Below, in pieces: positions 1-64,000 of a stretch of 64,000 bases of DNA. This stretch comes from Basilea psittacipulmonis DSM 24701. Lineage in GTDB: Bacteria; Pseudomonadota; Gammaproteobacteria; Burkholderiales; Burkholderiaceae_B. How positions within the stretch are numbered: the first letter of the stretch is position 1; each line of letters opens with the position of its first letter. Position numbers and translations under genes: made by a program. The stretch lies in contig NZ_CP009238.1 of NCBI RefSeq assembly GCF_000743945.1, positions 1,798,001 to 1,862,000 on the forward strand. The letters run 5' to 3'. A model generated the notes under the pieces. It had not been told where the DNA came from. It worked only from the letters and a program-made list of their open reading frames with translations, and did not search any database.

Positions 1-1065
1 CACGGTTTCAATCGCTTGGCCAGTTTGGTTCATAATCGTATTAACAACGGCCACAATATCAGGGTAACCTACGGCGATGGCCAATGAACTATTTTTGACA
101 AAATTAAGATATGTGCTAGTCAAAGGCGGAATAATCACTCTCAATGACAAAGGCAGAATGACTAATCTCAACACCCATCTGGTTTTTAAACCGATAGACT
201 GAGCAGCTTCCCACTGTCCCTTATCAATACTACTGATTCCCGAACGAACAATTTCAGCGATCAAGCCTGTTGTGTAAACCACTAAACCTAGTAATAAGGC
301 GGTTAATTCTGGGGTAACCACCCATCCACCGACGAAATTAAATCGTTCACGATGAGGTAATTCCCAATGTAAATCCGTACCAGAGAAGTAATAAGTCAAC
401 ACAGGCAAAGCACATAATATCACCAGATTTATCCAAACCGTTGGTAATAATTTACCTGTTTTATTTTGGTGTTTTTTCGATATTCCTGCCACCACCCAGC
501 ACGCCAACACGGCTATTACCAAGGCCACGCATACTGGAATTAGCGATCCTCCTGATAAAGAAGGGAGATACAAACCACGATTCGATAAAAATATGGCATT
601 TGAAATAGACCAAGCTTGACGAATCGAAGGTAAGGTCTCAATGATAATGACATACCAAAAGAACAGCTGAATAATCAGGGGAATATTCCTGACCACTTCT
701 ACATAAATCGAAGCTAATTTTGCCAAAAGAAAATTCTTAGATAATCGTGCTAATCCTAATAAAACCCCAAAAATCGTGGATAACACAATACCTAGAACAG
801 AGACTTTGATGGTATTTAACAACCCCACCACAATCGCTTTACGATAAGTATCGGAGGGCTGAAAATCAATGACTGACTCACCAATCGCAAATCCTGCCTC
901 TTGGTCTAAAAATCCAAATCCTGTTGCAATTCGCCTAGAACTCAAGTTATGCAATGTGTTATCTACTAAATACCATACCCCTAATGCAACGGCTATCAGC
1001 ACTATTATCTGATACACCCATGCACGAACTTTAGGGTTTTGCCAAGAAAAATTTTTACCAGACAT
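1..1065 (-). CDS. aapQ: General L-amino acid ABC transporter permease AapQ-like (3' end outside window)
   Basis: Inner-membrane permease subunit of a polar amino-acid ABC importer. The reverse strand is open from an ATG at 1063-1065 to the window edge (355 codons; the family is about 400 residues), so only the C-terminus is missing. After one N-terminal membrane segment comes the AapQ-specific stretch IATGFGFLDQEAGFAIGES, followed by SDTYRKA and the LLNTIKVSVLGI membrane segment. The visible end reads YPDIVAVVNTIMNQTG, also typical of AapQ. The rest of the operon (aapM, aapP, aapJ) would lie outside the window. The identification is from the visible family signature; substrate range is inferred from the family. 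Confidence 0.85.
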   Translation of the reverse strand, partial: MSGKNFSWQNPKVRAWVYQIIVLIAVALGVWYLVDNTLHNLSSRRIATGFGFLDQEAGFAIGESVIDFQPSDTYRKAIVVGLLNTIKVSVLGIVLSTIFGVLLGLARLSKNFLLAKLASIYVEVVRNIPLIIQLFFWYVIIIETLPSIRQAWSISNAIFLSNRGLYLPSLSGGSLIPVCVALVIAVLACWVVAGISKKHQNKTGKLLPTVWINLVILCALPVLTYYFSGTDLHWELPHRERFNFVGGWVVTPELTALLLGLVVYTTGLIAEIVRSGISSIDKGQWEAAQSIGLKTRWVLRLVILPLSLRVIIPPLTSTYLNFVKNSSLAIAVGYPDIVAVVNTIMNQTGQAIETV

Positions 1066-1256
1066 CCTCTAGTCCATATCATATAGAATTCAAGATATAC
1101 CTCTGATCTTTTTATCAACGATCTTTTTTGAAACTAAGGCATATGCTTTCTTATATCACCAACTATAATACTTGAAAACTACAGTTTACTACACAAGTTA
1201 GCCAATTCAAGCTAAACTTATGGGTTAAAAAGTGACAACTTTAAGGAAGCGATGGT

Positions 1257-1445
1257 ATGAAACCTACTTTTATTTCCGAAACGACAAAATTACTGAACGA
1301 ATTCAAAAAAACACATCCTGAAACCGAACAAGCACAGCAAGCTGGTCGTGCTCGTCTTTGGGACAAAAAAATCGATCCTGAACAACAAAAAGAATTTAAA
1401 GAAGCTAAGGTTAACCAAAAACCTTACGTTTACTACAACAAATAG
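1257..1445 (+). CDS. DUF3460 family small protein
   Basis: A 62-residue soluble, charged protein with the DUF3460 signature seen in betaproteobacteria: ETTKLLNEFKKTHPETEQ near the N-terminus, then GRARLWDK and a C-terminal QKPYVYY. The start is supported by an AAGGAAG ribosome-binding site six bases upstream. It ends eight bases before the GTG start of scpA, the position this family usually occupies, so the two are probably cotranscribed. No biochemical function is known for the family; a link to chromosome segregation rests only on position. Confidence 0.85.
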   Translation: MKPTFISETTKLLNEFKKTHPETEQAQQAGRARLWDKKIDPEQQKEFKEAKVNQKPYVYYNK

Positions 1446-1453
1446 GATTACTT

Positions 1454-2332
1454 GTGTCTTCCGTACAAGACGAGTTATTTAAAGTTCCTGATTCCACCCC
1501 CGATACGGTTGATTCCGTTGCTTTTGGCCGAATCAATGGCGAACCTTTATTTAACATTCCTCACGACCTGTATATTCCGCCTGACGCGTTAGAAATTTTT
1601 TTAGAAGCCTTTGAGGGACCTCTAGATTTATTGCTTTATCTGATTCGCAAACAAGGTTTCGATATTTTGACCATCCCCATGGCAGAAGTAACGGATCAAT
1701 ACCTCAAGTATGTCTATCAGATTCGCGAGCATAACTTAGAATTAGCCGCTGATTACTTACTGATGGCGGCCCAACTTATCGATATCAAAGCTCGCATGTT
1801 ACTGCCACGTGAAAAAACGGTTGGCGAAGAAGAGGAAGACGATCCTAGAGCTGATATTATTCGCCGTTTGTTAGAATACGAGCAAATGAAATTAGCCGCC
1901 CAACAATTAAACGAACTACCCCAATTAGGTAGAGACTATCAGAAAGCCAGTGCCTTTATGGATCTGGAAGCGGTGGAACGTTTACCTCAAGTGAATGCTG
2001 AGGATCTCAAGCAAACTTGGTTAGAGATTATTAAACGTGCTCAGTTAAACAAAAAACACCAAATTACTCGAGAACAATTATCGGTACGCGAGCATATGAG
2101 TCAGATTTTAAGAAAACTCAGTCAAGTCAAATTCATTGAGTTTTCAGAGTTATTTATGGATCAGATTCGTGAGGGGGCCCCTGTTGCCGTGGTCGTCGTT
2201 CATTTTATTGCCATGTTAGAACTGGCCAAAGAATCTTTATTAAATATCACTCAAGCTCAGGCATACGCCCCTATTTACGTACGTCTTGCGTATCATTCAC
2301 ACGCCACGACAACAAATCTTGAATTGGTTTAG
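1454..2332 (+). CDS. scpA: Segregation and condensation protein A
   Basis: ScpA is the kleisin subunit that bridges SMC with ScpB for chromosome condensation and partition. The 292-residue product has the family hallmark LEAFEGPLDLLLYLIRKQ at about residues 49-66 and the helical stretch YLLMAAQLIDIKARMLLP at about 101-118. The start is GTG. Relatives usually end soon after the C-terminal IYVRLAY; here the frame runs on for about 12 more residues and overlaps the convergent mutY gene by 62 bp. The N-terminal extension before the kleisin motif is common in beta- and gammaproteobacteria. Confidence 0.93.
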   Translation: MSSVQDELFKVPDSTPDTVDSVAFGRINGEPLFNIPHDLYIPPDALEIFLEAFEGPLDLLLYLIRKQGFDILTIPMAEVTDQYLKYVYQIREHNLELAADYLLMAAQLIDIKARMLLPREKTVGEEEEDDPRADIIRRLLEYEQMKLAAQQLNELPQLGRDYQKASAFMDLEAVERLPQVNAEDLKQTWLEIIKRAQLNKKHQITREQLSVREHMSQILRKLSQVKFIEFSELFMDQIREGAPVAVVVVHFIAMLELAKESLLNITQAQAYAPIYVRLAYHSHATTTNLELV

Positions 2333-3368
2333 GCAACCCTATCGTCTCTAATGCATCCCAATCCAGATATTTAAAATGAGGTTTATCCTCTTTTGAGAGA
2401 GTTTGGAGATAATCATACGCAACTGACTCCGACAGCCTATTTTCCGTAGGATTAGAAAAATAAAAGGGACGAATTAATAAGGTGTAATGGCTAAATTTAT
2501 GTGTCAATTCTGCCATCTTTTGCAAGACCGCATCACCAGAAAAACTAGCTTGTACAAAGGCTTTCATTTGTGATGCTTGTTCAAACTCAGGCAAAGACCA
2601 TAACCCTCCCCATATACCCGAACTTTTTCGTTTTTCCAACAACACCGAATGCCCCGTATCGACAATCAACATATACACTTCTTTCAAAGGCACTGTTTTC
2701 TTGGGTTTTGGGGTCGGTAACGATGTTTGCTGATTATTTAAATGAGCATAACAACTTTCTTTAAACGGACAAGTTAAGCATTTTGGTTTGGTCCGAGTGC
2801 AAATGGTCGCACCTAAATCCATCAACCCTTGTGTATAAGCTGGCATATCAAAATCATCAGGTAGATTATCGACATTCTCCCAAGCCTGTTGCCACAATAC
2901 TTTTTCAAAGTGGCGATCATATCCTTTAATGCCGTAATAACGAGCAAATACCCTTTTGACATTGCCATCCATAATAGGAGTATGTTTAGAAAAGCAAAAC
3001 GAAGCAATGGCGTGTGCGGTGGACAAACCAATACCTGGCAAGGATACTAAATCATCAATGTTTTCTGGAAATATCCCGCCAAATCTGCTGACGACTTCTT
3101 GGGCTGCTCGATGTAAGTTTCTTGCTCTGGCATAGTATCCCAGCCCTGCCCAAAGGCTTAAAACCTCATCCTCTTTTGCTTGTGCGAGTAACTGAACACG
3201 AGGAAATTTTTTGATAAATCGCTCATAGTAAGGTATGACGGTACTGACTTGTGTTTGCTGTAACATAATTTCTGACAACCACACTTTATAAGGATCTTGA
3301 GTACCTTGCCAAGGCAAACCATGACGACCAAATACTTTCTGCCAGTTCACTAATTCTTGTGCAAACAT
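2271..3368 (-). CDS. mutY: A/G-specific adenine DNA glycosylase
   Basis: MutY removes adenine mispaired with 8-oxoguanine or guanine in base-excision repair. The 365-residue protein has the catalytic Glu33 in LSEIMLQQTQ, the helix-hairpin-helix LPGIGLSTAHAI at about 110-121, catalytic Asp134 in PIMDGNV, and the four iron-sulfur cysteines at 190, 197, 200 and 206 (C-X6-C-X2-C-X5-C). The C-terminal NUDIX-like domain that reads 8-oxoG follows. The length is normal. Its 3' end overlaps the convergent scpA by 62 bp. In several relatives recO is followed by pdxJ; here mutY stands downstream instead. Confidence 0.96.
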   Translation of the reverse strand: MFAQELVNWQKVFGRHGLPWQGTQDPYKVWLSEIMLQQTQVSTVIPYYERFIKKFPRVQLLAQAKEDEVLSLWAGLGYYARARNLHRAAQEVVSRFGGIFPENIDDLVSLPGIGLSTAHAIASFCFSKHTPIMDGNVKRVFARYYGIKGYDRHFEKVLWQQAWENVDNLPDDFDMPAYTQGLMDLGATICTRTKPKCLTCPFKESCYAHLNNQQTSLPTPKPKKTVPLKEVYMLIVDTGHSVLLEKRKSSGIWGGLWSLPEFEQASQMKAFVQASFSGDAVLQKMAELTHKFSHYTLLIRPFYFSNPTENRLSESVAYDYLQTLSKEDKPHFKYLDWDALETIGLPKPIQDLLSWRVNDTQDVRK

Positions 3369-3432
3369 AGATAAATAGTAATAAGAGTTGCGTCGTTTTT
3401 TATCAGACGCAGGTCAAAAACATCCACTCACG

Positions 3433-4023
3433 CTAAATACTTCGCTTGATCTGGTTAACTTGTAACTGCACTTCTTTGGTTCTCAGCAAAGTATTTTCCA
3501 ACACCTGATCCAAACGGTTTTTCAAAACAGGTCGCCATAAAAATACCTGATGTTCATCACTAAAATCAGGCTCATTATCCGCAAAGCCATAACCTATTTC
3601 GGTCAACAGATGCCATTCAAAATAACGCAATGCTTGATTATTCTTGCCCTCAGCTAGCAATTGCAAGGTATTCGTATAATACTCAAATAAATTAGCATGC
3701 GGATCTTCTTTTGCCAGCAATCTTAAAATCAACTCATTACAATACCACGCTGACATCAAATTTGCCGTATCGATAGGGATAAATCCAGCCGTCTTAACGG
3801 ATAATAGCGTATGTAGTTCGCTTGTACCTTTCCAGCTAATATGCAATGGCGTAAATGAGTGAAGAATATCATGGTAAACAGAATACGCCTGTTTGGCACC
3901 TTTCGCTACAATGGTAACCAAGCCACTTTCTTTTGTAAATACATTGGCAATCACTGAACGTTCTTTCCAAGCAATGGCATGAAGCATAAAACCAATATCA
4001 TGCGTATGTTGCTTTTTACTCAT
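3433..4023 (-). CDS. recO: DNA repair protein RecO (short form)
   Basis: RecO loads RecA onto SSB-coated single strands together with RecR. The N-terminal OB fold is recognisable (GFMLHAIAWKERSVIANVFT, then GLVTIVAKGAK), followed by the helical domain with FEWHLLTEIGYG. At 196 residues it is shorter than the usual 230-260, mainly at the C-terminus. The start codon lies inside the end of era (8-bp overlap), making it the last gene of the lepA-lepB-rnc-era-recO operon. Confidence 0.9.
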   Translation of the reverse strand: MSKKQHTHDIGFMLHAIAWKERSVIANVFTKESGLVTIVAKGAKQAYSVYHDILHSFTPLHISWKGTSELHTLLSVKTAGFIPIDTANLMSAWYCNELILRLLAKEDPHANLFEYYTNTLQLLAEGKNNQALRYFEWHLLTEIGYGFADNEPDFSDEHQVFLWRPVLKNRLDQVLENTLLRTKEVQLQVNQIKRSI

Positions 4024-4900
4024 ATCCTAGTTCTCGTAATGCACTTTCCCGTTCGGACCATCCTTTTCTAACCTTTATATATACTTCCAAATAAACAGGC
4101 ATCTCTAAAAGTTTGGCAATATCTTGTCGGGCTTCAGTAGCGATTCGTTTCATATGAATACCACCTGTACCCAATAAAATCGGCTTGTGGCTTTCTCGTT
4201 CGACAATCACACACGCCGCAATACGAACCCCTTTTGGTGTTTCTTCCCACTGTTCAATCGTCACGGTACAAGCATATGGCAACTCATCCCCTACCAAACG
4301 AAATATCTTTTCACGAATAATTTCTGATGCGATGAATCGAACAGAACGATCGGTTAAAGAATCCTCATCAAACATAAAGTCTGAGACGGGTAATAATTTT
4401 CGTATTTCATCTAATAAAACGGAAAGCTGTACCTGTTTAACCGCACTAACAGGGACAACTGCTGCGTAGGGATATTTTTCTAATAAGTCAGTGGTAAATG
4501 CAAATAATGAATTCTTGTCTTTCAATGCATCGACTTTACTTAACACCAGAATCACTGGTTTTTGTGCATGTTTCGGCAATAAATCTTTAACTTCTTCATC
4601 CGCTTTTGACCATTTACCTGCTTCTACGACATGCACGATAACATCTACATCGGACAAAGTCTGGGTGACCACACGATTCATCATTTTATTCATGGCACCT
4701 GCATGACGTGTTTGGAAACCTGGCGTATCCACAAATACAAACTGAGCCTGATCATCCGTTAACACTGCGTTAATACGATGACGCGTTGTTTGTGCTTTTC
4801 TAGAAACGATAGAAATCTTACTTCCAATTAGGGCGTTCGTTAAGGTCGATTTACCGACATTAGGTCGCCCTACCATGGCGATATATCCACACTTTTTCAT
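4016..4900 (-). CDS. era: GTPase Era
   Basis: Essential GTPase that binds the 3' end of 16S rRNA during 30S maturation. The 294-residue protein has the G1 loop GRPNVGKS at 11-18, G3 DTPG in FVDTPGFQT, G4 as LSKVD, and a C-terminal KH RNA-binding domain (ILLGTGGIHMKRI and following). It overlaps rnc by 4 bp upstream and recO by 8 bp downstream, which fits translational coupling in the rnc-era-recO block conserved across proteobacteria. Confidence 0.97.
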   Translation of the reverse strand: MKKCGYIAMVGRPNVGKSTLTNALIGSKISIVSRKAQTTRHRINAVLTDDQAQFVFVDTPGFQTRHAGAMNKMMNRVVTQTLSDVDVIVHVVEAGKWSKADEEVKDLLPKHAQKPVILVLSKVDALKDKNSLFAFTTDLLEKYPYAAVVPVSAVKQVQLSVLLDEIRKLLPVSDFMFDEDSLTDRSVRFIASEIIREKIFRLVGDELPYACTVTIEQWEETPKGVRIAACVIVERESHKPILLGTGGIHMKRIATEARQDIAKLLEMPVYLEVYIKVRKGWSERESALRELGYE

Positions 4901-5667
4901 GATTCATCCCTTTGGGCAACCGATACAGGTAGTGTTAACTGCTTCACTTTTCGTAACGATTTGCTTGGTTTTTTATTTTTGAGCATTTCTTTAGCCATTT
5001 GATACGCCTTATCTGCAGCAACTTGTTCTGCAATCCGTTTAGACGAACCACTACCCTCTGTGTAGATACTTAATTCATCAATCTTGCAGGAAACTTCAAA
5101 GGTCTGATCATGGGGTTCTCCATAGTTACGAATCACCTCGTATTTAGGCAAGGTTCCTCGTAAAAAGGTCTGTGTCATTTCTTGTAACAGACTCTTCTTG
5201 TCTTTTCCAACATGATCCATATCGACAGATTTGATATACGTGTCAAACAAACGTTTAATCAGCTGATACGCCACATAGACATCACCTGCATCTAAATAAA
5301 CACCGCCAATAATAGCCTCAACGGTATCAGCTAAAATAGAAGCTCGTTTAAAGCCACCACTTTTTAGCTCCCCCTCGCCTAAAATCACAAAATTAGGGAG
5401 ATCTAAGTCATGGGCGATCTTCACCAAAGTTTCTTGTCTGACTAAAGTTGAACGCACACGAGTTAGATCACCCTCTGGGTGTTGAGGCATGAGCTGATAC
5501 AAAATATCCGCCATCACAAAACTTAAAATGGAGTCTCCTAAAAACTCTAATCTTTCGTTATTATTACCACCATAACTACGATGGGATAAAGCACGTCTTA
5601 ATAGTGCTTTATCCTGGAATTCGTAGCCTAATTTTGTTTCCAGTATATCCAGTCTCATCTTAGTCAA
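4897..5667 (-). CDS. rnc: Ribonuclease III
   Basis: Double-strand-specific endoribonuclease that processes rRNA precursors and structured mRNAs. The signature NERLEFLGDSIL lies at 37-48 with the metal-binding Glu41 and Asp45. The second acidic cluster is in ADTVEAIIGGVYLDAG, and a C-terminal double-stranded RNA-binding domain starts at about residue 158. The protein has 256 residues, slightly longer than usual because of a basic C-terminal tail. The start overlaps lepB by 8 bp; MTKMRLD offers two ATGs three codons apart and the choice is not settled. Confidence 0.97.
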   Translation of the reverse strand: MTKMRLDILETKLGYEFQDKALLRRALSHRSYGGNNNERLEFLGDSILSFVMADILYQLMPQHPEGDLTRVRSTLVRQETLVKIAHDLDLPNFVILGEGELKSGGFKRASILADTVEAIIGGVYLDAGDVYVAYQLIKRLFDTYIKSVDMDHVGKDKKSLLQEMTQTFLRGTLPKYEVIRNYGEPHDQTFEVSCKIDELSIYTEGSGSSKRIAEQVAADKAYQMAKEMLKNKKPSKSLRKVKQLTLPVSVAQRDES

Positions 5668-6475
5668 ATGTTCCTATTCGTTTAAAATTACCTTTTAAGT
5701 TCATCATAATAAAGTAAGCTTTACCCGCCACATTCTTATCGGGTACAAAGCCCCAAAAACGACTATCTTCGCTATTATCTCGATCATCTCCCATCACAAA
5801 ATAATGTCCCTCTGGTACCTTACATTCAAAATCATTTCCCGAGAAAGTACAATTTTCTGCGTAAGGAAAATCAGGGTGTTCAGGCAATTTAGAGGTAAAT
5901 GCTGGGATCTGTAACGTTAAATAAGAAGTACCATCTTCCAAATATTCTCGATATTGGTAAGCGGGCACATTCCCCATTGAACGCATTTGTTCAGGATTAA
6001 TATAAGGCCCCAAGTACTCTTGACGCAAAGGTTTACCATTAATAATCAACTGTTTTTTATGATACGCTACCGTGTCTCCTGGTTCACCAATGACGCGTTT
6101 GATAAAAATCGTTGACCAATCTTTAGGGTATCTAAAAATAATCACATCCCCACGTTTAGGTGAACTAACAGGAATCACTTTTGTATTCAATACGGGTAAA
6201 CGGAACCCATAACTAAAATGCTCGACTAGCACCATATCGCCTACTTCTAGTGTAGGCAACATCGAAGCCGAGGGAATACGGAAAGGTTCTGCCAAAATAA
6301 AACGGCATACAAACAAGAATACAAAAACACTCGTCCAGCCATAAGCAAAATTAACGATGCCACGACGATCTTTTTCTTCTTGATGACGCCATTTTTTCCA
6401 GCCGATGATTCTCACCACCAAACAAAAAATCGTTCCAAAGAAAATAACAATAGACAGTACATCAACCCAACTCAT
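5660..6475 (-). CDS. lepB: Signal peptidase I
   Basis: Inner-membrane leader peptidase that cleaves secretory signal peptides. Two N-terminal membrane segments (about 5-25 and 43-62) precede the catalytic domain. The nucleophile is Ser71 in RIPSASMLP and the general base Lys126 in FIKRVIGEPGD. The C-terminal box GDDRDNSEDSRFWG is intact. The length of 271 residues is normal. The ATG shares its A with the lepA stop codon (TAATG), so translation is coupled to lepA. Confidence 0.97.
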   Translation of the reverse strand: MSWVDVLSIVIFFGTIFCLVVRIIGWKKWRHQEEKDRRGIVNFAYGWTSVFVFLFVCRFILAEPFRIPSASMLPTLEVGDMVLVEHFSYGFRLPVLNTKVIPVSSPKRGDVIIFRYPKDWSTIFIKRVIGEPGDTVAYHKKQLIINGKPLRQEYLGPYINPEQMRSMGNVPAYQYREYLEDGTSYLTLQIPAFTSKLPEHPDFPYAENCTFSGNDFECKVPEGHYFVMGDDRDNSEDSRFWGFVPDKNVAGKAYFIMMNLKGNFKRIGTFD

Positions 6476-8271
6476 TACTTATCCTCAACTTGCAAAATTG
6501 CCAAGAAAGCCTCTTGCGGAATCTCTACGCTACCGACTTGTTTCATGCGTTTTTTACCCGCTTTTTGCTTCTCTAATAATTTTTTCTTACGCGTAATATC
6601 GCCACCATAACATTTTGCCAAGACATTTTTACGCAAGGCTTTTACGTTTTCACGGGCAATAATCTCGGCACCAATCGCTGCTTGAATCGCGACATCATAC
6701 ATTTGGCGAGGAATGAGTCCTCTCATCTTAGCCGCCACTTCACGCCCACGATAACGAGCATTTGAGCGGTGAACAATCATAGACAATGCATCTACTTTGT
6801 CACCGTTAATCAACATATCCACTCGCACAACATCTGCTGAACGATACTCGATAAATTCATAATCCATCGATGCATAGCCACGAGACACAGATTTCAACTT
6901 ATCAAAGAAATCAAGCACAATCTCTGACAAAGGAATTTCATACGTCAAATGTACTTGCAATCCATGATAGGACATATTTGTCTGGATACCGCGTTTGTTA
7001 TTACACAACGTCATCACCGCCCCAACGTATTCTTGAGGCATAAACAACGTCACACGCATAATCGGTTCACGAATATCTCGAATCTGTCCCGCTTCTGGCA
7101 TACGTGAGGGACTATCCACCATTTGAACGGTACCATCCGACTTTTCCACTTCATAGACAACAGAAGGGGCCGTCGTAATCAGGTCCATATCAAACTCACG
7201 CTCTAAACGTTCTTGGACAATCTCCATATGCAATAGTCCCAAGAACCCGCATCTAAAGCCAAACCCTAAAGCTTGAGAGACTTCAGGTTCAAACATCAAC
7301 GCGGCATCGTTTAGACGTAACTTTTCTAAAGAATCACGCAACTGATCGTATTCACTACTTTCTACGGGATATAAGCCTGCAAACACTTGAGGCTTCACTT
7401 CTCTAAAACCTGGCAAAGGCTCCGCTGCTTGTCGGTTTGCTAACGTAATCGTATCACCGACCTTTGCGTATTCAAGCTCTTTGATTCCTGTGATCACAAA
7501 ACCTACCTCGCCCGTATTTAATACGTCACATGGCGTAGATTTCGGCGTAAACATCCCTAATTGTTCGCATAAGTGAGAACGTCCTGTTGCCATAAAGTGT
7601 AGTTTGTCTTTCACTCTCATGCAGCCATTTACTACTCTTACCAACATCACCACCCCCACGTAATTATCAAACCATGAGTCGATAATAAGGGCTTGCAACG
7701 GTGCATCGGGGTCACCCTTGGGTGCAGGGACTTTGTGAACAATATCTTCTAAGATCTCATCAATACCCATCCCTGTTTTAGCACTGGCATGCACCGCTTC
7801 ACTGGCATCAATTCCAATCACATCTTCAATCTCGGTACGTGCATTTTCAGGATCTGCACTGGGTAAATCCATTTTATTTAATACAGGAATCACCTCAACA
7901 CCCAAATCAATCGCCGTATAACAGTTAGCAACCGTTTGGGCTTCAACACCTTGCGAGGCATCCACAACCAATAAAGCTCCCTCACAAGCCGACAAGGAAC
8001 GCGAAACCTCATATGAAAAGTCCACATGTCCTGGGGTATCGATTAAATTCAAATGATAAATCTTGCCATCCTTTGCTTGATATTGCAAAGAAGCGGTTTG
8101 GGCCTTAATCGTGATACCTCTTTCACGCTCAAGGTCCATAGAATCTAGTACTTGGGCACTCATCTCACGATCTTGTAACCCACCACATCGTTGGATCAAA
8201 CGATCCGCCAAAGTGGATTTCCCATGATCAATGTGGGCAATAATAGAAAAGTTACGAATATTTTCTTGCAT
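6475..8271 (-). CDS. lepA: Elongation factor 4 (LepA)
   Basis: Ribosome-dependent GTPase that back-translocates or otherwise helps stalled ribosomes. The N-terminal G domain shows [14 protein letters not shown], the switch region [18 protein letters not shown] and NKMD. EF-G-like domains and the LepA-specific C-terminal domain follow. The length of 598 residues is canonical. It follows the mucD terminator and heads the lepA-lepB-rnc-era-recO operon. Confidence 0.97.
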
Positions 8272-8361
8272 ATTTTTCTAAAAAATATTTATTTTTTGAT
8301 GGCTTAAATTTTAAACGCTTTTACCATTTAATATTCAGTATTCATGGTGTTTTCATAAATA

Positions 8362-8393
8362 AAAAAGAGTCCAGAAATATCTGAACCCTTTTT
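8362..8393 (-). terminator. Intrinsic terminator after mucD
   Basis: A stem of about 14 bp (AAAAAGAGTCCAGA paired with TCTGAACCCTTTTT, two G-U type pairs) with a four-base loop lies 19 bases past the mucD stop. On the minus strand it is followed by a T-run, and it separates the sigma-E regulon from lepA. Confidence 0.75.
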
Positions 8394-8411
8394 ATTTAGG
8401 TGAGGTGATGA

Positions 8412-9884
8412 TTATTCTGTATCTAAAATCAACCAGAACGTGTTTTTATCTCTTGTGACCATCACTGCAAGCTCTTTGCCTTTGTAGCTCTTAGCGAACT
8501 TGGCCACATCATCCACTGATTTAATCGGTTGCTGACCTAATACCAAGATAATATCGCCTTTTCGTAAGCCTTGCAATGCGGCCAACTCAGATGTTTCAGA
8601 CACGATGACACCTGTATCGCCCTCATCTTTAGGCAAAGATGAAACTGAAAAACCTAGTTTTTCCTGTACATCAAGTTTCTTGTCTTCACCTTTGGCCACT
8701 TTGTCGTTTTTATCTTGAGAAGATCCGATGGTTATATTCAAGCTCACTTCTTTGCCTAAACGCCAAACCACTATCGCGACTTTTGACCCAGGTTTAGTCA
8801 TCCCTACCAGACGAGGCAAATCAGAGTATTTTGTGATGTCTTTGCCATCATATTTGATGATCACATCACCGTTTTTAATCCCTGCTTTTTCGGCTGGAGA
8901 ATCAGGAAATACGCTTGCTACCATGGCACCTCTAGATTTTTCTAGACCGATCGCTTTGGCCACTTTATCGCTGACATCACTTATCTGAACGCCGATCTGT
9001 CCACGATTCACTTTGCCCGTAGATTTCAATTGTTGAACAATCTTCATGGCTTCATCGATAGGAATAGATAAAGAAATGCCTTGATAACCGCCACTGCGTG
9101 TGATGATCGCGGAGTTCACGCCCACTACTTCACCAGCCATATTGATCAATGGACCGCCTGAATTACCTGGGTTAATCGCCACATCTGTTTGGATAAAGGG
9201 TAGGTATGCCCCTGCATCACGATTGATGGCACTGACAATACCTGCTGTAGCGGTTGTGTCCAAATCAAAAGGTGAACCAATCGCTAACACCCATTGTCCT
9301 TTTTTCAACTTACTTGAATCACCAATTTTCAAAAATGGGAATTTTTGGCCATCAATTTTTAATACAGCGATATCTGTTCGTTCATCTTGTCCGATCACTT
9401 TGGCCGTATATTCTTTGTCTTCTACGGTAACCGTGATTTTATCGGCATCGTCAATCACATGGTTATTCGTAATGATATAACCATCTTCTGAAATCAAGAA
9501 TCCAGAACCCACGCCACTTGGCACGCTACGTTCTTTTTTCGGTGAATCTGGCTTTTTGTTCAACTTACCGCCACGTCCACGTTCCCAATGATCATCATTA
9601 AACCCAAAGAAAAAGTTAAATAAATCATCTGGGTCGTCAAAAGGCGAGAACGAGGGATTATCACCAAAACTATAGAATCCATCTCTGTATGAGACTTTAC
9701 GCGTCGTGCGAATATTAACCACCGCTTTTTCAGTTTTCTCAATGACCGACGTAAAATCGGGCAAAGCAACACTAGGAACGGTCACGCTGGGTGCCACATC
9801 ATCAGCCCACGAGGGAGTGGGAGCGATAAAGCACATAGCAATGGCACTAGATAAAAGGATTTTTTTCAAAGGGTTTTTCTTCAT
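8412..9884 (-). CDS. mucD: Periplasmic serine protease Do (DegP/MucD family)
   Basis: Periplasmic HtrA-family protease/chaperone that degrades misfolded envelope proteins and feeds back on sigma-E. ATG at 9884 is preferred over an upstream in-frame TTG because AGTGAG sits eight bases before it. A signal peptide is followed by the trypsin-like domain with His142 (TNNHVID), Asp171 (RTDIAVL) and Ser242 (NPGNSGGPL), then two PDZ domains. A low-complexity Asp/Phe/Gly stretch lies in the LA-loop region at about 75-100. It is the last gene of the rpoE-mucA-mucB-mucD series. Confidence 0.95.
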   Translation of the reverse strand: MKKNPLKKILLSSAIAMCFIAPTPSWADDVAPSVTVPSVALPDFTSVIEKTEKAVVNIRTTRKVSYRDGFYSFGDNPSFSPFDDPDDLFNFFFGFNDDHWERGRGGKLNKKPDSPKKERSVPSGVGSGFLISEDGYIITNNHVIDDADKITVTVEDKEYTAKVIGQDERTDIAVLKIDGQKFPFLKIGDSSKLKKGQWVLAIGSPFDLDTTATAGIVSAINRDAGAYLPFIQTDVAINPGNSGGPLINMAGEVVGVNSAIITRSGGYQGISLSIPIDEAMKIVQQLKSTGKVNRGQIGVQISDVSDKVAKAIGLEKSRGAMVASVFPDSPAEKAGIKNGDVIIKYDGKDITKYSDLPRLVGMTKPGSKVAIVVWRLGKEVSLNITIGSSQDKNDKVAKGEDKKLDVQEKLGFSVSSLPKDEGDTGVIVSETSELAALQGLRKGDIILVLGQQPIKSVDDVAKFAKSYKGKELAVMVTRDKNTFWLILDTE

Positions 9885-9932
9885 ATACAACTCACTATGA
9901 TTAAAGATTTCAAAGGGGAAATTAAAAATCTT

Positions 9933-11183
9933 TTATTTTCTGCTATCAGGGGTATATTTCGCACTGTTTACAATCTTCTCCAAGACCTCATTAGAGACAC
10001 CACCAACGGCAGTCACCCAATACTGATCTACTCGTTTGCGAGAAATATTAAACACACCAATTTTCATTTCATCTTTAGGTGGCAACTTGATTTCGTTTGA
10101 TTGGATTTTTTGCATAAAAATCGAAATCGTAGTCATCCCATCTGATAGTAGAAGATGTTGTGAACCGCCTGGTCTAGGTGAATTCTCAAAAATCGAGAAC
10201 CCTGCAGGCACTTTAATACGCCAGACCGAATCGCCGTAACTGTCAATAATTTCTTTCTTGCGTTCATCACTCAACGGTTTTGGCATTGATTTTTTGTCAA
10301 CAGGCGGTGGTGCAGAGGTACCTGGCCCCATTGCATCAGGTGGAGGACCTTTAGGTAATAAGGCGACTGGCAAGGAAATCTGCACATCGCCGTCTTCGCC
10401 GACTTGGGTCGTGATGGTAACGGGTGCAGGACTACTCAACGGTTCAACCGACATTCTTTCTTGACGAACATTATCGTAAACATCTTTTAAATCACGATTA
10501 GGAATGTTTTTGTTAATCGACAAGCTTGTAAACATAACTTGTTCAATCATACTACCATCCACACTCATTCGCTTAAATTTCAACAACAACTGATGTTTAG
10601 GTTCGACACAAATATTAAAATAATTTCTATCTTCAAAAACAGGTTTGATGTTATACGACACACAGTCCACCCCTGCCACACGATCCTTGGCATTAGGGTC
10701 TGTCTCTATCTGGTAATATTTGCTAATGTTTTTAGGATCAGAGACCAAAATACGAGGAAATTGGTTAGGTCTGGGCGGGATTTTCGCGGTACGTTCTTTG
10801 GCATCGGTAATCACGCAGTACAACTGATCATTACGTCTCAAGAACTCACGTTTACGACCGTCTAGAACTTGGGCATATTCTTTAATACCCTCACCATCCA
10901 CAATATGAACGACTTTAGTTGACGTCACTCTTGGGCCACTTTGCCATGTGTAAACACCGCTATAATCAGTGTGTTCCGCCGCTTTTTGGACCCCAATCAA
11001 AAACTTCGCCAACTCATCATTCAGGGCGTTAATATTTACTTTTTCAAAATCAGTGAGGTTTTTGGTATCAAAACTTGGTTTTCCAATGACCAATAACTCA
11101 TCAGGCAAAGGCATGGTATTGGCACTTAACACACTACTACCTAACATGCCCAAACCCAAGACAAGCCATCTTGCTGCTGTCAT
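9933..11183 (-). CDS. mucB: Periplasmic sigma-E regulator MucB/RseB
   Basis: MucB binds the periplasmic domain of the anti-sigma factor MucA and shields it from proteolysis. A signal peptide (ending near SANTMP) is followed by the LolA-like N-terminal domain (YTWQSGPRVTSTKVVHIVDG) and the C-terminal domain (ADEW-type region replaced by VWRIKVPAGFSIFENSPRPG). At 416 residues it is longer than E. coli RseB (about 318); the extra length is a Pro-rich linker with GPPPDAMGPGTSAPPPV near 270-300. It starts 18 bp after mucA with GGGGTG as ribosome-binding site. Confidence 0.88.
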   Translation of the reverse strand: MTAARWLVLGLGMLGSSVLSANTMPLPDELLVIGKPSFDTKNLTDFEKVNINALNDELAKFLIGVQKAAEHTDYSGVYTWQSGPRVTSTKVVHIVDGEGIKEYAQVLDGRKREFLRRNDQLYCVITDAKERTAKIPPRPNQFPRILVSDPKNISKYYQIETDPNAKDRVAGVDCVSYNIKPVFEDRNYFNICVEPKHQLLLKFKRMSVDGSMIEQVMFTSLSINKNIPNRDLKDVYDNVRQERMSVEPLSSPAPVTITTQVGEDGDVQISLPVALLPKGPPPDAMGPGTSAPPPVDKKSMPKPLSDERKKEIIDSYGDSVWRIKVPAGFSIFENSPRPGGSQHLLLSDGMTTISIFMQKIQSNEIKLPPKDEMKIGVFNISRKRVDQYWVTAVGGVSNEVLEKIVNSAKYTPDSRK

Positions 11184-11201
11184 ACTACTTCACCCCATCC
11201 A

Positions 11202-11666
11202 TTAGCCGTCAAATGCGTTAGGATTACTGCCTACCGCCTGATAGTGTTCTTTAAGATATTCTTGGTAATCTTGTTGCTGACGTTTAATCGCCTCATCAGA
11301 AGCTCTTTCCGTGCTAGCCACGATACGATCATTCAAACTATCACGTTCTGGCCAAGCAAAATACATAATGCCACCCACGACAAACGCGGTCGCAAAGGCC
11401 CCCACCGCTCTTTTCAACCAAACATGACGCGGTACAAAAGCTTTCGGTTCTTTTGCGATTCTATCGTGAACGCTAGCGACAAACTCAAGCGTATCCAAAC
11501 ATTTCATACTCGGGTCTTTGACCAACTGATCAATCATCAGATAAGTTCGCCAAACCTCTTGACCTTCTTGACTACAGAGTTTATCAAAGCTGATCTTTGG
11601 CTCTTCACCATCTATAAAAGCAGATATTTTTTCAGCATCTGCATCACGTTTAAACTCTATGTGCAT
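11202..11666 (-). CDS. mucA: Anti-sigma-E factor MucA/RseA
   Basis: Single-span membrane protein that holds sigma-E inactive. The cytoplasmic N-terminal domain (about 1-85) contains the RseA-type stretch EVWRTYLMIDQLVKDPS. One membrane helix (AVGAFATAFVVGGIMYFAW, about 89-107) leads to a short periplasmic tail of about 45 residues ending in NAFDG. It lies five bases downstream of rpoE and upstream of mucB, the standard order. Confidence 0.9.
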   Translation of the reverse strand: MHIEFKRDADAEKISAFIDGEEPKISFDKLCSQEGQEVWRTYLMIDQLVKDPSMKCLDTLEFVASVHDRIAKEPKAFVPRHVWLKRAVGAFATAFVVGGIMYFAWPERDSLNDRIVASTERASDEAIKRQQQDYQEYLKEHYQAVGSNPNAFDG

Positions 11667-11671
11667 ATGAC

Positions 11672-12256
11672 TTACCTAATTTTATAATCAACCAAATGTT
11701 GAATATGCTGAGCAATACTTTCTCTTGCTCTGAATATTCTTGAACGGACAGTACCAATGGGCGTTTGGGTTACTTCGGCAATATCCTCATAACTTAATTC
11801 ATCCCTTGTTCTAAGCAAAAAAGCCGTACGCAGATGTTCTGGCAAGGCTTCTATCGCCTTATTCATCTCGGCCACTAATTCTTCATGAATCAGCTCAGAC
11901 TCGGGTGTCCTTTCATCTATATGACTCTCGTCTTCCGTAAAAGTTTCATCTTCTGGTCCAATGACATCAGAAGTAAGTTGAAAATTTTGTTGTTTCAGCC
12001 ATGTCTTGGCTGTATTGACCGCAATTCGATATAGCCAAGTATAAAAATTACTATCGCCTCGAAAATTGGGAATAAAACGGTAAGCTTTGAAAAAAACCTC
12101 TTGGGCCACCTCTTCTACCACAGCAGGCTGTTTGATCAAACGTGAAATAAGATTCTTAACGCGACTTTGGTACTTAATCACTAATAGATCAAAGGCGCGG
12201 TTGTCTCCAGATTGGACTTTTTTGACTAATTCTAAATCGGTATCTATATGTCCCAT
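11672..12256 (-). CDS. rpoE: RNA polymerase sigma factor RpoE (AlgU)
   Basis: ECF sigma factor of the envelope stress response. Region 2 covers about 20-90 with the -10-binding stretch FRGDSNFYTWLYRIAVNTAK. Region 4 covers about 135-185 with ELSYEDIAEVTQTPIGTVRSR as helix-turn-helix. The length of 194 residues is typical. The start overlaps the upstream membrane gene by 13 bp, and AGAGGAAATAGGGGT precedes the ATG. Confidence 0.96.
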   Translation of the reverse strand: MGHIDTDLELVKKVQSGDNRAFDLLVIKYQSRVKNLISRLIKQPAVVEEVAQEVFFKAYRFIPNFRGDSNFYTWLYRIAVNTAKTWLKQQNFQLTSDVIGPEDETFTEDESHIDERTPESELIHEELVAEMNKAIEALPEHLRTAFLLRTRDELSYEDIAEVTQTPIGTVRSRIFRARESIAQHIQHLVDYKIR

Positions 12257-12666
12257 ACCCCTATTTCCTCTTTGCGTTTTTGGGCATCGTACATCGCAAA
12301 TTCAGCCACTATTCTTAATAAACGCCATTCATCAGCTTGGTAATTCCATCGCCAAAAACTATTCGTCCCTTCTTCATGTCTTATCCAAATAAGCGGTCCC
12401 AAACAAAACGACTGTTTGATCATGACTTTTTTAAAATTTCCTTGATGATAAGCATAAAGATGGTAATCGCGACTGATTACCCAGCGATAAAATGGGCATC
12501 GACAAAGCAAATAATGCACGAAAATAGTAGTAATAAAAAAAGCACCCATGCCTAACCAATAGCATAACACTAAAGATCCCAGTACGGATGCTTCTATAAA
12601 TTTACTGATATATAAATGTTCTGGCACGGTCAAACGCCAGATCGGATATTGCGACTGGGTTGACAT
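12244..12666 (-). CDS. Small membrane protein between fabF and rpoE, YgfX-like
   Basis: A 140-residue protein with two hydrophobic segments at about 27-42 and 44-54, followed by a soluble part with LYAYHQGNFKKVMI and PLIWIRHEEGTNSFWRW. A gene of this size at this place (between fabF and rpoE) is normal in Bordetella-like genomes. The layout, a double membrane hairpin followed by a beta-rich tail, resembles the YgfX family, but similarity is weak and no function is assigned. Overlap with rpoE suggests cotranscription. Confidence 0.7.
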   Translation of the reverse strand: MSTQSQYPIWRLTVPEHLYISKFIEASVLGSLVLCYWLGMGAFFITTIFVHYLLCRCPFYRWVISRDYHLYAYHQGNFKKVMIKQSFCLGPLIWIRHEEGTNSFWRWNYQADEWRLLRIVAEFAMYDAQKRKEEIGVWDI

Positions 12667-12678
12667 AGCTAAAAACCT

Positions 12679-13908
12679 TTATAACTTCTTAACAATCATC
12701 GAACCATTTGTGCCACCAAACCCGAATGAATTAGATAAAGCATAATCTATCTTCAAGTTTCTAGCTTCGTTCGCACAATAATCCAGATCACATTCAGGAT
12801 CTTGGTTAAAGATATTGATAGTTGGTGGAGAAATCTGATGATGAACCGCAAGCGTGGTAAATACGGCTTCAATACCACCAGCAGCTCCCAACAAATGTCC
12901 TGTCATGGATTTAGTAGAGTTCACGACTGTTTTATAAGCATGATCGCCTAATGCTAATTTCAAAGCATTTGACTCATTCTTATCTCCCAAAGGAGTCGAT
13001 GTACCGTGAGCATTCACATACTGAATCTGATCAGCATTAATACCTGCATCACGCAAAGCATTACGAATACCTCTAGCTGGACCATCTGCATTTGGGGCTG
13101 TAATATGATGAGCATCTGAACTCATTCCGTAGCCAACAAACTCACCGTAAATACGAGCACCGCGTTTTACCGCATGTTCATATTCTTCTAAAACCAGCAC
13201 ACCTGCACCTTCACCCAATACAAAGCCATCACGATCTTTGTCCCATGGACGAGAAGCTGTCGCTGGATCATCATTTCTACGAGATAAGGCGTGCATAGCA
13301 GCAAACCCACCAATTCCCAAAGGAGACACGGTAGATTCTGCACCACCTGCGATCATCACATCTGCATCACCATAAGCAATGAGACGTGCAGCATCGCCAA
13401 TTGAGTGTAAGCCTGTTGTACATGCCGATACAACAGCATAGCTTGGACCCTTGAGTCCTAAACGGATGCTCAAATGTCCTGAAATCAAATTAATCAAAGA
13501 GCCTGGTACAAAATAAGGACTGATACGGCTAGGTCCTTTATTAATGTACATTTCTTCTGTTTGTTCAATACGAGGTAAGCCACCGATACCAGAACTCACG
13601 ATCGCACCGATGCGTTCTGCATTTTCTTCTGTTACCTCTAAACCAGAATCCGCCCACGCTTGTAAACCAGCTACAATACCATAATGAATAAAGGTATCCA
13701 TCTGGCGAGCTTCTTTCGGGTTCAGGTATGTTGATACGTCAAAATCTTTCACTTCTCCAGCGATGGTGGTGGTAAAACCTGTCGTATCGAAACGAGTAAT
13801 GTTCGTAATACCACTACGACCATTAACAATACTATCCCACGCTGTTTCAATCGTATTACCCACAGGGCTAACGATACCTAACCCAGTAATGACAACACGT
13901 CTTTGCAC
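12679..13908 (-). CDS. fabF: 3-oxoacyl-ACP synthase II
   Basis: Elongating ketosynthase of type II fatty-acid synthesis. The nucleophile is Cys163 in [11 protein letters not shown]; the two histidines are in [11 protein letters not shown] and [15 protein letters not shown], and the C-terminal [10 protein letters not shown] motif is present. The 409-residue length is normal. It follows acpP on the same strand with a strong hairpin between them, and precedes the sigma-E block. Confidence 0.97.
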
Positions 13909-13925
13909 TGAGAACTCCTAGGTGA

Positions 13926-13954
13926 GATTCGTGAGACGAATCGCCTCACGAATC
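13926..13954 (-). promoter_or_regulatory. Hairpin between acpP and fabF
   Basis: A perfect 10-bp inverted repeat (GATTCGTGAG and CTCACGAATC with a nine-base loop) fills most of the acpP-fabF gap. There is no T-run on either strand, so it is more likely an mRNA stabiliser or processing site than a terminator. It could help make acpP mRNA more abundant than fabF mRNA, which is inference. Confidence 0.55.
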
Positions 13955-13965
13955 GTTATCTTTGA

Positions 13966-14202
13966 TTACTTTTGGTTTTGAACAATATAGTCGATTGCCT
14001 GTTGAACTGTTGTAATTTTTTCAGCTTCTTCATCAGGAATAGGTGTGCCAAATTCATCTTCAAGAGCCATTACCAACTCTACCATATCAAGAGAATCGGC
14101 ACCCAAATCGTCAAGGAAAGATGAAGTGTTATTCACTTCTGCTTCTTTAACACCTAACTGATTGGCAACAATGTTCTTGACTCGTTGTTCGATGCTTTCC
14201 AT
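13966..14202 (-). CDS. acpP: Acyl carrier protein of fatty-acid synthesis
   Basis: Carrier of growing acyl chains, 78 residues. The phosphopantetheine serine is Ser37 in [10 protein letters not shown]. The ATG at 14202 is chosen over an in-frame TTG four codons upstream: GGAG lies seven bases before the ATG and the product then begins MESIEQRVK as in relatives. It stands between fabG and fabF. Confidence 0.97.
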
Positions 14203-14360
14203 GTAAATCTCCAATTTAAAGGGATATCCCCTAAAGTAATCGTCATCATGATGACGGTTTTGTTAAACACAAGTAACCTCTTACAGCTACTCTTCTAGGT
14301 AAGTGTATTTTATACAATAACGAAAAAAAATGTAACTGTATAAAATACGAAATCAAAAAA

Positions 14361-15098
14361 TTATTCCATGTACATACCACCATTCACATGGATGGTAGCA
14401 CCTGTGATATAACCTGAAGCTGGGCTTGCTAAAAACGCAACTGCATTAGCCACATCGTCTGGCTGACCTAAACGACCTAAAGGAATCTGGCTTAACAATG
14501 CATCTGTTTGTTTTTCGCCTAATGCACGCGTCATATCCGTTTCCACAAAGCCTGGGGCCACGCAGTTAACAGTAATATTACGACTACCTAATTCACGTGC
14601 CAAGGCTTTAGTCATCCCTGTCACCCCTGCTTTGGCGGCCGCATAGTTAGCCTGCCCCGGATTGCCGCTTGCTCCCACTACCGAAGTAATGTTGATAATA
14701 CGGCCTTCGCGTGCTTTCATCATCACTTTTAGCACACCACGACTGAGGCGGAAAATAGAAGTCAAATTCGTTGCGATCACCGCATCCCAGTCTTCATCTT
14801 TCATACGCATTGCCAAGTTATCACGCGTAATCCCTGCATTATTTACCAATACATAAGGACCGCCCTCTGTTGCTAACTCAGCTAACAACGCATCACACTC
14901 AGCTGCATTCGTGACATCTAACTTAACGCCTTTGCCACCGTAAGGAGCTAATGTTTCAGAAATCGTTTCAGCACCGCTATCTGATGTGGCTGTACCGATG
15001 ACTTTGGCACCTTGTTGTGCTAAAGCAAGTGCAATGGCTTTACCAATACCACGAGTGGCACCTGTCACCAATGCAATTTTACCTGTTAATGTTGACAT
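14361..15098 (-). CDS. fabG: 3-oxoacyl-ACP reductase
   Basis: NADPH-dependent short-chain dehydrogenase of fatty-acid synthesis. The nucleotide-binding motif GATRGIGKA lies at about 13-21 and NNAG at about 86-89. The catalytic Ser-Tyr-Lys are in NITSVVG and YAAAKAG (about 138, 151 and 155). The 245-residue length is normal. It lies between fabD and acpP on the same strand. Confidence 0.96.
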   Translation of the reverse strand: MSTLTGKIALVTGATRGIGKAIALALAQQGAKVIGTATSDSGAETISETLAPYGGKGVKLDVTNAAECDALLAELATEGGPYVLVNNAGITRDNLAMRMKDEDWDAVIATNLTSIFRLSRGVLKVMMKAREGRIINITSVVGASGNPGQANYAAAKAGVTGMTKALARELGSRNITVNCVAPGFVETDMTRALGEKQTDALLSQIPLGRLGQPDDVANAVAFLASPASGYITGATIHVNGGMYME

Positions 15099-15109
15099 AT
15101 TCGTTTCTC

Positions 15110-16042
15110 CTAAACGCTTAACGCTTCCAAAGTCGCTTGTAATGACTCTGGATCCGTGATTGATAAAGCCGTCATGCTTGGTTCAATACGTTTCATCAAC
15201 CCCACTAATACTTTACCTGGACCGCATTCCACCACATGAGTAACTCCTTGGGCGTGTAAATGCTTAATCGTCTCTACCCAACGCACTGGATGCCACGCTT
15301 GACGCGATAAAGCATCTACTATCTCCGATGGGCTGGTACTGACACCGACATCAACGTTATTAATAATGGGAACAGTCGGCATATTTACTTGGATGGTGCT
15401 CATGAAGTTTTCTAAAATTTTACCTACTGGTTCCAATAAACGTGAGTGAAATGGTGCCGATACAGGCAATAATAACGCACGTTTTGCACCTGCCGCTTTA
15501 GCGAGTTCACAAGCACGTTCCACGGCTGTTTTATGTCCTGCAATCACCACTTGAGACGGTGCATTAAAGTTCACCGCCTGAACCACATCACCCTCTGCTG
15601 CTTTTGAGCAAACATCTATGACGGTCTCATCATCTAGACCAATAATCGCCGCCATCGCACCTACTCCTACTGGTACTTGGGCTTGCATCGCGTCAGCACG
15701 CACACGTACCAAACGCACGGCATCCTCTAGTTTAAAGGTTCCCGCAGCGGTCAAAGCAGAATACTCACCCAAGCTGTGACCCGCCATGCAATCAGGCTGA
15801 CGACCGCCTTTTGCCAAATAAGCACGATACATCGCCACACTGGCTGCCAACATCGCAGGTTGTGTATTCGTCGTTAAATTCAAATCTTCAGCAGGGCCGT
15901 TTTTAATCAATCCTGATAAATCTTGTGATAAAGCCTGATCTGCTAGCTGCATCACTTCCTTAACCTGTTCATTATCAGACCAAGCATCTAACATACCAAC
16001 GGTTTGTGAACCTTGTCCAGGAAATAAAAAAGCAAGTTTCAT
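15110..16042 (-). CDS. fabD: Malonyl-CoA:ACP transacylase
   Basis: Loads malonyl groups onto ACP. The chosen start is the ATG at 16042 (MKLAFLFPGQGSQ), 310 residues; GAGG is eight bases upstream, whereas an ATG two codons earlier would leave only two bases of spacing. The nucleophile is Ser90 in GHSLGEYSAL; the histidine of the catalytic pair is in VSAPFHSRLL. It is flanked by fabH upstream and fabG downstream. Confidence 0.96.
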   Translation of the reverse strand: MKLAFLFPGQGSQTVGMLDAWSDNEQVKEVMQLADQALSQDLSGLIKNGPAEDLNLTTNTQPAMLAASVAMYRAYLAKGGRQPDCMAGHSLGEYSALTAAGTFKLEDAVRLVRVRADAMQAQVPVGVGAMAAIIGLDDETVIDVCSKAAEGDVVQAVNFNAPSQVVIAGHKTAVERACELAKAAGAKRALLLPVSAPFHSRLLEPVGKILENFMSTIQVNMPTVPIINNVDVGVSTSPSEIVDALSRQAWHPVRWVETIKHLHAQGVTHVVECGPGKVLVGLMKRIEPSMTALSITDPESLQATLEALSV

Positions 16043-16064
16043 ATTCATTACCTCAAAACATTCA

Positions 16065-17036
16065 TTACATGCGAACTAACACAGAACCCCAAGTAAAGCC
16101 ACCACCGACACCTTGTAATAATAGCAATTGGCCCTCTTTAATATCGCCAGCACGCACCGCTGTATCCAATGCTAAAGGTACGGATGCCGCCGAGGTATTT
16201 GCATGACGACTTACCGTAACGACGATATGGGATTCATCCAGTCCAAGCTTCTTACCTAATGATTGCATAATACGGATATTGGCTTGATGAGGTACGAGCC
16301 AGTCCAATGCATCAAAAGGCAGTCCTGCTTTTTCAAAAACTTTTACAGCCGATTTTTCTAAATTTGTGACAGCTTGTTTGAAAACAGCCTGTCCATCCAT
16401 TTGGACGTAAGGATTACCTTCAATCTGTCCATTTGCAATATGCCCTGTTGTATGCAAAATGCCATTTAGGCTACCATCTGCTCCTAAATCGGTCGCAATG
16501 ATTCCCGCCTCTTCACTGGCTTTTAGCACAACGGCACCTGATCCATCACCAAACAGCACACATGTGCGTCTATCAGACCAATCTAGAATACGTGAAAAAA
16601 CTTCGGCACCAATTACCAACACGCATTTTGCTTCACCACAACGAATGGCGTTATTAGCAACAGACAAAGCGTAAACAAAGCCACTACAGACGGCTTGCAC
16701 GTCAAAAGCAGGGCCTTTTATGCCTAATTTACTTTGGACCATACAAGCTGTGCTTGGAAAGGTGTTATCAGGTGTTGTGGTTGCTACCACGACTAAATCA
16801 ATCTCTTGAGGGGAAATGTTTGCACGTTCTAAAGCGTTTCTTGCCGCTGCACTGGCTAAATCAGAAGAAAGCTCTCCCTCTTCTGCAATATATCGTTGTT
16901 TAATACCTGTGCGAGTGTAAATCCATTCATCCGATGTTTCCACACCCAATTTCGCTAAGCGTTCGGCAAGATCATCATTTGTAACGACATTCTTGGGAAG
17001 ATAGCTCCCTGTGCCAATAATCTTTGCAAAGACCAT
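16065..17036 (-). CDS. fabH: 3-oxoacyl-ACP synthase III
   Basis: Initiating ketosynthase that condenses acetyl-CoA with malonyl-ACP. The triad is Cys117 in [11 protein letters not shown], His in VPHQANIRI and Asn in RHANTSAAS. The length of 323 residues is normal and the C-terminus [13 protein letters not shown] is typical. It lies 9 bp after plsX. Confidence 0.97.
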
Positions 17037-17045
17037 CGTGACCTC

Positions 17046-18113
17046 CTAAACTTTCTGCTCTTTTAATGTTTCTACTTTCTCGCCATTATGAGCAACATCA
17101 TCACGAGTACTAATTTCATTTAAAACGGAACCGATTTGGTCCAACATCTTGTGGCTAGCGGCCTCAATAGCATTATCCAAAGCACAGGAAAAAGAAAAAA
17201 TATCCGCTGAACCATGGCTTTTAACGACAATACCATTTAGACCTAATAGCATAGCACCATTATAACTGCGATTGTCTAAACGTTTACGCAAACGACTAAT
17301 GACGCCCATTGAAAAAAGAGCGGCCAGCTTACTCCACCAACCTCTCTTATATTCTTCTTTTAGAGTGGAGGCAATCAAACGTACCGCCCCCTCTACCGCT
17401 TTTAAAACCGAATTTCCAACGAAACCGTCACAGACCACGACATCTACCTTACCAGTAAAAATGTCGTTACCCTCTACAAACCCCACAAAGTTAAGACCAC
17501 TTTGGCGCAATAACTCTGCCGCGTTTTTCACCGTTTCGCCGCCTTTAATCTCTTCAGTACCTACGTTTAGCAAACCAACCGTAGGATTTTCTAGGCCATC
17601 GACTGCTTTACTTTTAGCCACACCCATAATTGCAAACTGCAATAAATGCGTGGCCGTGCAATCTATGTTAGCACCTAAATCCAATACATTTGTCTTACCA
17701 CCTAGTTTTTGGGGTAATCCAGTACAGATAGCAGGACGATCAATGCCGTTTAACGTTTTTAGAACATAACGAGCGACCGCCATCAATGCCCCTGTGTTGC
17801 CTGCAGACACGCAAGCAAGGGCCTTACCTTCTTTTACAAGGTTCAAAGCCACTCGCATAGATGAGTCACGACGACGACGCAAAGCCACTTCCACCGTATC
17901 ATCCATCGCCACCACCTCGGAAGCATGAATGATCTCAAAACGCTCTAAAACATCTTGTGGTTGTGAAGATAACGCAGCAGTAATAAGCTGACTATCTCCA
18001 ACCGCTAAAAATTTAACTTGGGGGCGAAGCTTAGCCACCTTTACCGCTGCTGGAATGGTAACCGATAAACCGTGGTCACCACCCATGCAGTCAATCGCTA
18101 TAGGGATCACCAT
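17046..18113 (-). CDS. plsX: Phosphate acyltransferase PlsX
   Basis: Converts acyl-ACP to acyl-phosphate for phospholipid synthesis. The N-terminus IAIDCMGGDHG is the family hallmark; SAGNTGALMA and VCDGFVGNSVLK are further conserved blocks. The product has 355 residues, with a slightly extended hydrophilic C-terminus. It sits between rpmF and fabH, as in most proteobacteria. Confidence 0.96.
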   Translation of the reverse strand: MVIPIAIDCMGGDHGLSVTIPAAVKVAKLRPQVKFLAVGDSQLITAALSSQPQDVLERFEIIHASEVVAMDDTVEVALRRRRDSSMRVALNLVKEGKALACVSAGNTGALMAVARYVLKTLNGIDRPAICTGLPQKLGGKTNVLDLGANIDCTATHLLQFAIMGVAKSKAVDGLENPTVGLLNVGTEEIKGGETVKNAAELLRQSGLNFVGFVEGNDIFTGKVDVVVCDGFVGNSVLKAVEGAVRLIASTLKEEYKRGWWSKLAALFSMGVISRLRKRLDNRSYNGAMLLGLNGIVVKSHGSADIFSFSCALDNAIEAASHKMLDQIGSVLNEISTRDDVAHNGEKVETLKEQKV

Positions 18114-18133
18114 AAAAGGCGCCTATGTCCTAA

Positions 18134-18316
18134 TTACTCGTCGTTCTTAGTTTTAAGAACTTTACGTCCGCGATAAAAACCATTTGGGCTAATGTGATGA
18201 GGAAGATGTACCTCACCTGTTGTTTTTTCAATCGCTGTAGCAGGTGCCGTTAAATGATCGTGTGAACGGTGCATACCACGTTTAGAAGGGGTTTTCTTAT
18301 TCTGTTGAACAGCCAT
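18134..18316 (-). CDS. rpmF: 50S ribosomal protein L32
   Basis: A 60-residue basic protein with the L32 N-terminus [20 protein letters not shown] and the C-terminal [14 protein letters not shown]. It lies between the DUF177 gene and plsX. The zinc-binding cysteines found in some L32 proteins are absent, as in other betaproteobacteria. Confidence 0.97.
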
Positions 18317-18352
18317 TTTAATGACTCCAAAAAATAAATGTTTATCAAAAGC

Positions 18353-18916
18353 CTAATGCAATTTTAAATTCTTCAAAACTGCAAAAGGCGAAGTTTTCTC
18401 ATCTGATGAAGCTTCATCAGAACCCGAATCTTGCTCAACCGAGCAATCTTCATGCTTTGGAACATAAGGCAAAGATAAAATCACTTCATCTTCAATCAGT
18501 TCCAACAAATCCAATCGAGTGCTTGATAAGATTTTATCACTAAAGAAAGACTGTTCTTTTTCATTTTGAACTTCTTCCCAAATTGATTCAATCGAATCAT
18601 CACCCAAATCTTCAGGTTTTGATACCAATTCTAGGACGGTCGTACTTTCCAAATCAAAGTCAAACGGTTGTGTACAACGCTGGCAAACCAACAATACCAC
18701 ACTACTGACTGATAAAGTCAAAAAAGACTTTCCAACATTATCGGTATGACCTCTTACAGACCATGTCACCATAATGTCCTGACCATCTCGCTGCTGCGGG
18801 ACTTCCAGATCGCGTACCACTCGTTCCAAATTTTTTATAGGAAACGAACCACTTAGGCTTTTCTCTTTTCGAGCAAAATCCAAGCTATCAATTATCAAAT
18901 CATTGTGCTTAATCAT
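18353..18916 (-). CDS. DUF177 (YceD-like) protein
   Basis: A 187-residue acidic protein of the DUF177 family, which almost always precedes rpmF. The family signature is VVLLVCQRCTQPFDF at about 88-102, with two cysteines, and the acidic C-terminal half. Members have been linked to 23S rRNA accumulation in plants and bacteria. Its start lies close to the divergent maf gene, so 18917-19081 must hold both promoters. Confidence 0.88.
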   Translation of the reverse strand: MIKHNDLIIDSLDFARKEKSLSGSFPIKNLERVVRDLEVPQQRDGQDIMVTWSVRGHTDNVGKSFLTLSVSSVVLLVCQRCTQPFDFDLESTTVLELVSKPEDLGDDSIESIWEEVQNEKEQSFFSDKILSSTRLDLLELIEDEVILSLPYVPKHEDCSVEQDSGSDEASSDEKTSPFAVLKNLKLH

Positions 18917-19081
18917 CTTTAACCAACATGCCTAATAAACTCGTTAAGCTCGTGGCTTTCAGTTTTACGTTAACAACAAACGATTATCGTCTCAAAACCG
19001 AAAATTCTTTGAGCTGCTAAAATTATCAGCCCATATTAATGGTAAACTGTGTATATTACCCTAAATTCATATAGTAAGTCA

Positions 19082-19699
19082 ATGAAACACTTCCATTTGA
19101 TATTAGCTTCTTCCTCAAAATACCGACAAGAGATGCTTAAACGTCTCGGGCTGCCCTTTACAGCCATCAGCCCTGATATTGATGAAACACGCCACCAACA
19201 AGAGTCTCCACAGGATCTTGCACTACGTTTGTCCTACGAAAAAGCATGTGCCATTGCCCAAACACACCCAGATGCCATCGTTATAGGCTCTGATCAGGTC
19301 GCTTGTCTTGGCGATGAGGTACTTGGCAAACCTGGAAATTTTGAGACAGCTTTTCAACAACTAAAAGCCCAGTCTAATCAAACGCTCTATTTTCACACGG
19401 CTTTAACGGTAATCCATGGATGGCATGTTGCCGAGCATCAGCCTCGCATTGTTTATCGAGAAAACGTACCGACTATTTGTGCGTATCGCGAACTAAGCGA
19501 CGACGAGATCACTCATTATCTTCATACCGAAAAACCTTTTGATACCGCAGGCAGTGCCAAAGCAGAAAGCTTAGGTATTTCGCTTATGCAGTACATGCGT
19601 AGCGATGATCCCACCGCCATTATTGGACTACCTCTGATTGCTTTGTCTCGCATGCTTAGAGATTGTGGCTTAAATCCAACACTACTCGCATCAAAATGA
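19082..19699 (+). CDS. Maf-like nucleotide pyrophosphatase
   Basis: House-cleaning nucleoside triphosphate pyrophosphatase that hydrolyses modified or non-canonical nucleotides. The start is ATG 19082 (MKHFHLILASSSKYR); the longer frame from a GTG at 19049 adds residues that relatives lack. Motifs are ASSSKYRQEML, DIDETR, and GSDQVACL, with the C-terminal FDTAGSAKAE. The product has 205 residues. Its stop overlaps the start of the next gene by 4 bp (ATGA). Confidence 0.92.
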   Translation: MKHFHLILASSSKYRQEMLKRLGLPFTAISPDIDETRHQQESPQDLALRLSYEKACAIAQTHPDAIVIGSDQVACLGDEVLGKPGNFETAFQQLKAQSNQTLYFHTALTVIHGWHVAEHQPRIVYRENVPTICAYRELSDDEITHYLHTEKPFDTAGSAKAESLGISLMQYMRSDDPTAIIGLPLIALSRMLRDCGLNPTLLASK

Positions 19700-20397
19700 A
19701 AACATTACACTTGCTTCCCGTCAGTCTCGGTCAATCACCTTGTAGCTTGTGGTTACCGAGCGATTGTCAAAAACTAGCCAGTCAACTCAAGTTTTTCATC
19801 GCTGAAAACGCCAAAACCGCCCGTGCTTATCTCAAAGAAATCGGTACGGTTCACACTATTCGCGATATTACCATCCACGAACTCAATGCCCAAACACCGT
19901 TAAACGAGATCAAAACATGGTTACAACAATGCCCTGAGAACGAAATCGGTCTTGTGTCCGAAGCGGGTTGCCCTGCGGTAGCGGATCCTGGTGCCATGGC
20001 GGTACGTTTAGCTCATGAAATGAATTGGAAAGTGGTTCCTTGGGTGGGCCCCTCATCCATTCTTCTAGGCCTAATGGCTAGCGGTTTAGACGGACAACGC
20101 TTTGCTTTTCACGGATATATTCCCATTGCCCCTGCAGAACGTGCCAAACAGCTTAAACATTGGGAATCGCTTTCCCAAAAACTCTCCCAAACTCAAATTT
20201 TTATCGAAACACCTTATAGAAATATGAGCATGATTGACACCCTACTTAAAACACTAAATCCCAATACTCGTCTTTGTTTAGCGTGTCACATCAACACTTC
20301 TCAAGAATGGATACGCACACAAACCGTGGCTGCTTGGCGAAAAACGCAAATACCGAACCTTGACAAACAGCCTTGTCTATTCCTATTTCTTGCCTAA
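19696..20397 (+). CDS. RsmI-like SAM-dependent methyltransferase (tetrapyrrole methylase fold)
   Basis: A 233-residue methylase of the RsmI/tetrapyrrole methylase superfamily that sits after maf in Alcaligenaceae. Visible motifs are FIAENAKTARAYLKEIG, GLVSEAGCPAVADPGA (SAM-binding loop) and VGPSSILLGLMASGLDGQ. It is shorter than RsmI (about 285) and lacks the RsmI C-terminal domain, so it is probably the RsmI paralogue rather than RsmI itself. The start overlaps the maf stop; the target RNA or protein is not known. Confidence 0.82.
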   Translation: MKTLHLLPVSLGQSPCSLWLPSDCQKLASQLKFFIAENAKTARAYLKEIGTVHTIRDITIHELNAQTPLNEIKTWLQQCPENEIGLVSEAGCPAVADPGAMAVRLAHEMNWKVVPWVGPSSILLGLMASGLDGQRFAFHGYIPIAPAERAKQLKHWESLSQKLSQTQIFIETPYRNMSMIDTLLKTLNPNTRLCLACHINTSQEWIRTQTVAAWRKTQIPNLDKQPCLFLFLA

Positions 20398-20410
20398 AAA
20401 TCTACAAACA

Positions 20411-20576
20411 AAAAAAAACGCAGTCCCCTAAATGGGACTGCAAAGCGCTTACAAGGAATCGTTGCTTGACCAAATATAAGTTCGGCGAACTTAACTCCTT
20501 TTTCCGACAATATAGGTAGCTTCGCTACTTCTATCTCTTCCCCCTCAGCCTAACTTTAAAAATCAGCTTTATGTTT
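20411..20576 (-). ncRNA. Candidate small RNA of about 165 nt between the RsmI-like gene and rne
   Basis: On the minus strand a promoter-like signal is followed by a non-coding stretch with three local hairpins. The first is GTAGC-GAA-GCTAC (20516-20528), the second AAGTTC-GCC-GAACTT, and the third a perfect 8-bp GCAGTCCC/GGGACTGC terminator stem (20420-20441) followed by eight T. The region between contains purine-rich GGGGGAAGAG and GGAAAAAGGAG stretches that look like Shine-Dalgarno sequences. It is separated from rne by rne's own terminator. It does not match the cores of 6S, SRP, tmRNA or RNase P RNA as far as can be judged by eye. Function unknown. Confidence 0.55.
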
Positions 20577-20582
20577 AGTTAT

Positions 20583-20609
20583 GTTATAACACAACAATTT
20601 TGATTTCAA
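20583..20609 (-). promoter_or_regulatory. Promoter of the candidate small RNA
   Basis: Read on the minus strand: TTGAAA (20609-20604), a 15-base spacer, and TATAAC (20588-20583) preceded by TG one base upstream, an extended -10 element. Transcription would start near 20576. Confidence 0.5.
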
Positions 20610-20876
20610 GCCTAAAAGTAATTTCAAAGCAAATTTATTTTAAAGTGTTGTTTATTGACTACTACAATTATTGATTTTTTAACTGATTTCGTATGAAAAA
20701 GATATTTTTTAACGATTACGATAAGTTATCATCCAATAAGCATAACGCTAGGCAAACAAGGTTTATATTTTAATATAATAAAAATCATTCTCAAAATAAT
20801 AACCATCAAAAATTAATGTTTCACACCGTTTGCCAGACATTAACAAAGATGACCTCTTTATCCATAAGAATAAAAA

Positions 20877-20908
20877 AAGTCGGACACATTTCCTCTCATG
20901 TCCGACTT
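20877..20908 (-). terminator. Intrinsic terminator after rne
   Basis: Perfect 10-bp stem AAGTCGGACA/TGTCCGACTT with a 12-base loop, 19 bases past the rne stop, followed on the minus strand by a run of T. Bases 20610-20876, between this terminator and the small RNA promoter, show nothing recognisable. Confidence 0.85.
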
Positions 20909-20926
20909 CTTTTTTAAGCCTATTTG

Positions 20927-23743
20927 CTATGATTTTTTAGTTTCTACCTGAATCAATGGTTCTTTAGAAATCACCACAGCAGGCGGTCTTGGGCGACCAA
21001 ACGTAGGGGTCGGCAAGACAACTTCTTTTACCAGTTCAGGATTAGTCTCCACCCACTCTAAGCCTACTTCTGCAACGGTTTGGCTAAGCGTTTGACGCAT
21101 TGTTTCCATTGACACAGAAGAAGGTTGGGCATCACTGACTTGAGACCTTACGGGTTCAACTGTTTCCACAGGCACATCGACCTCAGCTTGAGATACCGTC
21201 AGTTTTTCTGAATCCTCACTTACTACCTGTTCCTGTGGTTCAAGCACCTTGTCTGGCGATGTAACAGGTTCATCTACCAAGACCGTTTCCGTCTGTACAG
21301 GCGACTCTGGCATCACCACAGGCTCCACAGGTTCTACTGGCGATTCATTCACCGCTACAGGTTCTACTGGCGGTTCATTCACCGCTACAGGTTCAGCCTG
21401 TGCCGACGATTCATCAACCACTATCTCAGTGGCCACTGAACGGTCCGCAGGCGATTCTGATGCCACCTGTTCAGTATCTTGATGAGTCAAGGCTTCCTCT
21501 TGGGGCTTAAATTTAGACTTTTTGTCCTTTTTAACCTTTGGCTCCCAAGTATCATCGGCCGACAAATCAATCACTATCGGTTCTTGATTCTGATGTTCAT
21601 CTACGTAATGTTGAATCGCATGCAATTCATCGTTGCTCAAAATATTCATCGCTGCACCCGCCTCTTCCTTGCGGTTATTACGACGTCTGTTGCGACGCAT
21701 ATTGTTAGCACGTCTTTCTGTTTTTCGTTCTGTCGCCACTTCTGATGAAACGGGTGGCGTTTTTTCATCCAACAACGACTCCATCGGTTCTTGAGACACT
21801 TTTAATTCGGTTGGTTCCGATGGTTTCTCAGCTGGAACAGATTTGTTATTCTGTTTAGGTTTCGCATTACGATTACGTCTAGGATCCGCTTTTTTAGCCG
21901 TTTCAGCAATTTCTTGAGGAGATAATTGCACTGGCTTTTCTTCAGAACGACGTTGTTGACGTTTACGTGTGTTCACATTCTTTTTCGCACCATTACGATT
22001 CGATTGCTGATTCTTCACACGTTTTTTAGATGTTTTCTTCGCTTGAGAACCTGTCACCCACGCCCAGAAACGAGCCAATAAACCTGGTTTATTAGCCTTT
22101 TTCAATTTGGCACGTTCTTTATCAGAAATCTGAGGAGGAGGTTGGTCATGATTGACTTGCTTAATAATCGCCTCAGTTTTCACTAACTGCTTAGGTTCTG
22201 CACCTTCCCATTTTACGTGGGTGTCAGGCTGTGGCACCATATTAGGCGTAATCGTTGGTTCATCCAATCGACTGTCATCATAACGCAAACGTTCAATGAT
22301 ATGATGAGGCGTTTCCAAATACTTATTCGGCAACAACACGATCTGGGTCTGATAACGTGATTCCATCTTAACCAGATCCATGCGTTTTTCATTTACTAAG
22401 AAAGTAGCCACCTCTACAGGTACTTGAGCGTGAATAGCAGCCGTATTTTCTTTCATCGCCTCTTCTTGCAGTAAACGCAAGACATTCAAAGCACTAGATT
22501 CTACATCGCGAATCACCCCTGTACCTGTACAACGAGGACAAGTAATATGTGAGCCCTCACTTAACGAGGGACGTAGGCGTTGACGCGATAATTCCATCAA
22601 ACCAAAACGAGAGATTTTGCCCATTTGAACCCTTGCACGGTCCACACGCAAGGCATCTCTTAGGCACTGTTCAATCGCTCTTTGGTTACGTGCTTCCAAC
22701 ATATCGATAAAATCGATAACGATCAAACCACCCAAGTCTCTTAATCTTAGCTGTCTAGCGACCTCTTCAGCTGCCTCCAAGTTCGTTCTCAAAGCGGTTT
22801 CTTCAATATCACCACCTCGAGTTGAACGGGCAGAGTTCACATCAACGGCCACCAACGCTTCGGTATGATCAATCACGATCGATCCACCTGAAGGAAGCTG
22901 TACATGACGAGAATACGCCGTTTCTATCTGATGCTCAATCTGGAATCTGGAGAACAAAGGCACTTCATCATAGTAACGTTTCACTCTAGAGAGATTATCT
23001 GGCATCACATCTTTCATGAACGCCAACACCTGAGATGTAATCTCATCTGTATCAATCAAAATCTCACTAATATCAGGTGAAAAATAATCTCTGATCGCAC
23101 GAATCACTAAGCTTGATTCTTGGTAAATCAAAATCGGTGCTGGGTATTGTTTCGCGGCATTATCGATGGCCGTCCACAACTGAAGCAAATAACGCAAATC
23201 CCATTGTAATTCTTCTACCGTACGACCAATCCCTGCCGTACGAGCAATCATACTCATACCTGCTGGCAAATCCAACTGGTCCATCGCTTGGCGCAATTCT
23301 GCTCGCTCTTCTCCCTCAATACGGCGAGACACACCGCCTCCGCGAGGATTATTTGGCATTAACACAAGATAGCGACCCGCCAAAGAAATAAAGGTTGTTA
23401 ACGCAGCCCCTTTATTGCCACGTTCTTCTTTCTCTACTTGGATAATCAGTTCCTGTCCCTCTACAATCGCATCTTGGATACGAGCAGATCGAACATCAAC
23501 ACCCTCTTTAAAATAACTTCTAGAAATTTCTTTGAACGGTAAAAAGCCATGACGATCATGACCATAATTCACAAAACAGGCTTCTAAACTTGGTTCAATT
23601 CTGGTGACCACACCTTTGTAGATATTACCTTTTCGTTGTTCTCGTCCTGATGTCTCAATATCAAGATCAATCAGTTTCTGGCCATCTACAATCGCAACAC
23701 GCAACTCTTCTTGATGGGTTGCGTTAAACAACATACGTTTCAT
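20927..23743 (-). CDS. rne: Ribonuclease E
   Basis: Essential endoribonuclease that starts mRNA decay and matures rRNA and tRNA. The N-terminal catalytic half is highly conserved: S1 domain about 35-120, DNase I-like catalytic Asp301 (VAVDVNS) and Asp344 (IVIDFIDM), and the zinc-link cysteines 402 and 405 (CPRC). From about residue 510 the protein is a low-complexity scaffold with basic RNA-binding patches (NNMRRNRRRNNRK at about 690-705) and a Pro/Val/Glu-rich acidic tail with short repeats. The length of 938 is normal for the family. GGAG lies eight bases before the ATG. Confidence 0.95.
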   Translation of the reverse strand: MKRMLFNATHQEELRVAIVDGQKLIDLDIETSGREQRKGNIYKGVVTRIEPSLEACFVNYGHDRHGFLPFKEISRSYFKEGVDVRSARIQDAIVEGQELIIQVEKEERGNKGAALTTFISLAGRYLVLMPNNPRGGGVSRRIEGEERAELRQAMDQLDLPAGMSMIARTAGIGRTVEELQWDLRYLLQLWTAIDNAAKQYPAPILIYQESSLVIRAIRDYFSPDISEILIDTDEITSQVLAFMKDVMPDNLSRVKRYYDEVPLFSRFQIEHQIETAYSRHVQLPSGGSIVIDHTEALVAVDVNSARSTRGGDIEETALRTNLEAAEEVARQLRLRDLGGLIVIDFIDMLEARNQRAIEQCLRDALRVDRARVQMGKISRFGLMELSRQRLRPSLSEGSHITCPRCTGTGVIRDVESSALNVLRLLQEEAMKENTAAIHAQVPVEVATFLVNEKRMDLVKMESRYQTQIVLLPNKYLETPHHIIERLRYDDSRLDEPTITPNMVPQPDTHVKWEGAEPKQLVKTEAIIKQVNHDQPPPQISDKERAKLKKANKPGLLARFWAWVTGSQAKKTSKKRVKNQQSNRNGAKKNVNTRKRQQRRSEEKPVQLSPQEIAETAKKADPRRNRNAKPKQNNKSVPAEKPSEPTELKVSQEPMESLLDEKTPPVSSEVATERKTERRANNMRRNRRRNNRKEEAGAAMNILSNDELHAIQHYVDEHQNQEPIVIDLSADDTWEPKVKKDKKSKFKPQEEALTHQDTEQVASESPADRSVATEIVVDESSAQAEPVAVNEPPVEPVAVNESPVEPVEPVVMPESPVQTETVLVDEPVTSPDKVLEPQEQVVSEDSEKLTVSQAEVDVPVETVEPVRSQVSDAQPSSVSMETMRQTLSQTVAEVGLEWVETNPELVKEVVLPTPTFGRPRPPAVVISKEPLIQVETKKS
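21331..21390 (+). repeat. 30-bp tandem repeat inside rne
   Basis: Two tandem copies of a 30-bp unit (21331-21360 and 21361-21390) differ at one base and encode the VAVNEPPVEP/VAVNESPVEP repeats of the RNase E acidic tail. The unit keeps the reading frame, so copy number can change without destroying the protein. Confidence 0.85.
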
Positions 23744-24166
23744 GTTCTACTCCATGGTTCTTTAATATACATTATCAACCGGGAGCTATCGGGATTTGAT
23801 TATGCTTGAGAAGCACTGTTAGAATTTATCATTCTTATATTCATACCCTTGGGATATTCTTATATATAATTACCATAAAAGCTGTCATCAACAACTTCCA
23901 AAAATCTTTTCATCAACTACTGTCTCATTCTCACAATCAACATACCAACACATTATCTCTATTAGGCTGTGAGTAGATGATATGTCCTTCCTACCGCATT
24001 AAAACAACATAATAAGACAATGGATAGCTACAAAAAGACATAACTTGCACGTATTTGTTGTTATCAACTTATTTAACAACATCTTTTAGCGTACAATATC
24101 GATGGCGGAGCATACTCAACACCATGTCTTTCTAACGGCATACTAATTATAGACTGTTTTTTTATC
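23744..24166. promoter_or_regulatory. Divergent rne/rluC control region
   Basis: This 423-base stretch has no gene. On the minus side it can hold a long rne leader, as in other proteobacteria where RNase E autoregulates through its 5' UTR. On the plus side a TACAAT (24092-24097) is a possible -10 for rluC; just upstream lies a perfect 8-bp inverted repeat TGTTGTTA/TAACAACA (24056-24081) that could be an operator or a hairpin. No start sites can be fixed from sequence alone. Confidence 0.4.
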
Positions 24167-25135
24167 ATGGATAAAGATTCTAAAAAAAATAAATCACAAA
24201 ATTCTGTGCAACTCTTGACCATCGACGAATCCTCAAATGGACAACGTTTAGATAACTTTTTGATCAAAATCTGTAAAGGTGTACCAAAAAGTCATCTTTA
24301 CAAAGCGATTAGAAGTGGGCAGGTCAGAGTTAATCGCGGTCGTGCCAAGCAAGAAACACGTCTAAGTCCTGGTGATGTGGTGAGAATACCGCCGTTACGC
24401 ATGGCCGATAAGTCAGAAACCTATACAAATTGGGTTCCTCAAGCCCATTTCCCCATTGTGTATGAAGATGAGGTGTTATTGGTGATTAACAAACCTGCTG
24501 GGGTGGCTGTTCACGGAGGCAGTGGTGTTTCTTTTGGCGTGATAGAACAGATTCGTGCCAGTCGCCCTGATGCCAAGTTTTTAGAACTTGTTCACCGTCT
24601 TGACAAAGAAACATCAGGCTTACTGATGATTGCAAAAAAACGTTCTGCACTGGTCACTTTGCAAGACTATATGCGTCATTCACAAGGTAATAAAGAATAC
24701 CTAGCGTTGGTGAAAGGCGATTGGGTTAATGAACGCCAGCATATTAAACTGCCTTTGTACAAATACCTTACGCCTAGCGGTGAACGTCGTGTTAAGGTGG
24801 ACAAAGAACAGGGCAAGTATGCTCACACCATTGTTAGCCTACAAGAACGTTATAACGGCCTATGTAGCCTCGTTAAATGTCAAATCAAAACAGGTCGCAC
24901 CCACCAAATCCGCGTCCACTTAGCTTCTCAACAACATCCCATCATCAATGATGACAAATACGGTGACGAACTGACGAACCAACAGTTTGAACAATTAGGA
25001 TTCAAACGTATGTTTCTTCACGCCTGCCAATTAGATATTCCGCACCCCGTGACCCAAACACCGCTTCATCTTACCGCCCCCTTACCCGATGAATGCCAAC
25101 AAATCCTAATAAAAATAAAAACATATATAAAATAA
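24167..25135 (+). CDS. rluC: 23S rRNA pseudouridine synthase RluC
   Basis: Isomerises specific uridines of 23S rRNA. An S4 domain at about 24-75 (GQRLDNFLIK, SGQVRVNRGRAK) precedes the RluA-type catalytic domain with Asp146 in VHRLDKETSGLL and the C-terminal CQIKTGRTHQIRVH. The 322-residue length is normal. It is divergent from rne, the usual partner of rluC. Confidence 0.94.
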   Translation: MDKDSKKNKSQNSVQLLTIDESSNGQRLDNFLIKICKGVPKSHLYKAIRSGQVRVNRGRAKQETRLSPGDVVRIPPLRMADKSETYTNWVPQAHFPIVYEDEVLLVINKPAGVAVHGGSGVSFGVIEQIRASRPDAKFLELVHRLDKETSGLLMIAKKRSALVTLQDYMRHSQGNKEYLALVKGDWVNERQHIKLPLYKYLTPSGERRVKVDKEQGKYAHTIVSLQERYNGLCSLVKCQIKTGRTHQIRVHLASQQHPIINDDKYGDELTNQQFEQLGFKRMFLHACQLDIPHPVTQTPLHLTAPLPDECQQILIKIKTYIK

Positions 25136-25214
25136 ACAGCATCCAGATGGTTGCAAAAGATCCCATGTTTCAATAGAATATCGATGAACATTACTTTGTC
25201 AACACCCATACGAT

Positions 25215-25967
25215 ATGAGCCGTTTTTCTCTAAATATTCAAAAATTTAACCTTATCTCACCCCGATTACCCGATAGTCAAGCATGGGAAAAATGGGCAAA
25301 CGATCCGAGCTACCTGAGCGAAGAAGCGATGGCGATCGATGTCTCTTTTTTGCCGCCCATGTTACGCCGACGACTCAGTCCTTTTGCAAGAATATGTTTC
25401 AAATCAGCATGGGATATTACGCAAGACCGCTCCTACCCCGTTATTTTTTCTTCAAGCAATGGTGAGATTTCTCGCAACTTTTCACTACTGCATAGTTTAA
25501 GCCGACAAGAACCGCTTTCTCCCACCGCGTTTGGGCTATCTGTTCATAACTCCCTTATCGGACAATGGTCTATCATCAAAAAAGATACCAGCGATATGAC
25601 GGCGATTTCTTGCAAACAGGATGGATTGGAGCATGCGTTTTTGGAAGCCTATTTAATGCTCGAACAAGGCCATCAAACCGTTTTGGTCATCCATGCAGAA
25701 GAATCGCCCGATATCTCGATGCCTGATGACTATATGGTTCAAAAATCACCTTTTAGTTATGCTGCGTCTTTTTTATTAGAAAAAGGTGACCAACTACAAC
25801 TAAGCTTAAACACCTTATCCGATCATGAATCGACCTCTAATCATCAAGGGGTTTTATATAATATCCAACACATACTTCAACATCACAAAAAATGGACGCA
25901 TACACTTCAAGATTACCGTCGCCAGTGGTTATGGGAGCTAAAGCATGACATCGAAATGGTCGCTTAA
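25215..25967 (+). CDS. apeC: Aryl polyene chain-length factor (incomplete ketosynthase fold)
   Basis: First gene of the aryl polyene cluster. The 250-residue product belongs to the short ketosynthase-like group (Ketoacyl-synt_2) that pairs with an active ketosynthase and sets chain length. It shows FSLLHSLSRQEPLSPTAFGL and SVHNSLIGQW but has no nucleophilic Cys in the usual ACTSS context, as expected for a chain-length factor. The length matches family members, so it is not a truncated ketosynthase. The stop overlaps the next gene by 23 bp. Confidence 0.8.
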   Translation: MSRFSLNIQKFNLISPRLPDSQAWEKWANDPSYLSEEAMAIDVSFLPPMLRRRLSPFARICFKSAWDITQDRSYPVIFSSSNGEISRNFSLLHSLSRQEPLSPTAFGLSVHNSLIGQWSIIKKDTSDMTAISCKQDGLEHAFLEAYLMLEQGHQTVLVIHAEESPDISMPDDYMVQKSPFSYAASFLLEKGDQLQLSLNTLSDHESTSNHQGVLYNIQHILQHHKKWTHTLQDYRRQWLWELKHDIEMVA

Positions 25968-26712
25968 CAGAGTCTGGAGAAGTATTGCCACCGCGATCGG
26001 TTTTTTTACTTTTGGTTTCTTTTCGGTTTTATTAGTCAAAATCTTACTCATCCCTTTTATCTACCGAAAACCATCTTTAAAAAACCAACTAGCCGCCAGA
26101 CGCTTTATTTCAAAGATTTGGTGGTTCTATATTCATTTTTTAAAATTCATTGGTGCATTAGACTTTAAGTTTATAGGTCAAGAAAAACTGGGAAGACCTG
26201 GACAAGTCATTATTTGTAACCACCCCTCTTTACTGGATGTGGTGTTTATGTTTTCCCATATTAAAACTTCAAACTGCGTGGTCAAAGAAAGCCTATCTCG
26301 CAATATCTTTTTAAATAGCCCCATTCGTGCCTGTGGCTTTATCCCCAACAACGGTTCGATTGAGATGTTAGACCAATGTGCCTCCATCCTTCAAAATGGA
26401 GAATCGTTACTTATCTTTCCCGAAGGCACGCGAACGCAACAAGATGGTAAAATTCAATTTCATAGAGGGGCTTGTGCGATTGCTGTCAGAGGGGCCAAAG
26501 TCATTACCCCAGTCGTCATTAAAATGCATCCGCCCGCACTGAAAAAAGGCCAAGCATGGTATAAGGCACCAGAAAAGAAAATCTTCTATGAATTTATAGT
26601 GGGAGAGGATATTGATCCGCAAGATTGGCTAAAAGAAAAGCCTATCCCAATTGCGACTCGCAAACTAAACACCTTTTTGGAAAATTATTTTATTGAGGAA
26701 CTCAAGAAATGA
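25945..26712 (+). CDS. apeD: Lysophospholipid acyltransferase-family protein of the APE cluster
   Basis: PlsC-like acyltransferase of 255 residues with an N-terminal membrane segment (about 17-40), the HX4D motif His93-Asp98 in NHPSLLDVV, and FPEGTRT for acceptor binding. In APE clusters such enzymes attach or remodel acyl groups of the pigment lipid. It overlaps both neighbours, which suggests coupled translation. Confidence 0.85.
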   Translation: MTSKWSLNRVWRSIATAIGFFTFGFFSVLLVKILLIPFIYRKPSLKNQLAARRFISKIWWFYIHFLKFIGALDFKFIGQEKLGRPGQVIICNHPSLLDVVFMFSHIKTSNCVVKESLSRNIFLNSPIRACGFIPNNGSIEMLDQCASILQNGESLLIFPEGTRTQQDGKIQFHRGACAIAVRGAKVITPVVIKMHPPALKKGQAWYKAPEKKIFYEFIVGEDIDPQDWLKEKPIPIATRKLNTFLENYFIEELKK

Positions 26713-26972
26713 ATTCAGATTTAGCATTATCCATTAAACAGCTAATTATTGACACGCTTTCATTAGAAGATATGACCCCCGAAGATATCGACACTGATGC
26801 ACCATTATTTGGCGATGGACTTGGTTTAGATTCGGTCGATGCTCTAGAATTAGGTTTGGCCATACAGAAAAAATATGGCATCACCATGGATAGTGAATCT
26901 CAAAACATCAAAGAAAACTTTTACAGCGTTGCTACCTTAGCTAACTATATCGCTTCACAAAACAAGGAATAA
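26709..26972 (+). CDS. apeE: APE acyl carrier protein 1
   Basis: An 87-residue acyl carrier protein; Ser42 in GLDSVDALEL is the phosphopantetheine site. It is acidic and has the four-helix pattern. It starts within the end of the acyltransferase gene (ATGA overlap) and is followed four bases later by a second carrier protein. Two carrier proteins in tandem are standard for APE synthesis. Confidence 0.92.
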   Translation: MNSDLALSIKQLIIDTLSLEDMTPEDIDTDAPLFGDGLGLDSVDALELGLAIQKKYGITMDSESQNIKENFYSVATLANYIASQNKE

Positions 26973-26976
26973 GATC

Positions 26977-27231
26977 ATGACAGAAAATGAAATTTTTAAC
27001 ATCTTAAAAGACGCTTTAGAAAACACTTTTGAAATTGAACCTGAAAAAATCACCTTAAACGCCAATCTTTATGAAGACCTTGAAATCGATAGTATCGATG
27101 CGATTGACTTGATGGATCATATCAAACGTGAAACTGGCTATAAATTACAAGTAGAAGATTTTAAATCTGTTAGAACCGTTGAAGACGTTGTTAAAATTGT
27201 GCATACGAAACTAAACGCCTCTGCATCTTAG
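26977..27231 (+). CDS. apeF: APE acyl carrier protein 2
   Basis: An 84-residue acyl carrier protein with Ser39 in EIDSIDAIDL. It differs clearly from both the first APE carrier and the fatty-acid AcpP. An AAGGAATAAG ribosome-binding region overlaps the end of the previous gene. Confidence 0.92.
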   Translation: MTENEIFNILKDALENTFEIEPEKITLNANLYEDLEIDSIDAIDLMDHIKRETGYKLQVEDFKSVRTVEDVVKIVHTKLNASAS

Positions 27232-27251
27232 GTATTCACGGGAATGATCGA

Positions 27252-27785
27252 ATGAAAAAAATCATTAATGGGCTTTTGATCATCATCATGATTGCCTATC
27301 CGTTTATCCTTTATTTCAATCATTCCCCACTTACCCGACGTGCTTTTTTCCTCGTATTAGCGTGCTTATATTTATCAAAATTTATCGTCGCATTACCCGA
27401 GAAACCCTATCGAAACCTTGTTCTTGCTGGATTCTTTTTTCTGATTTTTGCGTTTAATTTGTCCGCTTTGGCCTATTGGTATCCGATTATTATCAGCAGT
27501 CTATTGCTGATTATTTTTGCCCAAAGTCTCTGGTCTGAACAAACCGTGATCGAAAAAATCGCTCGTTTCAGACACCCAGACTTACCACCAGAAGCCGTGC
27601 ATTACACGCGTCAAGTGACCAAGGTATGGATAGGATTTTTTCTTTTTAATATTCTGATTACCGCCATTCTTTTACACACTCATCTAACATGGTGGACCTT
27701 ATATACTGGTGTTATCGCTTATATTCTCATGGGTATATTATTTATCGGTGAATGGCTTTATAGAAAGTATATTATCAAGGTTTAA
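27252..27785 (+). CDS. APE cluster integral membrane protein (COG4648-like)
   Basis: A 177-residue protein with five or six hydrophobic segments (about 5-22, 27-45, 54-70, 73-92, 120-140 and 143-168) and a conserved-looking RFRHPDLPPEAVHYTRQVTK loop between them. Proteins of this type (ApeG position) accompany the carrier proteins in APE clusters. The role is unknown; a membrane scaffold for the synthase or the exporter is possible. Confidence 0.78.
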   Translation: MKKIINGLLIIIMIAYPFILYFNHSPLTRRAFFLVLACLYLSKFIVALPEKPYRNLVLAGFFFLIFAFNLSALAYWYPIIISSLLLIIFAQSLWSEQTVIEKIARFRHPDLPPEAVHYTRQVTKVWIGFFLFNILITAILLHTHLTWWTLYTGVIAYILMGILFIGEWLYRKYIIKV

Positions 27786-27787
27786 TT

Positions 27788-29509
27788 ATGTCGCATCTAT
27801 TGTATCCATCATTTCATCTTGAGCATTTTGAACGTAGCAATCCTCAGTTTTTAAATGGATTACTCTTACTTAGTCAGAAACTATCGTCTTATACCAAAGT
27901 CGCTTTATGGTGCCATGACAGCCACCTGTTTACACAAGCATTACTCGCCGCTTGGCATGCAGGTTGTGAGGTTTTACTATTACCTAACTTATCCGAATCC
28001 AGCATTCAGTGGAGCCATACCGCAGACTGTTTACTCAGCGATCAAATAATTGAATCCACTATTCCTATCATTCATTTACCTTTTTCAGATAATGAGACGG
28101 CTTGCCTGCATTCATCATCAGACAACCCCTCTCAAGCGACACCCACACAGTCACTTTCAGCATCCGCAACGGCACTTCTCAAACCCTTATCACCTGATGC
28201 TTCTCTATATTTAAGAACATCAGGATCCAGTGGCGAATCCAAGATCATCAAAAAAACTTTACGTCAGTTTGAGTCAGAATTTCATGCCATCAATGATGTA
28301 TTAAGCATTCAAAAACATCATTATTTATTAGCCAGCGTTAGTCATCAACATTTATTTGGACTTAGCTTTAAGGTGATGATGTCATTATTCACTGGAGCCG
28401 ATTGTGTACCTCAACAACTGACTTACCCCGAGTTTTTAGTCGAACAAACGCATTTAAAAAAACGATCTTGCATATGGATTAGCAGTCCCAGTTGTTTAAA
28501 TCATTTCGAGGCGTTCACTGGTTGGGAGACATTAAAACCCTCGATAGACCTGATTATCTCGTCAGGTGGCCCCTTACCACCCAAAACCGCTAATTTGTTC
28601 AAAGAAAACTTAATGCCCATTCAAGAAATATACGGGAGCACGGAAACAGGCGTGATTGCTACTCGCCAATCCGATCAAGCATGGCAACCTTTTCACAGCG
28701 TGCATATCGATACCTCATCATCTGATCAAACGGTCATTCAATCCAATTGGACCGACCAAGCACAGGCCATCGGCGATCGGATTCATCTAAAAGAAAATGG
28801 ACAATTTACCTTAAATGGACGTATGGATAGAGTGATTAAATTAGCCGAAAAACGTGCAAGTTTAGACGAAATCGAACACATTATTAATACCCATTCTTTT
28901 GTAAAAGAAACCTTTGTGTTTCCTCATTCTCAGCAAACACGATTAGTAGCAGTGATCGCCCTCACTCAAGATGGCATCCAGTTACTCAGGGACTCAGGCA
29001 GACAAAGCGTGGTGACTCACTTACGTGACTTTTTAAATGAAAAACTAGATCCTGTTTTTGTACCCAGATTCTGGCGTTTTACAACTGAATTACCTAAAAA
29101 CACCCAAAGCAAATTGGATAAAGACGCATTACATCGTTTTATTCATAAACCGAAACAGGTCGAATGGGATGAAGAAATCCATCACGAAAACACCTACACC
29201 GCCATCGGCAAAATTCCATTGGATTTACATTATTTTTCTGGGCATTTTGCTCAATTTCCTTTGGTACCTGGCGTTGTGCAGTTGGAATGGGCGATTGAAG
29301 CAGCTAAACACTTTGGTTATACCTATCAGATCGATCGCATCGTGAACCTAAAATACCAGCAATTTCTTAGACCCCATGACACCATTAAACTGAGCATGAC
29401 ACATCAGCCTGACAAAAAACAGATACAATTTACGATACAAAGCGTTGATTTACCCGAATCGGTTACTTATTCTTCTGGACGAGTGCATTACAGGGATAGC
29501 CATGAATAA
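27788..29509 (+). CDS. apeHI: Fused aryl-acid AMP ligase and hot-dog dehydratase
   Basis: A 573-residue two-domain protein. Residues 1 to about 450 are an adenylate-forming ligase: phosphate loop RTSGSSGESK (143-152), IYGSTETG (281-288), Asp330 region and the C-terminal lysine in NTQSKLDK (about 442). It would activate the aromatic starter acid for loading on a carrier protein. Residues about 463-573 are a FabZ-like hot-dog dehydratase with HYFSGHFAQFPLVPG and catalytic His486. In well-studied APE clusters these are the separate proteins ApeH and ApeI. The reading frame is continuous with no sign of frameshift. Confidence 0.88.
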   Translation: MSHLLYPSFHLEHFERSNPQFLNGLLLLSQKLSSYTKVALWCHDSHLFTQALLAAWHAGCEVLLLPNLSESSIQWSHTADCLLSDQIIESTIPIIHLPFSDNETACLHSSSDNPSQATPTQSLSASATALLKPLSPDASLYLRTSGSSGESKIIKKTLRQFESEFHAINDVLSIQKHHYLLASVSHQHLFGLSFKVMMSLFTGADCVPQQLTYPEFLVEQTHLKKRSCIWISSPSCLNHFEAFTGWETLKPSIDLIISSGGPLPPKTANLFKENLMPIQEIYGSTETGVIATRQSDQAWQPFHSVHIDTSSSDQTVIQSNWTDQAQAIGDRIHLKENGQFTLNGRMDRVIKLAEKRASLDEIEHIINTHSFVKETFVFPHSQQTRLVAVIALTQDGIQLLRDSGRQSVVTHLRDFLNEKLDPVFVPRFWRFTTELPKNTQSKLDKDALHRFIHKPKQVEWDEEIHHENTYTAIGKIPLDLHYFSGHFAQFPLVPGVVQLEWAIEAAKHFGYTYQIDRIVNLKYQQFLRPHDTIKLSMTHQPDKKQIQFTIQSVDLPESVTYSSGRVHYRDSHE

Positions 29510-30221
29510 ATATATCGCATTAATCCCCTACTACAACCACCCAGATACTATTGCAAAGGTCGTTCATCATCTTTTGTCACAGTCATTACCCTGTCTGATT
29601 ATCGATGATGGTTCTAATGAAGCAGGCCTCAAGGCACTTGAACCACTTAAAGCAATAGATCAAGTCACTATCATGTATCGTGAACAAAACGGTGGCAAAG
29701 GTGCCGCAGTGAAAACAGGCCTAGAAAAAGCACAAGCCTTGGGTTACACGCATGCCATTCAAGTCGATGCGGATGCTCAACACAATCTGCAAGATTTAAA
29801 AACATTTATTCAATACGCTGATCAACATCCTGATGCCTTGATTCTAGGCCATCCTCAATACGATCACACTGCTCCAAAATCTAGATTATATGGTCGCAAA
29901 ATCACCAATTTTTGGGTAGCGATTAACACTTGTTCTTTGGACATCAAAGATGCCATGTGCGGGTTTCGACTCTATCCACTTTCCCTTATCAAGCGTTTAA
30001 ATCTTGCAAAAATAGGGGACAGAATGGAGTTTGATATTGAGATTTTGATTAAACTTCATTGGGAAAAAGCTACTTTTATCTGGGTGCCGACACAAGTAAC
30101 TTATGAAGAAAACGGTGTTTCTCACTTTAAGGCACTAAAAGATAACTTACTCATTTCATCCATGCACGCTCGTTTATTTTTCACCATGCTTGCCCGCTTA
30201 ATCACTGGGAAAGGGGTTTAA
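29502..30221 (+). CDS. Family 2 glycosyltransferase of the APE cluster
   Basis: A 239-residue GT-A glycosyltransferase. ATG 29502 is chosen because it overlaps the stop of the previous gene and gives the conserved start MNKYIALIPYYNHPD. Motifs are IIDDGSNEAG, GGKGAAVKTGLE and QVDADAQHN (the DXD-like metal site). It probably adds a sugar to the pigment or its lipid anchor. In many APE clusters this domain is fused to the acyltransferase that here follows as a separate gene with no bases between stop and start. Confidence 0.85.
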   Translation: MNKYIALIPYYNHPDTIAKVVHHLLSQSLPCLIIDDGSNEAGLKALEPLKAIDQVTIMYREQNGGKGAAVKTGLEKAQALGYTHAIQVDADAQHNLQDLKTFIQYADQHPDALILGHPQYDHTAPKSRLYGRKITNFWVAINTCSLDIKDAMCGFRLYPLSLIKRLNLAKIGDRMEFDIEILIKLHWEKATFIWVPTQVTYEENGVSHFKALKDNLLISSMHARLFFTMLARLITGKGV

Positions 30222-31130
30222 ATGCACTGGTCCAAAAAACAAGAAAGAGGCACGTCCTTATCATTAAAAATTACGGCCTTTTGTCTTCGATACTGCCCTA
30301 CTTGGTTAATAAAAATTATCGCCATTATCGTGGTCAGTTATTTTTATCTCACCTCGCCCAAAGAGAAAGCTGCCATTGCAACCTATCAACAATACTTGGG
30401 TTCGCGACTTTCTCCTAACCCCTTTTTAAAGCGAGGATCTATATTTAAACAATTTATGCGGTTTGCTGATGCCATACAAGATAGGTTTTTGGTCAGACAA
30501 GGCAAGATCACTTATGAACAGCTCACCATTGTGGACCCTGATCATATTTATCAAACGATTCGTCAAGGCACAGAAGGTCTTAAAAAAGGCGAAATTCTTA
30601 TTTGTTCTCATCTGGGGAATGTCGAAATTTGTCGCTTACTTTCTACGCAACAAAACTTTGTTTTAAACATCTTGATACACCAAAAACATGCGGTTAAATT
30701 CAATCAGGCCGTTTACCAAGAACAAGGCAATATCAACATGATACAAGTAACAGAACTTGATATGCCCACTATTATCGAACTATCCGAAAGAGTGCAACGT
30801 GGCGAATGGGTGGTCATTGCAGGCGATCGTACACCTGTTTTAAGCGAGAAAGTAATTGAATTAGATTTTTTAGGTCATCGTGCTTTATTTCCGCAAGGCC
30901 CTTGGATTCTAGCTGGCTTACTCAAAACCAAAGTGAATATGCTGTTCTGTATTAAAAAACAACATGGTTACGAGTTGCAGGTATCTTCTTTAACACCCGT
31001 CATCCAATGGAATCATCAAAACAAAGAAGCTGTCATCACTGAGCATGCCCAAAAATTCATCAAAGCATTGGAAGAAAAGTGTCTTGAAGCCCCTTTTGAT
31101 TGGTTTAACTTTTATTCATTCTGGAAGTAG
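30222..31130 (+). CDS. LpxL/HtrB-type lysophospholipid acyltransferase of the APE cluster
   Basis: A 302-residue acyltransferase with one N-terminal membrane segment (about 27-44) and the HX4E motif His130-Glu135 in SHLGNVEI. Further family features are VVIAGDRTPV and FPQGPWILAGL. It would acylate the glycosylated pigment. The ATG directly follows the stop of the glycosyltransferase; together they correspond to the two domains of ApeJ. Confidence 0.86.
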   Translation: MHWSKKQERGTSLSLKITAFCLRYCPTWLIKIIAIIVVSYFYLTSPKEKAAIATYQQYLGSRLSPNPFLKRGSIFKQFMRFADAIQDRFLVRQGKITYEQLTIVDPDHIYQTIRQGTEGLKKGEILICSHLGNVEICRLLSTQQNFVLNILIHQKHAVKFNQAVYQEQGNINMIQVTELDMPTIIELSERVQRGEWVVIAGDRTPVLSEKVIELDFLGHRALFPQGPWILAGLLKTKVNMLFCIKKQHGYELQVSSLTPVIQWNHQNKEAVITEHAQKFIKALEEKCLEAPFDWFNFYSFWK

Positions 31131-31134
31131 TAAA

Positions 31135-31569
31135 ATGAGAAAAAGAAGCGATATTTTTACCGAATTAGAAATAAAGATTCCTTTTTTTGATGTAGATAGT
31201 CTTCATATCGTTTGGCATGGTAACTACATCAAATACTTTGAAATGGCTAGATGTCAGCTTCTTAGCCTTTTAAACTACGATTACAACATCATGCGAGAAA
31301 AAGGTTATATGTGGCCAGTTGTTGGGGTCGAAGTCAAATACATACAGCCTTGTTTATTTGATATGGATGTCGTTATTCGTGCCGATTTAGTGGAATGGGA
31401 AAGTAAACTTAAAGTGAACTATTTAGTTTATGACAAAAAAACAGGCACCCGCTTAACCAGAGGCTCAACCACACAAGTTGCTGTGAGTTTAGAGACTCGC
31501 GAAATGCAATTTGTGACACCAGAAAGCTGGCAAAACGCCGTTAAACAATACCTAGAGGCTAAAGCATGA
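31135..31569 (+). CDS. apeK: Hot-dog acyl thioesterase of the APE cluster
   Basis: A 144-residue 4-hydroxybenzoyl-CoA-type thioesterase. The start ATG 31135 gives MRKRSDIFTE; a longer frame from 31045 lies inside the previous gene. The active-site pattern DVDSLHIVWHGNYIKYFEMA contains Asp21, His28 and Glu36. It would release or proofread acyl chains from the carrier protein. It overlaps the following LolA-like gene by 4 bp. Confidence 0.88.
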   Translation: MRKRSDIFTELEIKIPFFDVDSLHIVWHGNYIKYFEMARCQLLSLLNYDYNIMREKGYMWPVVGVEVKYIQPCLFDMDVVIRADLVEWESKLKVNYLVYDKKTGTRLTRGSTTQVAVSLETREMQFVTPESWQNAVKQYLEAKA

Positions 31570-32153
31570 AAAAAATCTTTCTCTCTGTTTTGCTGATGAT
31601 GGCGAATTCACTAGCTTTTGCTCAGCCAATACAGATGGACGCATTAAGTCAAATGCTAAAAAACACTCGTACCGTCAGTGGTGATTTTGAACAAATTCGT
31701 CATTTAAAATCGCTTCCTATTCCGATTAAAAGTGCTGGAAATTTTGCGATACAACAGGATAAGGGGCTGTATTGGCATATGTCCTCGCCCATTGAATCCA
31801 CTCTTCGCGTCACTAAAAATGGGATCGAAGAACTGAGTGCCAATGGTTCTTGGCTACCTGCCTCTAACCAAAGCAAAGAATCCTTATTACTTGATTTATT
31901 CAATGGCGATATCGAGTCTTTACGTGAACAATTTAACATGAGCTTAACGGGGACCTCTGAAAACTGGCAATTAAGCCTCACCCCAAAAGGCATCATTCTC
32001 AAGCAGATCTTTGATCGAATCGAGATCAAAGGTTCATCTTCGCTAGAATCCGTGCATATTTTTGAACAACAAGGTGATGACACGATTATTTCTTTTTCTA
32101 AACAAAAAATTAACCAAGCTCTAAAAGGGGCGGCACTCCATGCTTTGGAATAA
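31566..32153 (+). CDS. LolA-like periplasmic lipid carrier of the APE cluster
   Basis: A 195-residue secreted protein with a clear signal peptide (MKKIFLSVLLMMANSLAFA). The mature part has LolA features: LSQMLKNTRTVSGDFEQIRH, then SAGNFAIQQDKGLYWHMSSP. In APE clusters this protein (ApeL position) is thought to carry the pigment lipid across the periplasm. It overlaps the exporter gene by 14 bp. Confidence 0.87.
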   Translation: MKKIFLSVLLMMANSLAFAQPIQMDALSQMLKNTRTVSGDFEQIRHLKSLPIPIKSAGNFAIQQDKGLYWHMSSPIESTLRVTKNGIEELSANGSWLPASNQSKESLLLDLFNGDIESLREQFNMSLTGTSENWQLSLTPKGIILKQIFDRIEIKGSSSLESVHIFEQQGDDTIISFSKQKINQALKGAALHALE

Positions 32154-34428
32154 AAAAATATTTTTAATCGCCTACCTGATCATTTTAGCGATCTTAGTAT
32201 CACTTTGTTTCCCCAAAATTCTATCAGGTCAGGCGATTGATACTAACTTATTATCCCTCTTGCCACAATCTCATTACAGCGAGAAAAAAACTCAAGCCAT
32301 TCATCACATCAACCAACCGCTCAATGAGAGAATCGTTGCACTCGTCGGCAGCCCTAATTCAGAAACATCTGCACAACTCGCTTCTAAACTTGTTTCAACA
32401 TGGCAAAACAGTCACCTCTTCCAACGCATCGATTGGCAAATAGATGTTCAACAAAACCAGCTCATTCACGATATAGCGTCGTTACGGTTAGCAGGGATTT
32501 CCGAACAAAGTATTGACAACGCCCACGATTTTTTTACACGTCGCCTCCAATCCATCACCAATCCATTTACTCCCCATATCGTTCCAATAGATAAAGACTG
32601 GTTGGGCTTTTCGCAACAAATCATTCAAAAACTATCTCACCATTCGTATATTGAACTTCACCCCAGCACCAATACCTTGCAAATCCATGATGGCCACTAT
32701 CATTGGGTGTTGATCACCGCGATACCCATCGCTCGTGGTAAAGCCTTATTAGATGAATTTAATGCGAATGAACAGTGGATCAAAAATAACTCTGGAACCT
32801 TACTTTTAAGTGGTGGGCCAATCTACAGTGCAGTCGGACAAACACAGGGTGAACAAGAAAGTTCTTGGATGTCCCTCATCAGTGTCATGGCAGTGATTAC
32901 CTTGTTGTGGTTTAGTTTTAAAACCATTCGCTTACTCTCACTTTTTATTCCCATCGTATTTAGCTTTATCACTGGATTTTTAGTATGCGTCCTTGTTTTT
33001 GGGCAAATACATATCCTGACATTAGTCATCAGCACCAGCTTAATTGGCTTAGTTATCGATTTCCCAATTCACTGGTTAAGCCATGCTTGGCATGAACCTT
33101 GGAATGCCGAACGTAGTATGCAAAAAACATGGAAGCCTTTTTTTGTGGCACTACTCACCACATTACTTGGTTATTTCATGTTATGTTGGACACCAATTCC
33201 GATTCTTCAAGAAAGTGCGGTCTTCTCAATGGCTACACTTATCACCGCCTTTTTATTCACTTATTTTGTCCTACCTAAATACTTTAGAAACTGGGAACCT
33301 AAACGTAGCAATATCCAAACAATCATTTCATCTATTCAAAAAACCATTCATCGTTTTTGGCAGTTTTTTGATGCTCATCGCCTTGCCTCGTATTTAGGGA
33401 TTATCGCTATTTGCCTAATCTTCCCGCCATCTTTTAAAGATGACATCAGTCACTGGGTTCACCTGCCTGAGTATTGGTTAAACCAAAGTAAATTAATTGC
33501 TCAAAAATCAGGCATTAATCCAGCCAGCCAATTCTTTTTAATAACCGCTCCGAATGAAACTGAATTATTGGCTTTGGACAAACAGTTAAGCCAATCACTT
33601 GATACGCTTAAAACACAAGGCTTGATTCAAAACTATACCTCACTCAGCCAATGGGTAAATAGCTCACCCACCCAAACACAACTTCGAGAAAAAATCAAAC
33701 AACTCGTTCAATCACCTGATGCACGCTTGCTTTCCAGCATTGGTATCCCTGATGAGGTATGGAAAAAAGAAGCGGATGATGTTCTTAATTTACCCACACT
33801 ATCTATCAACGATACACTTAAATATGAATTTGCCCAACGCTGGAAAACGTTATTTTTAGGGCAGATCGATCATCAATACGCATCACTTATTACATTAGAT
33901 GGGGTATCGCCACAGGCCATATCTTCTTTGAAAAAATTAATTGACCTTAATAAACGTTCAGACACCTCGATAGAATGGGTTGATTACAAGCAAGACATCA
34001 ATGATGTATTCCATCACGCTCGCACGCAGGCGACGATTTATAAGATTCTTTCTTTGATTCTCGTATTAGTAGTTTTGTGTGTTTGTTTTGGGTTGAGAAA
34101 TGGGATCAAAATTATTCAAGTCCCTATTTTTGCTTCTTTGCTTACCATTATCTGTTTAAGCGTCGCGTCTGTTCCTATTGGAATTTTTTCTGTCTTTGGA
34201 CTATTATTAGCCAGCGCTATAGGAGTCGATTATGCCATCTACGCCTTAAATTCAAAAAGCCAATCCCATGGCATTTTATTAGCTTTTTTAACCACATTTT
34301 TAACATTTATTCTTTTAGCTTTTAGCGGTACACCGGCGGTTGCACAGTTTGGATTAAGTGTATCCATCGGAGTACTTTGGAACATGGCATTAGCCATTAA
34401 ATTATCTTATCAACTACAGAGACTATAA
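32140..34428 (+). CDS. MMPL/RND-type exporter of the APE cluster
   Basis: A 762-residue membrane protein with about 12 membrane spans in two halves. Each half has one span, a large periplasmic loop, then a block of five: first block about 240-375, second about 630-760. Family features are GLVIDFPIHWLSHAW and ASAIGVDYAIYAL, where charged residues sit inside membrane helices. It would move the acylated pigment out of the inner membrane and hand it to the LolA-like protein. It overlaps the oxidoreductase gene by one base. Confidence 0.88.
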   Translation: MLWNKKIFLIAYLIILAILVSLCFPKILSGQAIDTNLLSLLPQSHYSEKKTQAIHHINQPLNERIVALVGSPNSETSAQLASKLVSTWQNSHLFQRIDWQIDVQQNQLIHDIASLRLAGISEQSIDNAHDFFTRRLQSITNPFTPHIVPIDKDWLGFSQQIIQKLSHHSYIELHPSTNTLQIHDGHYHWVLITAIPIARGKALLDEFNANEQWIKNNSGTLLLSGGPIYSAVGQTQGEQESSWMSLISVMAVITLLWFSFKTIRLLSLFIPIVFSFITGFLVCVLVFGQIHILTLVISTSLIGLVIDFPIHWLSHAWHEPWNAERSMQKTWKPFFVALLTTLLGYFMLCWTPIPILQESAVFSMATLITAFLFTYFVLPKYFRNWEPKRSNIQTIISSIQKTIHRFWQFFDAHRLASYLGIIAICLIFPPSFKDDISHWVHLPEYWLNQSKLIAQKSGINPASQFFLITAPNETELLALDKQLSQSLDTLKTQGLIQNYTSLSQWVNSSPTQTQLREKIKQLVQSPDARLLSSIGIPDEVWKKEADDVLNLPTLSINDTLKYEFAQRWKTLFLGQIDHQYASLITLDGVSPQAISSLKKLIDLNKRSDTSIEWVDYKQDINDVFHHARTQATIYKILSLILVLVVLCVCFGLRNGIKIIQVPIFASLLTIICLSVASVPIGIFSVFGLLLASAIGVDYAIYALNSKSQSHGILLAFLTTFLTFILLAFSGTPAVAQFGLSVSIGVLWNMALAIKLSYQLQRL

Positions 34429-35669
34429 TGAAAACTGATATTGCTATTATTGGTGCCGGCCCAGCTGGCTCAATCGCTGCAGGGTTACTTAGACAAAAAG
34501 GTTATCACGTAACCGTTGTCGAGAAACAAAAATTTCCTCGTTTTTCCATCGGAGAAAGTCTATTACCTCATTGCATGGAATTTATCGAAAAAGCAGGTAT
34601 GTTGCCCGCAATCAAACAAGCAGGGTTCCAATTTAAAAATGGTGCTGCTTTTACTTGGGGCGATCGTTACACCACGATTAATTTTGAAGATAAATTCACG
34701 TCTGGTCCAGGCACGACTTTCCAAGTACAAAGAGCTCGCTTTGATAAAATTTTGATCGATGAAGCCGAAAAAGCAGGTGCTGTCGTACTTTACGAACACG
34801 AGGTCACGCATGTCAATACGGATGATGAAAAAGCCACTTTAACGATCAAACCGTTATCATCTCAAACACCTTTTACATTAGAAGCAAAATTTGTGTTGGA
34901 TGCCAGTGGCTATGGACGTATCTTATCGCGTTTATTTGATTTAGAAACACCGAGCAGCCTACCCGTTAGACATGCTCATTTCACGCATATTGAAGATAAT
35001 ATTCAAGATGATTCTTTTGATCGTAATAAGATTTTGATTTGTACGCATCCCACACAGCGTGATGTTTGGCTATGGTTCATTCCTTTCTCCAATGGTCGTA
35101 CCTCTATAGGGGTGGTGGGTGAACCCAAGATTTTTGAACAACTGCCTGAACAAACGCCTGAATACATTCTTCGCCATTATGCTGACAGTATTCCAATGCT
35201 CAAGAAATTATTGGTTAATGCTAAATGGGATACGCCGTTTTCAACATTAAAAGGTTATTCTGCCAATGTGAAAGCCTTGTATGGCAATCGTTGGGCTTTA
35301 TTAGGTAATGCAGCTGAGTTCCTTGATCCTGTATTTTCTTCTGGTGTCACAATCGCTATGCACTCAGCCGATCTTGCTGTGGATGCTTTGGATAAAACAC
35401 TCAAGAATGAAGCTGTTGATTGGGAAAAAGAATTTACAGAACCGTTGATGATTGGTGTAAATGCGTTTAGAACCTATGTGATGGGATGGTATGATTATTC
35501 TTTCCAAGATGTGATTTACCAAGAAAATCCTAATCCTGAGATCAAAAAAATGATTAGTGCGATTTTGGCTGGATATGCTTGGGATACGAATAATCCTTTT
35601 GTCAAACGCTCTAAAGAAAAGCTCAAGACACTTGCTGAAATTTGTCGTTCAACATCACAACATTCATGA
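34428..35669 (+). CDS. FAD-dependent oxidoreductase of the APE cluster (tryptophan halogenase-like)
   Basis: A 413-residue flavoprotein. The dinucleotide-binding motif IAIIGAGPAGSIAAG lies at about 5-19, followed by the PRFSIGESLLPHC stretch typical of the geranylgeranyl reductase/halogenase group, and a later GNAAEFLDPVFSSGV. The lysine of the halogenase motif was not seen, so a halogenase role is not supported. It may oxidise or desaturate the aryl head or polyene; the true reaction is unknown. Confidence 0.85.
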   Translation: MKTDIAIIGAGPAGSIAAGLLRQKGYHVTVVEKQKFPRFSIGESLLPHCMEFIEKAGMLPAIKQAGFQFKNGAAFTWGDRYTTINFEDKFTSGPGTTFQVQRARFDKILIDEAEKAGAVVLYEHEVTHVNTDDEKATLTIKPLSSQTPFTLEAKFVLDASGYGRILSRLFDLETPSSLPVRHAHFTHIEDNIQDDSFDRNKILICTHPTQRDVWLWFIPFSNGRTSIGVVGEPKIFEQLPEQTPEYILRHYADSIPMLKKLLVNAKWDTPFSTLKGYSANVKALYGNRWALLGNAAEFLDPVFSSGVTIAMHSADLAVDALDKTLKNEAVDWEKEFTEPLMIGVNAFRTYVMGWYDYSFQDVIYQENPNPEIKKMISAILAGYAWDTNNPFVKRSKEKLKTLAEICRSTSQHS

Positions 35670-36106
35670 AAGTTATTAAATTTATTTTAATATGTTTAAG
35701 TGTGACACTGTTGGTAGCTTGCCAAACAAGCTACCCACGGTTGTTTGATGAAAACCAAACCATCGTCAAACAATATCAAGCACAAAACCTCAACACGCAT
35801 TTATCATCACTGATTATCGTTCAGTCCTATCAAGGTACTTTTCGAGCCACACAACTAACCCCACTGGGCGTTCCGATCACGCGTCAAATCCTAACTTCTT
35901 CAGGTTGGCAAAATGACGGTTTTTTGTATCCGAACCGAAAGGCCTCTTATTTGTTTAGTGCGATTGTTTCATGGCAATTTCCTGATCGGATTCCAGCTCC
36001 CTATACCTCGTTGTTAAACACAGGCAAGTGGAGACTTGAAAAGCAGGAAAATTCAGCTATGATATTTATTGACAAAGACAAATGGCTTATACAATTCATA
36101 GAGTAA
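35666..36106 (+). CDS. DUF3261-like lipoprotein of the APE cluster
   Basis: A 146-residue lipoprotein: signal peptide with lipobox LVACQ, lipidated Cys20, then a small beta-rich domain (LNTHLSSLIIVQSYQGTFRA and TPLGVPITRQIL). ATG 35666 overlaps the stop of the oxidoreductase (ATGA). Proteins of this kind are regular members of APE clusters and presumably act in outer-membrane placement of the pigment. Confidence 0.8.
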   Translation: MKVIKFILICLSVTLLVACQTSYPRLFDENQTIVKQYQAQNLNTHLSSLIIVQSYQGTFRATQLTPLGVPITRQILTSSGWQNDGFLYPNRKASYLFSAIVSWQFPDRIPAPYTSLLNTGKWRLEKQENSAMIFIDKDKWLIQFIE

Positions 36107-36109
36107 TAT

Positions 36110-37303
36110 ATGACAGTCTATCTTCATAAACCTAGTGTTATCAGTCCTCTTGGAAGAGGATTAGATGAGCATATCCGCCGTCTTCTCGATGATACAAAAA
36201 GCCCCTTATCTTTTAGTCAAGATTGGATCCAAGATAAAAACATTATGGTCGGCAAAGCACCGTATCACCAGCCTTTTCCCGATCACACACCTGATATTCA
36301 TCGAACCTATAATAATCAGTTATTGTGGAATGCTGTTATCGACATCAAGCCTGAAATTGATGCCTTGATTCAAGAATACGAATCACATCGCATTGGTATT
36401 GTTGTAGGAACCACCAATACGGGCATCGAAAACAATATCAAGGCGTTTGATCAATACGAACAACACCAATCTTGGGAGCATTCAGGTTACGTACATGATT
36501 TCCAGTTATTGTCTTCGCCTGCAAACTTTTTGTCGCAAATGCTGGAGATAAGTGGCCCATCATACGTGATTTCTACGGCTTGTACATCGAGTGCCAAAGC
36601 ACTTATCAGTGGCAAAAATCTTATTGAAAGTGGAATTTGTGATGCCGTTATTTGTGCAGGAGTTGATGTCTTATCGCGTCTATCCATCAATGGGTTTCAC
36701 TCACTAGAAGCCCTATCTAAAGGACAAAATCTTCCTTTTTCCAAAGATAGAGACGGGATTAATATTGGTGAAGCGGCCGTTGTATTTATTTTGTCCAAAA
36801 AATCTTCAGGCATGGCATTACTAGGCGATGGAGGCAGTTCTGATGGCTATCATATGTCTTCACCTTGTCCGCAAGCCACAGGTGCGATTTTAGCCATCCA
36901 AGAAGCACTAAATAAAGGCCACCTTAACCCCAATGATATCGCTTGGATTAATCTGCATGGCACGGGTACACAACTTAACGATTCTATGGAAAGTCATGCC
37001 ATTCATGAAATCTTTGGTGACCAAATTCCATGTACAAGCACAAAGTACCAAACAGGCCATACATTAGGGGCAGCTGGTGCATTAGAAGCCGCCTTTGTGT
37101 GGGGCGTGATGGATCGCACCTTAAATCCAGAGGGAAAAATTCCCAATCATGTCAGCTGCGAATACGATCCGAATATTGATCAAATTTGTTTGGCTCATCA
37201 GCATTATCTTCCTTCAAACCAAGCTAGAATCGGCCTCAGTGCTTCTTTTGCTTTTGGAGGTTCTAATGCCATATTAATCATTGGGGAGCCTCAACATGCT
37301 TAA
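36110..37303 (+). CDS. apeO: APE elongating ketosynthase
   Basis: A 397-residue beta-ketoacyl-ACP synthase with Cys158 in VISTACTSSAKAL, His in LHGTGTQLND and His in YQTGHTLGAAGALEA. It is expected to form the active heterodimer with the chain-length factor at 25215. Sequence differs strongly from FabF of the same genome. The stop overlaps the next gene by 8 bp. Confidence 0.9.
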   Translation: MTVYLHKPSVISPLGRGLDEHIRRLLDDTKSPLSFSQDWIQDKNIMVGKAPYHQPFPDHTPDIHRTYNNQLLWNAVIDIKPEIDALIQEYESHRIGIVVGTTNTGIENNIKAFDQYEQHQSWEHSGYVHDFQLLSSPANFLSQMLEISGPSYVISTACTSSAKALISGKNLIESGICDAVICAGVDVLSRLSINGFHSLEALSKGQNLPFSKDRDGINIGEAAVVFILSKKSSGMALLGDGGSSDGYHMSSPCPQATGAILAIQEALNKGHLNPNDIAWINLHGTGTQLNDSMESHAIHEIFGDQIPCTSTKYQTGHTLGAAGALEAAFVWGVMDRTLNPEGKIPNHVSCEYDPNIDQICLAHQHYLPSNQARIGLSASFAFGGSNAILIIGEPQHA

Positions 37304-37760
37304 TTTACCCATCCGAAATGTCGCCTCATTGCTCCCTCATAGCGTCGATATGGTGCTTATCGATGAAGTCATCGAGTATAGTAAAGACCATTTGATCGCT
37401 CGATCCACTGTTCGCCCAGATCATGTTTTTGTCAGAGAGGGACAACTGCCAAGTTTCTTTTGCATTGAAATGATGGCCCAATCCGTCGGTGCATGGGCAG
37501 GATGTCAAGCAAAAATAAAAAACGAACCTATCCAATTAGGCTTCCTATTAGGCAGTCGTCAATATCAGATCTTTTTTGATACGATTCCAATGAATTCACT
37601 ATTGGAATTTGATGTAAAATTATCTACTCAAGATGCAAATGGTTTTGGTATTTTTGATGGTTGTGCTTATCTTATCGAGCCTGATCAGACCAAAACACTG
37701 ATTGCAACCGCTAGACTTAGTGTCTATAGTCCTAAAACTTCTCAAATAAAGGGAATTTAA
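37296..37760 (+). CDS. apeP: APE dehydratase, second hot-dog subunit
   Basis: A 154-residue hot-dog protein starting MLNLPIRNVASLLPHSVDM; ATG 37296 overlaps the ketosynthase stop. IEMMAQSVGAWAG is the central helix of the fold. It lacks the FabZ-type GHFPXXPG motif, consistent with the ApeP type, which works as a heterodimer with ApeI. Here its partner would be the C-terminal domain of the fused ligase (27788-29509). Confidence 0.87.
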   Translation: MLNLPIRNVASLLPHSVDMVLIDEVIEYSKDHLIARSTVRPDHVFVREGQLPSFFCIEMMAQSVGAWAGCQAKIKNEPIQLGFLLGSRQYQIFFDTIPMNSLLEFDVKLSTQDANGFGIFDGCAYLIEPDQTKTLIATARLSVYSPKTSQIKGI

Positions 37761-37761
37761 T

Positions 37762-38154
37762 ATGAAAAAAATCGTTGCTTTATGTGCTGTCAGTGCCGCT
37801 ATTTTAGCGGGTTGCGGTTCTTTTAATGCTAAAACTGTTCCTTCTAATATCAAAGTAGATAACGTATGCGTTCTTCAACGTGCCAACAGCCCACTTATCG
37901 CCCAATACATCTCTGAAAACCTTACTCAGAGAGGCATTAGTAACCATATCGTGAAAACACAAGGAACGTGTAAAAATATCATTTGGTACAATGCCAGAAT
38001 GAATGGCGACTACCAATACATCACTAAATCAACTACCAGCATCAAAATCAACGACAAACGTGTTGGTACCGTTAAATACAAAAACAGAGATAAAGTGACA
38101 TCTCTAAAAGATCAGGTCAATAATATTATGACGAATCTTTTAGGTAGAAGATAA
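37762..38154 (+). CDS. Small lipoprotein inserted between APE dehydratase and ketoreductase
   Basis: A 130-residue predicted lipoprotein: signal peptide MKKIVALCAVSAAILAGCG with Cys18 as lipid site. The mature part has two more cysteines (in NVCVLQ and GTCKNI) and an AEYDA-like TVKYKN strand pattern. It resembles the Sbal_3080 group of small lipoproteins only loosely. It starts one base after the dehydratase stop, so it is in the operon, yet I do not know it as a standard APE gene. Function unknown. Confidence 0.72.
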   Translation: MKKIVALCAVSAAILAGCGSFNAKTVPSNIKVDNVCVLQRANSPLIAQYISENLTQRGISNHIVKTQGTCKNIIWYNARMNGDYQYITKSTTSIKINDKRVGTVKYKNRDKVTSLKDQVNNIMTNLLGRR

Positions 38155-38207
38155 TCTTTTCTATCAGGCTTCCGTCAATGTGATGGAAGCCATTTATATT
38201 TATAAGC

Positions 38208-38939
38208 ATGAACGAACAAAGCATTTTAATTACTGGTTCAAGCCGTGGGATTGGCAAAGCCATTGCGTTAAGACTAGCCCAAGAAGGTTTCAACATTGTT
38301 CTACACTGTCGATCTAAGATTCAAGAAGCTGAGTCTGTCAAAAACATGATCCAAGCCCAAGGAGGCCATGCTCGGATTCTACAGTTCGATGTATCAGACC
38401 GTGTTACCGCGAAAGAAATACTTGAGCATGATGTACAAGAACATGGTGCTTATTACGGTGTTGTATTAAATGCGGGATTAACTCGCGATAATGCTTTTCC
38501 CGCATTAAGTGAACAAGATTGGGATCAGGTGGTTCACACGAATTTAGACGGCTTTTTTAATGTCTTGCATCCTATTATGATGCCGATGATTCGTAGAAGA
38601 AAACCAGGAAGAATTGTTTGTATTACATCTGTTTCTGGCCTAATTGGCAATCGTGGACAGGTTAACTATAGTGCCTCAAAAGCAGGTATTATCGGTGCTG
38701 CAAAAGCCTTAGCCATAGAATTAGCTAAACGTCAAATTACTGTAAACTGCGTGGCACCTGGCTTAATAGAAACGGATATTATTGACGAGAATGTTCCCGT
38801 TGCAGAAATTCTAAAAGCCATTCCGATGAATAAAATGGGTCGTCCTGAAGATGTGGCTCATACCGTTGCATTTTTAGTTTCTGAACAAGCTTCTTACATT
38901 ACGCGTCAAGTTATTTCTGTTAATGGTGGTTTATGTTAA
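38208..38939 (+). CDS. apeQ: APE 3-oxoacyl-ACP reductase
   Basis: A 243-residue short-chain dehydrogenase of FabG type: GSSRGIGKAIAL near residue 10, NAGLTRDN, catalytic Ser in ITSVSGLIG and Tyr-Lys in YSASKAG. The C-terminal ITRQVISVNGG is typical. It is distinct from the fatty-acid FabG at 14361. The stop overlaps the next ketosynthase by 7 bp. Confidence 0.92.
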   Translation: MNEQSILITGSSRGIGKAIALRLAQEGFNIVLHCRSKIQEAESVKNMIQAQGGHARILQFDVSDRVTAKEILEHDVQEHGAYYGVVLNAGLTRDNAFPALSEQDWDQVVHTNLDGFFNVLHPIMMPMIRRRKPGRIVCITSVSGLIGNRGQVNYSASKAGIIGAAKALAIELAKRQITVNCVAPGLIETDIIDENVPVAEILKAIPMNKMGRPEDVAHTVAFLVSEQASYITRQVISVNGGLC

Positions 38940-40159
38940 AACGTGTTGTTGTCACTGGAATGGGCGGTATCACTGCTTTAGGCAAATCTTGGAAAGAAAT
39001 CCAACCTTATTTTGAACGTGGTGAAAATGCCGTCATTCGTATGGATGACTGGGACCAATACAAGGAATTAACTACACGTTTGGCTGCACCATTAAAACAT
39101 TACCAACCTCCTCAAGAATGGACCCGAAAACAGTTAAGAAGCCTGGGCCCTGTTTCACAATACTGCGTAGAGTCTGCTCAGATAGCCTTAGCCGATGCTG
39201 GTTTACTTGACGATGAAAGCATTAAAGACGGACGCATGGGCGTAGCGAGCGGTTCTTCTGCAGGCAGTCCTCAAGCCATTTGCGATGTGGCTTTATTACT
39301 CATCAAAGGCGATTCACCGAACTTTAACGCCAATACTTACGTTCGCATGATGCCTCACACAACGGCAGCGAATGTATCCATTTTCTTTGGTCTCAAAGGC
39401 CGAATGATTCCTACTTCTAGTGCTTGCACATCGAGTAGCCAAGCCATTGGTTACGCCTATGAAGCCATCAAGTATGGAAAAATTCCGATGATGTTGGCAG
39501 GGGGCGGAGAAGAGCTGTGTGCCAGCGAATCTTATGTCTTTGATGCCTTATACGCCACCAGTTTAAAAAACGATACACCTAAATTAACTCCTAGCCCCTA
39601 TGATAAAGATCGCGATGGTTTGGTCATTGGCGAGGGGGCAGGTATGTTTGTTTTGGAAGAATACGAACACGCCAAAGCTCGTGGAGCAAAGATTTATGCA
39701 GAGATTGTTGGTTTTGGTTCTAACTGTGATGGTACGCATATCACTCGTCCTGAAGCCGATACCATGCACCATTGTATGAAACTCGCTTTAGAAGATGCTC
39801 ATTTAGATCCAGCTGCTATCGCTTATGTGAATGGACATGGCACTGCAACTGAATTCGGTGATATTGCAGAAACACAAGCCACCTCTCGTCTTTTTGGTTC
39901 TCGTATGCCTATCAGTAGCCAAAAGAGTTTCTTGGGTCACACGCTGGGTGCTTGTGGCGTTCTAGAAGCTTGGTTCTCCATCGAGATGATGAATAGTGAT
40001 TGGTTTGCTCCCACGGCTAATTTAAATCATGTTGACCCACGTTGCGGGGAACTAGATTATTTGCAAAGCGGACGGACCATTCAGGCTGAATACGTGATGA
40101 CCAATAACTTTGCTTTTGGTGGTGTCAATACCTCACTCGTCTTTAAACGTATGATCTAA
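38933..40159 (+). CDS. apeR: APE initiating/second ketosynthase
   Basis: A 408-residue FabF-like ketosynthase with Cys165 in TSSACTSSSQA, His in NGHGTATEFGD and His in FLGHTLGACGVLEA; the C-terminal TNNFAFGGVNTS is present. ApeR-type enzymes are homodimers thought to act early in APE chain formation. It follows the ketoreductase as in described clusters. Confidence 0.92.
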   Translation: MLKRVVVTGMGGITALGKSWKEIQPYFERGENAVIRMDDWDQYKELTTRLAAPLKHYQPPQEWTRKQLRSLGPVSQYCVESAQIALADAGLLDDESIKDGRMGVASGSSAGSPQAICDVALLLIKGDSPNFNANTYVRMMPHTTAANVSIFFGLKGRMIPTSSACTSSSQAIGYAYEAIKYGKIPMMLAGGGEELCASESYVFDALYATSLKNDTPKLTPSPYDKDRDGLVIGEGAGMFVLEEYEHAKARGAKIYAEIVGFGSNCDGTHITRPEADTMHHCMKLALEDAHLDPAAIAYVNGHGTATEFGDIAETQATSRLFGSRMPISSQKSFLGHTLGACGVLEAWFSIEMMNSDWFAPTANLNHVDPRCGELDYLQSGRTIQAEYVMTNNFAFGGVNTSLVFKRMI

Positions 40160-40165
40160 TGCGGT

Positions 40166-41038
40166 GTGCCGATAGCATTTATGGACAACGATCCTATTAC
40201 CCGTGTTATTTTGACTACTTGGCAAGATATCCACGTGCCTAAATGCTATCAGGCAGATCACTGGAAATCCGAACAAGCGACTCCAAAAGACATTCAAACA
40301 TTATATTTATTACACCAGATTTTTCGTTATTTTCAACTTCCCGAATCGCTTTTAAATAACATCCAAATTCAAGATAATGGTCGCCCCTTTATTCCTAACT
40401 CACCAATTGATTTTAATATTAGCCATTCAGGGCCATACCTAGCCATCGCCGTCACTTCCTATCAAGCAGTCGGCGTGGATATTGAATCAAAAAACAAGAA
40501 TCGATCTTGGTCCGCCCTATTACCTCACATTTTAAATACCCGTGAACAAGCTTATTTACAACCTTCTACAACGATACGCTCATCAACTCGTTCTACTCAA
40601 CAGGCATTAAGCCATAAAAAGGGGGTTGGTATGACGATTGAAAAACAAGCTTATTCAAAGTGTCCACCCACTTCTCCATCAACCTTTTCTACCCAACAGG
40701 AATTAAAACATGAAGAATGGCTTGCTGTGACGATGGATCATGCAGAAAAAGAGGCGGCGAATAAAGAACAAAGCCTTTTTTTATCGCATTGGTGTATTAA
40801 AGAATCCATTCTTAAATCTCAAGGCAAAGGCATTGATGAACTCAAGCAAATCAGCGTCTTTCTCCAACAACAGCAATTCCAATCCACTTTCCCCTGCCCT
40901 CCTGCATGTTACCTCATTGAGAACGATCAATTTGTTTTAAGCATTGCTTCTCATACCGAGCCACAAATCTTTACTTACCATGGAGACGATCAATGGGAAA
41001 AATGTTCATTCTCCATGATCAAACTTCATTCATTTTAA
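40166..41038 (+). CDS. 4'-phosphopantetheinyl transferase with repeated insertion
   Basis: Would attach the phosphopantetheine arm to the APE carrier proteins. The Sfp-type motifs are present: NISHSGPYLAIAV (84-96), GVDIES (103-108) with Asp105 and Glu107, and WCIKESILKSQGKG (209-222). Between them lies an unusual insertion of about 70 residues with two imperfect copies (about 140-162 and 172-197). At 290 residues it is longer than usual (about 210-240). The start may be GTG 40166 or ATG 40181. It lies six bases after the last ketosynthase and closes the cluster. Confidence 0.85.
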   Translation: MPIAFMDNDPITRVILTTWQDIHVPKCYQADHWKSEQATPKDIQTLYLLHQIFRYFQLPESLLNNIQIQDNGRPFIPNSPIDFNISHSGPYLAIAVTSYQAVGVDIESKNKNRSWSALLPHILNTREQAYLQPSTTIRSSTRSTQQALSHKKGVGMTIEKQAYSKCPPTSPSTFSTQQELKHEEWLAVTMDHAEKEAANKEQSLFLSHWCIKESILKSQGKGIDELKQISVFLQQQQFQSTFPCPPACYLIENDQFVLSIASHTEPQIFTYHGDDQWEKCSFSMIKLHSF

Positions 41039-41122
41039 CGGTCCCCATAAAACCCAACCACCCAGCTTCACCTCGCACCTCTTTTAACATTTCGCTTAAA
41101 ATACGACAAAAGAGAGGTGATA

Positions 41123-41151
41123 TTTAGAAACAACTTACTACAGTTTCTAAA
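41123..41151. terminator. Candidate terminator between APE cluster and toxin locus
   Basis: A perfect 9-bp stem TTTAGAAAC/GTTTCTAAA with an 11-base loop lies between the convergent APE operon and the last lipoprotein gene of the toxin locus. A second, bulged repeat (CACCTCTTTT with AAAAGAGAGGTG, 41076-41119) lies just before it. The T-tracts are short, so termination efficiency is uncertain. Confidence 0.4.
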
Positions 41152-41180
41152 TTTCTAACAGATAGATAGCGATGGTTGGT

Positions 41181-41447
41181 TTATTCTTTGTCCTCTTCAT
41201 CATTAGACAAAACATTATTATCAAAATTCACCGTTTGTGTTTTTGGTCCGACTTGTCCCCAGACTTTTTTCTGATAAGCCTTTATCTCTTCTGCCTGTTT
41301 ATTTTCTTCTAATGTATTTGGATCTTTAGGGAACATGAAATTAATCACCTCTTCATCCCGATAATAAGCTATATCATTTGGAAAATCACTCATCAAATAG
41401 CAACCCGATAAAAGAAATGATAAACCAAATATGACTAACTTTTTCAT
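41181..41447 (-). CDS. Small lipoprotein at the end of the toxin locus
   Basis: An 88-residue predicted lipoprotein. ATG 41447 is chosen because it gives a good signal peptide MKKLVIFGLSFLLSGCY with Cys16 as lipid site; an upstream start would add 14 residues before it. The acidic mature part ends with VWGQVGPKTQTVNFDNNVL, a tail also found as a remnant at 43047-43172. It has none of the other cysteines of the three larger lipoproteins of this locus. Function unknown; possibly a toxin-locus accessory or immunity protein. Confidence 0.65.
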   Translation of the reverse strand: MKKLVIFGLSFLLSGCYLMSDFPNDIAYYRDEEVINFMFPKDPNTLEENKQAEEIKAYQKKVWGQVGPKTQTVNFDNNVLSNDEEDKE

Positions 41448-41498
41448 TGCTTTAGTATATAAAAAATCTTTGAATCCCTGTCTTACCATGATACATAA

Positions 41499-42533
41499 TT
41501 ATCTTGCAAATAATTTAAGTATTAGTCGATCAAACCAAGATAAACCCTTGCGTTTCTTTTGTTGTTCACGTTGATTTTCTTCAAAAATCGCATTCCAATA
41601 ATTAATCCAATTCATAATTGGTTGGTCATAGTCAAACTCTTTCATAAAATCATAAGGATCGACATATTCTTCTGATTTAAGTGGTTTGTATTCGATTAAT
41701 TCTTTGGGGGCAATAGGACTGTCAATGCCTAAATCAAATCCGTGAATAAAGGCGATTTTTGCATATAACAATACCTGTAGCTGTAAATAAAAATCAAACC
41801 ATACTGTTGTGTCATATACAGCACGTTTGGCTAGTTTAGGTTCTAATAATTTATTTAATGCATCCTTCATTCCATCAACATTTTTATCGCATAAAGCAAT
41901 ATAAAACTCGTGGTCAGTAATCCTGATTCGGTAATGTCGAGCCTTATATTTATCTTGTAAATATAATTGACTTCTGCTTTTTAACAGCTCCCACTCTCCT
42001 GATAGTGCTAATAAGGTATTGGCATTAAAATAAGGACGTGGATCATCACTTTCGTAGCGAGTGTCAACAGAAACTATCTCATCTCGATGTTGAATTAAAA
42101 ATCGAATTAAATCAGGGCTGTCAGACATAATACTGAGAAAGAAATGATCTACGTTAATACCATTGTAGGCCCACTGATAGTCATCTTTTGACAGTAGTAG
42201 TAATTTGCCTGCAATATAAGCATGTTTTTTAAATGCTTTTACATCAGCATTAAGTAATAAATCTAAAGAGGATTGGGCAGCATGATAATTACTAATCCTC
42301 CTCATTCGCATTAAAGGATTTCCTTCTTTTTCATTAATATAATCTATAGTTTCTTGGAGTGTGCTTATTGGCTTATCTCTTAAAGTTTTTGTTCCTTTGC
42401 GTATATCCACATCATAAAGATCAAAATAGCCTTTCCCATATAAATAATTGGCCCAATTTTGGCAGTGTTGTATACTTTCTTCATAACTCATCTTCGTAAC
42501 ACTACCTAAATACACAGTATAATTTTTTGACAT
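41499..42533 (-). CDS. Imm49-like immunity protein candidate
   Basis: A 344-residue soluble, helix-rich protein without signal peptide. The stretch LALSGEWELLKSRSQLYL, then ALCDKNVDGMKDALNKLLEP and FDFYLQLQVLLYAKIAFIHG, resembles the immunity-49 family found beside polymorphic toxins. It sits in the cassette array downstream of the FhaB/CdiA-like gene. If correct it neutralises a cytoplasm-acting toxin. The matching toxin may be the tail of the large exoprotein, the orphan tail at 43545, or a lost module. Family assignment is from memory and moderately sure. Confidence 0.6.
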   Translation of the reverse strand: MSKNYTVYLGSVTKMSYEESIQHCQNWANYLYGKGYFDLYDVDIRKGTKTLRDKPISTLQETIDYINEKEGNPLMRMRRISNYHAAQSSLDLLLNADVKAFKKHAYIAGKLLLLSKDDYQWAYNGINVDHFFLSIMSDSPDLIRFLIQHRDEIVSVDTRYESDDPRPYFNANTLLALSGEWELLKSRSQLYLQDKYKARHYRIRITDHEFYIALCDKNVDGMKDALNKLLEPKLAKRAVYDTTVWFDFYLQLQVLLYAKIAFIHGFDLGIDSPIAPKELIEYKPLKSEEYVDPYDFMKEFDYDQPIMNWINYWNAIFEENQREQQKKRKGLSWFDRLILKLFAR

Positions 42534-42654
42534 AATATTTACTTCCTTACTTATTTTCTTTTATTGGGTATTTTTACGGGAATTAGTTTAATGGTGCCAT
42601 CACGTTTATCAATGCCTGTGATACTGAAACAGATAAAAATAGTATTATTAAAAT

Positions 42655-43047
42655 CTAATACATATACTTTATATTTCTTATGCAGGTTCTCGTATTATGT
42701 TGGTCTTGGGATAAACACCATTTTAAAGGTGGGCTAAAATGATAGCCTAACTCTTCATATAAGCATTTATCAATTAACTCAAATGCCATCTTTAAATAAG
42801 AGTTAAATTCTTCAGACTCCTCTTTGTTTTCATGAAATTTAATAAAACCTAGTTGTTCTTCTTTTTCATAAAGATATTTATATCTATCTCCTAGACTTGG
42901 AAAAATTTTTCCACTACAAATAGTATATTCTTCACGAGAAAGTTGTTTTCCATCTTTTTCCCAAAAGTCTGTTGCAGGTGGGGAACCAATTGCCCAATAA
43001 AAACATCCTGATAATAATAAAGGAAGTAAAAATATAAGTTTTTTCAT
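42655..43047 (-). CDS. Cysteine-containing lipoprotein of the toxin locus (copy 3)
   Basis: A 130-residue predicted lipoprotein with signal peptide MKKLIFLLPLLLSGC and Cys15 as lipid site. The mature part has TDFWEKDGKQLSREEYTIC, then DKCLYEELGYHF and PLKWC with one further cysteine. The same order (early Cys, CLY-GY motif, late Cys pair) appears in the lipoproteins at 43173 and 44196, so the three are paralogues. Function unknown; immunity or toxin-assembly roles are possible. Confidence 0.68.
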   Translation of the reverse strand: MKKLIFLLPLLLSGCFYWAIGSPPATDFWEKDGKQLSREEYTICSGKIFPSLGDRYKYLYEKEEQLGFIKFHENKEESEEFNSYLKMAFELIDKCLYEELGYHFSPPLKWCLSQDQHNTRTCIRNIKYMY

Positions 43048-43172
43048 TACTCATTATCCTCTTGTAAAACATTATTACTAAAATTTATAGTTTTTATTAT
43101 CGGCCCGATTTGTCCCCAGAGTTTTTCAGATAATGTTGTACTCGTCTCTCCCACACCAATACATCTGCAATA
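43047..43172 (-). pseudogene. Remnant of a lipoprotein 3' end
   Basis: The reverse strand between a stop at 43173-43175 and a stop at 43047-43049 reads without a start codon and ends in LWGQIGPIIKTINFSNNVL plus an acidic tail. This matches the C-terminus of the lipoprotein at 41181-41447 (VWGQVGPKTQTVNFDNNVL). It looks like the leftover 3' end of a lost copy, marking a past cassette exchange. Confidence 0.6.
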
Positions 43173-43541
43173 TTACTCCGAAAAAAAATCTCTTCTTATG
43201 TAATCTCTATAAGCTTTGCATATTTCAGGCCTGTTAGCACAATACAATATAGGATGTTTTACTTTATATACATAGCCCATTTCGTATAAACATTTTCCTA
43301 AAGGAGGGTAGGTTTTATCAAAGTTTCCTGTCCTTATAACTTCCTCAGTGTCGACAACTATACCCATGACTTCAAATATAGCTTTGTCGTCACAAAATCT
43401 AAAATCTTCATTAGTTACTTCTTCCTCGGTTTCTGCATCAACCCAACTAGCATAGCTATATATCTCAAAAGGTTCTCTATAAAGAAACGGAAAGCATCCT
43501 GTTAAAAGAAATGATATGACAATGATGACTAACTTTTTCAT
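43173..43541 (-). CDS. Cysteine-containing lipoprotein of the toxin locus (copy 2)
   Basis: A 122-residue predicted lipoprotein: signal peptide MKKLVIIVISFLLTGC with Cys16 as lipid site, acidic middle region (DAETEEEVTNEDFRFC) and the paralogue motif GKCLYEMGYVYK followed by ILYCANRPEIC. It starts four bases after the stop of the orphan toxin-tail gene, the place where an immunity gene would be expected. No family name is known to me. Confidence 0.68.
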   Translation of the reverse strand: MKKLVIIVISFLLTGCFPFLYREPFEIYSYASWVDAETEEEVTNEDFRFCDDKAIFEVMGIVVDTEEVIRTGNFDKTYPPLGKCLYEMGYVYKVKHPILYCANRPEICKAYRDYIRRDFFSE

Positions 43542-43544
43542 TGC

Positions 43545-44057
43545 TTACTCTCCCTCACTATTAGGATTAACTTCATTGAAAACTCGAACTCCTTTTGAAT
43601 CAGGGTACATATTCATAAGAATTTCTTTGACCTTATGCATTGCTTGCCTACTTTTTTCATCACCTGGATAATACACATACTTCAAATTATTAATGTTCTG
43701 ATTAGCTTCAGAATGTGCATCGAATACAGACAAGTTGCCTCGATTAGGTTTGGCATTGGGGTTGTCTCCTATCATACCATATCCCAAGTTTCTTAAAAGA
43801 GGCAATCCTTCGTAAACAAAATCGCCCTTAATGCCATGATATAGCGTTTTAACCTTTTTAAATAAGGTTCTGGATTGTTTATCGATTTCAATCGAAGGAT
43901 AGGATCCACCTAAATGTAAATACTCTACATTAGTGTTATCATATCTTTGTCCAAGATAAGCTGACCAATTCAGCATATTTTTATTACCTGACTCTTCGGC
44001 TTGTGCGGTAGAGGTAATCAACTCACCTTTTAGGTTGGTATGCTGATTAACATTCAC
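43545..44057 (-). pseudogene. Orphan FhaB/CdiA toxin-tail module
   Basis: The frame begins at a GTG inside a sequence that continues upstream in frame as SGLFAGDEGYQ to a stop at about 44091, so it has no real translation start. Its first 24 residues match an internal part of the big exoprotein (about 45985-46095). It then jumps, at a Ser-Gly, directly to NKNMLNWSAYLGQRYDN, the start of the exoprotein's C-terminal 141 residues. The first about 68 residues of that tail are almost identical in DNA (one mismatch in 203 bp); the last about 45 residues differ. This is the structure of a displaced or donor cassette. It may still act through recombination rather than by being translated. Confidence 0.7.
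43783..43985 (-). repeat. Direct repeat, copy in orphan toxin tail
   Basis: 203 bp nearly identical (one mismatch seen) to 44766-44968 in the same orientation, 983 bp apart. It covers the first part of the toxin tail and ends exactly where the tail begins (NKNMLN). Recombination between the copies would swap the divergent C-terminal part and delete the lipoprotein gene between. Confidence 0.85.
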
Positions 44058-44195
44058 TTGATAGCCCTCATCGCCTGCAAATAGTCCTGATTACTTTTAA
44101 ACACCTTAAAGATTTAGATTATCCTCATCAAAAACATGATTCTGGACTTATTGGCAATTTATCGGATACAAGTATCCGACCTTTTTATAAATTGA

Positions 44196-44546
44196 TTATT
44201 TTCTATATTTGTTCCATTTTTTACAAGTTCTCTCAAATCTATAACAATATTTCCAACTAGCATTAAACCTATATCCTTTTTGATATAAACAAGCCCCCTC
44301 AAGATTCCCAACTTTCTCTTGATCATCTGGATTAGCAGCTATTTCTAATCCACCTACAACTTTTGTTTCAAATGGTGCTAATGCTTGAGCATAACATTCT
44401 CTAACAGTATCTCCAGAAGGAGAAGTATTATTATTTTGATGAACCCATATATCCTCATTCCAAAATGAAGAATACGGCGGATACCAAACCCAGAGACAAC
44501 CACTTACGCAACAGGCTAAATATAAAATAGTAATTTTTTTTATCAT
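44196..44546 (-). CDS. Cysteine-containing lipoprotein directly after the exoprotein gene (copy 1)
   Basis: A 116-residue predicted lipoprotein: signal peptide MIKKITILYLACCVSGC with Cys17 as lipid site, aromatic WVWYPPYSSFWNED after it, then VRECYAQ, GACLYQKGYRF and WKYC plus a last Cys. It overlaps the stop of the exoprotein gene by 4 bp, so it is translationally coupled to the toxin, the usual place of an immunity gene. An eight-A run sits at codons 2-4, in frame here. Periplasmic or membrane location would suit a toxin acting at the envelope; this is inference. Confidence 0.7.
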   Translation of the reverse strand: MIKKITILYLACCVSGCLWVWYPPYSSFWNEDIWVHQNNNTSPSGDTVRECYAQALAPFETKVVGGLEIAANPDDQEKVGNLEGACLYQKGYRFNASWKYCYRFERTCKKWNKYRK

Positions 44547-47500
44547 TTGTCATCTCCAACAATATTGAACTTTCTGATTCCATCTTGATGAGTTTTGTTT
44601 AAAATATCTAAAGTGTTTTTCCATTTTTCAGCAGATTTTTCATTATTTTCATCATAAACAAACTTCAAATTATTAATATTCTGGTTGGCTTCAGAATGTG
44701 CTTCTAATGTAGATAAGTCTGCTCGATTGGGCTTGGCATTTGGGTTATTCCCTATCATACCTAGCCCCAAGTTTCTTAAAAGAGGCAATCCTTCGTAAAC
44801 AAAATCGCCCTTAACGCCATGATATAGCGTTTTAACCTTTTTAAATAAGGTTCTGGATTGTTTATCGATTTCAATCGAAGGATAGGATCCACCTAAATGT
44901 AAATACTCTACATTAGTGTTATCATATCTTTGTCCAAGATAAGCTGACCAATTCAGCATATTTTTATTACCTGACACCCCTAAACTATGAGCCACGTTTT
45001 TTAGCGTATACTCTGGCTCTCCATGCAATCTTGCATAAGCATTATATTCATCTAATTTTTTTGCAATTTGAGCATGATCTCTCGTCGCATTAGATGCTCC
45101 GAATATTGCTGGCATGTTTGCCCAAGCTCTAAAACGTTCAAAACCAGTAAATAAAAATTCACTTAATATTCCCGCACTGCCTCGATTAAGGATTACGGCT
45201 GTATCATTAATAGAGGCTAAATCATCATCATATAAAATAGCAGTGCTAACTTTCTGTACTCTTGTTAAATTCAACATACCTGCGGTGGAAACCTTACTTA
45301 ATAGCGCAGCTTGTTCTTTGGTTAACCGTTCTTCACTATACAGTATCCGTTTAAGTTCTTGGGAGTTATCTTTATCGTAATCTAAGCAAGACATATGATT
45401 ACAATTTGTGGTTTTAGGTTGAATAGTAAATAGAGAGTCTTCATTTTTCTCCATTTTGTAGTAAATTTCATCACCTTGATTGTTGAAATTATTCACAAAC
45501 TCAGTTGCAGTGTTTAAATCACGTTCTAAATTCGAGCGAATGGTCTGGATATCTGCTTTTTCAACTGATTGATGAAGATTAATCTTAGGAAGATTTTGTA
45601 AACTTTCTTCAACACTTTTACCTGTAAGAGCCAATTGTTTTTCCGCATCACGTATCTTGATGTGCTCCGTATTGATTGAACTAGTGGTGATACCGTTTTG
45701 ACTACCTTTATCGCTAACTTGTCCGAGTAATGCAGTTGCAATGCCTTTGGTAACTCCCCAATTGCCTTGGTTTGCAATACCTGCAACACCGCTATATTCT
45801 ACTTTAGCAGAACCATCTTTAGCATTTTCTCCGATGGGTTGTAGTTTCTTGCCGTCAATTTCTTTTGGTGCAGTACCTCCACTTATGGTAACCCCGCCAC
45901 TTAATCCAAAACCTTTTGCAGAATAACTGCTATGGTTTTGAATATCAGAATAAGAGAGCGTTCCCGTCTCAAAACGGTTCTTACCTGACTCTTCGGCTTG
46001 TGCGGTAGAGGTAATTAACGCTCCTTTTAAATCTGTGTGGTTATGTACATCAATTTGATAGCCCTCATCGCCTGCAAATAAGCCAGATTGTTCTTGTACG
46101 CTGGCGTAATCTGCTTTCATTTTTGATTGATTAAAGCTGGCTGAACCAGAGAAACCATAACCAACTGTCACTTGTCCGCTGACGTTCATTTGTTTACTTT
46201 CATAACGCATGGTATCTTGTAAGCTGGCTATATTAAGGTTATCTGCGTTAAGGACAATGCTTTTACCTTGTACTTGAGCACCACGAATAGATGTGTCACC
46301 GCCACTTTGAATGAGAGTTTGACTCGCTTTATCGCCGACATGACTGTTACGCCAAGTGACTTCATCACCGTTGCCATAGCCTTTGCCGTAGTTGCCACCA
46401 GCAGTGACTCCGAAAGCAAATCCATTCGATCCATAACTGATGGCTACACCAGCATTAAAGCCACTGGATTTATTTTTACTGCGTTCTTGGTGAGTTTGTT
46501 TTGCGGCGAGTAAATTAATCTCATCGTCAGCTTGTAAGAGTGTGCCTTGTTTGCCCGATACATCCGACCCCACAATATGAATATCTGATGCTTTGTCTGC
46601 ACCAGTGGCGACCATAGTGATTTTTCCACCAGCATTAACAGCACTATTAGCCGCTGTATTGCCTTGAATATCGGTGGTTTGGACATTCTTTTGTTGACCA
46701 TAAGTGATGGATACACTGACATTGGCACCTTCAGCCAAATTACCATTCGCCATTTGACTTAGGCTTTCTTTGGCTTGCATTAAACCCTGTCCTGCTCGAT
46801 AAGCACTCCAAGCGGTATTAGCACTAGTCATTGCATTGATTCGGTTGTTTTTACTGTCGCCGATTAATTTAGCTTCTTTTGCTACAGCGAAAGCACTTTG
46901 GACGGCTTGTATGACAGGAACATTTATCGCAATGGTTAAGCCCTTTTGTTCCATCGTGTGTTTGTAATGGCTTGTATATTTGTCATCGGCCGCTAAAATA
47001 GCAATGTTTTTCGCAATAATATTGACATCGCTTTCAAGTGAAGACACGGTACTTCCTTGCTGACGGTAATCATCTTGAGCAAGTAAAGTAGTGATGCCAT
47101 TTAAGCTACCGACTTGGCTAGCGGTGGCGTAATATTTGCTTTGATCATTTTCAGTCGTGACTTTTTTACTGCCAATGGTAAACCCAAACCCTGAACCCAT
47201 TAAACCTGATTTTGTGGTTTTCTCAAAATCTTGTTCAAAGACACGGTTCTCTGCTTCTTTAATCGTCAGGTTTTTAGCACGAGCGTCGAGTTGATTTTCT
47301 GCGACAATATTGGATCCTTGAACCGTCAAATTAGCAAGGCTTTGTAATATCACATTTTTGCCATCTAGGGTTGAGCCTTTAGCTAAATCGTAATCATGAT
47401 CGTGTTTGGTAACATAAGTGGTGGATTGCAAGAAGCCACTACGTTTTACTTTGCCTGCAGATGAAAGTTGTTCCTTGTCTCTGCCTTCTTCAATGCGGAT

Positions 47501-50500
47501 ATCACCCTGCGAAAGCAAGTGAATATCACCTTGTTCGCTATGGACAGTTCCTTGACGAACTACAGTGCCTTGTTCACTTGAAAGCGTGATATCGCCAGTT
47601 GCATTAATCTGTGAACCTACTTCTTGTTGTTGATGGAGACGATAGTAATTATCTGCATTCGCATTGTAATGGGTTTTGTTTAAGGTATTGAGTGTGCCTA
47701 CATCAATATGTTGGCCTTGCACCAGTATTTCGCCTGCACTGTTGAGTATCGCTCCTTTAATGGTGACATCTTCAGGGCTGTAAATAATCAACTTACCATT
47801 TTTATCTTGCACATTCACATTGGCAACTTGATCAACATGAGTACGTTCAAATTCATTCCCAAATTGATTGTCGCGACGACTACTAGTGGTGCTGGCGATC
47901 TCAACGCCATTTTGTCCTATTAAAGTAGCTGAGCTAAGTGCTTCGATTCTACCACCAAGATTGACTAATTTTTGATTGGCACGCAGATCCACTGAATCTC
48001 CTAAGACCACGCCCTGATTACTTAGGTTATTGCTAGAAAGTGCGGTAAGATTCTGTCCTGCTATGGTTCCTGTGTTAGTTAATTCACCGTTGAAGCTTCC
48101 TATAATATTTTGTGCAGAAATTAATGCTCCTTGTGAACTCACATCAAGATGACGGGAAACTAAGTAAACTTGAGGAGTAAGCACCGTGATGGTTTTACCA
48201 TTAGGTAATGTAACGTCTTGGTTAACAAACCACACCATATCGCTGGTAAGTTCTGACATTTGTTCGGCGGTTAAACCTACGCCTAAGCTCAGGTTAAATT
48301 GCTTGGCATAATGAATACCATTATCCATTAACGCCTTATATTGCTCTATGTCAGAACTATAATTATCTAGGAAGCGACGACCAGTAAGTTGATTAATTTG
48401 TTCGTTAATTAAACGCTGTTCATAATAACCATCTCCCAAGCGTTTCTGTACATTTTCATGGTTTGAACGTAACGCGGTAAACATATAGTCAGAACTGAGC
48501 CATTGTTTACGGTTAATAAAACGAGCATCGGTTTCTACTAAATAGCCATTTGGTGCATCAGGATTGATTTTATAAAGGCTCTCTTGTGGTAGTCGAATAT
48601 CTGCTAAATGAGTTTTAACCTTAGTGTCATGTTCATCGTTATGAGTGGTTACTTCCCCAGAAATGATTGCATCTTGTGTAGCGAGGGAAACATTTTTCAA
48701 CGAGACGTTTTCATGAGTCGTTTGATTGGCGATGTTAATTGCGGTACTGTGAATCGGAGTGCCGATTTCATTTAGCACTAAATTGAAATTAAAATACTGA
48801 GTGGGGTGTGTCTCTTTGAAATTACCTCCACCATCACCATAAACAGCCCAGCGTTTTTTACCTAAAAAACCATAACGATGACGATGCTTGGCAAAACTAC
48901 TCCAACGTCCTGTATCCGTGATATCAATAGATCCCAAGGTATCTATATTTTTAAGCACAACACCATCAGTGGCCTGTAAGTTGTTATTTTGAGGGTTGTT
49001 TGCAAAACTGGTATCGCCTAATAATAATTGGTGACCTACAGATAGGGTAGAAGTATTGTTTTCAAGTTCATTCCCTGACAGATGGAGATCGCCGCCAATT
49101 AGAATTTTCGCTGGGTCTCGTTGTTCAATCGTTGAAGTAATGGTGTGGCGATTGTAACCCCAAGTCACCCAGCCATTGGCTGCAATGGTTCTTCCATCAT
49201 TCAGCCTTAAATAAGAGTTTCTATCCCGTTTATTGTTATTTTTTAAATCAAACCGACCATGCGTACCATCTTTATCTACTAATACGTAGCGTTGAGAAGC
49301 ATTTTTTGGTGCATATTCAACTCGCCGTTCATCAGTATGATTCTCGCCCAAGGTTAAATACAAATCGTGATTAAATAGTCTTTCGGTATGAATACTTCCA
49401 TTACCTAAAGCTTCAATCGTCGCACTACCATTATCAATTAGCTTGGCGTAACCCGTTGCCTGATGATTGCTATCAAGCATGCCTCCAATTGCTAAATCTC
49501 CAAGACTTAATACAAGGCTGTGATCACGATTGAGTAAGGTGTTAACACCAAGATTAAGAGATTGGCGAGCAGCGATAGTGGCGGATTGATCGTCCTCTTT
49601 TACATTGTTTAATTGATCTGTTTGAATAGCCAACTGATCGCCATAAATCCTGCCTGAACCTACATTGTTTAAGGTAACAGTGTTGATAACGTTAGTCGTG
49701 CCATCAATCAATCCATAATTGCTTAAAGTTTTGCTGGTAATTAAAGTATGCGTTGAGGAAATTTCGGCATTCTTACTATTTAACAGATTGTTGGCGGTCA
49801 CCGTTGCTTGGTTGCCCACCACCAGTTCAGCATGGTTGACAAAGTCGCCAGCTGTACTAAAATCTAGATTGTTACCAATTTGAAATGCTTGATTTAAGCT
49901 GAAGTCATCCATCAGTTTGATACGGGCATCGCCTTGGGTTTTAATAGTTCCTTCTTGTACTAATCCTTTGGCATCAATATCAATCTTATGTCCTGCTTCA
50001 ATCAATCCATCTTGGTTATTGATTAATAGTTGTGGGGAGAAAAAGGATACTGCATTACCGCCTAACATCTCGCCATGTTGATTATTTAAGGTTTGAGCTA
50101 CTTTTGCAGAGAGATTTTCAGAGGCATAAATCCCACCACCTTGGTTAGCGACATCATTGGCAGTTAAGTGAACGTCTCCACCCCAAATTAACCCATCGTT
50201 ATTGTTAATTTGAGTCGCTTGATATTGAATATTCTGTTGGGCTACTGTTGTGCCTTTTTGATTGATACTCGTTTTGGCGGTTAAATTGGCATTACCGTGA
50301 CGAGCAATTATTTGTCCCTGTTGGTTTATGTCAGTAGTAGAGGTTAACTTAATATCTTTTTTATTTGATTCAATGCGTCCTATATTTTCAATCTGCTGGG
50401 CGTTCACGTTTACTTGTTGTTCGGCATGGATGATATTTTTATTAACAAGCCGCCCTTGTGAGTCAATTAATATCTCTCCTGCCGTCGCTCCAATGTGCCC

Positions 50501-51484
50501 CGCATTGCGTACGCCAAGACCTTGATCTGTACCTACCAAATGGATTTTTTCCGCATACATCCCGCCAAGTTCTGTCACATCTAAAGCATAATATGGGGTC
50601 TTTTCATTGAGATTTTCACCATCAATACGGATAATTTTTAATTCACGATCAGTTTGATCACTATCTGACGGTTGGACAGTATTTTTGCCAGTCACGACAT
50701 TGAGTTTTTTGCCTGCCCAAATACCCGCATTAATTTCTGCCTCTCTAGCAAGGATATCGGTATAATCAACACGACTGTTATCTAGGCCTCGACCACTGAC
50801 TTTTACTTGACCTTTTTCGACCTGAAAACCCGCTACACGGCCATCTTCAAGAATTGGTTTACCTGTGGTCATGGTTGAACGACTTGCATTAATCGTACCG
50901 CACCCATCGCAATGAAGTCCATTTGGATTGGCAATAATCACTTCGGCTTTTTTCCCTGCAACTTCAAGGTAACCCTTGAGTTGGCTTGGATGGGTGGAAG
51001 TCACTTCGTTAAGAATTACTTTGGCTTCACTATGAGCAAGATAGGGATTGCCCTGCACCCAGCCTGCTTGCTGCGTTTGTGTGGCTTTATGGCTATTATT
51101 AAGAATTGCTCCTTTGTTATCCACATTAAAATCTTGGTATTTATTATGAGAAAGCCCTTTGTCATTTGGTGTTTGAATATTAACCTGTGGCAATCCATTG
51201 GCTGTTTGGATAATAATAGGCTGTTGATTTTTAGGTGCATTAGGATCGGCTTTGATGATCAGTGTATCTGCTGATACATAAGAGGACACGGTAACAAAAC
51301 CCAAGGCACAGAGTAAACGGAAAGTCAGCGGTTTTAAAGTGCCTAAAATGGGCAAAAAACTTACCGCATGTTGCATTTGAGGTATGGTATTTTTTGATTT
51401 ACTTTCGGATTTTGCCAATTCCGAAACCGCGACAAAACGTTGTAAGGTTTTGCTAAAAATAACACGAAAGTAACGTTTGTTCAT
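44543..51484 (-). CDS. FhaB/CdiA-like two-partner secretion exoprotein (TpsA)
   Basis: A 2313-residue secreted protein. It starts with an extended signal peptide region (MNKRYFRVIFSKTLQRFVAV, then a long hydrophobic segment ending near SYVSA at about 71). The TPS domain covers about 72-320 and includes the motif NPNGLHCDGCG (186-196). A long filamentous haemagglutinin repeat region follows to about 1900. There is no VENN pretoxin motif; instead a pre-tail region of about 300 residues leads to a 141-residue C-terminal tail starting NKNMLNWSAYLGQRYDN (2173-2313) that is also present in the orphan module downstream. It probably delivers its tail into neighbouring cells or mediates adhesion; the tail's activity is unknown. 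GGGGA precedes the ATG. Confidence 0.9.
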   Translation of the reverse strand: MNKRYFRVIFSKTLQRFVAVSELAKSESKSKNTIPQMQHAVSFLPILGTLKPLTFRLLCALGFVTVSSYVSADTLIIKADPNAPKNQQPIIIQTANGLPQVNIQTPNDKGLSHNKYQDFNVDNKGAILNNSHKATQTQQAGWVQGNPYLAHSEAKVILNEVTSTHPSQLKGYLEVAGKKAEVIIANPNGLHCDGCGTINASRSTMTTGKPILEDGRVAGFQVEKGQVKVSGRGLDNSRVDYTDILAREAEINAGIWAGKKLNVVTGKNTVQPSDSDQTDRELKIIRIDGENLNEKTPYYALDVTELGGMYAEKIHLVGTDQGLGVRNAGHIGATAGEILIDSQGRLVNKNIIHAEQQVNVNAQQIENIGRIESNKKDIKLTSTTDINQQGQIIARHGNANLTAKTSINQKGTTVAQQNIQYQATQINNNDGLIWGGDVHLTANDVANQGGGIYASENLSAKVAQTLNNQHGEMLGGNAVSFFSPQLLINNQDGLIEAGHKIDIDAKGLVQEGTIKTQGDARIKLMDDFSLNQAFQIGNNLDFSTAGDFVNHAELVVGNQATVTANNLLNSKNAEISSTHTLITSKTLSNYGLIDGTTNVINTVTLNNVGSGRIYGDQLAIQTDQLNNVKEDDQSATIAARQSLNLGVNTLLNRDHSLVLSLGDLAIGGMLDSNHQATGYAKLIDNGSATIEALGNGSIHTERLFNHDLYLTLGENHTDERRVEYAPKNASQRYVLVDKDGTHGRFDLKNNNKRDRNSYLRLNDGRTIAANGWVTWGYNRHTITSTIEQRDPAKILIGGDLHLSGNELENNTSTLSVGHQLLLGDTSFANNPQNNNLQATDGVVLKNIDTLGSIDITDTGRWSSFAKHRHRYGFLGKKRWAVYGDGGGNFKETHPTQYFNFNLVLNEIGTPIHSTAINIANQTTHENVSLKNVSLATQDAIISGEVTTHNDEHDTKVKTHLADIRLPQESLYKINPDAPNGYLVETDARFINRKQWLSSDYMFTALRSNHENVQKRLGDGYYEQRLINEQINQLTGRRFLDNYSSDIEQYKALMDNGIHYAKQFNLSLGVGLTAEQMSELTSDMVWFVNQDVTLPNGKTITVLTPQVYLVSRHLDVSSQGALISAQNIIGSFNGELTNTGTIAGQNLTALSSNNLSNQGVVLGDSVDLRANQKLVNLGGRIEALSSATLIGQNGVEIASTTSSRRDNQFGNEFERTHVDQVANVNVQDKNGKLIIYSPEDVTIKGAILNSAGEILVQGQHIDVGTLNTLNKTHYNANADNYYRLHQQQEVGSQINATGDITLSSEQGTVVRQGTVHSEQGDIHLLSQGDIRIEEGRDKEQLSSAGKVKRSGFLQSTTYVTKHDHDYDLAKGSTLDGKNVILQSLANLTVQGSNIVAENQLDARAKNLTIKEAENRVFEQDFEKTTKSGLMGSGFGFTIGSKKVTTENDQSKYYATASQVGSLNGITTLLAQDDYRQQGSTVSSLESDVNIIAKNIAILAADDKYTSHYKHTMEQKGLTIAINVPVIQAVQSAFAVAKEAKLIGDSKNNRINAMTSANTAWSAYRAGQGLMQAKESLSQMANGNLAEGANVSVSITYGQQKNVQTTDIQGNTAANSAVNAGGKITMVATGADKASDIHIVGSDVSGKQGTLLQADDEINLLAAKQTHQERSKNKSSGFNAGVAISYGSNGFAFGVTAGGNYGKGYGNGDEVTWRNSHVGDKASQTLIQSGGDTSIRGAQVQGKSIVLNADNLNIASLQDTMRYESKQMNVSGQVTVGYGFSGSASFNQSKMKADYASVQEQSGLFAGDEGYQIDVHNHTDLKGALITSTAQAEESGKNRFETGTLSYSDIQNHSSYSAKGFGLSGGVTISGGTAPKEIDGKKLQPIGENAKDGSAKVEYSGVAGIANQGNWGVTKGIATALLGQVSDKGSQNGITTSSINTEHIKIRDAEKQLALTGKSVEESLQNLPKINLHQSVEKADIQTIRSNLERDLNTATEFVNNFNNQGDEIYYKMEKNEDSLFTIQPKTTNCNHMSCLDYDKDNSQELKRILYSEERLTKEQAALLSKVSTAGMLNLTRVQKVSTAILYDDDLASINDTAVILNRGSAGILSEFLFTGFERFRAWANMPAIFGASNATRDHAQIAKKLDEYNAYARLHGEPEYTLKNVAHSLGVSGNKNMLNWSAYLGQRYDNTNVEYLHLGGSYPSIEIDKQSRTLFKKVKTLYHGVKGDFVYEGLPLLRNLGLGMIGNNPNAKPNRADLSTLEAHSEANQNINNLKFVYDENNEKSAEKWKNTLDILNKTHQDGIRKFNIVGDDK
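44766..44968 (-). repeat. Direct repeat, copy in exoprotein C-terminal tail
   Basis: Partner of the repeat at 43783-43985, with one mismatch seen. The repeat boundary coincides with the start of the C-terminal tail, as expected of exchangeable toxin cassettes. Confidence 0.85.
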
Positions 51485-51517
51485 CAGAAAATCCCCGTTT
51501 AACTCTAATGCAATGTA

Positions 51518-53251
51518 TTAAAAGTTTAAACCAATATTGAAACCTGTTGTGATATTTGTTGTTTTAAAACCATTTGGTTTATACAAAGGCCGCCCAACAA
51601 AAACATCATAATAAAAATGCCTCCAATTTCCACGCAATCCAAGGGCTGTACCTATTAAATAATGTCCTAATCGCATCTCATCATCACGTCCTGTGACCCT
51701 ACCACCATCCAAGGCTAGATAAACCCAATGTCCTTGATTAGCGATATTCCAGCTCAATTCGTTACGCCACAACCAACCACGTTCCCCTGATAAATTAAGC
51801 TCCCCATCGAACCCACGTACTGTATAACGTCCAACAATACTGAATCTATCTTGTTGGATAAGAGGAGTTTTGTTCCATTGAGCAGACCAACTCGTATTAA
51901 ATACAAACGACTGTTTTCCTATATTAAAAGGATAATTCATTTCTACTGAAGCCGTTATAATTTTAGGACGAGAAGTGCCCTCTCCCCAATATTCTTCAGG
52001 AGCAGGTATAGAGCGACGCACACCTGTTCCCCACTTAAACCCTGCAGAAAGCTTAAGTGTGGTCGCTTTAATATATTCAATATGACTAAGATTGATCTGC
52101 CAACCAGCCATTCGACGACGTTGAACCTCGATTTCGAATTGATCGATGTAGTTTTTCGAGTGCCGAGACCAAAAACCCCCTGAAAGTGTCGTTTTACGTA
52201 CAGCATCACGATAAAGAAGATAGCTAATATTGACATTGCTTGTTTCACTACGTCCAGAGTAGAGATAGGTATTGTTAAATGCCCCAAACACCTCTTGATG
52301 GTAGTCCGTTTTATATAGTGAGGCAGACAGCGTCCAATAAGCAAAAGGAATGGAGTAATAAAAACCATAGTTTTGAGTTGCACGACGACCTAGTTCATCG
52401 CTGTGACGTTTTAGACTATGTGTGAAAGTGGCATAAAATAAGTCATTAGCAGAAAAGAGATTATCCCATGAAACCGTAGTTGATCCTTGCCATTTGCCCG
52501 TGGATTTGGATCCCGAATCATCCAAATTTAAATTTAGTCGAAAAGGAAAACGCTGTTGATAAGTGATTTTTATATCGCTTTCTCCAATCTGAGTGCTATC
52601 AGCAGGAAGAATTTCAACATTAGCATCAGCTGTTGGCACACGTTTTAAATTCTCTAACGACTGTTCAATATCTCGCACATTCAATATATCACCTTGTTCA
52701 AATGCGATCGCTGTTTTTGCCGTCAGTTTACTAAACCAAGGAATGCGACTGGCATCTGCAATAATTGTATGGCGAACGCGACCTGGAATAATAGTTAAAG
52801 AAAATACACCTTGATTTAGGTCTTGTTCGCTTGCTACTACTCTTGTGGTGACATAGCCTCGCTCAATAATATTATTTTGTACTTGCTTCATTAAAACACT
52901 TAATCCATTAACCCCAAAACAATGAGGTAATTGGAGGTTTAACTGTTTGACAGCTTTATTTAACGCCCATTGAAATTGGCTGGATTGAGAAAGGTTATTG
53001 GAAGAGGCGTAGTCAATTAAGGAAATCTGTTGAATGGCATAGCAAGGGGATTCATTAATGGGAAGTGTGGTGGTTTTTTCAGAAGAAATTTCCATTCTCA
53101 CATCAGCGTCCGAACGAAGTTTCTCTTTTTGTTGCTGAATCTGTTCATGTTGACGTTGTTGCTGTATAGCATCGATACGATTTAATTCGGGAGAAGGTCG
53201 TTCTGCTGCCAACAAAAATGATGAGAAACTGCAAAGCCAAATCAATGCCAC
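51518..53251 (-). CDS. TpsB outer-membrane transporter (FhaC/CdiB family), start out of frame
   Basis: Omp85-type transporter that secretes the exoprotein. The visible frame has the N-terminal helix/linker, POTRA domains (about 75-225: CYAIQQISL and the stretch ending VRHTIIADASRIPWF) and a beta-barrel with the secretion motif VRGFDGELNLSGERGW. It ends in a C-terminal Phe (GFNIGLNF). The frame opens only with a GTG lacking a well-placed ribosome-binding site. Just upstream, ATG 53264-53262 with AGGTAG eight bases before it would give the signal peptide MKKIVALIWLC if the A-run had seven A. With the eight A seen here translation from that ATG stops at 53145. The gene is thus OFF as read, or the sequence has an error. 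Confidence 0.88.
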   Translation of the reverse strand: MALIWLCSFSSFLLAAERPSPELNRIDAIQQQRQHEQIQQQKEKLRSDADVRMEISSEKTTTLPINESPCYAIQQISLIDYASSNNLSQSSQFQWALNKAVKQLNLQLPHCFGVNGLSVLMKQVQNNIIERGYVTTRVVASEQDLNQGVFSLTIIPGRVRHTIIADASRIPWFSKLTAKTAIAFEQGDILNVRDIEQSLENLKRVPTADANVEILPADSTQIGESDIKITYQQRFPFRLNLNLDDSGSKSTGKWQGSTTVSWDNLFSANDLFYATFTHSLKRHSDELGRRATQNYGFYYSIPFAYWTLSASLYKTDYHQEVFGAFNNTYLYSGRSETSNVNISYLLYRDAVRKTTLSGGFWSRHSKNYIDQFEIEVQRRRMAGWQINLSHIEYIKATTLKLSAGFKWGTGVRRSIPAPEEYWGEGTSRPKIITASVEMNYPFNIGKQSFVFNTSWSAQWNKTPLIQQDRFSIVGRYTVRGFDGELNLSGERGWLWRNELSWNIANQGHWVYLALDGGRVTGRDDEMRLGHYLIGTALGLRGNWRHFYYDVFVGRPLYKPNGFKTTNITTGFNIGLNF

Positions 53252-53253
53252 TA

Positions 53254-53261
53254 TTTTTTTT
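53254..53261 (-). repeat. Poly-A (8) tract at the TpsB translation start
   Basis: Eight consecutive A on the minus strand immediately after the ATG of the transporter gene. Seven would restore the open frame with a proper signal peptide. Slipped-strand mispairing at such a tract would switch the system ON and OFF. Confidence 0.7.
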
Positions 53262-53305
53262 CATACACAGCTCTACCTAATAAACCAACCATCACTATCT
53301 ATCAA

Positions 53306-53331
53306 GATGTTAGGTATATACACCTAACATC
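53306..53331 (-). terminator. Hairpin between the DUF3100 operon and the TPS operon
   Basis: Perfect 10-bp stem GATGTTAGGT/ACCTAACATC with a six-base loop, two bases past the stop of the small membrane gene at 53334. On the minus strand it is followed by TTGATAG, so the T-tract is poor. It may terminate the upstream operon or be an operator for the TPS genes; TTGATA-N16-TTATTA just after it is a weak promoter candidate. Confidence 0.5.
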
Positions 53332-53333
53332 CC

Positions 53334-53786
53334 TTAAACCAAGCCTTGGAAACGCAACACGATTTCTGCAATAATAGCAGAGCCTAAATAAGTTCCCAAA
53401 AATACTGCTAGACACACCACCATCGCACGCCAGCCTAAACGACGAAAATCCGCCCAATTTCGACCAATGGAAATACCGGCATAAGCCAAGCAAGGCGTGG
53501 TGATAGACAAAAGGCTAATTTTGCCCGTGTAATAAACAAACGTCTCTGAAAATGGCACAGAAGGTAAGGTAACAATCAACGCAAATAGTGAAATATAGCC
53601 GATACTTGGCATAGGAAAAGGAATCACTTCTGCAGCGATCATGCCCAAAAGCGTCAATCCTAATAACATCAGTAAGCCTATTGCTGCTTCATCAAAGCTT
53701 GATCCGTAACCGATCACATTACCCGTCAAATTAATCGCACAAAATATCGCCAATAAAATAAACCATTCAACAATCTTAGTACTCAT
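53334..53786 (-). CDS. Small membrane partner of the DUF3100 transporter
   Basis: A 150-residue membrane protein with four predicted spans (about 8-25, 34-52, 60-78 and 118-142) and a loop with the Gly-rich YAGISIGRNWADFRRLG. It overlaps the DUF3100 gene by 4 bp; the pair is commonly found together, so both probably form one transporter. Substrate unknown. Confidence 0.72.
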   Translation of the reverse strand: MSTKIVEWFILLAIFCAINLTGNVIGYGSSFDEAAIGLLMLLGLTLLGMIAAEVIPFPMPSIGYISLFALIVTLPSVPFSETFVYYTGKISLLSITTPCLAYAGISIGRNWADFRRLGWRAMVVCLAVFLGTYLGSAIIAEIVLRFQGLV

Positions 53787-54571
53787 TTTTTATTCCCTCT
53801 CAAACGATTTAAATGACGATACAAAAATTCACATAAAGGCAATCCAATAAAAATACTTACATAGATACCGGTAACCGTAGAAATCAAGTTACTTGCCCCT
53901 GCAAGTGCCACAATCTGGTCCTGATTTTCAGGCGATAGGGCAATCAGAGTACCGCTAGCAGCGGCCATCATACTAGCACTACCTACACCTGAAGCCATCG
54001 CCAGTGCCTGAATACTTAATGGCGTAAACTCAGCCAAAATGCCCGCCAACAGACCTAAAAATATCGCACCAAATAAAATACCAAAGATATAAATCGCTAA
54101 TAAGCCTCGCCCCTCTTCAGAATTTAGTCCGTACTTCTGTGCCACCAAACCCAAATTAGGCTCACGTCCCAAAGAATGTGTCATCCCAATACTTTCTCGT
54201 TTAAAGCCCAGCAAAATAGCCAATGGAAGACCCAACAAAATCGTACCCAAGTTACCAATTTCTTGTAGTAATAATGCAGGTCCCATCGACAAAATATGAT
54301 TCAACTGAGGACCAATGACGGTGCCGATTTTTGCCATTAGCACACCTAAACCCAAAAGAATCATGGGTTCTGCATGCGTGGAACGTTGCTCTGATACCAT
54401 GGGCGTAAAATAGGATAACAAACCAAGCACCAAAGCATACAGCAAAGGAATCAGGACAATCCGATTGTTGCCTACAGGAATATCGATTCGCCCAATCAAC
54501 TCGGCAATGATAACGATAGCCAATACCATCGCATGTAATCGCCAATCTTTAATAATATTCTTTTGAATCAT
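53783..54571 (-). CDS. DUF3100 family membrane protein
   Basis: A 262-residue protein with seven or eight membrane spans. The central stretch THSLGREPNLGLVAQKYG, and MASGVGSASMMAAASGTLI in a later helix, are typical of DUF3100. It lies nine bases after an M20 amidohydrolase gene. The arrangement recalls p-aminobenzoyl-glutamate-type systems, in which a transporter imports a conjugate that the hydrolase then cleaves; the substrate here is inferred only. Confidence 0.82.
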   Translation of the reverse strand: MIQKNIIKDWRLHAMVLAIVIIAELIGRIDIPVGNNRIVLIPLLYALVLGLLSYFTPMVSEQRSTHAEPMILLGLGVLMAKIGTVIGPQLNHILSMGPALLLQEIGNLGTILLGLPLAILLGFKRESIGMTHSLGREPNLGLVAQKYGLNSEEGRGLLAIYIFGILFGAIFLGLLAGILAEFTPLSIQALAMASGVGSASMMAAASGTLIALSPENQDQIVALAGASNLISTVTGIYVSIFIGLPLCEFLYRHLNRLRGNKK

Positions 54572-54580
54572 TTTGTCTCC

Positions 54581-55777
54581 TTACTTTTTTATAGGAACAG
54601 AAAGTATGTTTTTTGCAATGCCTAAATAAATTTGAACACCTAACTCTAGATCTCGTTCATTGGGCAAAAACTCAGGTGTGTGTAATTTATAACGTCCTCC
54701 AGCACCATCATTCACCCCTAAAAACATATAACATCCTGGCACCTGCTCCAAGAAAAATGAAAAATCTTCGCTTGCCATACTTGGATATTCTAAATACTCA
54801 GGCGCTTCTGCACCCAATGTTTCAGCAATAACTCCCTGCACAAAATCAATATGATCTTCATGATTAACTGTCACGGGAAAAGCACTTGAATAATGAATAT
54901 TCGCTTGCAAGCGGAACGTTTCTGCAATACCTTTTGTAATACGTTCTAAAGCATCTTTAGCACGCGCACGAGTTTGTGGATTTAAAGTGCGAATATTACC
55001 TTCAAGCACCGATTTTGCTGCAATCACATTGGACTCATTACCGCTATTTAACTTACCAATCGCCACCACACATGAATCCAGCGGACTAATCTCACGACTG
55101 GTTATGGTCTGTAAAGCAATAATTAAATGAGCCGCACCCACTAAAGCATCACGCCCTTGTTGAGGCATCGCACCATGTCCGCTTTGTCCAATCAGCTGAA
55201 TTGAAAACGCATCAATACTTGCCATCAACGCATTTTTACGTAACCCAATTTTGCCAGAAGGCAAATCAGGCCAAACATGAAACCCGTAGATTGCTTGAAC
55301 GGGAGGATCGTTTAGACAACCCTCTTCTATCATTTTCTTTGCCCCACCCAGCATTTCTTCTGCCGGTTGAAAAATAAACTTAATGCTACCTGATAGCTGA
55401 TCACGATGACGAGTTAAAATACGTGCTGCCGTCAATAGCATGGCTACATGGGTATCATGACCACAGGCATGCATCTGATTAGTGTGTTTAGAAGCAAAAG
55501 AAACCTGTGTTTTTTCCTCAATCGGCAAGGCGTCCATATCGGCACGAAATCCTATGACTGGACCAGGGTTAGCCCCTTCCAACACAGCCACTACGCCCGT
55601 TTCTGCAATCTGCGTTTTTGGAGTCAATCCAAATGAACGCAACTCATCTGCAATCAAACGCGATGTCTTAAATTCTTGATAGCCCAATTCTGGATGCTCA
55701 TGAATCTGTCTGCGAATACGTGATAAATAGGCCTTATCCGCTTCTGTAAACAGCCCCTCCCAAGATAAATCTACCAT
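54581..55777 (-). CDS. M20 family amidohydrolase (N-acyl-amino-acid/hippurate hydrolase type)
   Basis: A 398-residue metallohydrolase. The di-metal ligands are visible: HACGHDTH (103-110), the FQPAEEMLGGAKKM stretch with the catalytic Glu pair, GFHVWPDLP, and a late His. The dimerisation domain has SGHGAMPQQGRDAL. No signal peptide, so cytoplasmic. It probably cleaves an N-acyl or peptide-like conjugate imported by the DUF3100 proteins encoded just downstream. Confidence 0.9.
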   Translation of the reverse strand: MVDLSWEGLFTEADKAYLSRIRRQIHEHPELGYQEFKTSRLIADELRSFGLTPKTQIAETGVVAVLEGANPGPVIGFRADMDALPIEEKTQVSFASKHTNQMHACGHDTHVAMLLTAARILTRHRDQLSGSIKFIFQPAEEMLGGAKKMIEEGCLNDPPVQAIYGFHVWPDLPSGKIGLRKNALMASIDAFSIQLIGQSGHGAMPQQGRDALVGAAHLIIALQTITSREISPLDSCVVAIGKLNSGNESNVIAAKSVLEGNIRTLNPQTRARAKDALERITKGIAETFRLQANIHYSSAFPVTVNHEDHIDFVQGVIAETLGAEAPEYLEYPSMASEDFSFFLEQVPGCYMFLGVNDGAGGRYKLHTPEFLPNERDLELGVQIYLGIAKNILSVPIKK

Positions 55778-56270
55778 TTTATACCCCTTTATAAAGAATT
55801 CATTTCATCGTTCCAATTTAAAATGAGTACTCGTGTTTGTCAAATTTATTTCTCTTTTTTAGCGTGCGGTGCAGTCAATATGTCTCATTTATGCTGATTG
55901 TGATATTGATGTCACCTCATATAATTACTGCAGATGGAAAGGTCACGAAATCATTGATTAATCGAATAATAAGTAATGGTAAATAAGGTTTTTATCTTAC
56001 TGCTCAGCATACCTTAACTATTCATCACGCCATTCTTCTTTAATAATTCATGTAAAGTAAGCAAATTAAAAGGGAATGCTTTCTGATTCTTGGCCGTTTC
56101 TCGTTTTTGTGATGGATGACGCTCCTTACTGCTTTCCATGTTCTAAAAATTCATATAGAAATGATCACAACATCTTTTTATTTTTTCCAATAAAAAACCT
56201 CCAGATAATATCACTCTGGAGGTTTGTCATGACAAACTGAGCGTCTAATCATTCTCACGCATAGTATTAA
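55778..56270. other. Intergenic stretch with a possible 41-codon ORF
   Basis: This stretch of about 490 bases holds the promoter side of the amidohydrolase operon and the terminator of the glt operon. Between them a short minus-strand frame (56014-56139) would encode a 41-residue basic peptide beginning MESSKERHPSQKRETAK. It has no clear ribosome-binding site, so I do not call it a gene. Nothing else is recognisable. Confidence 0.4.
56191..56224 (-). terminator. Intrinsic terminator of the glt operon
   Basis: Perfect 10-bp stem AACCTCCAGA/TCTGGAGGTT with a nine-base loop, 47 bases after the ATP-binding protein gene, followed on the minus strand by a T-run. Confidence 0.85.
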
Positions 56271-57029
56271 TTAGTGGCTTAAGATCTTCGACAAGAAAAG
56301 TTTGGCACGATCAGAACGAGCATCTGGGTTACCAAAAAACGCTTCTGCTGGGCAGTCTTCAACGATCTGGCCTTTGTCCATAAAGATAATACGATCGGCT
56401 ACTTTTCGTGCAAAGCCCATCTCGTGAGTCACCACCATCATGGTCATCCCCTCTTTGGCAAGATCCACCATGACGTCTAATACTTCATTCACCATCTCTG
56501 GGTCCAAAGCTGACGTAGGTTCATCAAATAGCATTGCTGTTGGATTCATGGCTAGCGCGCGTGCAATCGCCACACGTTGTTGTTGTCCACCTGATAACTG
56601 GCCTGGAAACTTATGAGCGTGTTCTTTTAGCCCCACGCGTTCTAACAACTCTAACCCTATTTTTTTGGCTTCCTCTTTACTACGTTTTAATACTTTAACC
56701 TGTGCCAACATTAAATTTTCTGTTACGGTCAAATGCGGGAATAACTCAAAATGCTGAAACACCATACCAATCTGTGAACGTAATTTAGGCAAATCGGTTT
56801 TCTTATCGCCCACAGAAACGCCATGAACAAAGATTTCGCCAGCTTGGAATGGTTCTAGTGCATTGGCTGTTTTAATCAACGTGGATTTACCTGATCCTGA
56901 TGGACCGCAAACCACGACCACCTCGCCTTTTGAAATAGCGGTTGTACAATCTGTTAAGACCTGAAATTTGCCATACCACTTACTTACGTTTTTAAACTCA
57001 ATTACTTTTTCATCTGTGTGAGACATCAT
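56271..57029 (-). CDS. gltL: Glutamate/aspartate ABC transporter ATP-binding protein
   Basis: A 252-residue ATPase of the polar amino-acid family. Walker A is GPSGSGKST, the signature [15 protein letters not shown], Walker [12 protein letters not shown] and the H-loop VVTHEMGFA. It is the last gene of the gltI-gltI-gltJ-gltK-gltL series. Two adjacent ATGs are possible starts (57029 and 57026). Confidence 0.93.
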
Positions 57030-57036
57030 CTTTACC

Positions 57037-57795
57037 TTAACGAATAATAGCCATGCGTTTGTCTAAATAACGCACGATCATGGAACCAATAAAAGAAACG
57101 ATAAAAAATACAACTGCTGCAAAAATATACAACTCCACTTGATTTCCTGTATTGTCCGCCACAATACGTGACAATCCCAATAAATCACGCAAAGATAAAG
57201 CCGCCACCAGTGAAGTATCTTGGAACAACACAATGACCTGAGTAAATAACACAGGAAGCATATTTCTAAATGCTTGGGGCAATACAATTTGCAACATCAC
57301 TTGGTGATACCTTAGCCCTAAAGCATAACCCGCTGCTGGCTGACCCTTGGGAATCGCATTAATCCCTGCTCGCATAATCTCGCAAAAATAAGCCGCTTCA
57401 AACAGGGTAAAGGTGACGACCGCACAAATAAATCCATCCAATGCAACCGGCGTTATCATGCCAAGATCAATGCCATGCACCCATTTTGACCAATAAAAAT
57501 TAAGGAAGCCAATAACATAAGGCACCAAGAAAAACATCCAAAAAAGCACCATTAGAATGGGAATCGCACGGAAAATATTAACATAACTAGCTGCGGTCCA
57601 TCTCACTAGTTTAATAGAGGATAAACGCATGGCGGCTAAAACTGTTCCCAGTAAAATAGCCAATACCGCCGATATAACCGTAATCTTTAACGTTAATACC
57701 AATCCATTTGCCAAAATATCAGGTGCATACTTTGCAATCACGCCCCAATCAAACGCCAACGATAAAGAAAAACTCTGAATCCAAAAATTGCTCAT
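57037..57795 (-). CDS. gltK: Glutamate/aspartate ABC transporter permease
   Basis: A 252-residue permease with the HisM-type signature: [16 protein letters not shown] at the N-terminus, [15 protein letters not shown], and the EAA loop [22 protein letters not shown]. About five membrane spans. It lies seven bases before the ATPase gene and ten after the other permease. Confidence 0.92.
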
Positions 57796-57805
57796 TCATT
57801 TCTCC

Positions 57806-58570
57806 TTATTTTGAGGTAACAAAACCGGGGATTTGTACCCAACGTTCTACGCGACTCATCACAAACAAAATAAATAGATTAATCACGATATACAAGACTG
57901 TTGCGGCGATATAGGCAGGAAATATTTGAAACGTTGACTCTGCCATAGATGTCGCTGCTCCTGTAATTTCAATCAACCCAATAACTGATGCTACAGACGA
58001 GTTTTTCAGCAAATTCAACATTTCAGAAATGGTAGGAGGCAAAATGATTCTAAACGCCACTGGGAGCAATACATATCGATACATCTGAGTACGTTTGAGT
58101 CCCAACGCCGTTGCTGCCATAGATTGTCCTCTTGGCAAGGAGCGAATGCCTGAAGACAGCTGAATGGCAATCCGAACCGAAGTAAATAAACCTAAACACA
58201 ACACCGCCGATAACATGGCATCATAAGGATAGGTAAAGCTTGTAAAGAATCGACCCAATGGCCCTGGCAAAATATGAGGAATAACATAATACCAAAGGAA
58301 TAATTGGACCAATAAGGGGATGTTACGAAATACTTCTGTGTAAAGAATACAGATTGTTCTTATCCACGTGCTTTTACTAGTCAGACCAATGCCAACCAAT
58401 ACACCAATCACCATGGCGATCAACCATGCGTACAGGGAGACTAATAAGGTCCATTCAACGGCACCTGTAAATAACTCAACGTAAGTAACTCCTGTATCCG
58501 ATGTGCTACAGAATAAGGACAACCATGAAGCGGTATCTGATGATGTGCATACTAGCGACGAAATACTCAT
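57806..58570 (-). CDS. gltJ: Glutamate/aspartate ABC transporter permease
   Basis: A 254-residue permease with GAVEWTLLVSLYAWLIAM, the FRNIPLLVQLFLWYY motif and the EAA loop SGIRSLPRGQSMAATALGL. It precedes gltK and follows the binding-protein gene, as in gltIJKL operons. The N-terminal 28 residues are Ser/Thr-rich and could be longer than the true start, but no better ATG is evident. Confidence 0.92.
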   Translation of the reverse strand: MSISSLVCTSSDTASWLSLFCSTSDTGVTYVELFTGAVEWTLLVSLYAWLIAMVIGVLVGIGLTSKSTWIRTICILYTEVFRNIPLLVQLFLWYYVIPHILPGPLGRFFTSFTYPYDAMLSAVLCLGLFTSVRIAIQLSSGIRSLPRGQSMAATALGLKRTQMYRYVLLPVAFRIILPPTISEMLNLLKNSSVASVIGLIEITGAATSMAESTFQIFPAYIAATVLYIVINLFILFVMSRVERWVQIPGFVTSK

Positions 58571-58652
58571 GTTGTTTCTCTAATTTAAAAGGGTGACATG
58601 CGTATTTCTTATGCCACCCTGTATCTAATCTAACGTTTAGATAATAATAAGA

Positions 58653-59546
58653 TTATTGGTAGTCTTTAGGATCCCCTGAACTGGTTGGATTTACCAATAC
58701 TTTCTTCAACTCCTCAGACATAGGTAAGTTCAAATTAATATTCTTAGGAGGGATGGGGTTCATAAACCATTTATTATAAAGCTTTTCGACCGTTCCGTCT
58801 TTCATCATCGCAATCACCGCATCATCGATCAATGCTTTCAATTCTACGTCATCTTTTGGATAAATCAGACCATATGGTTCTACTGTATTTGCCTTATCAT
58901 TTATTACGTAACGGGCAGGATCTTTAGAGTTAGCCACTAACCCAGCCAACAATACATCATCCATGAAAAAGGCTTTGGCACGACCTGTTTCCACGTTCAA
59001 AAAGCCCGCCGCATGGTCTTTTGCAGGAATCACGCGCATCTCTAATTTCTGATCCACATTTACCTGATTCAACCATTTTAAACTGCTCGTACCTGCACTG
59101 GATGTCACTGTTTGGCCTTTTAGATCTTCCAAACTATGAATATGATCATCTTTTACGGATACAAAACGTGAAGCCGCTACATAAGTAGTTGGTGCAAATG
59201 CAACCTGTTTCTGACGTTCTGGGTTATTTGTTGCCGAGCCACAAACCAAATCAACAGAACCATTTTGTACTAATGGAATACGCGTTGCAGAAGTCACAGG
59301 CACCAAGTTTACTTGGATTTTCTTGCCTAAATTTTCTTCTAAAGACTTCACAATACCGTAACAAATATCCATCGCATAGCCGATGGGCTGATGATTATCA
59401 TCTAAGTAAGAAAATGGGATAGAAGCATCTCTATGTCCCATGTTTAGCACGCCTGTATTTTTAATCTTATCTAAACGAACACCGGCCTGTGCTCCCACGG
59501 CAACACCTGCAACCACAGCCATCAACGCTAAACGAGATAATTTCAT
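58653..59546 (-). CDS. gltI: Glutamate/aspartate-binding periplasmic protein (copy 1)
   Basis: A 297-residue solute-binding protein. ATG 59546 is chosen because GAGGAG lies eight bases upstream and it starts the signal peptide MKLSRLALMAVVAGVAVGAQ. The mature part has the SBP family 3 features VRLDKIKNTGVLNMGHRDAS, VPVTSATRIPLVQNGSVDLVCG and AKAFFMDDVLLAGL. It is closely similar to the next gene upstream. Confidence 0.92.
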   Translation of the reverse strand: MKLSRLALMAVVAGVAVGAQAGVRLDKIKNTGVLNMGHRDASIPFSYLDDNHQPIGYAMDICYGIVKSLEENLGKKIQVNLVPVTSATRIPLVQNGSVDLVCGSATNNPERQKQVAFAPTTYVAASRFVSVKDDHIHSLEDLKGQTVTSSAGTSSLKWLNQVNVDQKLEMRVIPAKDHAAGFLNVETGRAKAFFMDDVLLAGLVANSKDPARYVINDKANTVEPYGLIYPKDDVELKALIDDAVIAMMKDGTVEKLYNKWFMNPIPPKNINLNLPMSEELKKVLVNPTSSGDPKDYQ

Positions 59547-59677
59547 AATCTGACTCCTCAAAAATTTGGCATTCGCCACCTATCTCAATTCATTTATTCT
59601 ATCACTGTTGTAAAGATTTCATACTAGGGTTTTACCCTATATTCAAGGCAATTACCCCATCCTATTTTGCCCAAAAC

Positions 59678-60574
59678 TTACTGATAATCATCAGGATTGC
59701 CCGAGTTAGTCGGATGTTTCACCGCTTTTTTCAAAGCATCAGACATTGGCATATTTAACTGAATATTCTTAGGTGGAATCGGACTCATAAACCATTTCTG
59801 ATACAGAGTCTCCAATCTACCGTCTTTCATCATGTCTTTAACCGCTTGATCAATCGCTTCTGATAAGGCTTCATCACCTTTTGGATAAATTAAACCGTAA
59901 GGCTCCACTGTATAGGCTTTCGAGCTAATACGATAACGACTCGGATCTTTAGCATTTGCCACCAACCCCGCCAATAACACATCATCCATAAAAAACGCTT
60001 TCGCACGCCCTGTTTCTACATTTAAAAAGCCGCCTGAATGATCTTTGGCAGGAATAATACGATAATTCAGTTTTTTATCTTGGCTGATTTTATGCAACCA
60101 CTTAATATTACTGGTTCCTGCGGTCGATGTCACCGTCTGATTTTTCATGTCTTCTAAATCTTCAATACGGTCGTCAGCCACCGAAACAAATCGTAAGGCG
60201 GTCACAAAAGTCGTCGGTGCAAAAGAAACCAATGCTTGTCTTTCTAAGTTATTCGTCGCGGAACCACACACCAAATCTACCGTGCCATTTTGTACTAAGG
60301 GAATTCGTGTTGCAGAGGTCACTGGCACTAAATTCACTTTCAGCTTAGTGTTTAGTTTCGCTTCGATCGCTTTAACAATTTCTTTACAAATATCAATGGA
60401 ATAACCGATAGGCTGATGATTGTCATCTAGGTAAGAAAAGGGTAAAGACGCGTCCCTCGTTCCTAGATTTATCGTTTTCGTGTTTTTAATATTCTCCCAT
60501 CTCACGCCTGCATTCGCTGTAAAGCCCACCACGCCTGCCAATACACCCGATACTAAAATTTTTATATAGTTCAT
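59678..60574 (-). CDS. gltI: Glutamate/aspartate-binding periplasmic protein (copy 2)
   Basis: A 298-residue paralogue of the previous protein. ATG 60574 gives MNYIKILVSGVLAGVVGFTA; AAAGGAGTG lies just before it. Long blocks are identical in both copies, such as VPVTSATRIPLVQNG and ETGRAKAFFMDDVLLAGLVA. It is the first gene of the importer operon. The two copies may widen affinity range or substrate choice for one shared permease. Confidence 0.92.
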   Translation of the reverse strand: MNYIKILVSGVLAGVVGFTANAGVRWENIKNTKTINLGTRDASLPFSYLDDNHQPIGYSIDICKEIVKAIEAKLNTKLKVNLVPVTSATRIPLVQNGTVDLVCGSATNNLERQALVSFAPTTFVTALRFVSVADDRIEDLEDMKNQTVTSTAGTSNIKWLHKISQDKKLNYRIIPAKDHSGGFLNVETGRAKAFFMDDVLLAGLVANAKDPSRYRISSKAYTVEPYGLIYPKGDEALSEAIDQAVKDMMKDGRLETLYQKWFMSPIPPKNIQLNMPMSDALKKAVKHPTNSGNPDDYQ

Positions 60575-60667
60575 CTCATTCACTCCTTTGTTCACTTTCT
60601 TAATATTAAAACAAAGTGTTCATGATAAAAATACTGGTTTATACCAATTATCGAGCGGAAATAAAAA

Positions 60668-60710
60668 AGACCTAGATATCAATTCCTTTTTGGAAAGATA
60701 TTCTAGGTCT
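60668..60710 (-). terminator. Intrinsic terminator of the alpha ribosomal operon
   Basis: A long stem (AGACCTAGATATC with GATATTCTAGGTCT, one bulge) lies 19 bases past the rplQ stop and is followed on the minus strand by six T. It ends the infA-rpmJ-rpsM-rpsK-rpsD-rpoA-rplQ transcript. Confidence 0.8.
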
Positions 60711-60728
60711 ATCAGAAAGCAAACTAAA

Positions 60729-61106
60729 TTATTCTTCGCTTGCCTCAGCTGCACGGTCAACTAACTCCATGTAAGCCATAGGAGCGTTGTCACCTTGACG
60801 GAAACCCATTTTAAGGATACGAGTATATCCACCCTTACGCTCTTTAAAGCGAGGGCCAAGTTCGTTGAATAATTTTGCAACGGCTTCGTGACTGCGAAGA
60901 CGTGCGAACGCTAAACGACGATTAGCTACTGTAGGCTCTTTTGCCAAAGTAATTAATGGTTCTACAACGCGACGTAATTCTTTCGCTTTAGGAAGTGTTG
61001 TTTTGATTGCTTCATGCTGAATTAAAGAAACAGACATGTTGCGGAACATAGCCAAACGATGGCTAGAGGTACGATTTAATTTACGTAAACCATGACGATG
61101 ACGCAT
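60729..61106 (-). CDS. rplQ: 50S ribosomal protein L17
   Basis: A 125-residue protein starting [17 protein letters not shown], the L17 signature, with [19 protein letters not shown] following. It is the last gene of the alpha operon, after rpoA. Confidence 0.97.
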
Positions 61107-61240
61107 GATATTTCCTTTTTTTAAATGAGAGATAATCTCTCGGTTCTTCTATCTCACCTCATGCTTTTACACAAGGTGAGCGGACTCAAAAAATAAAACG
61201 TGAAATCTGTTAACGTTCAAACAGACTCCGTCTTACACCA

Positions 61241-62221
61241 TTAACGATCTAAATCAACAGGTGGCCAGTTTTCTAACTTCACACCTAATGTTAGACCACG
61301 AGCAGCTAAAACATCTTTAATCTCAGTCAATGACTTACGACCAAGGTTAGGTGTTTTCAGCAATTCGTTTTCAGTACGTTGGATCAAATCACCAATGTAG
61401 TAGATATTTTCTGCTTTCAAGCAGTTAGCAGAACGTACTGTCAATTCTAAATCATCTACTGGACGTAGAAGTACTGGATCGATCTGTGGTGTGCCACGAC
61501 GTGGTGTTTCACCGATTTCTGTTGCACCTTCTAGTGCCGCAAAGACAGAGATCTGATCCATCAAAATACGAGCAGATTGACGAACAGCTTCTTCTGGAGA
61601 AATAACGCCATTCGTTTCAATATCCATAATAAGTTTGTCCAAGTCTGTGCGTTGTTCAACACGAGCGTTTTCAACGTAATAACTCACACGACGTACAGGA
61701 CTAAATGAAGCGTCTAACACGATGCGTCCGATGCTATGAGAACGATCATCTTGTAATGCACGAACGTTACCAGGAACATAACCACGTCCTTGTTCAACCA
61801 CAATCGTCATCTCAAGCTTACCGCCTTCAACCAAGTTAGCGATAACATGATCGGGATTTAACACTTCCACATCATGAGGTAAATTAATGTCACTAACTTT
61901 TACGGGACCAGGTGTCGATTTAGAAATCGTCACTTCCACACGTTCACGACCGTGAAGTTTAAATACAGCACCCTTTAGATTTAACAAAATATCAACGACA
62001 TCTTCGCTAACACCAGGAATCGTAGAGTACTCATGTACTACGCCTTCGATTTTTACTTCTGTCGGTGCATAACCTGTCATAGAAGAAAGCAAAATACGGC
62101 GTAATGCGTTACCTAACGTATGACCGAAGCCACGTTCAAAAGGCTCCATCACGACACGAGCATGGTGTTTACCTTTTGGTTCTACCTCGATAGCACGAGG
62201 TTTTAGAAAGTTTTGTGACAT
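61241..62221 (-). CDS. rpoA: RNA polymerase subunit alpha
   Basis: A 326-residue alpha subunit. The N-terminal assembly domain has [20 protein letters not shown]; the C-terminal domain, which contacts UP elements and activators, has [19 protein letters not shown]. Length and position between rpsD and rplQ are standard. Confidence 0.98.
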
Positions 62222-62335
62222 AATTAATATTCCTTTTCAATACCCTCGGCTCGTTACACCGATAAGGCTGATGGATAACAACGAAAGCCTAGTATTTTAA
62301 CAAAAATACTAGGCCATGAGATAAAAACGCTATGA

Positions 62336-62959
62336 TTAACGAGAATACAATTCCACAATCATAGATTCGTTAATACCGTGAGCAACATCAGAACGATCAG
62401 GAACTTGTTTAAACGTACCTGTGAACTTAGCTGGATCCACTTCAACCCACTGAGGGATGCCGTTAGCAACCGCTAAATCCAATGAGTCTTTAATGCGAAC
62501 CTGTTTCTGAGATTTCTCACGAATAGATACCACATCACCTGCTTTAACCAAAAGAGATGGGATATCTGCTTTTTGGCCATTCAAACGAATAGCTCCGTGG
62601 CTAACCAACTGACGTGCTTCTGCACGAGTTGAACCAAAGCCCATACGATAAACAACGTTATCTAAACGAGACTCTAGCAACTGGATCAACGTTTCACCAG
62701 TGTTACCACGACGACGTTCAGCTTCTGCAAAGTATTTACGGAACTGTTTCTCTAACACACCGTACATACGTTTCAGTTTCTGTTTTTCGCGTAATTGCAA
62801 ACCATAATCAGATGTGCGCGCACCAGAAGTACGTCCATGCTGACCAGGTTTTGATTCCATTTTGCATTTTGAATCTAAAGAACGACGACCGCTCTTCAAT
62901 CCTAAATCAATACCTTCGCGGCGTGAAAGCTTACACTTAGGGCCGGTATATCTTGCCAT
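62336..62959 (-). CDS. rpsD: 30S ribosomal protein S4
   Basis: A 207-residue S4 protein: N-terminal [18 protein letters not shown], the S4 RNA-binding domain ([20 protein letters not shown]) and C-terminal [10 protein letters not shown]. It can repress the alpha operon in other bacteria by binding its mRNA. Only one of the N-terminal zinc-type cysteines (CKLSRREG) plus CKM are seen. Confidence 0.98.
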
Positions 62960-62986
62960 GATCTTATTTCCTTAAATGATTAACCG

Positions 62987-63382
62987 TTAAATACGACGAC
63001 GTTTTGGAGGACGGCAACCATTGTGCGGAACTGGCGTGATATCAGAGATACCGGTAATTTTAATACCCAACGCATTAAGAGCACGAATAGAAGACTCACG
63101 ACCAGGTCCTGGACCTTTTACGCGTACTTCTAGGTTTTTAATACCATACTCTAATGCTACACGTCCCGCTGACTCGGCTGCAATCTGTGCTGCAAAAGGC
63201 GTCGATTTGCGTGAGCCTTTGAAGCCCGCACCACCCGACGTCGCCCATGACAAGGCATTGCCTTGACGGTCAGTAATTGTGATAATAGTGTTATTGAAAG
63301 ATGCGTGAACGTGAGCGATACCGTCAGTCACTACCTTTCTTACTTTTTTACGTGCGCGTGAAGCGCCTGAAGCTTTCGCCAT
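62987..63382 (-). CDS. rpsK: 30S ribosomal protein S11
   Basis: A 131-residue S11 protein with [39 protein letters not shown] and the C-terminal [11 protein letters not shown]. Located between rpsM and rpsD. Confidence 0.98.
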
Positions 63383-63397
63383 ATTAGCTATCCTCGA

Positions 63398-63763
63398 TTA
63401 TTTCTTGAGTGAAGCAGCTGCACGGCGCGGTCCTTTACGTGTACGAGCGTTAGTGCGCGTACGTTGACCGCGGACGGGCAAACCACGTCTGTGGCGCATG
63501 CCACGATATGTACCTAAGTCGATCAAACGTTTAATCGATAATTGTACTTCGCGTCGCAAATCACCCTCTACTGTAAATTCGCCAACTTGTTCGCGAATTT
63601 TTTCAAGTTCTGAATCTGTTAAATCTTTAATTTTCTTGTCAAAAGGTACGCCAGCGACTGTGCAAATTTTGCGAGCGCGTGAACGACCAATTCCAAAAAT
63701 CGCTGTTAAACCGATTTCAGCGTGTTTTTGCGGCGGAATGTTAATGCCTGCGATACGGGCCAT
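63398..63763 (-). CDS. rpsM: 30S ribosomal protein S13
   Basis: A 121-residue S13 protein starting [14 protein letters not shown], with [20 protein letters not shown] and basic C-terminus [13 protein letters not shown]. It follows rpmJ. Confidence 0.98.
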
Positions 63764-63794
63764 GACTTTTCCTCGTTATTCAATCTCAGGGGAA

Positions 63795-63908
63795 TTAACC
63801 CTGACGTTGCTTATGTCTTGGATCTGTACAAATTACTCGTACAACTCCGTGACGTTTAATGATCTTGCAGTTACGGCAGATCTTTTTCACTGATGCCATT
63901 ACCTTCAT
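63795..63908 (-). CDS. rpmJ: 50S ribosomal protein L36
   Basis: A 37-residue protein read directly from the sequence: [19 protein letters not shown], then [15 protein letters not shown]. The zinc ligands Cys-X2-Cys, Cys and His are present. GGAG lies ahead of the ATG. Placed between infA and rpsM as usual. Confidence 0.95.
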
Positions 63909-63932
63909 TGGTAAACTCCTAATTGGTTCGCT

Positions 63933-64000
63933 CTATTTAGAACGAAATACGATTCTTCCACGTGACAAATCGTAAGGCGTAAGCTCTACGGTAACTTTAT
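63933..64000 (-). CDS. infA: Translation initiation factor IF-1, C-terminal end (5' end outside window)
   Basis: The last 68 bases of the window encode KVTVELTPYDLSRGRIVFRS plus Lys and stop on the minus strand, the standard IF-1 C-terminus. The rest lies beyond the window. It heads the visible alpha-operon segment. Confidence 0.93.
   Translation of the reverse strand, partial: KVTVELTPYDLSRGRIVFRSK

What the first reader, a model, noticed from the sequence alone, without database searches (positions are those of the whole stretch)
53145..53264. Poly-A(8) tract puts the TpsB transporter start out of frame: possible phase switch
Seen: ATG 53264 with a good ribosome-binding site is followed by eight A; in this frame translation stops at 53145 after 39 codons. 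With seven A the frame would read MKKIVALIWLC, a proper signal peptide, and continue into the full transporter. The frame that is open now has only a GTG about 23 bases past the ribosome-binding site. Known: homopolymer slippage at coding starts drives ON/OFF switching of surface proteins. Inference: secretion of the 2313-residue exoprotein may be phase variable. A sequencing error in the homopolymer is the main alternative.
Basis: partly seen in the sequence, partly recalled or inferred. Interest (0 to 1): 0.72.

Follow-up and report, generated by a model that had tools for sequence, protein, structure and literature searches.

The report
Poly-A frameshift at transporter gene start
A run of eight A's directly behind the start codon throws a bacterial surface-protein secretion gene out of frame; a related species shows its own out-of-frame run at the same spot, so this looks like a real, possibly reversible silencing rather than a sequencing error, but a true on/off switch has not been shown.

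Summary
ATG 53264 (minus strand) is followed by A8 and its frame closes after 39 codons. The transporter frame's first canonical start is GTG 53251, 19 bases past the ribosome-binding site. The gene is a CdiB-like TpsB (PF03865 plus POTRA; best solved relative CdiB 6wil), upstream of a 2313-residue TpsA.

A base-calling error is unlikely. In 464 kb of this genome, 160 homopolymers of 7 or more lie inside unbroken frames. The orthologous start of Avibacterium gallinarum is also out of frame, with a run of another length (A6), while three other relatives with such a run are in frame. The frame has been under purifying selection (dN/dS 0.06-0.10).

A dedicated phase switch is not supported. The run is the usual AAA-AAA lysine codons of a signal peptide, A/T runs of 8 or more are under-represented here, and this genome's evident switch-type tracts are poly-G/C. 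Orthologs elsewhere are broken by other mutations.

Best reading: real, recent slippage silencing, reversible in principle, possibly leaky. No strain-level or read data were available to tell switching from loss.

The parts
53254..53264 (-). ATG start codon (53264-53262) followed by the A8 run (53261-53254)
   Evidence: Sequence; the only one of 12 ATG-A8 sites in the genome that sits at the out-of-register start of a long frame
53145..53264 (-). 39-codon dead-end frame read from the ATG
53271..53275 (-). Shine-Dalgarno-like TAGAG, 6 bases before the ATG, 19 before the GTG
   Evidence: aligned TAGGG in A. gallinarum, A. endocarditidis and H. somni
53249..53251 (-). GTG, first canonical start codon in the transporter frame; no SD at normal distance, no K/R before residue 18
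51518..53251 (-). TpsB/CdiB-like outer-membrane transporter, 577 codons (POTRA_2, POTRA_3, ShlB)
   Evidence: Pfam; best PDB match CdiB 6wil E 1.9e-82
44543..51484 (-). TpsA exoprotein, 2313 codons, intact: ESPR, TPS domain, Fil_haemagg_2
   Evidence: TIGR01901
44196..44546 (-). Small lipoprotein-like gene (by eye) overlapping the tpsA stop; candidate immunity gene
   Evidence: No Pfam or NCBIfam match; 24% identical to 43173-43541
43545..44057 (-). Orphan TpsA C-terminal module
   Evidence: 77% identity over 141 residues to the TpsA C-terminus, tail differing; 91% DNA identity over 340 bases
43173..43541 (-). Second small lipoprotein-like gene (by eye) behind the orphan module
53306..53331 (-). 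Perfect 10-bp inverted repeat between the upstream gene and tpsB (terminator or operator, undetermined)
   Evidence: Sequence, fold

Best explanation
In this isolate a replication slip in the lysine-codon A run right behind the start codon has put the ATG out of register with the transporter frame. Ribosomes loaded at the SD read 39 wrong codons and stop, so little or no CdiB-like transporter with a working signal peptide is made, and the intact TpsA made from the next gene should not be exported by its own partner. Because the lesion is one register of a slippery run, it can revert by the same kind of slip: a slow, incidental on/off state, not a specialised switch. Shown: the frame break, the intact remaining frame, the natural run of another register in A. 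gallinarum, purifying selection averaged over the divergence. Inferred: loss of transporter and export, recency, reversibility.
For: Frame anatomy. SD spacing fits the ATG only. Of 120 listed homologs, 6 (P0001, P0002, P0052, P0056, P0065, P0110) have no K/R in residues 2-9; the window's own and the A. gallinarum entry are two of them. A. gallinarum ATG-A6-TAG is out of frame, while A. endocarditidis, a third genome of that genus (G207) and H. somni are in frame at the start. Of 30 ATG-A6 sites fetched from A. gallinarum (199 in its genome), 10 were in-frame starts and tpsB was the only out-of-frame one. dN/dS of the open frames is 0.062-0.103 against four relatives (NG86). 160 runs of 7 or more, 25 of them 8 or more, sit in unbroken frames in 464 kb. 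A8/A7 and A9/A8 coding runs slip in V. cholerae wbeL and manA, and reversal was shown for manA (PMC3441752, passages).
Against: No second isolate of this species could be read. The closest protein cluster (P0001) has 2 member sequences on 2 contigs and its representative is the GTG-started form, so no in-frame form is known for this species. A. gallinarum's protein (P0002, one sequence on 6 contigs) shows no in-frame form either, which fits fixation rather than switching. Slippage in transcription or alternative initiation could keep some expression.
Confidence: 0.45

Rival explanations
1. Plain loss: tpsB is being inactivated in this strain, and the poly-A slip is just a likely first hit; it will not be switched back under selection.
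For: Orthologs are broken elsewhere by other lesions: the H. somni type-strain copy changes frame near residue 320 and Cricetibacter has an internal stop; a 427-residue relative that lacks the N-terminal part (P0013) represents a cluster of 7 member sequences. Three other TpsB/TpsA pairs exist in the genome.
Against: No second lesion in 577 TpsB or 2313 TpsA codons; dN/dS low; SD and ATG kept.
Confidence: 0.2
2. Dedicated phase switch: the run is kept by selection as a contingency locus that makes mixed populations of secretors and non-secretors.
For: Same tract out of frame in two lineages in different registers; the genome carries many poly-G/C tracts in surface genes; FHA, a TpsA, is phase variable through a G10 tract in B. 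pertussis (PMC7446907, passages).
Against: The run is explained by lysine codons; 11 of 14 ATG-A7 N-termini listed (from 30 of 48 sites) look, by eye, like signal-peptide or membrane-anchor starts; A/T runs of 8 or more number 60 against 135-143 expected; A8 is short; in four H. influenzae genomes, A/T tracts of 8-10 varied mostly by substitution and were not judged phase variable, although the same paper lists some longer mononucleotide tracts in further strains as candidates (PMC2651432, passages).
Confidence: 0.15
3. The gene is still expressed: initiation at GTG 53251, or recoding (transcriptional slippage on A8 or frameshifting), gives enough transporter.
For: Open 577-codon GTG frame; out-of-register wbeL of V. 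cholerae kept partial function through nonstandard decoding dependent on its A7 run (PMC3441752); a passage of PMC1088944 suggests slippage can be productive even on eight A in Deinococcus IS elements.
Against: GTG is 19 bases from the SD and gives a signal peptide without K/R before residue 18; the abstract of PMC6260861 says bacterial RNA polymerase needs at least 7 T and even more A to slip; ribosomal slippage on poly-A usually goes -1 (recalled), whereas +1 is needed here.
Confidence: 0.12
4. Assembly error in the homopolymer.
For: Homopolymers are the classic error of long-read assemblies (recalled); the sequencing method of this genome is unknown; of 21 G/C runs examined, 9 have a long neighbouring frame that does not span the run, which could be switching, decay or error alike.
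Against: 160 intact coding runs of 7 or more in 464 kb; of 14 neighbouring-frame pairs listed there, the 5 pairs scanned with Pfam gave no sign of split genes (one member of one pair had no match; the other 9 pairs were not scanned); A. gallinarum shows the same kind of break, and its protein P0002 is on six contigs, one of 2,379,116 bases, whereas L005 lies on an 80,894-base contig, so probably at least two assemblies (identity of P0002 and L005 judged by eye over the first 30 residues).
Confidence: 0.08

Closest known systems
V. cholerae O1 wbeL and manA poly-A contingency tracts (PMC3441752, passages seen)
   Same: Coding A8/A7 and A9/A8 runs; one-base slip gives a short dead peptide (42, 81 or 207 residues there, 39 here); residual expression by nonstandard decoding reported for wbeL
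   Different: Isolate variation and, for manA, reversal were shown there; O-antigen enzymes, run inside the gene rather than at the start codon
B. pertussis fhaB G-tract phase variation (PMC7446907, passages seen)
   Same: Homopolymer frameshift silencing a two-partner secretion system
   Different: In the exoprotein gene, G10, mixed populations demonstrated; here in the transporter gene, A8, nothing demonstrated
CdiB/CdiA contact-dependent inhibition loci of Pasteurellaceae (H. parasuis D74, PMC6211672, passages seen)
   Same: tpsB-tpsA order, small genes and orphan cdiA-like modules downstream
   Different: No frameshifted cdiB described in the passages seen; toxin and immunity not established here

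Membership tests
Simple-sequence-repeat contingency (phase-variable) locus | Repeat whose length sets the reading frame of the gene | tested here: met
Simple-sequence-repeat contingency (phase-variable) locus | Repeat class longer or commoner than chance in the genome | tested here: not met
   A/T runs of 8 or more: 60 observed, 135-143 expected in 464 kb; poly-G/C is the over-represented class
Simple-sequence-repeat contingency (phase-variable) locus | Length differs between isolates of one species, both states seen | not testable with these tools
   One genome per species; between species, 2 of 5 starts with a comparable run (window included) are out of frame
Simple-sequence-repeat contingency (phase-variable) locus | Reversible at high frequency | not testable with these tools
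   Needs culture or reads
TpsB / Omp85-type two-partner transporter | POTRA domains plus ShlB barrel, tpsA next door | tested here: met
   TPS domain in the adjacent gene
Contact-dependent growth inhibition (CdiBAI) | CdiB nearest solved relative, TpsA with haemagglutinin repeats, orphan C-terminal modules | tested here: met
Contact-dependent growth inhibition (CdiBAI) | VENN motif before a toxin C-terminus (motif recalled) | tested here: not met
   No VENN in the 2313 residues; DENN near the extreme C-terminus only
Contact-dependent growth inhibition (CdiBAI) | Cognate immunity protein directly downstream | tested here: inconclusive
   A small lipoprotein-like gene overlaps the stop, without any family match

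The most novel reading that the evidence does not exclude
In this Pasteurellaceae lineage the lysine run of the signal peptide doubles as a slow genetic switch: the CdiB-type transporter is recurrently thrown out of and back into frame at its start codon, so a population always holds secretors and non-secretors of a CDI-like exoprotein, alongside a large poly-G/C repertoire in surface genes and a type III-A CRISPR effector gene.
Probability: 0.13. Interest if true: 0.6.

Novelty: new member of a known kind. Interest (0 to 1): 0.36.

Why it matters
If switching is real, it would place the off/on control of a contact-dependent, CDI-like secretion system in its transporter gene, at the start codon itself, and would suggest that the common AAA-AAA starts of exported proteins are a reservoir of cheap, revertible silencing. 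If it is only loss, it is a reminder that gene prediction can hide start-codon frameshifts by choosing a downstream start, as the database entries for this gene (P0001) and for A. gallinarum (P0002) show.

Tried and rejected
Species name: Mergibacter septicus was guessed and rejected (type-strain genome 1,887,770 bp and 36.4% GC in PMC8645869, against 1,959,069 bp for this genome and 40.4% GC in the window; a German isolate in PMC10536934 is also smaller). A search of 200 genomes of the assigned family was too broad: it mixes in many larger genomes and gave no match above 53% identity outside this genome. Minus-one ribosomal frameshifting was considered and rejected because the register needed is +1. 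The leader and start were folded: z -0.52, nothing unusual. An A10 run near another tpsB (L077) lies in its leader, 36 bases before a well-placed ATG, so it is not a frame switch. A viral-contig scan for the Cas10 fragment found no relative.

Searches for print. In those listings I saw no paper reporting a poly-A switch in a tpsB or cdiB gene; nine papers were opened, none in full: PMC10536934, PMC8645869, PMC6211672, PMC3848433 (40: passages set rare tpsA cassette exchange beside slipped-strand variation of other genes, no tpsB switch), PMC3441752, PMC1088944, PMC7446907 and PMC2651432 as passages, PMC6260861 as outline and abstract.

Rows dropped: one of 30 loci per set was not relocated by the script. 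In one search two A5 sites flagged as possible out-of-frame starts (L072:701, window 57013) were set aside because the long frame there opens 30 and 57 bases upstream of the codon after the run. L012 starts too near its contig edge to show a gene start and was not read. In one search YN00 failed for 5 of 10 pairs and NG86 is quoted. In one search, 137 further runs of 7 or more lay at frame edges or between genes and say nothing about errors.

Full report
What is there. On the minus strand, ATG 53264 is followed by eight A (53261-53254), and that frame ends at 53145 after 39 codons. The transporter frame is closed directly upstream by a TGA that overlaps the ATG; its first canonical start codon is GTG 53251, from which 577 codons run to 51518. 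The SD-like TAGAG is 6 bases before the ATG and 19 before the GTG, and three aligned relatives have TAGGG at the same place. The GTG form has no K or R before residue 18; 6 of the 120 listed homologs have none in residues 2-9, two of them being this gene and its A. gallinarum ortholog. The ATG is therefore most likely the natural start, and it is out of register.

What the gene is. POTRA_2, POTRA_3 and ShlB domains, with CdiB 6wil (E 1.9e-82) and 6wim ahead of FhaC among solved structures. Next comes an intact TpsA of 2313 codons with ESPR, TPS and haemagglutinin-repeat domains, then a small lipoprotein-like gene, an orphan module 77% identical over 141 residues to the TpsA C-terminus with a different tail, and a second small lipoprotein-like gene 24% identical to the first. 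That is the layout of CDI loci, but no VENN motif was found and no immunity family matched, so CDI membership stays open. The genome has four TpsB and four TpsA genes. The other three TpsB genes have usable in-frame ATG starts (two; the third behind a GAGGG).

Is it an error? In 464 kb of this genome (window plus 20 stretches), 160 homopolymers of 7 or more lie inside unbroken frames of at least 80 codons, 25 of them 8 or longer. Fourteen neighbouring-frame pairs with a run of 6 or more at the junction were listed there; five pairs were scanned with Pfam and gave no sign of split genes (parA/parB, ybaB/recR, def/ABC and others, where one member of one pair had no match); of the nine unscanned, one, at a G7 run, is by eye a frame break between an ESPR-like start and a 2570-codon frame (no Pfam match). 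Outside that sample, G/C runs break further frames: of 21 G/C runs examined, 9 have a long neighbouring frame that does not span the run. Those are 8-11 bases long and could be switching, decay or error. For A runs the record of this assembly is clean. The A. gallinarum break is probably carried by at least two assemblies (contigs of 80,894 and 2,379,116 bases; inferred). I hold an error unlikely but not excluded, as the sequencing method is unknown.

Comparison. The starts of nine relatives were read (L005-L011 and L013, L091). Four have a comparable run: A. gallinarum (83% protein identity) has ATG-A6-TAG, out of frame in another register than the window; A. endocarditidis (82%), an unnamed member of the same genus (G207, 81%) and H. 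somni (79%) are in frame. Of the other five (Cricetibacter, Volucribacter, Bibersteinia, Necropsobacter, H. massiliensis), none has such a run at its start; the last two carry an ATG-A5 in another register, but an in-frame ATG overlaps its end. Counting the window, 2 of 5 starts with a comparable run are out of frame. In A. gallinarum, 30 of 199 ATG-A6 sites were examined: 10 in-frame starts, 6 internal, 12 other, 1 not relocated, and tpsB the only out-of-frame start; in the window's genome 30 of 48 ATG-A7 sites gave 13 in-frame starts and no out-of-frame one. The same gene being hit in both genomes is suggestive but was noticed after the fact. Against a special switch, the H. somni type-strain copy is broken near residue 320 and the Cricetibacter copy by an internal stop, so this gene is lost in several ways.

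Age. dN/dS (NG86) of the open frames is 0.067, 0.080, 0.103 and 0.062 against A. gallinarum, A. endocarditidis, G207 and Volucribacter. Pairwise values average over the whole divergence, so they show that the gene was functional for most of that time, not that it works now.

Is the run special? No. ATG-A7 starts are common (48 sites against 20 for the reversed pattern), and 11 of the 14 N-termini listed from 30 of those sites look, by eye, like signal peptides or anchors. A/T runs of 8 or more number 60 in 464 kb against 135 (order 2) and 143 (order 4) in simulated sequence, 3 replicates each. By contrast, G/C runs of 8 or more number 4 in the sample against about 0.7-1.3 expected, and 36 runs of 7-13 (31 of at least 8) were located in the parts of the genome that I read; these account for 109 of 137 G7 words. 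Frames at or beside 20 of those tracts were scanned with Pfam; matches include sialyltransferase, GT25, GT2, GT9, GT52 and fucosyltransferase domains, acyltransferases, a YadA-type adhesin, an autotransporter beta domain, an Opa-like porin, sulfatase domains, a histidine kinase and Cas10. So this organism has an evident poly-G/C repertoire; the tpsB run does not belong to that class.

Mechanism. Best supported: replication slippage in a lysine-codon run silenced tpsB recently; the same kind of slip can revert it. Precedent for A8/A7 and A9/A8 coding runs slipping, with reversal for manA and residual nonstandard decoding for wbeL, is in PMC3441752 (passages); length limits for transcriptional slippage are from the abstract of PMC6260861 and passages of PMC1088944. 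Precedent for homopolymer silencing of a two-partner system is fhaB in PMC7446907 (passages). Whether this tract switches in a population cannot be told from one genome.

Verdict. Observation confirmed; interpretation partly supported; a new member of a known kind, moderately interesting. The poly-G/C repertoire, above all a C8 run that splits a type III-A cas10 gene, may deserve more attention than the finding itself.

Noticed in passing
G000:C1:1266582-1266589 (L170:2082-2089), array L214:1739-3291, operon L213:1952-9128: A C8 run splits a type III-A Cas10/Csm1 gene into a short 5' frame (ATG, ends soon after the run; no family match of its own) and 676 codons in another register (padloc Cas10a profile 139-649); csm3, csm4, csm5, cas6 and two CARF genes follow, and an array of 24 exact 36-nt repeats plus one degenerate copy lies nearby. 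Of 16 other genomes searched, one (G208) has a relative, in one open frame of 769 codons without a C run there (an A8 lies a few codons on). A phase-variable or broken CRISPR effector; not searched in print.
   Followed up: partly
G000:C1, 36 tracts listed: Poly-G/C runs of 7-13 are strongly over-represented and lie in or beside glycosyl-, sialyl-, fucosyl- and acyltransferase, adhesin, porin and sulfatase-domain frames, with seven tracts at 48-58 kb; several are out of register.
   Followed up: partly
L060:10710-18552 (G000:C1:110710-118552), run at L060:10877: An ESPR-like start (by eye) is followed by a G7 run shortly before its frame ends, while a 2570-codon frame (no Pfam match) continues in another register: possibly a second type V secretion gene out of frame at a homopolymer.
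   Followed up: partly
L077:3951-3960 (minus strand A10): Another tpsB of this genome has an A10 run 36 bases before its ATG, in the leader; only two A/T runs of 10 occur in the 464-kb sample.
   Followed up: partly
window 53306-53331: Perfect 10-bp inverted repeat between the upstream gene and tpsB, without a T tail.
   Followed up: no
L013 and L081 (H. somni, Cricetibacter): Orthologous tpsB genes broken by an internal frame change and an internal stop respectively.
   Followed up: partly
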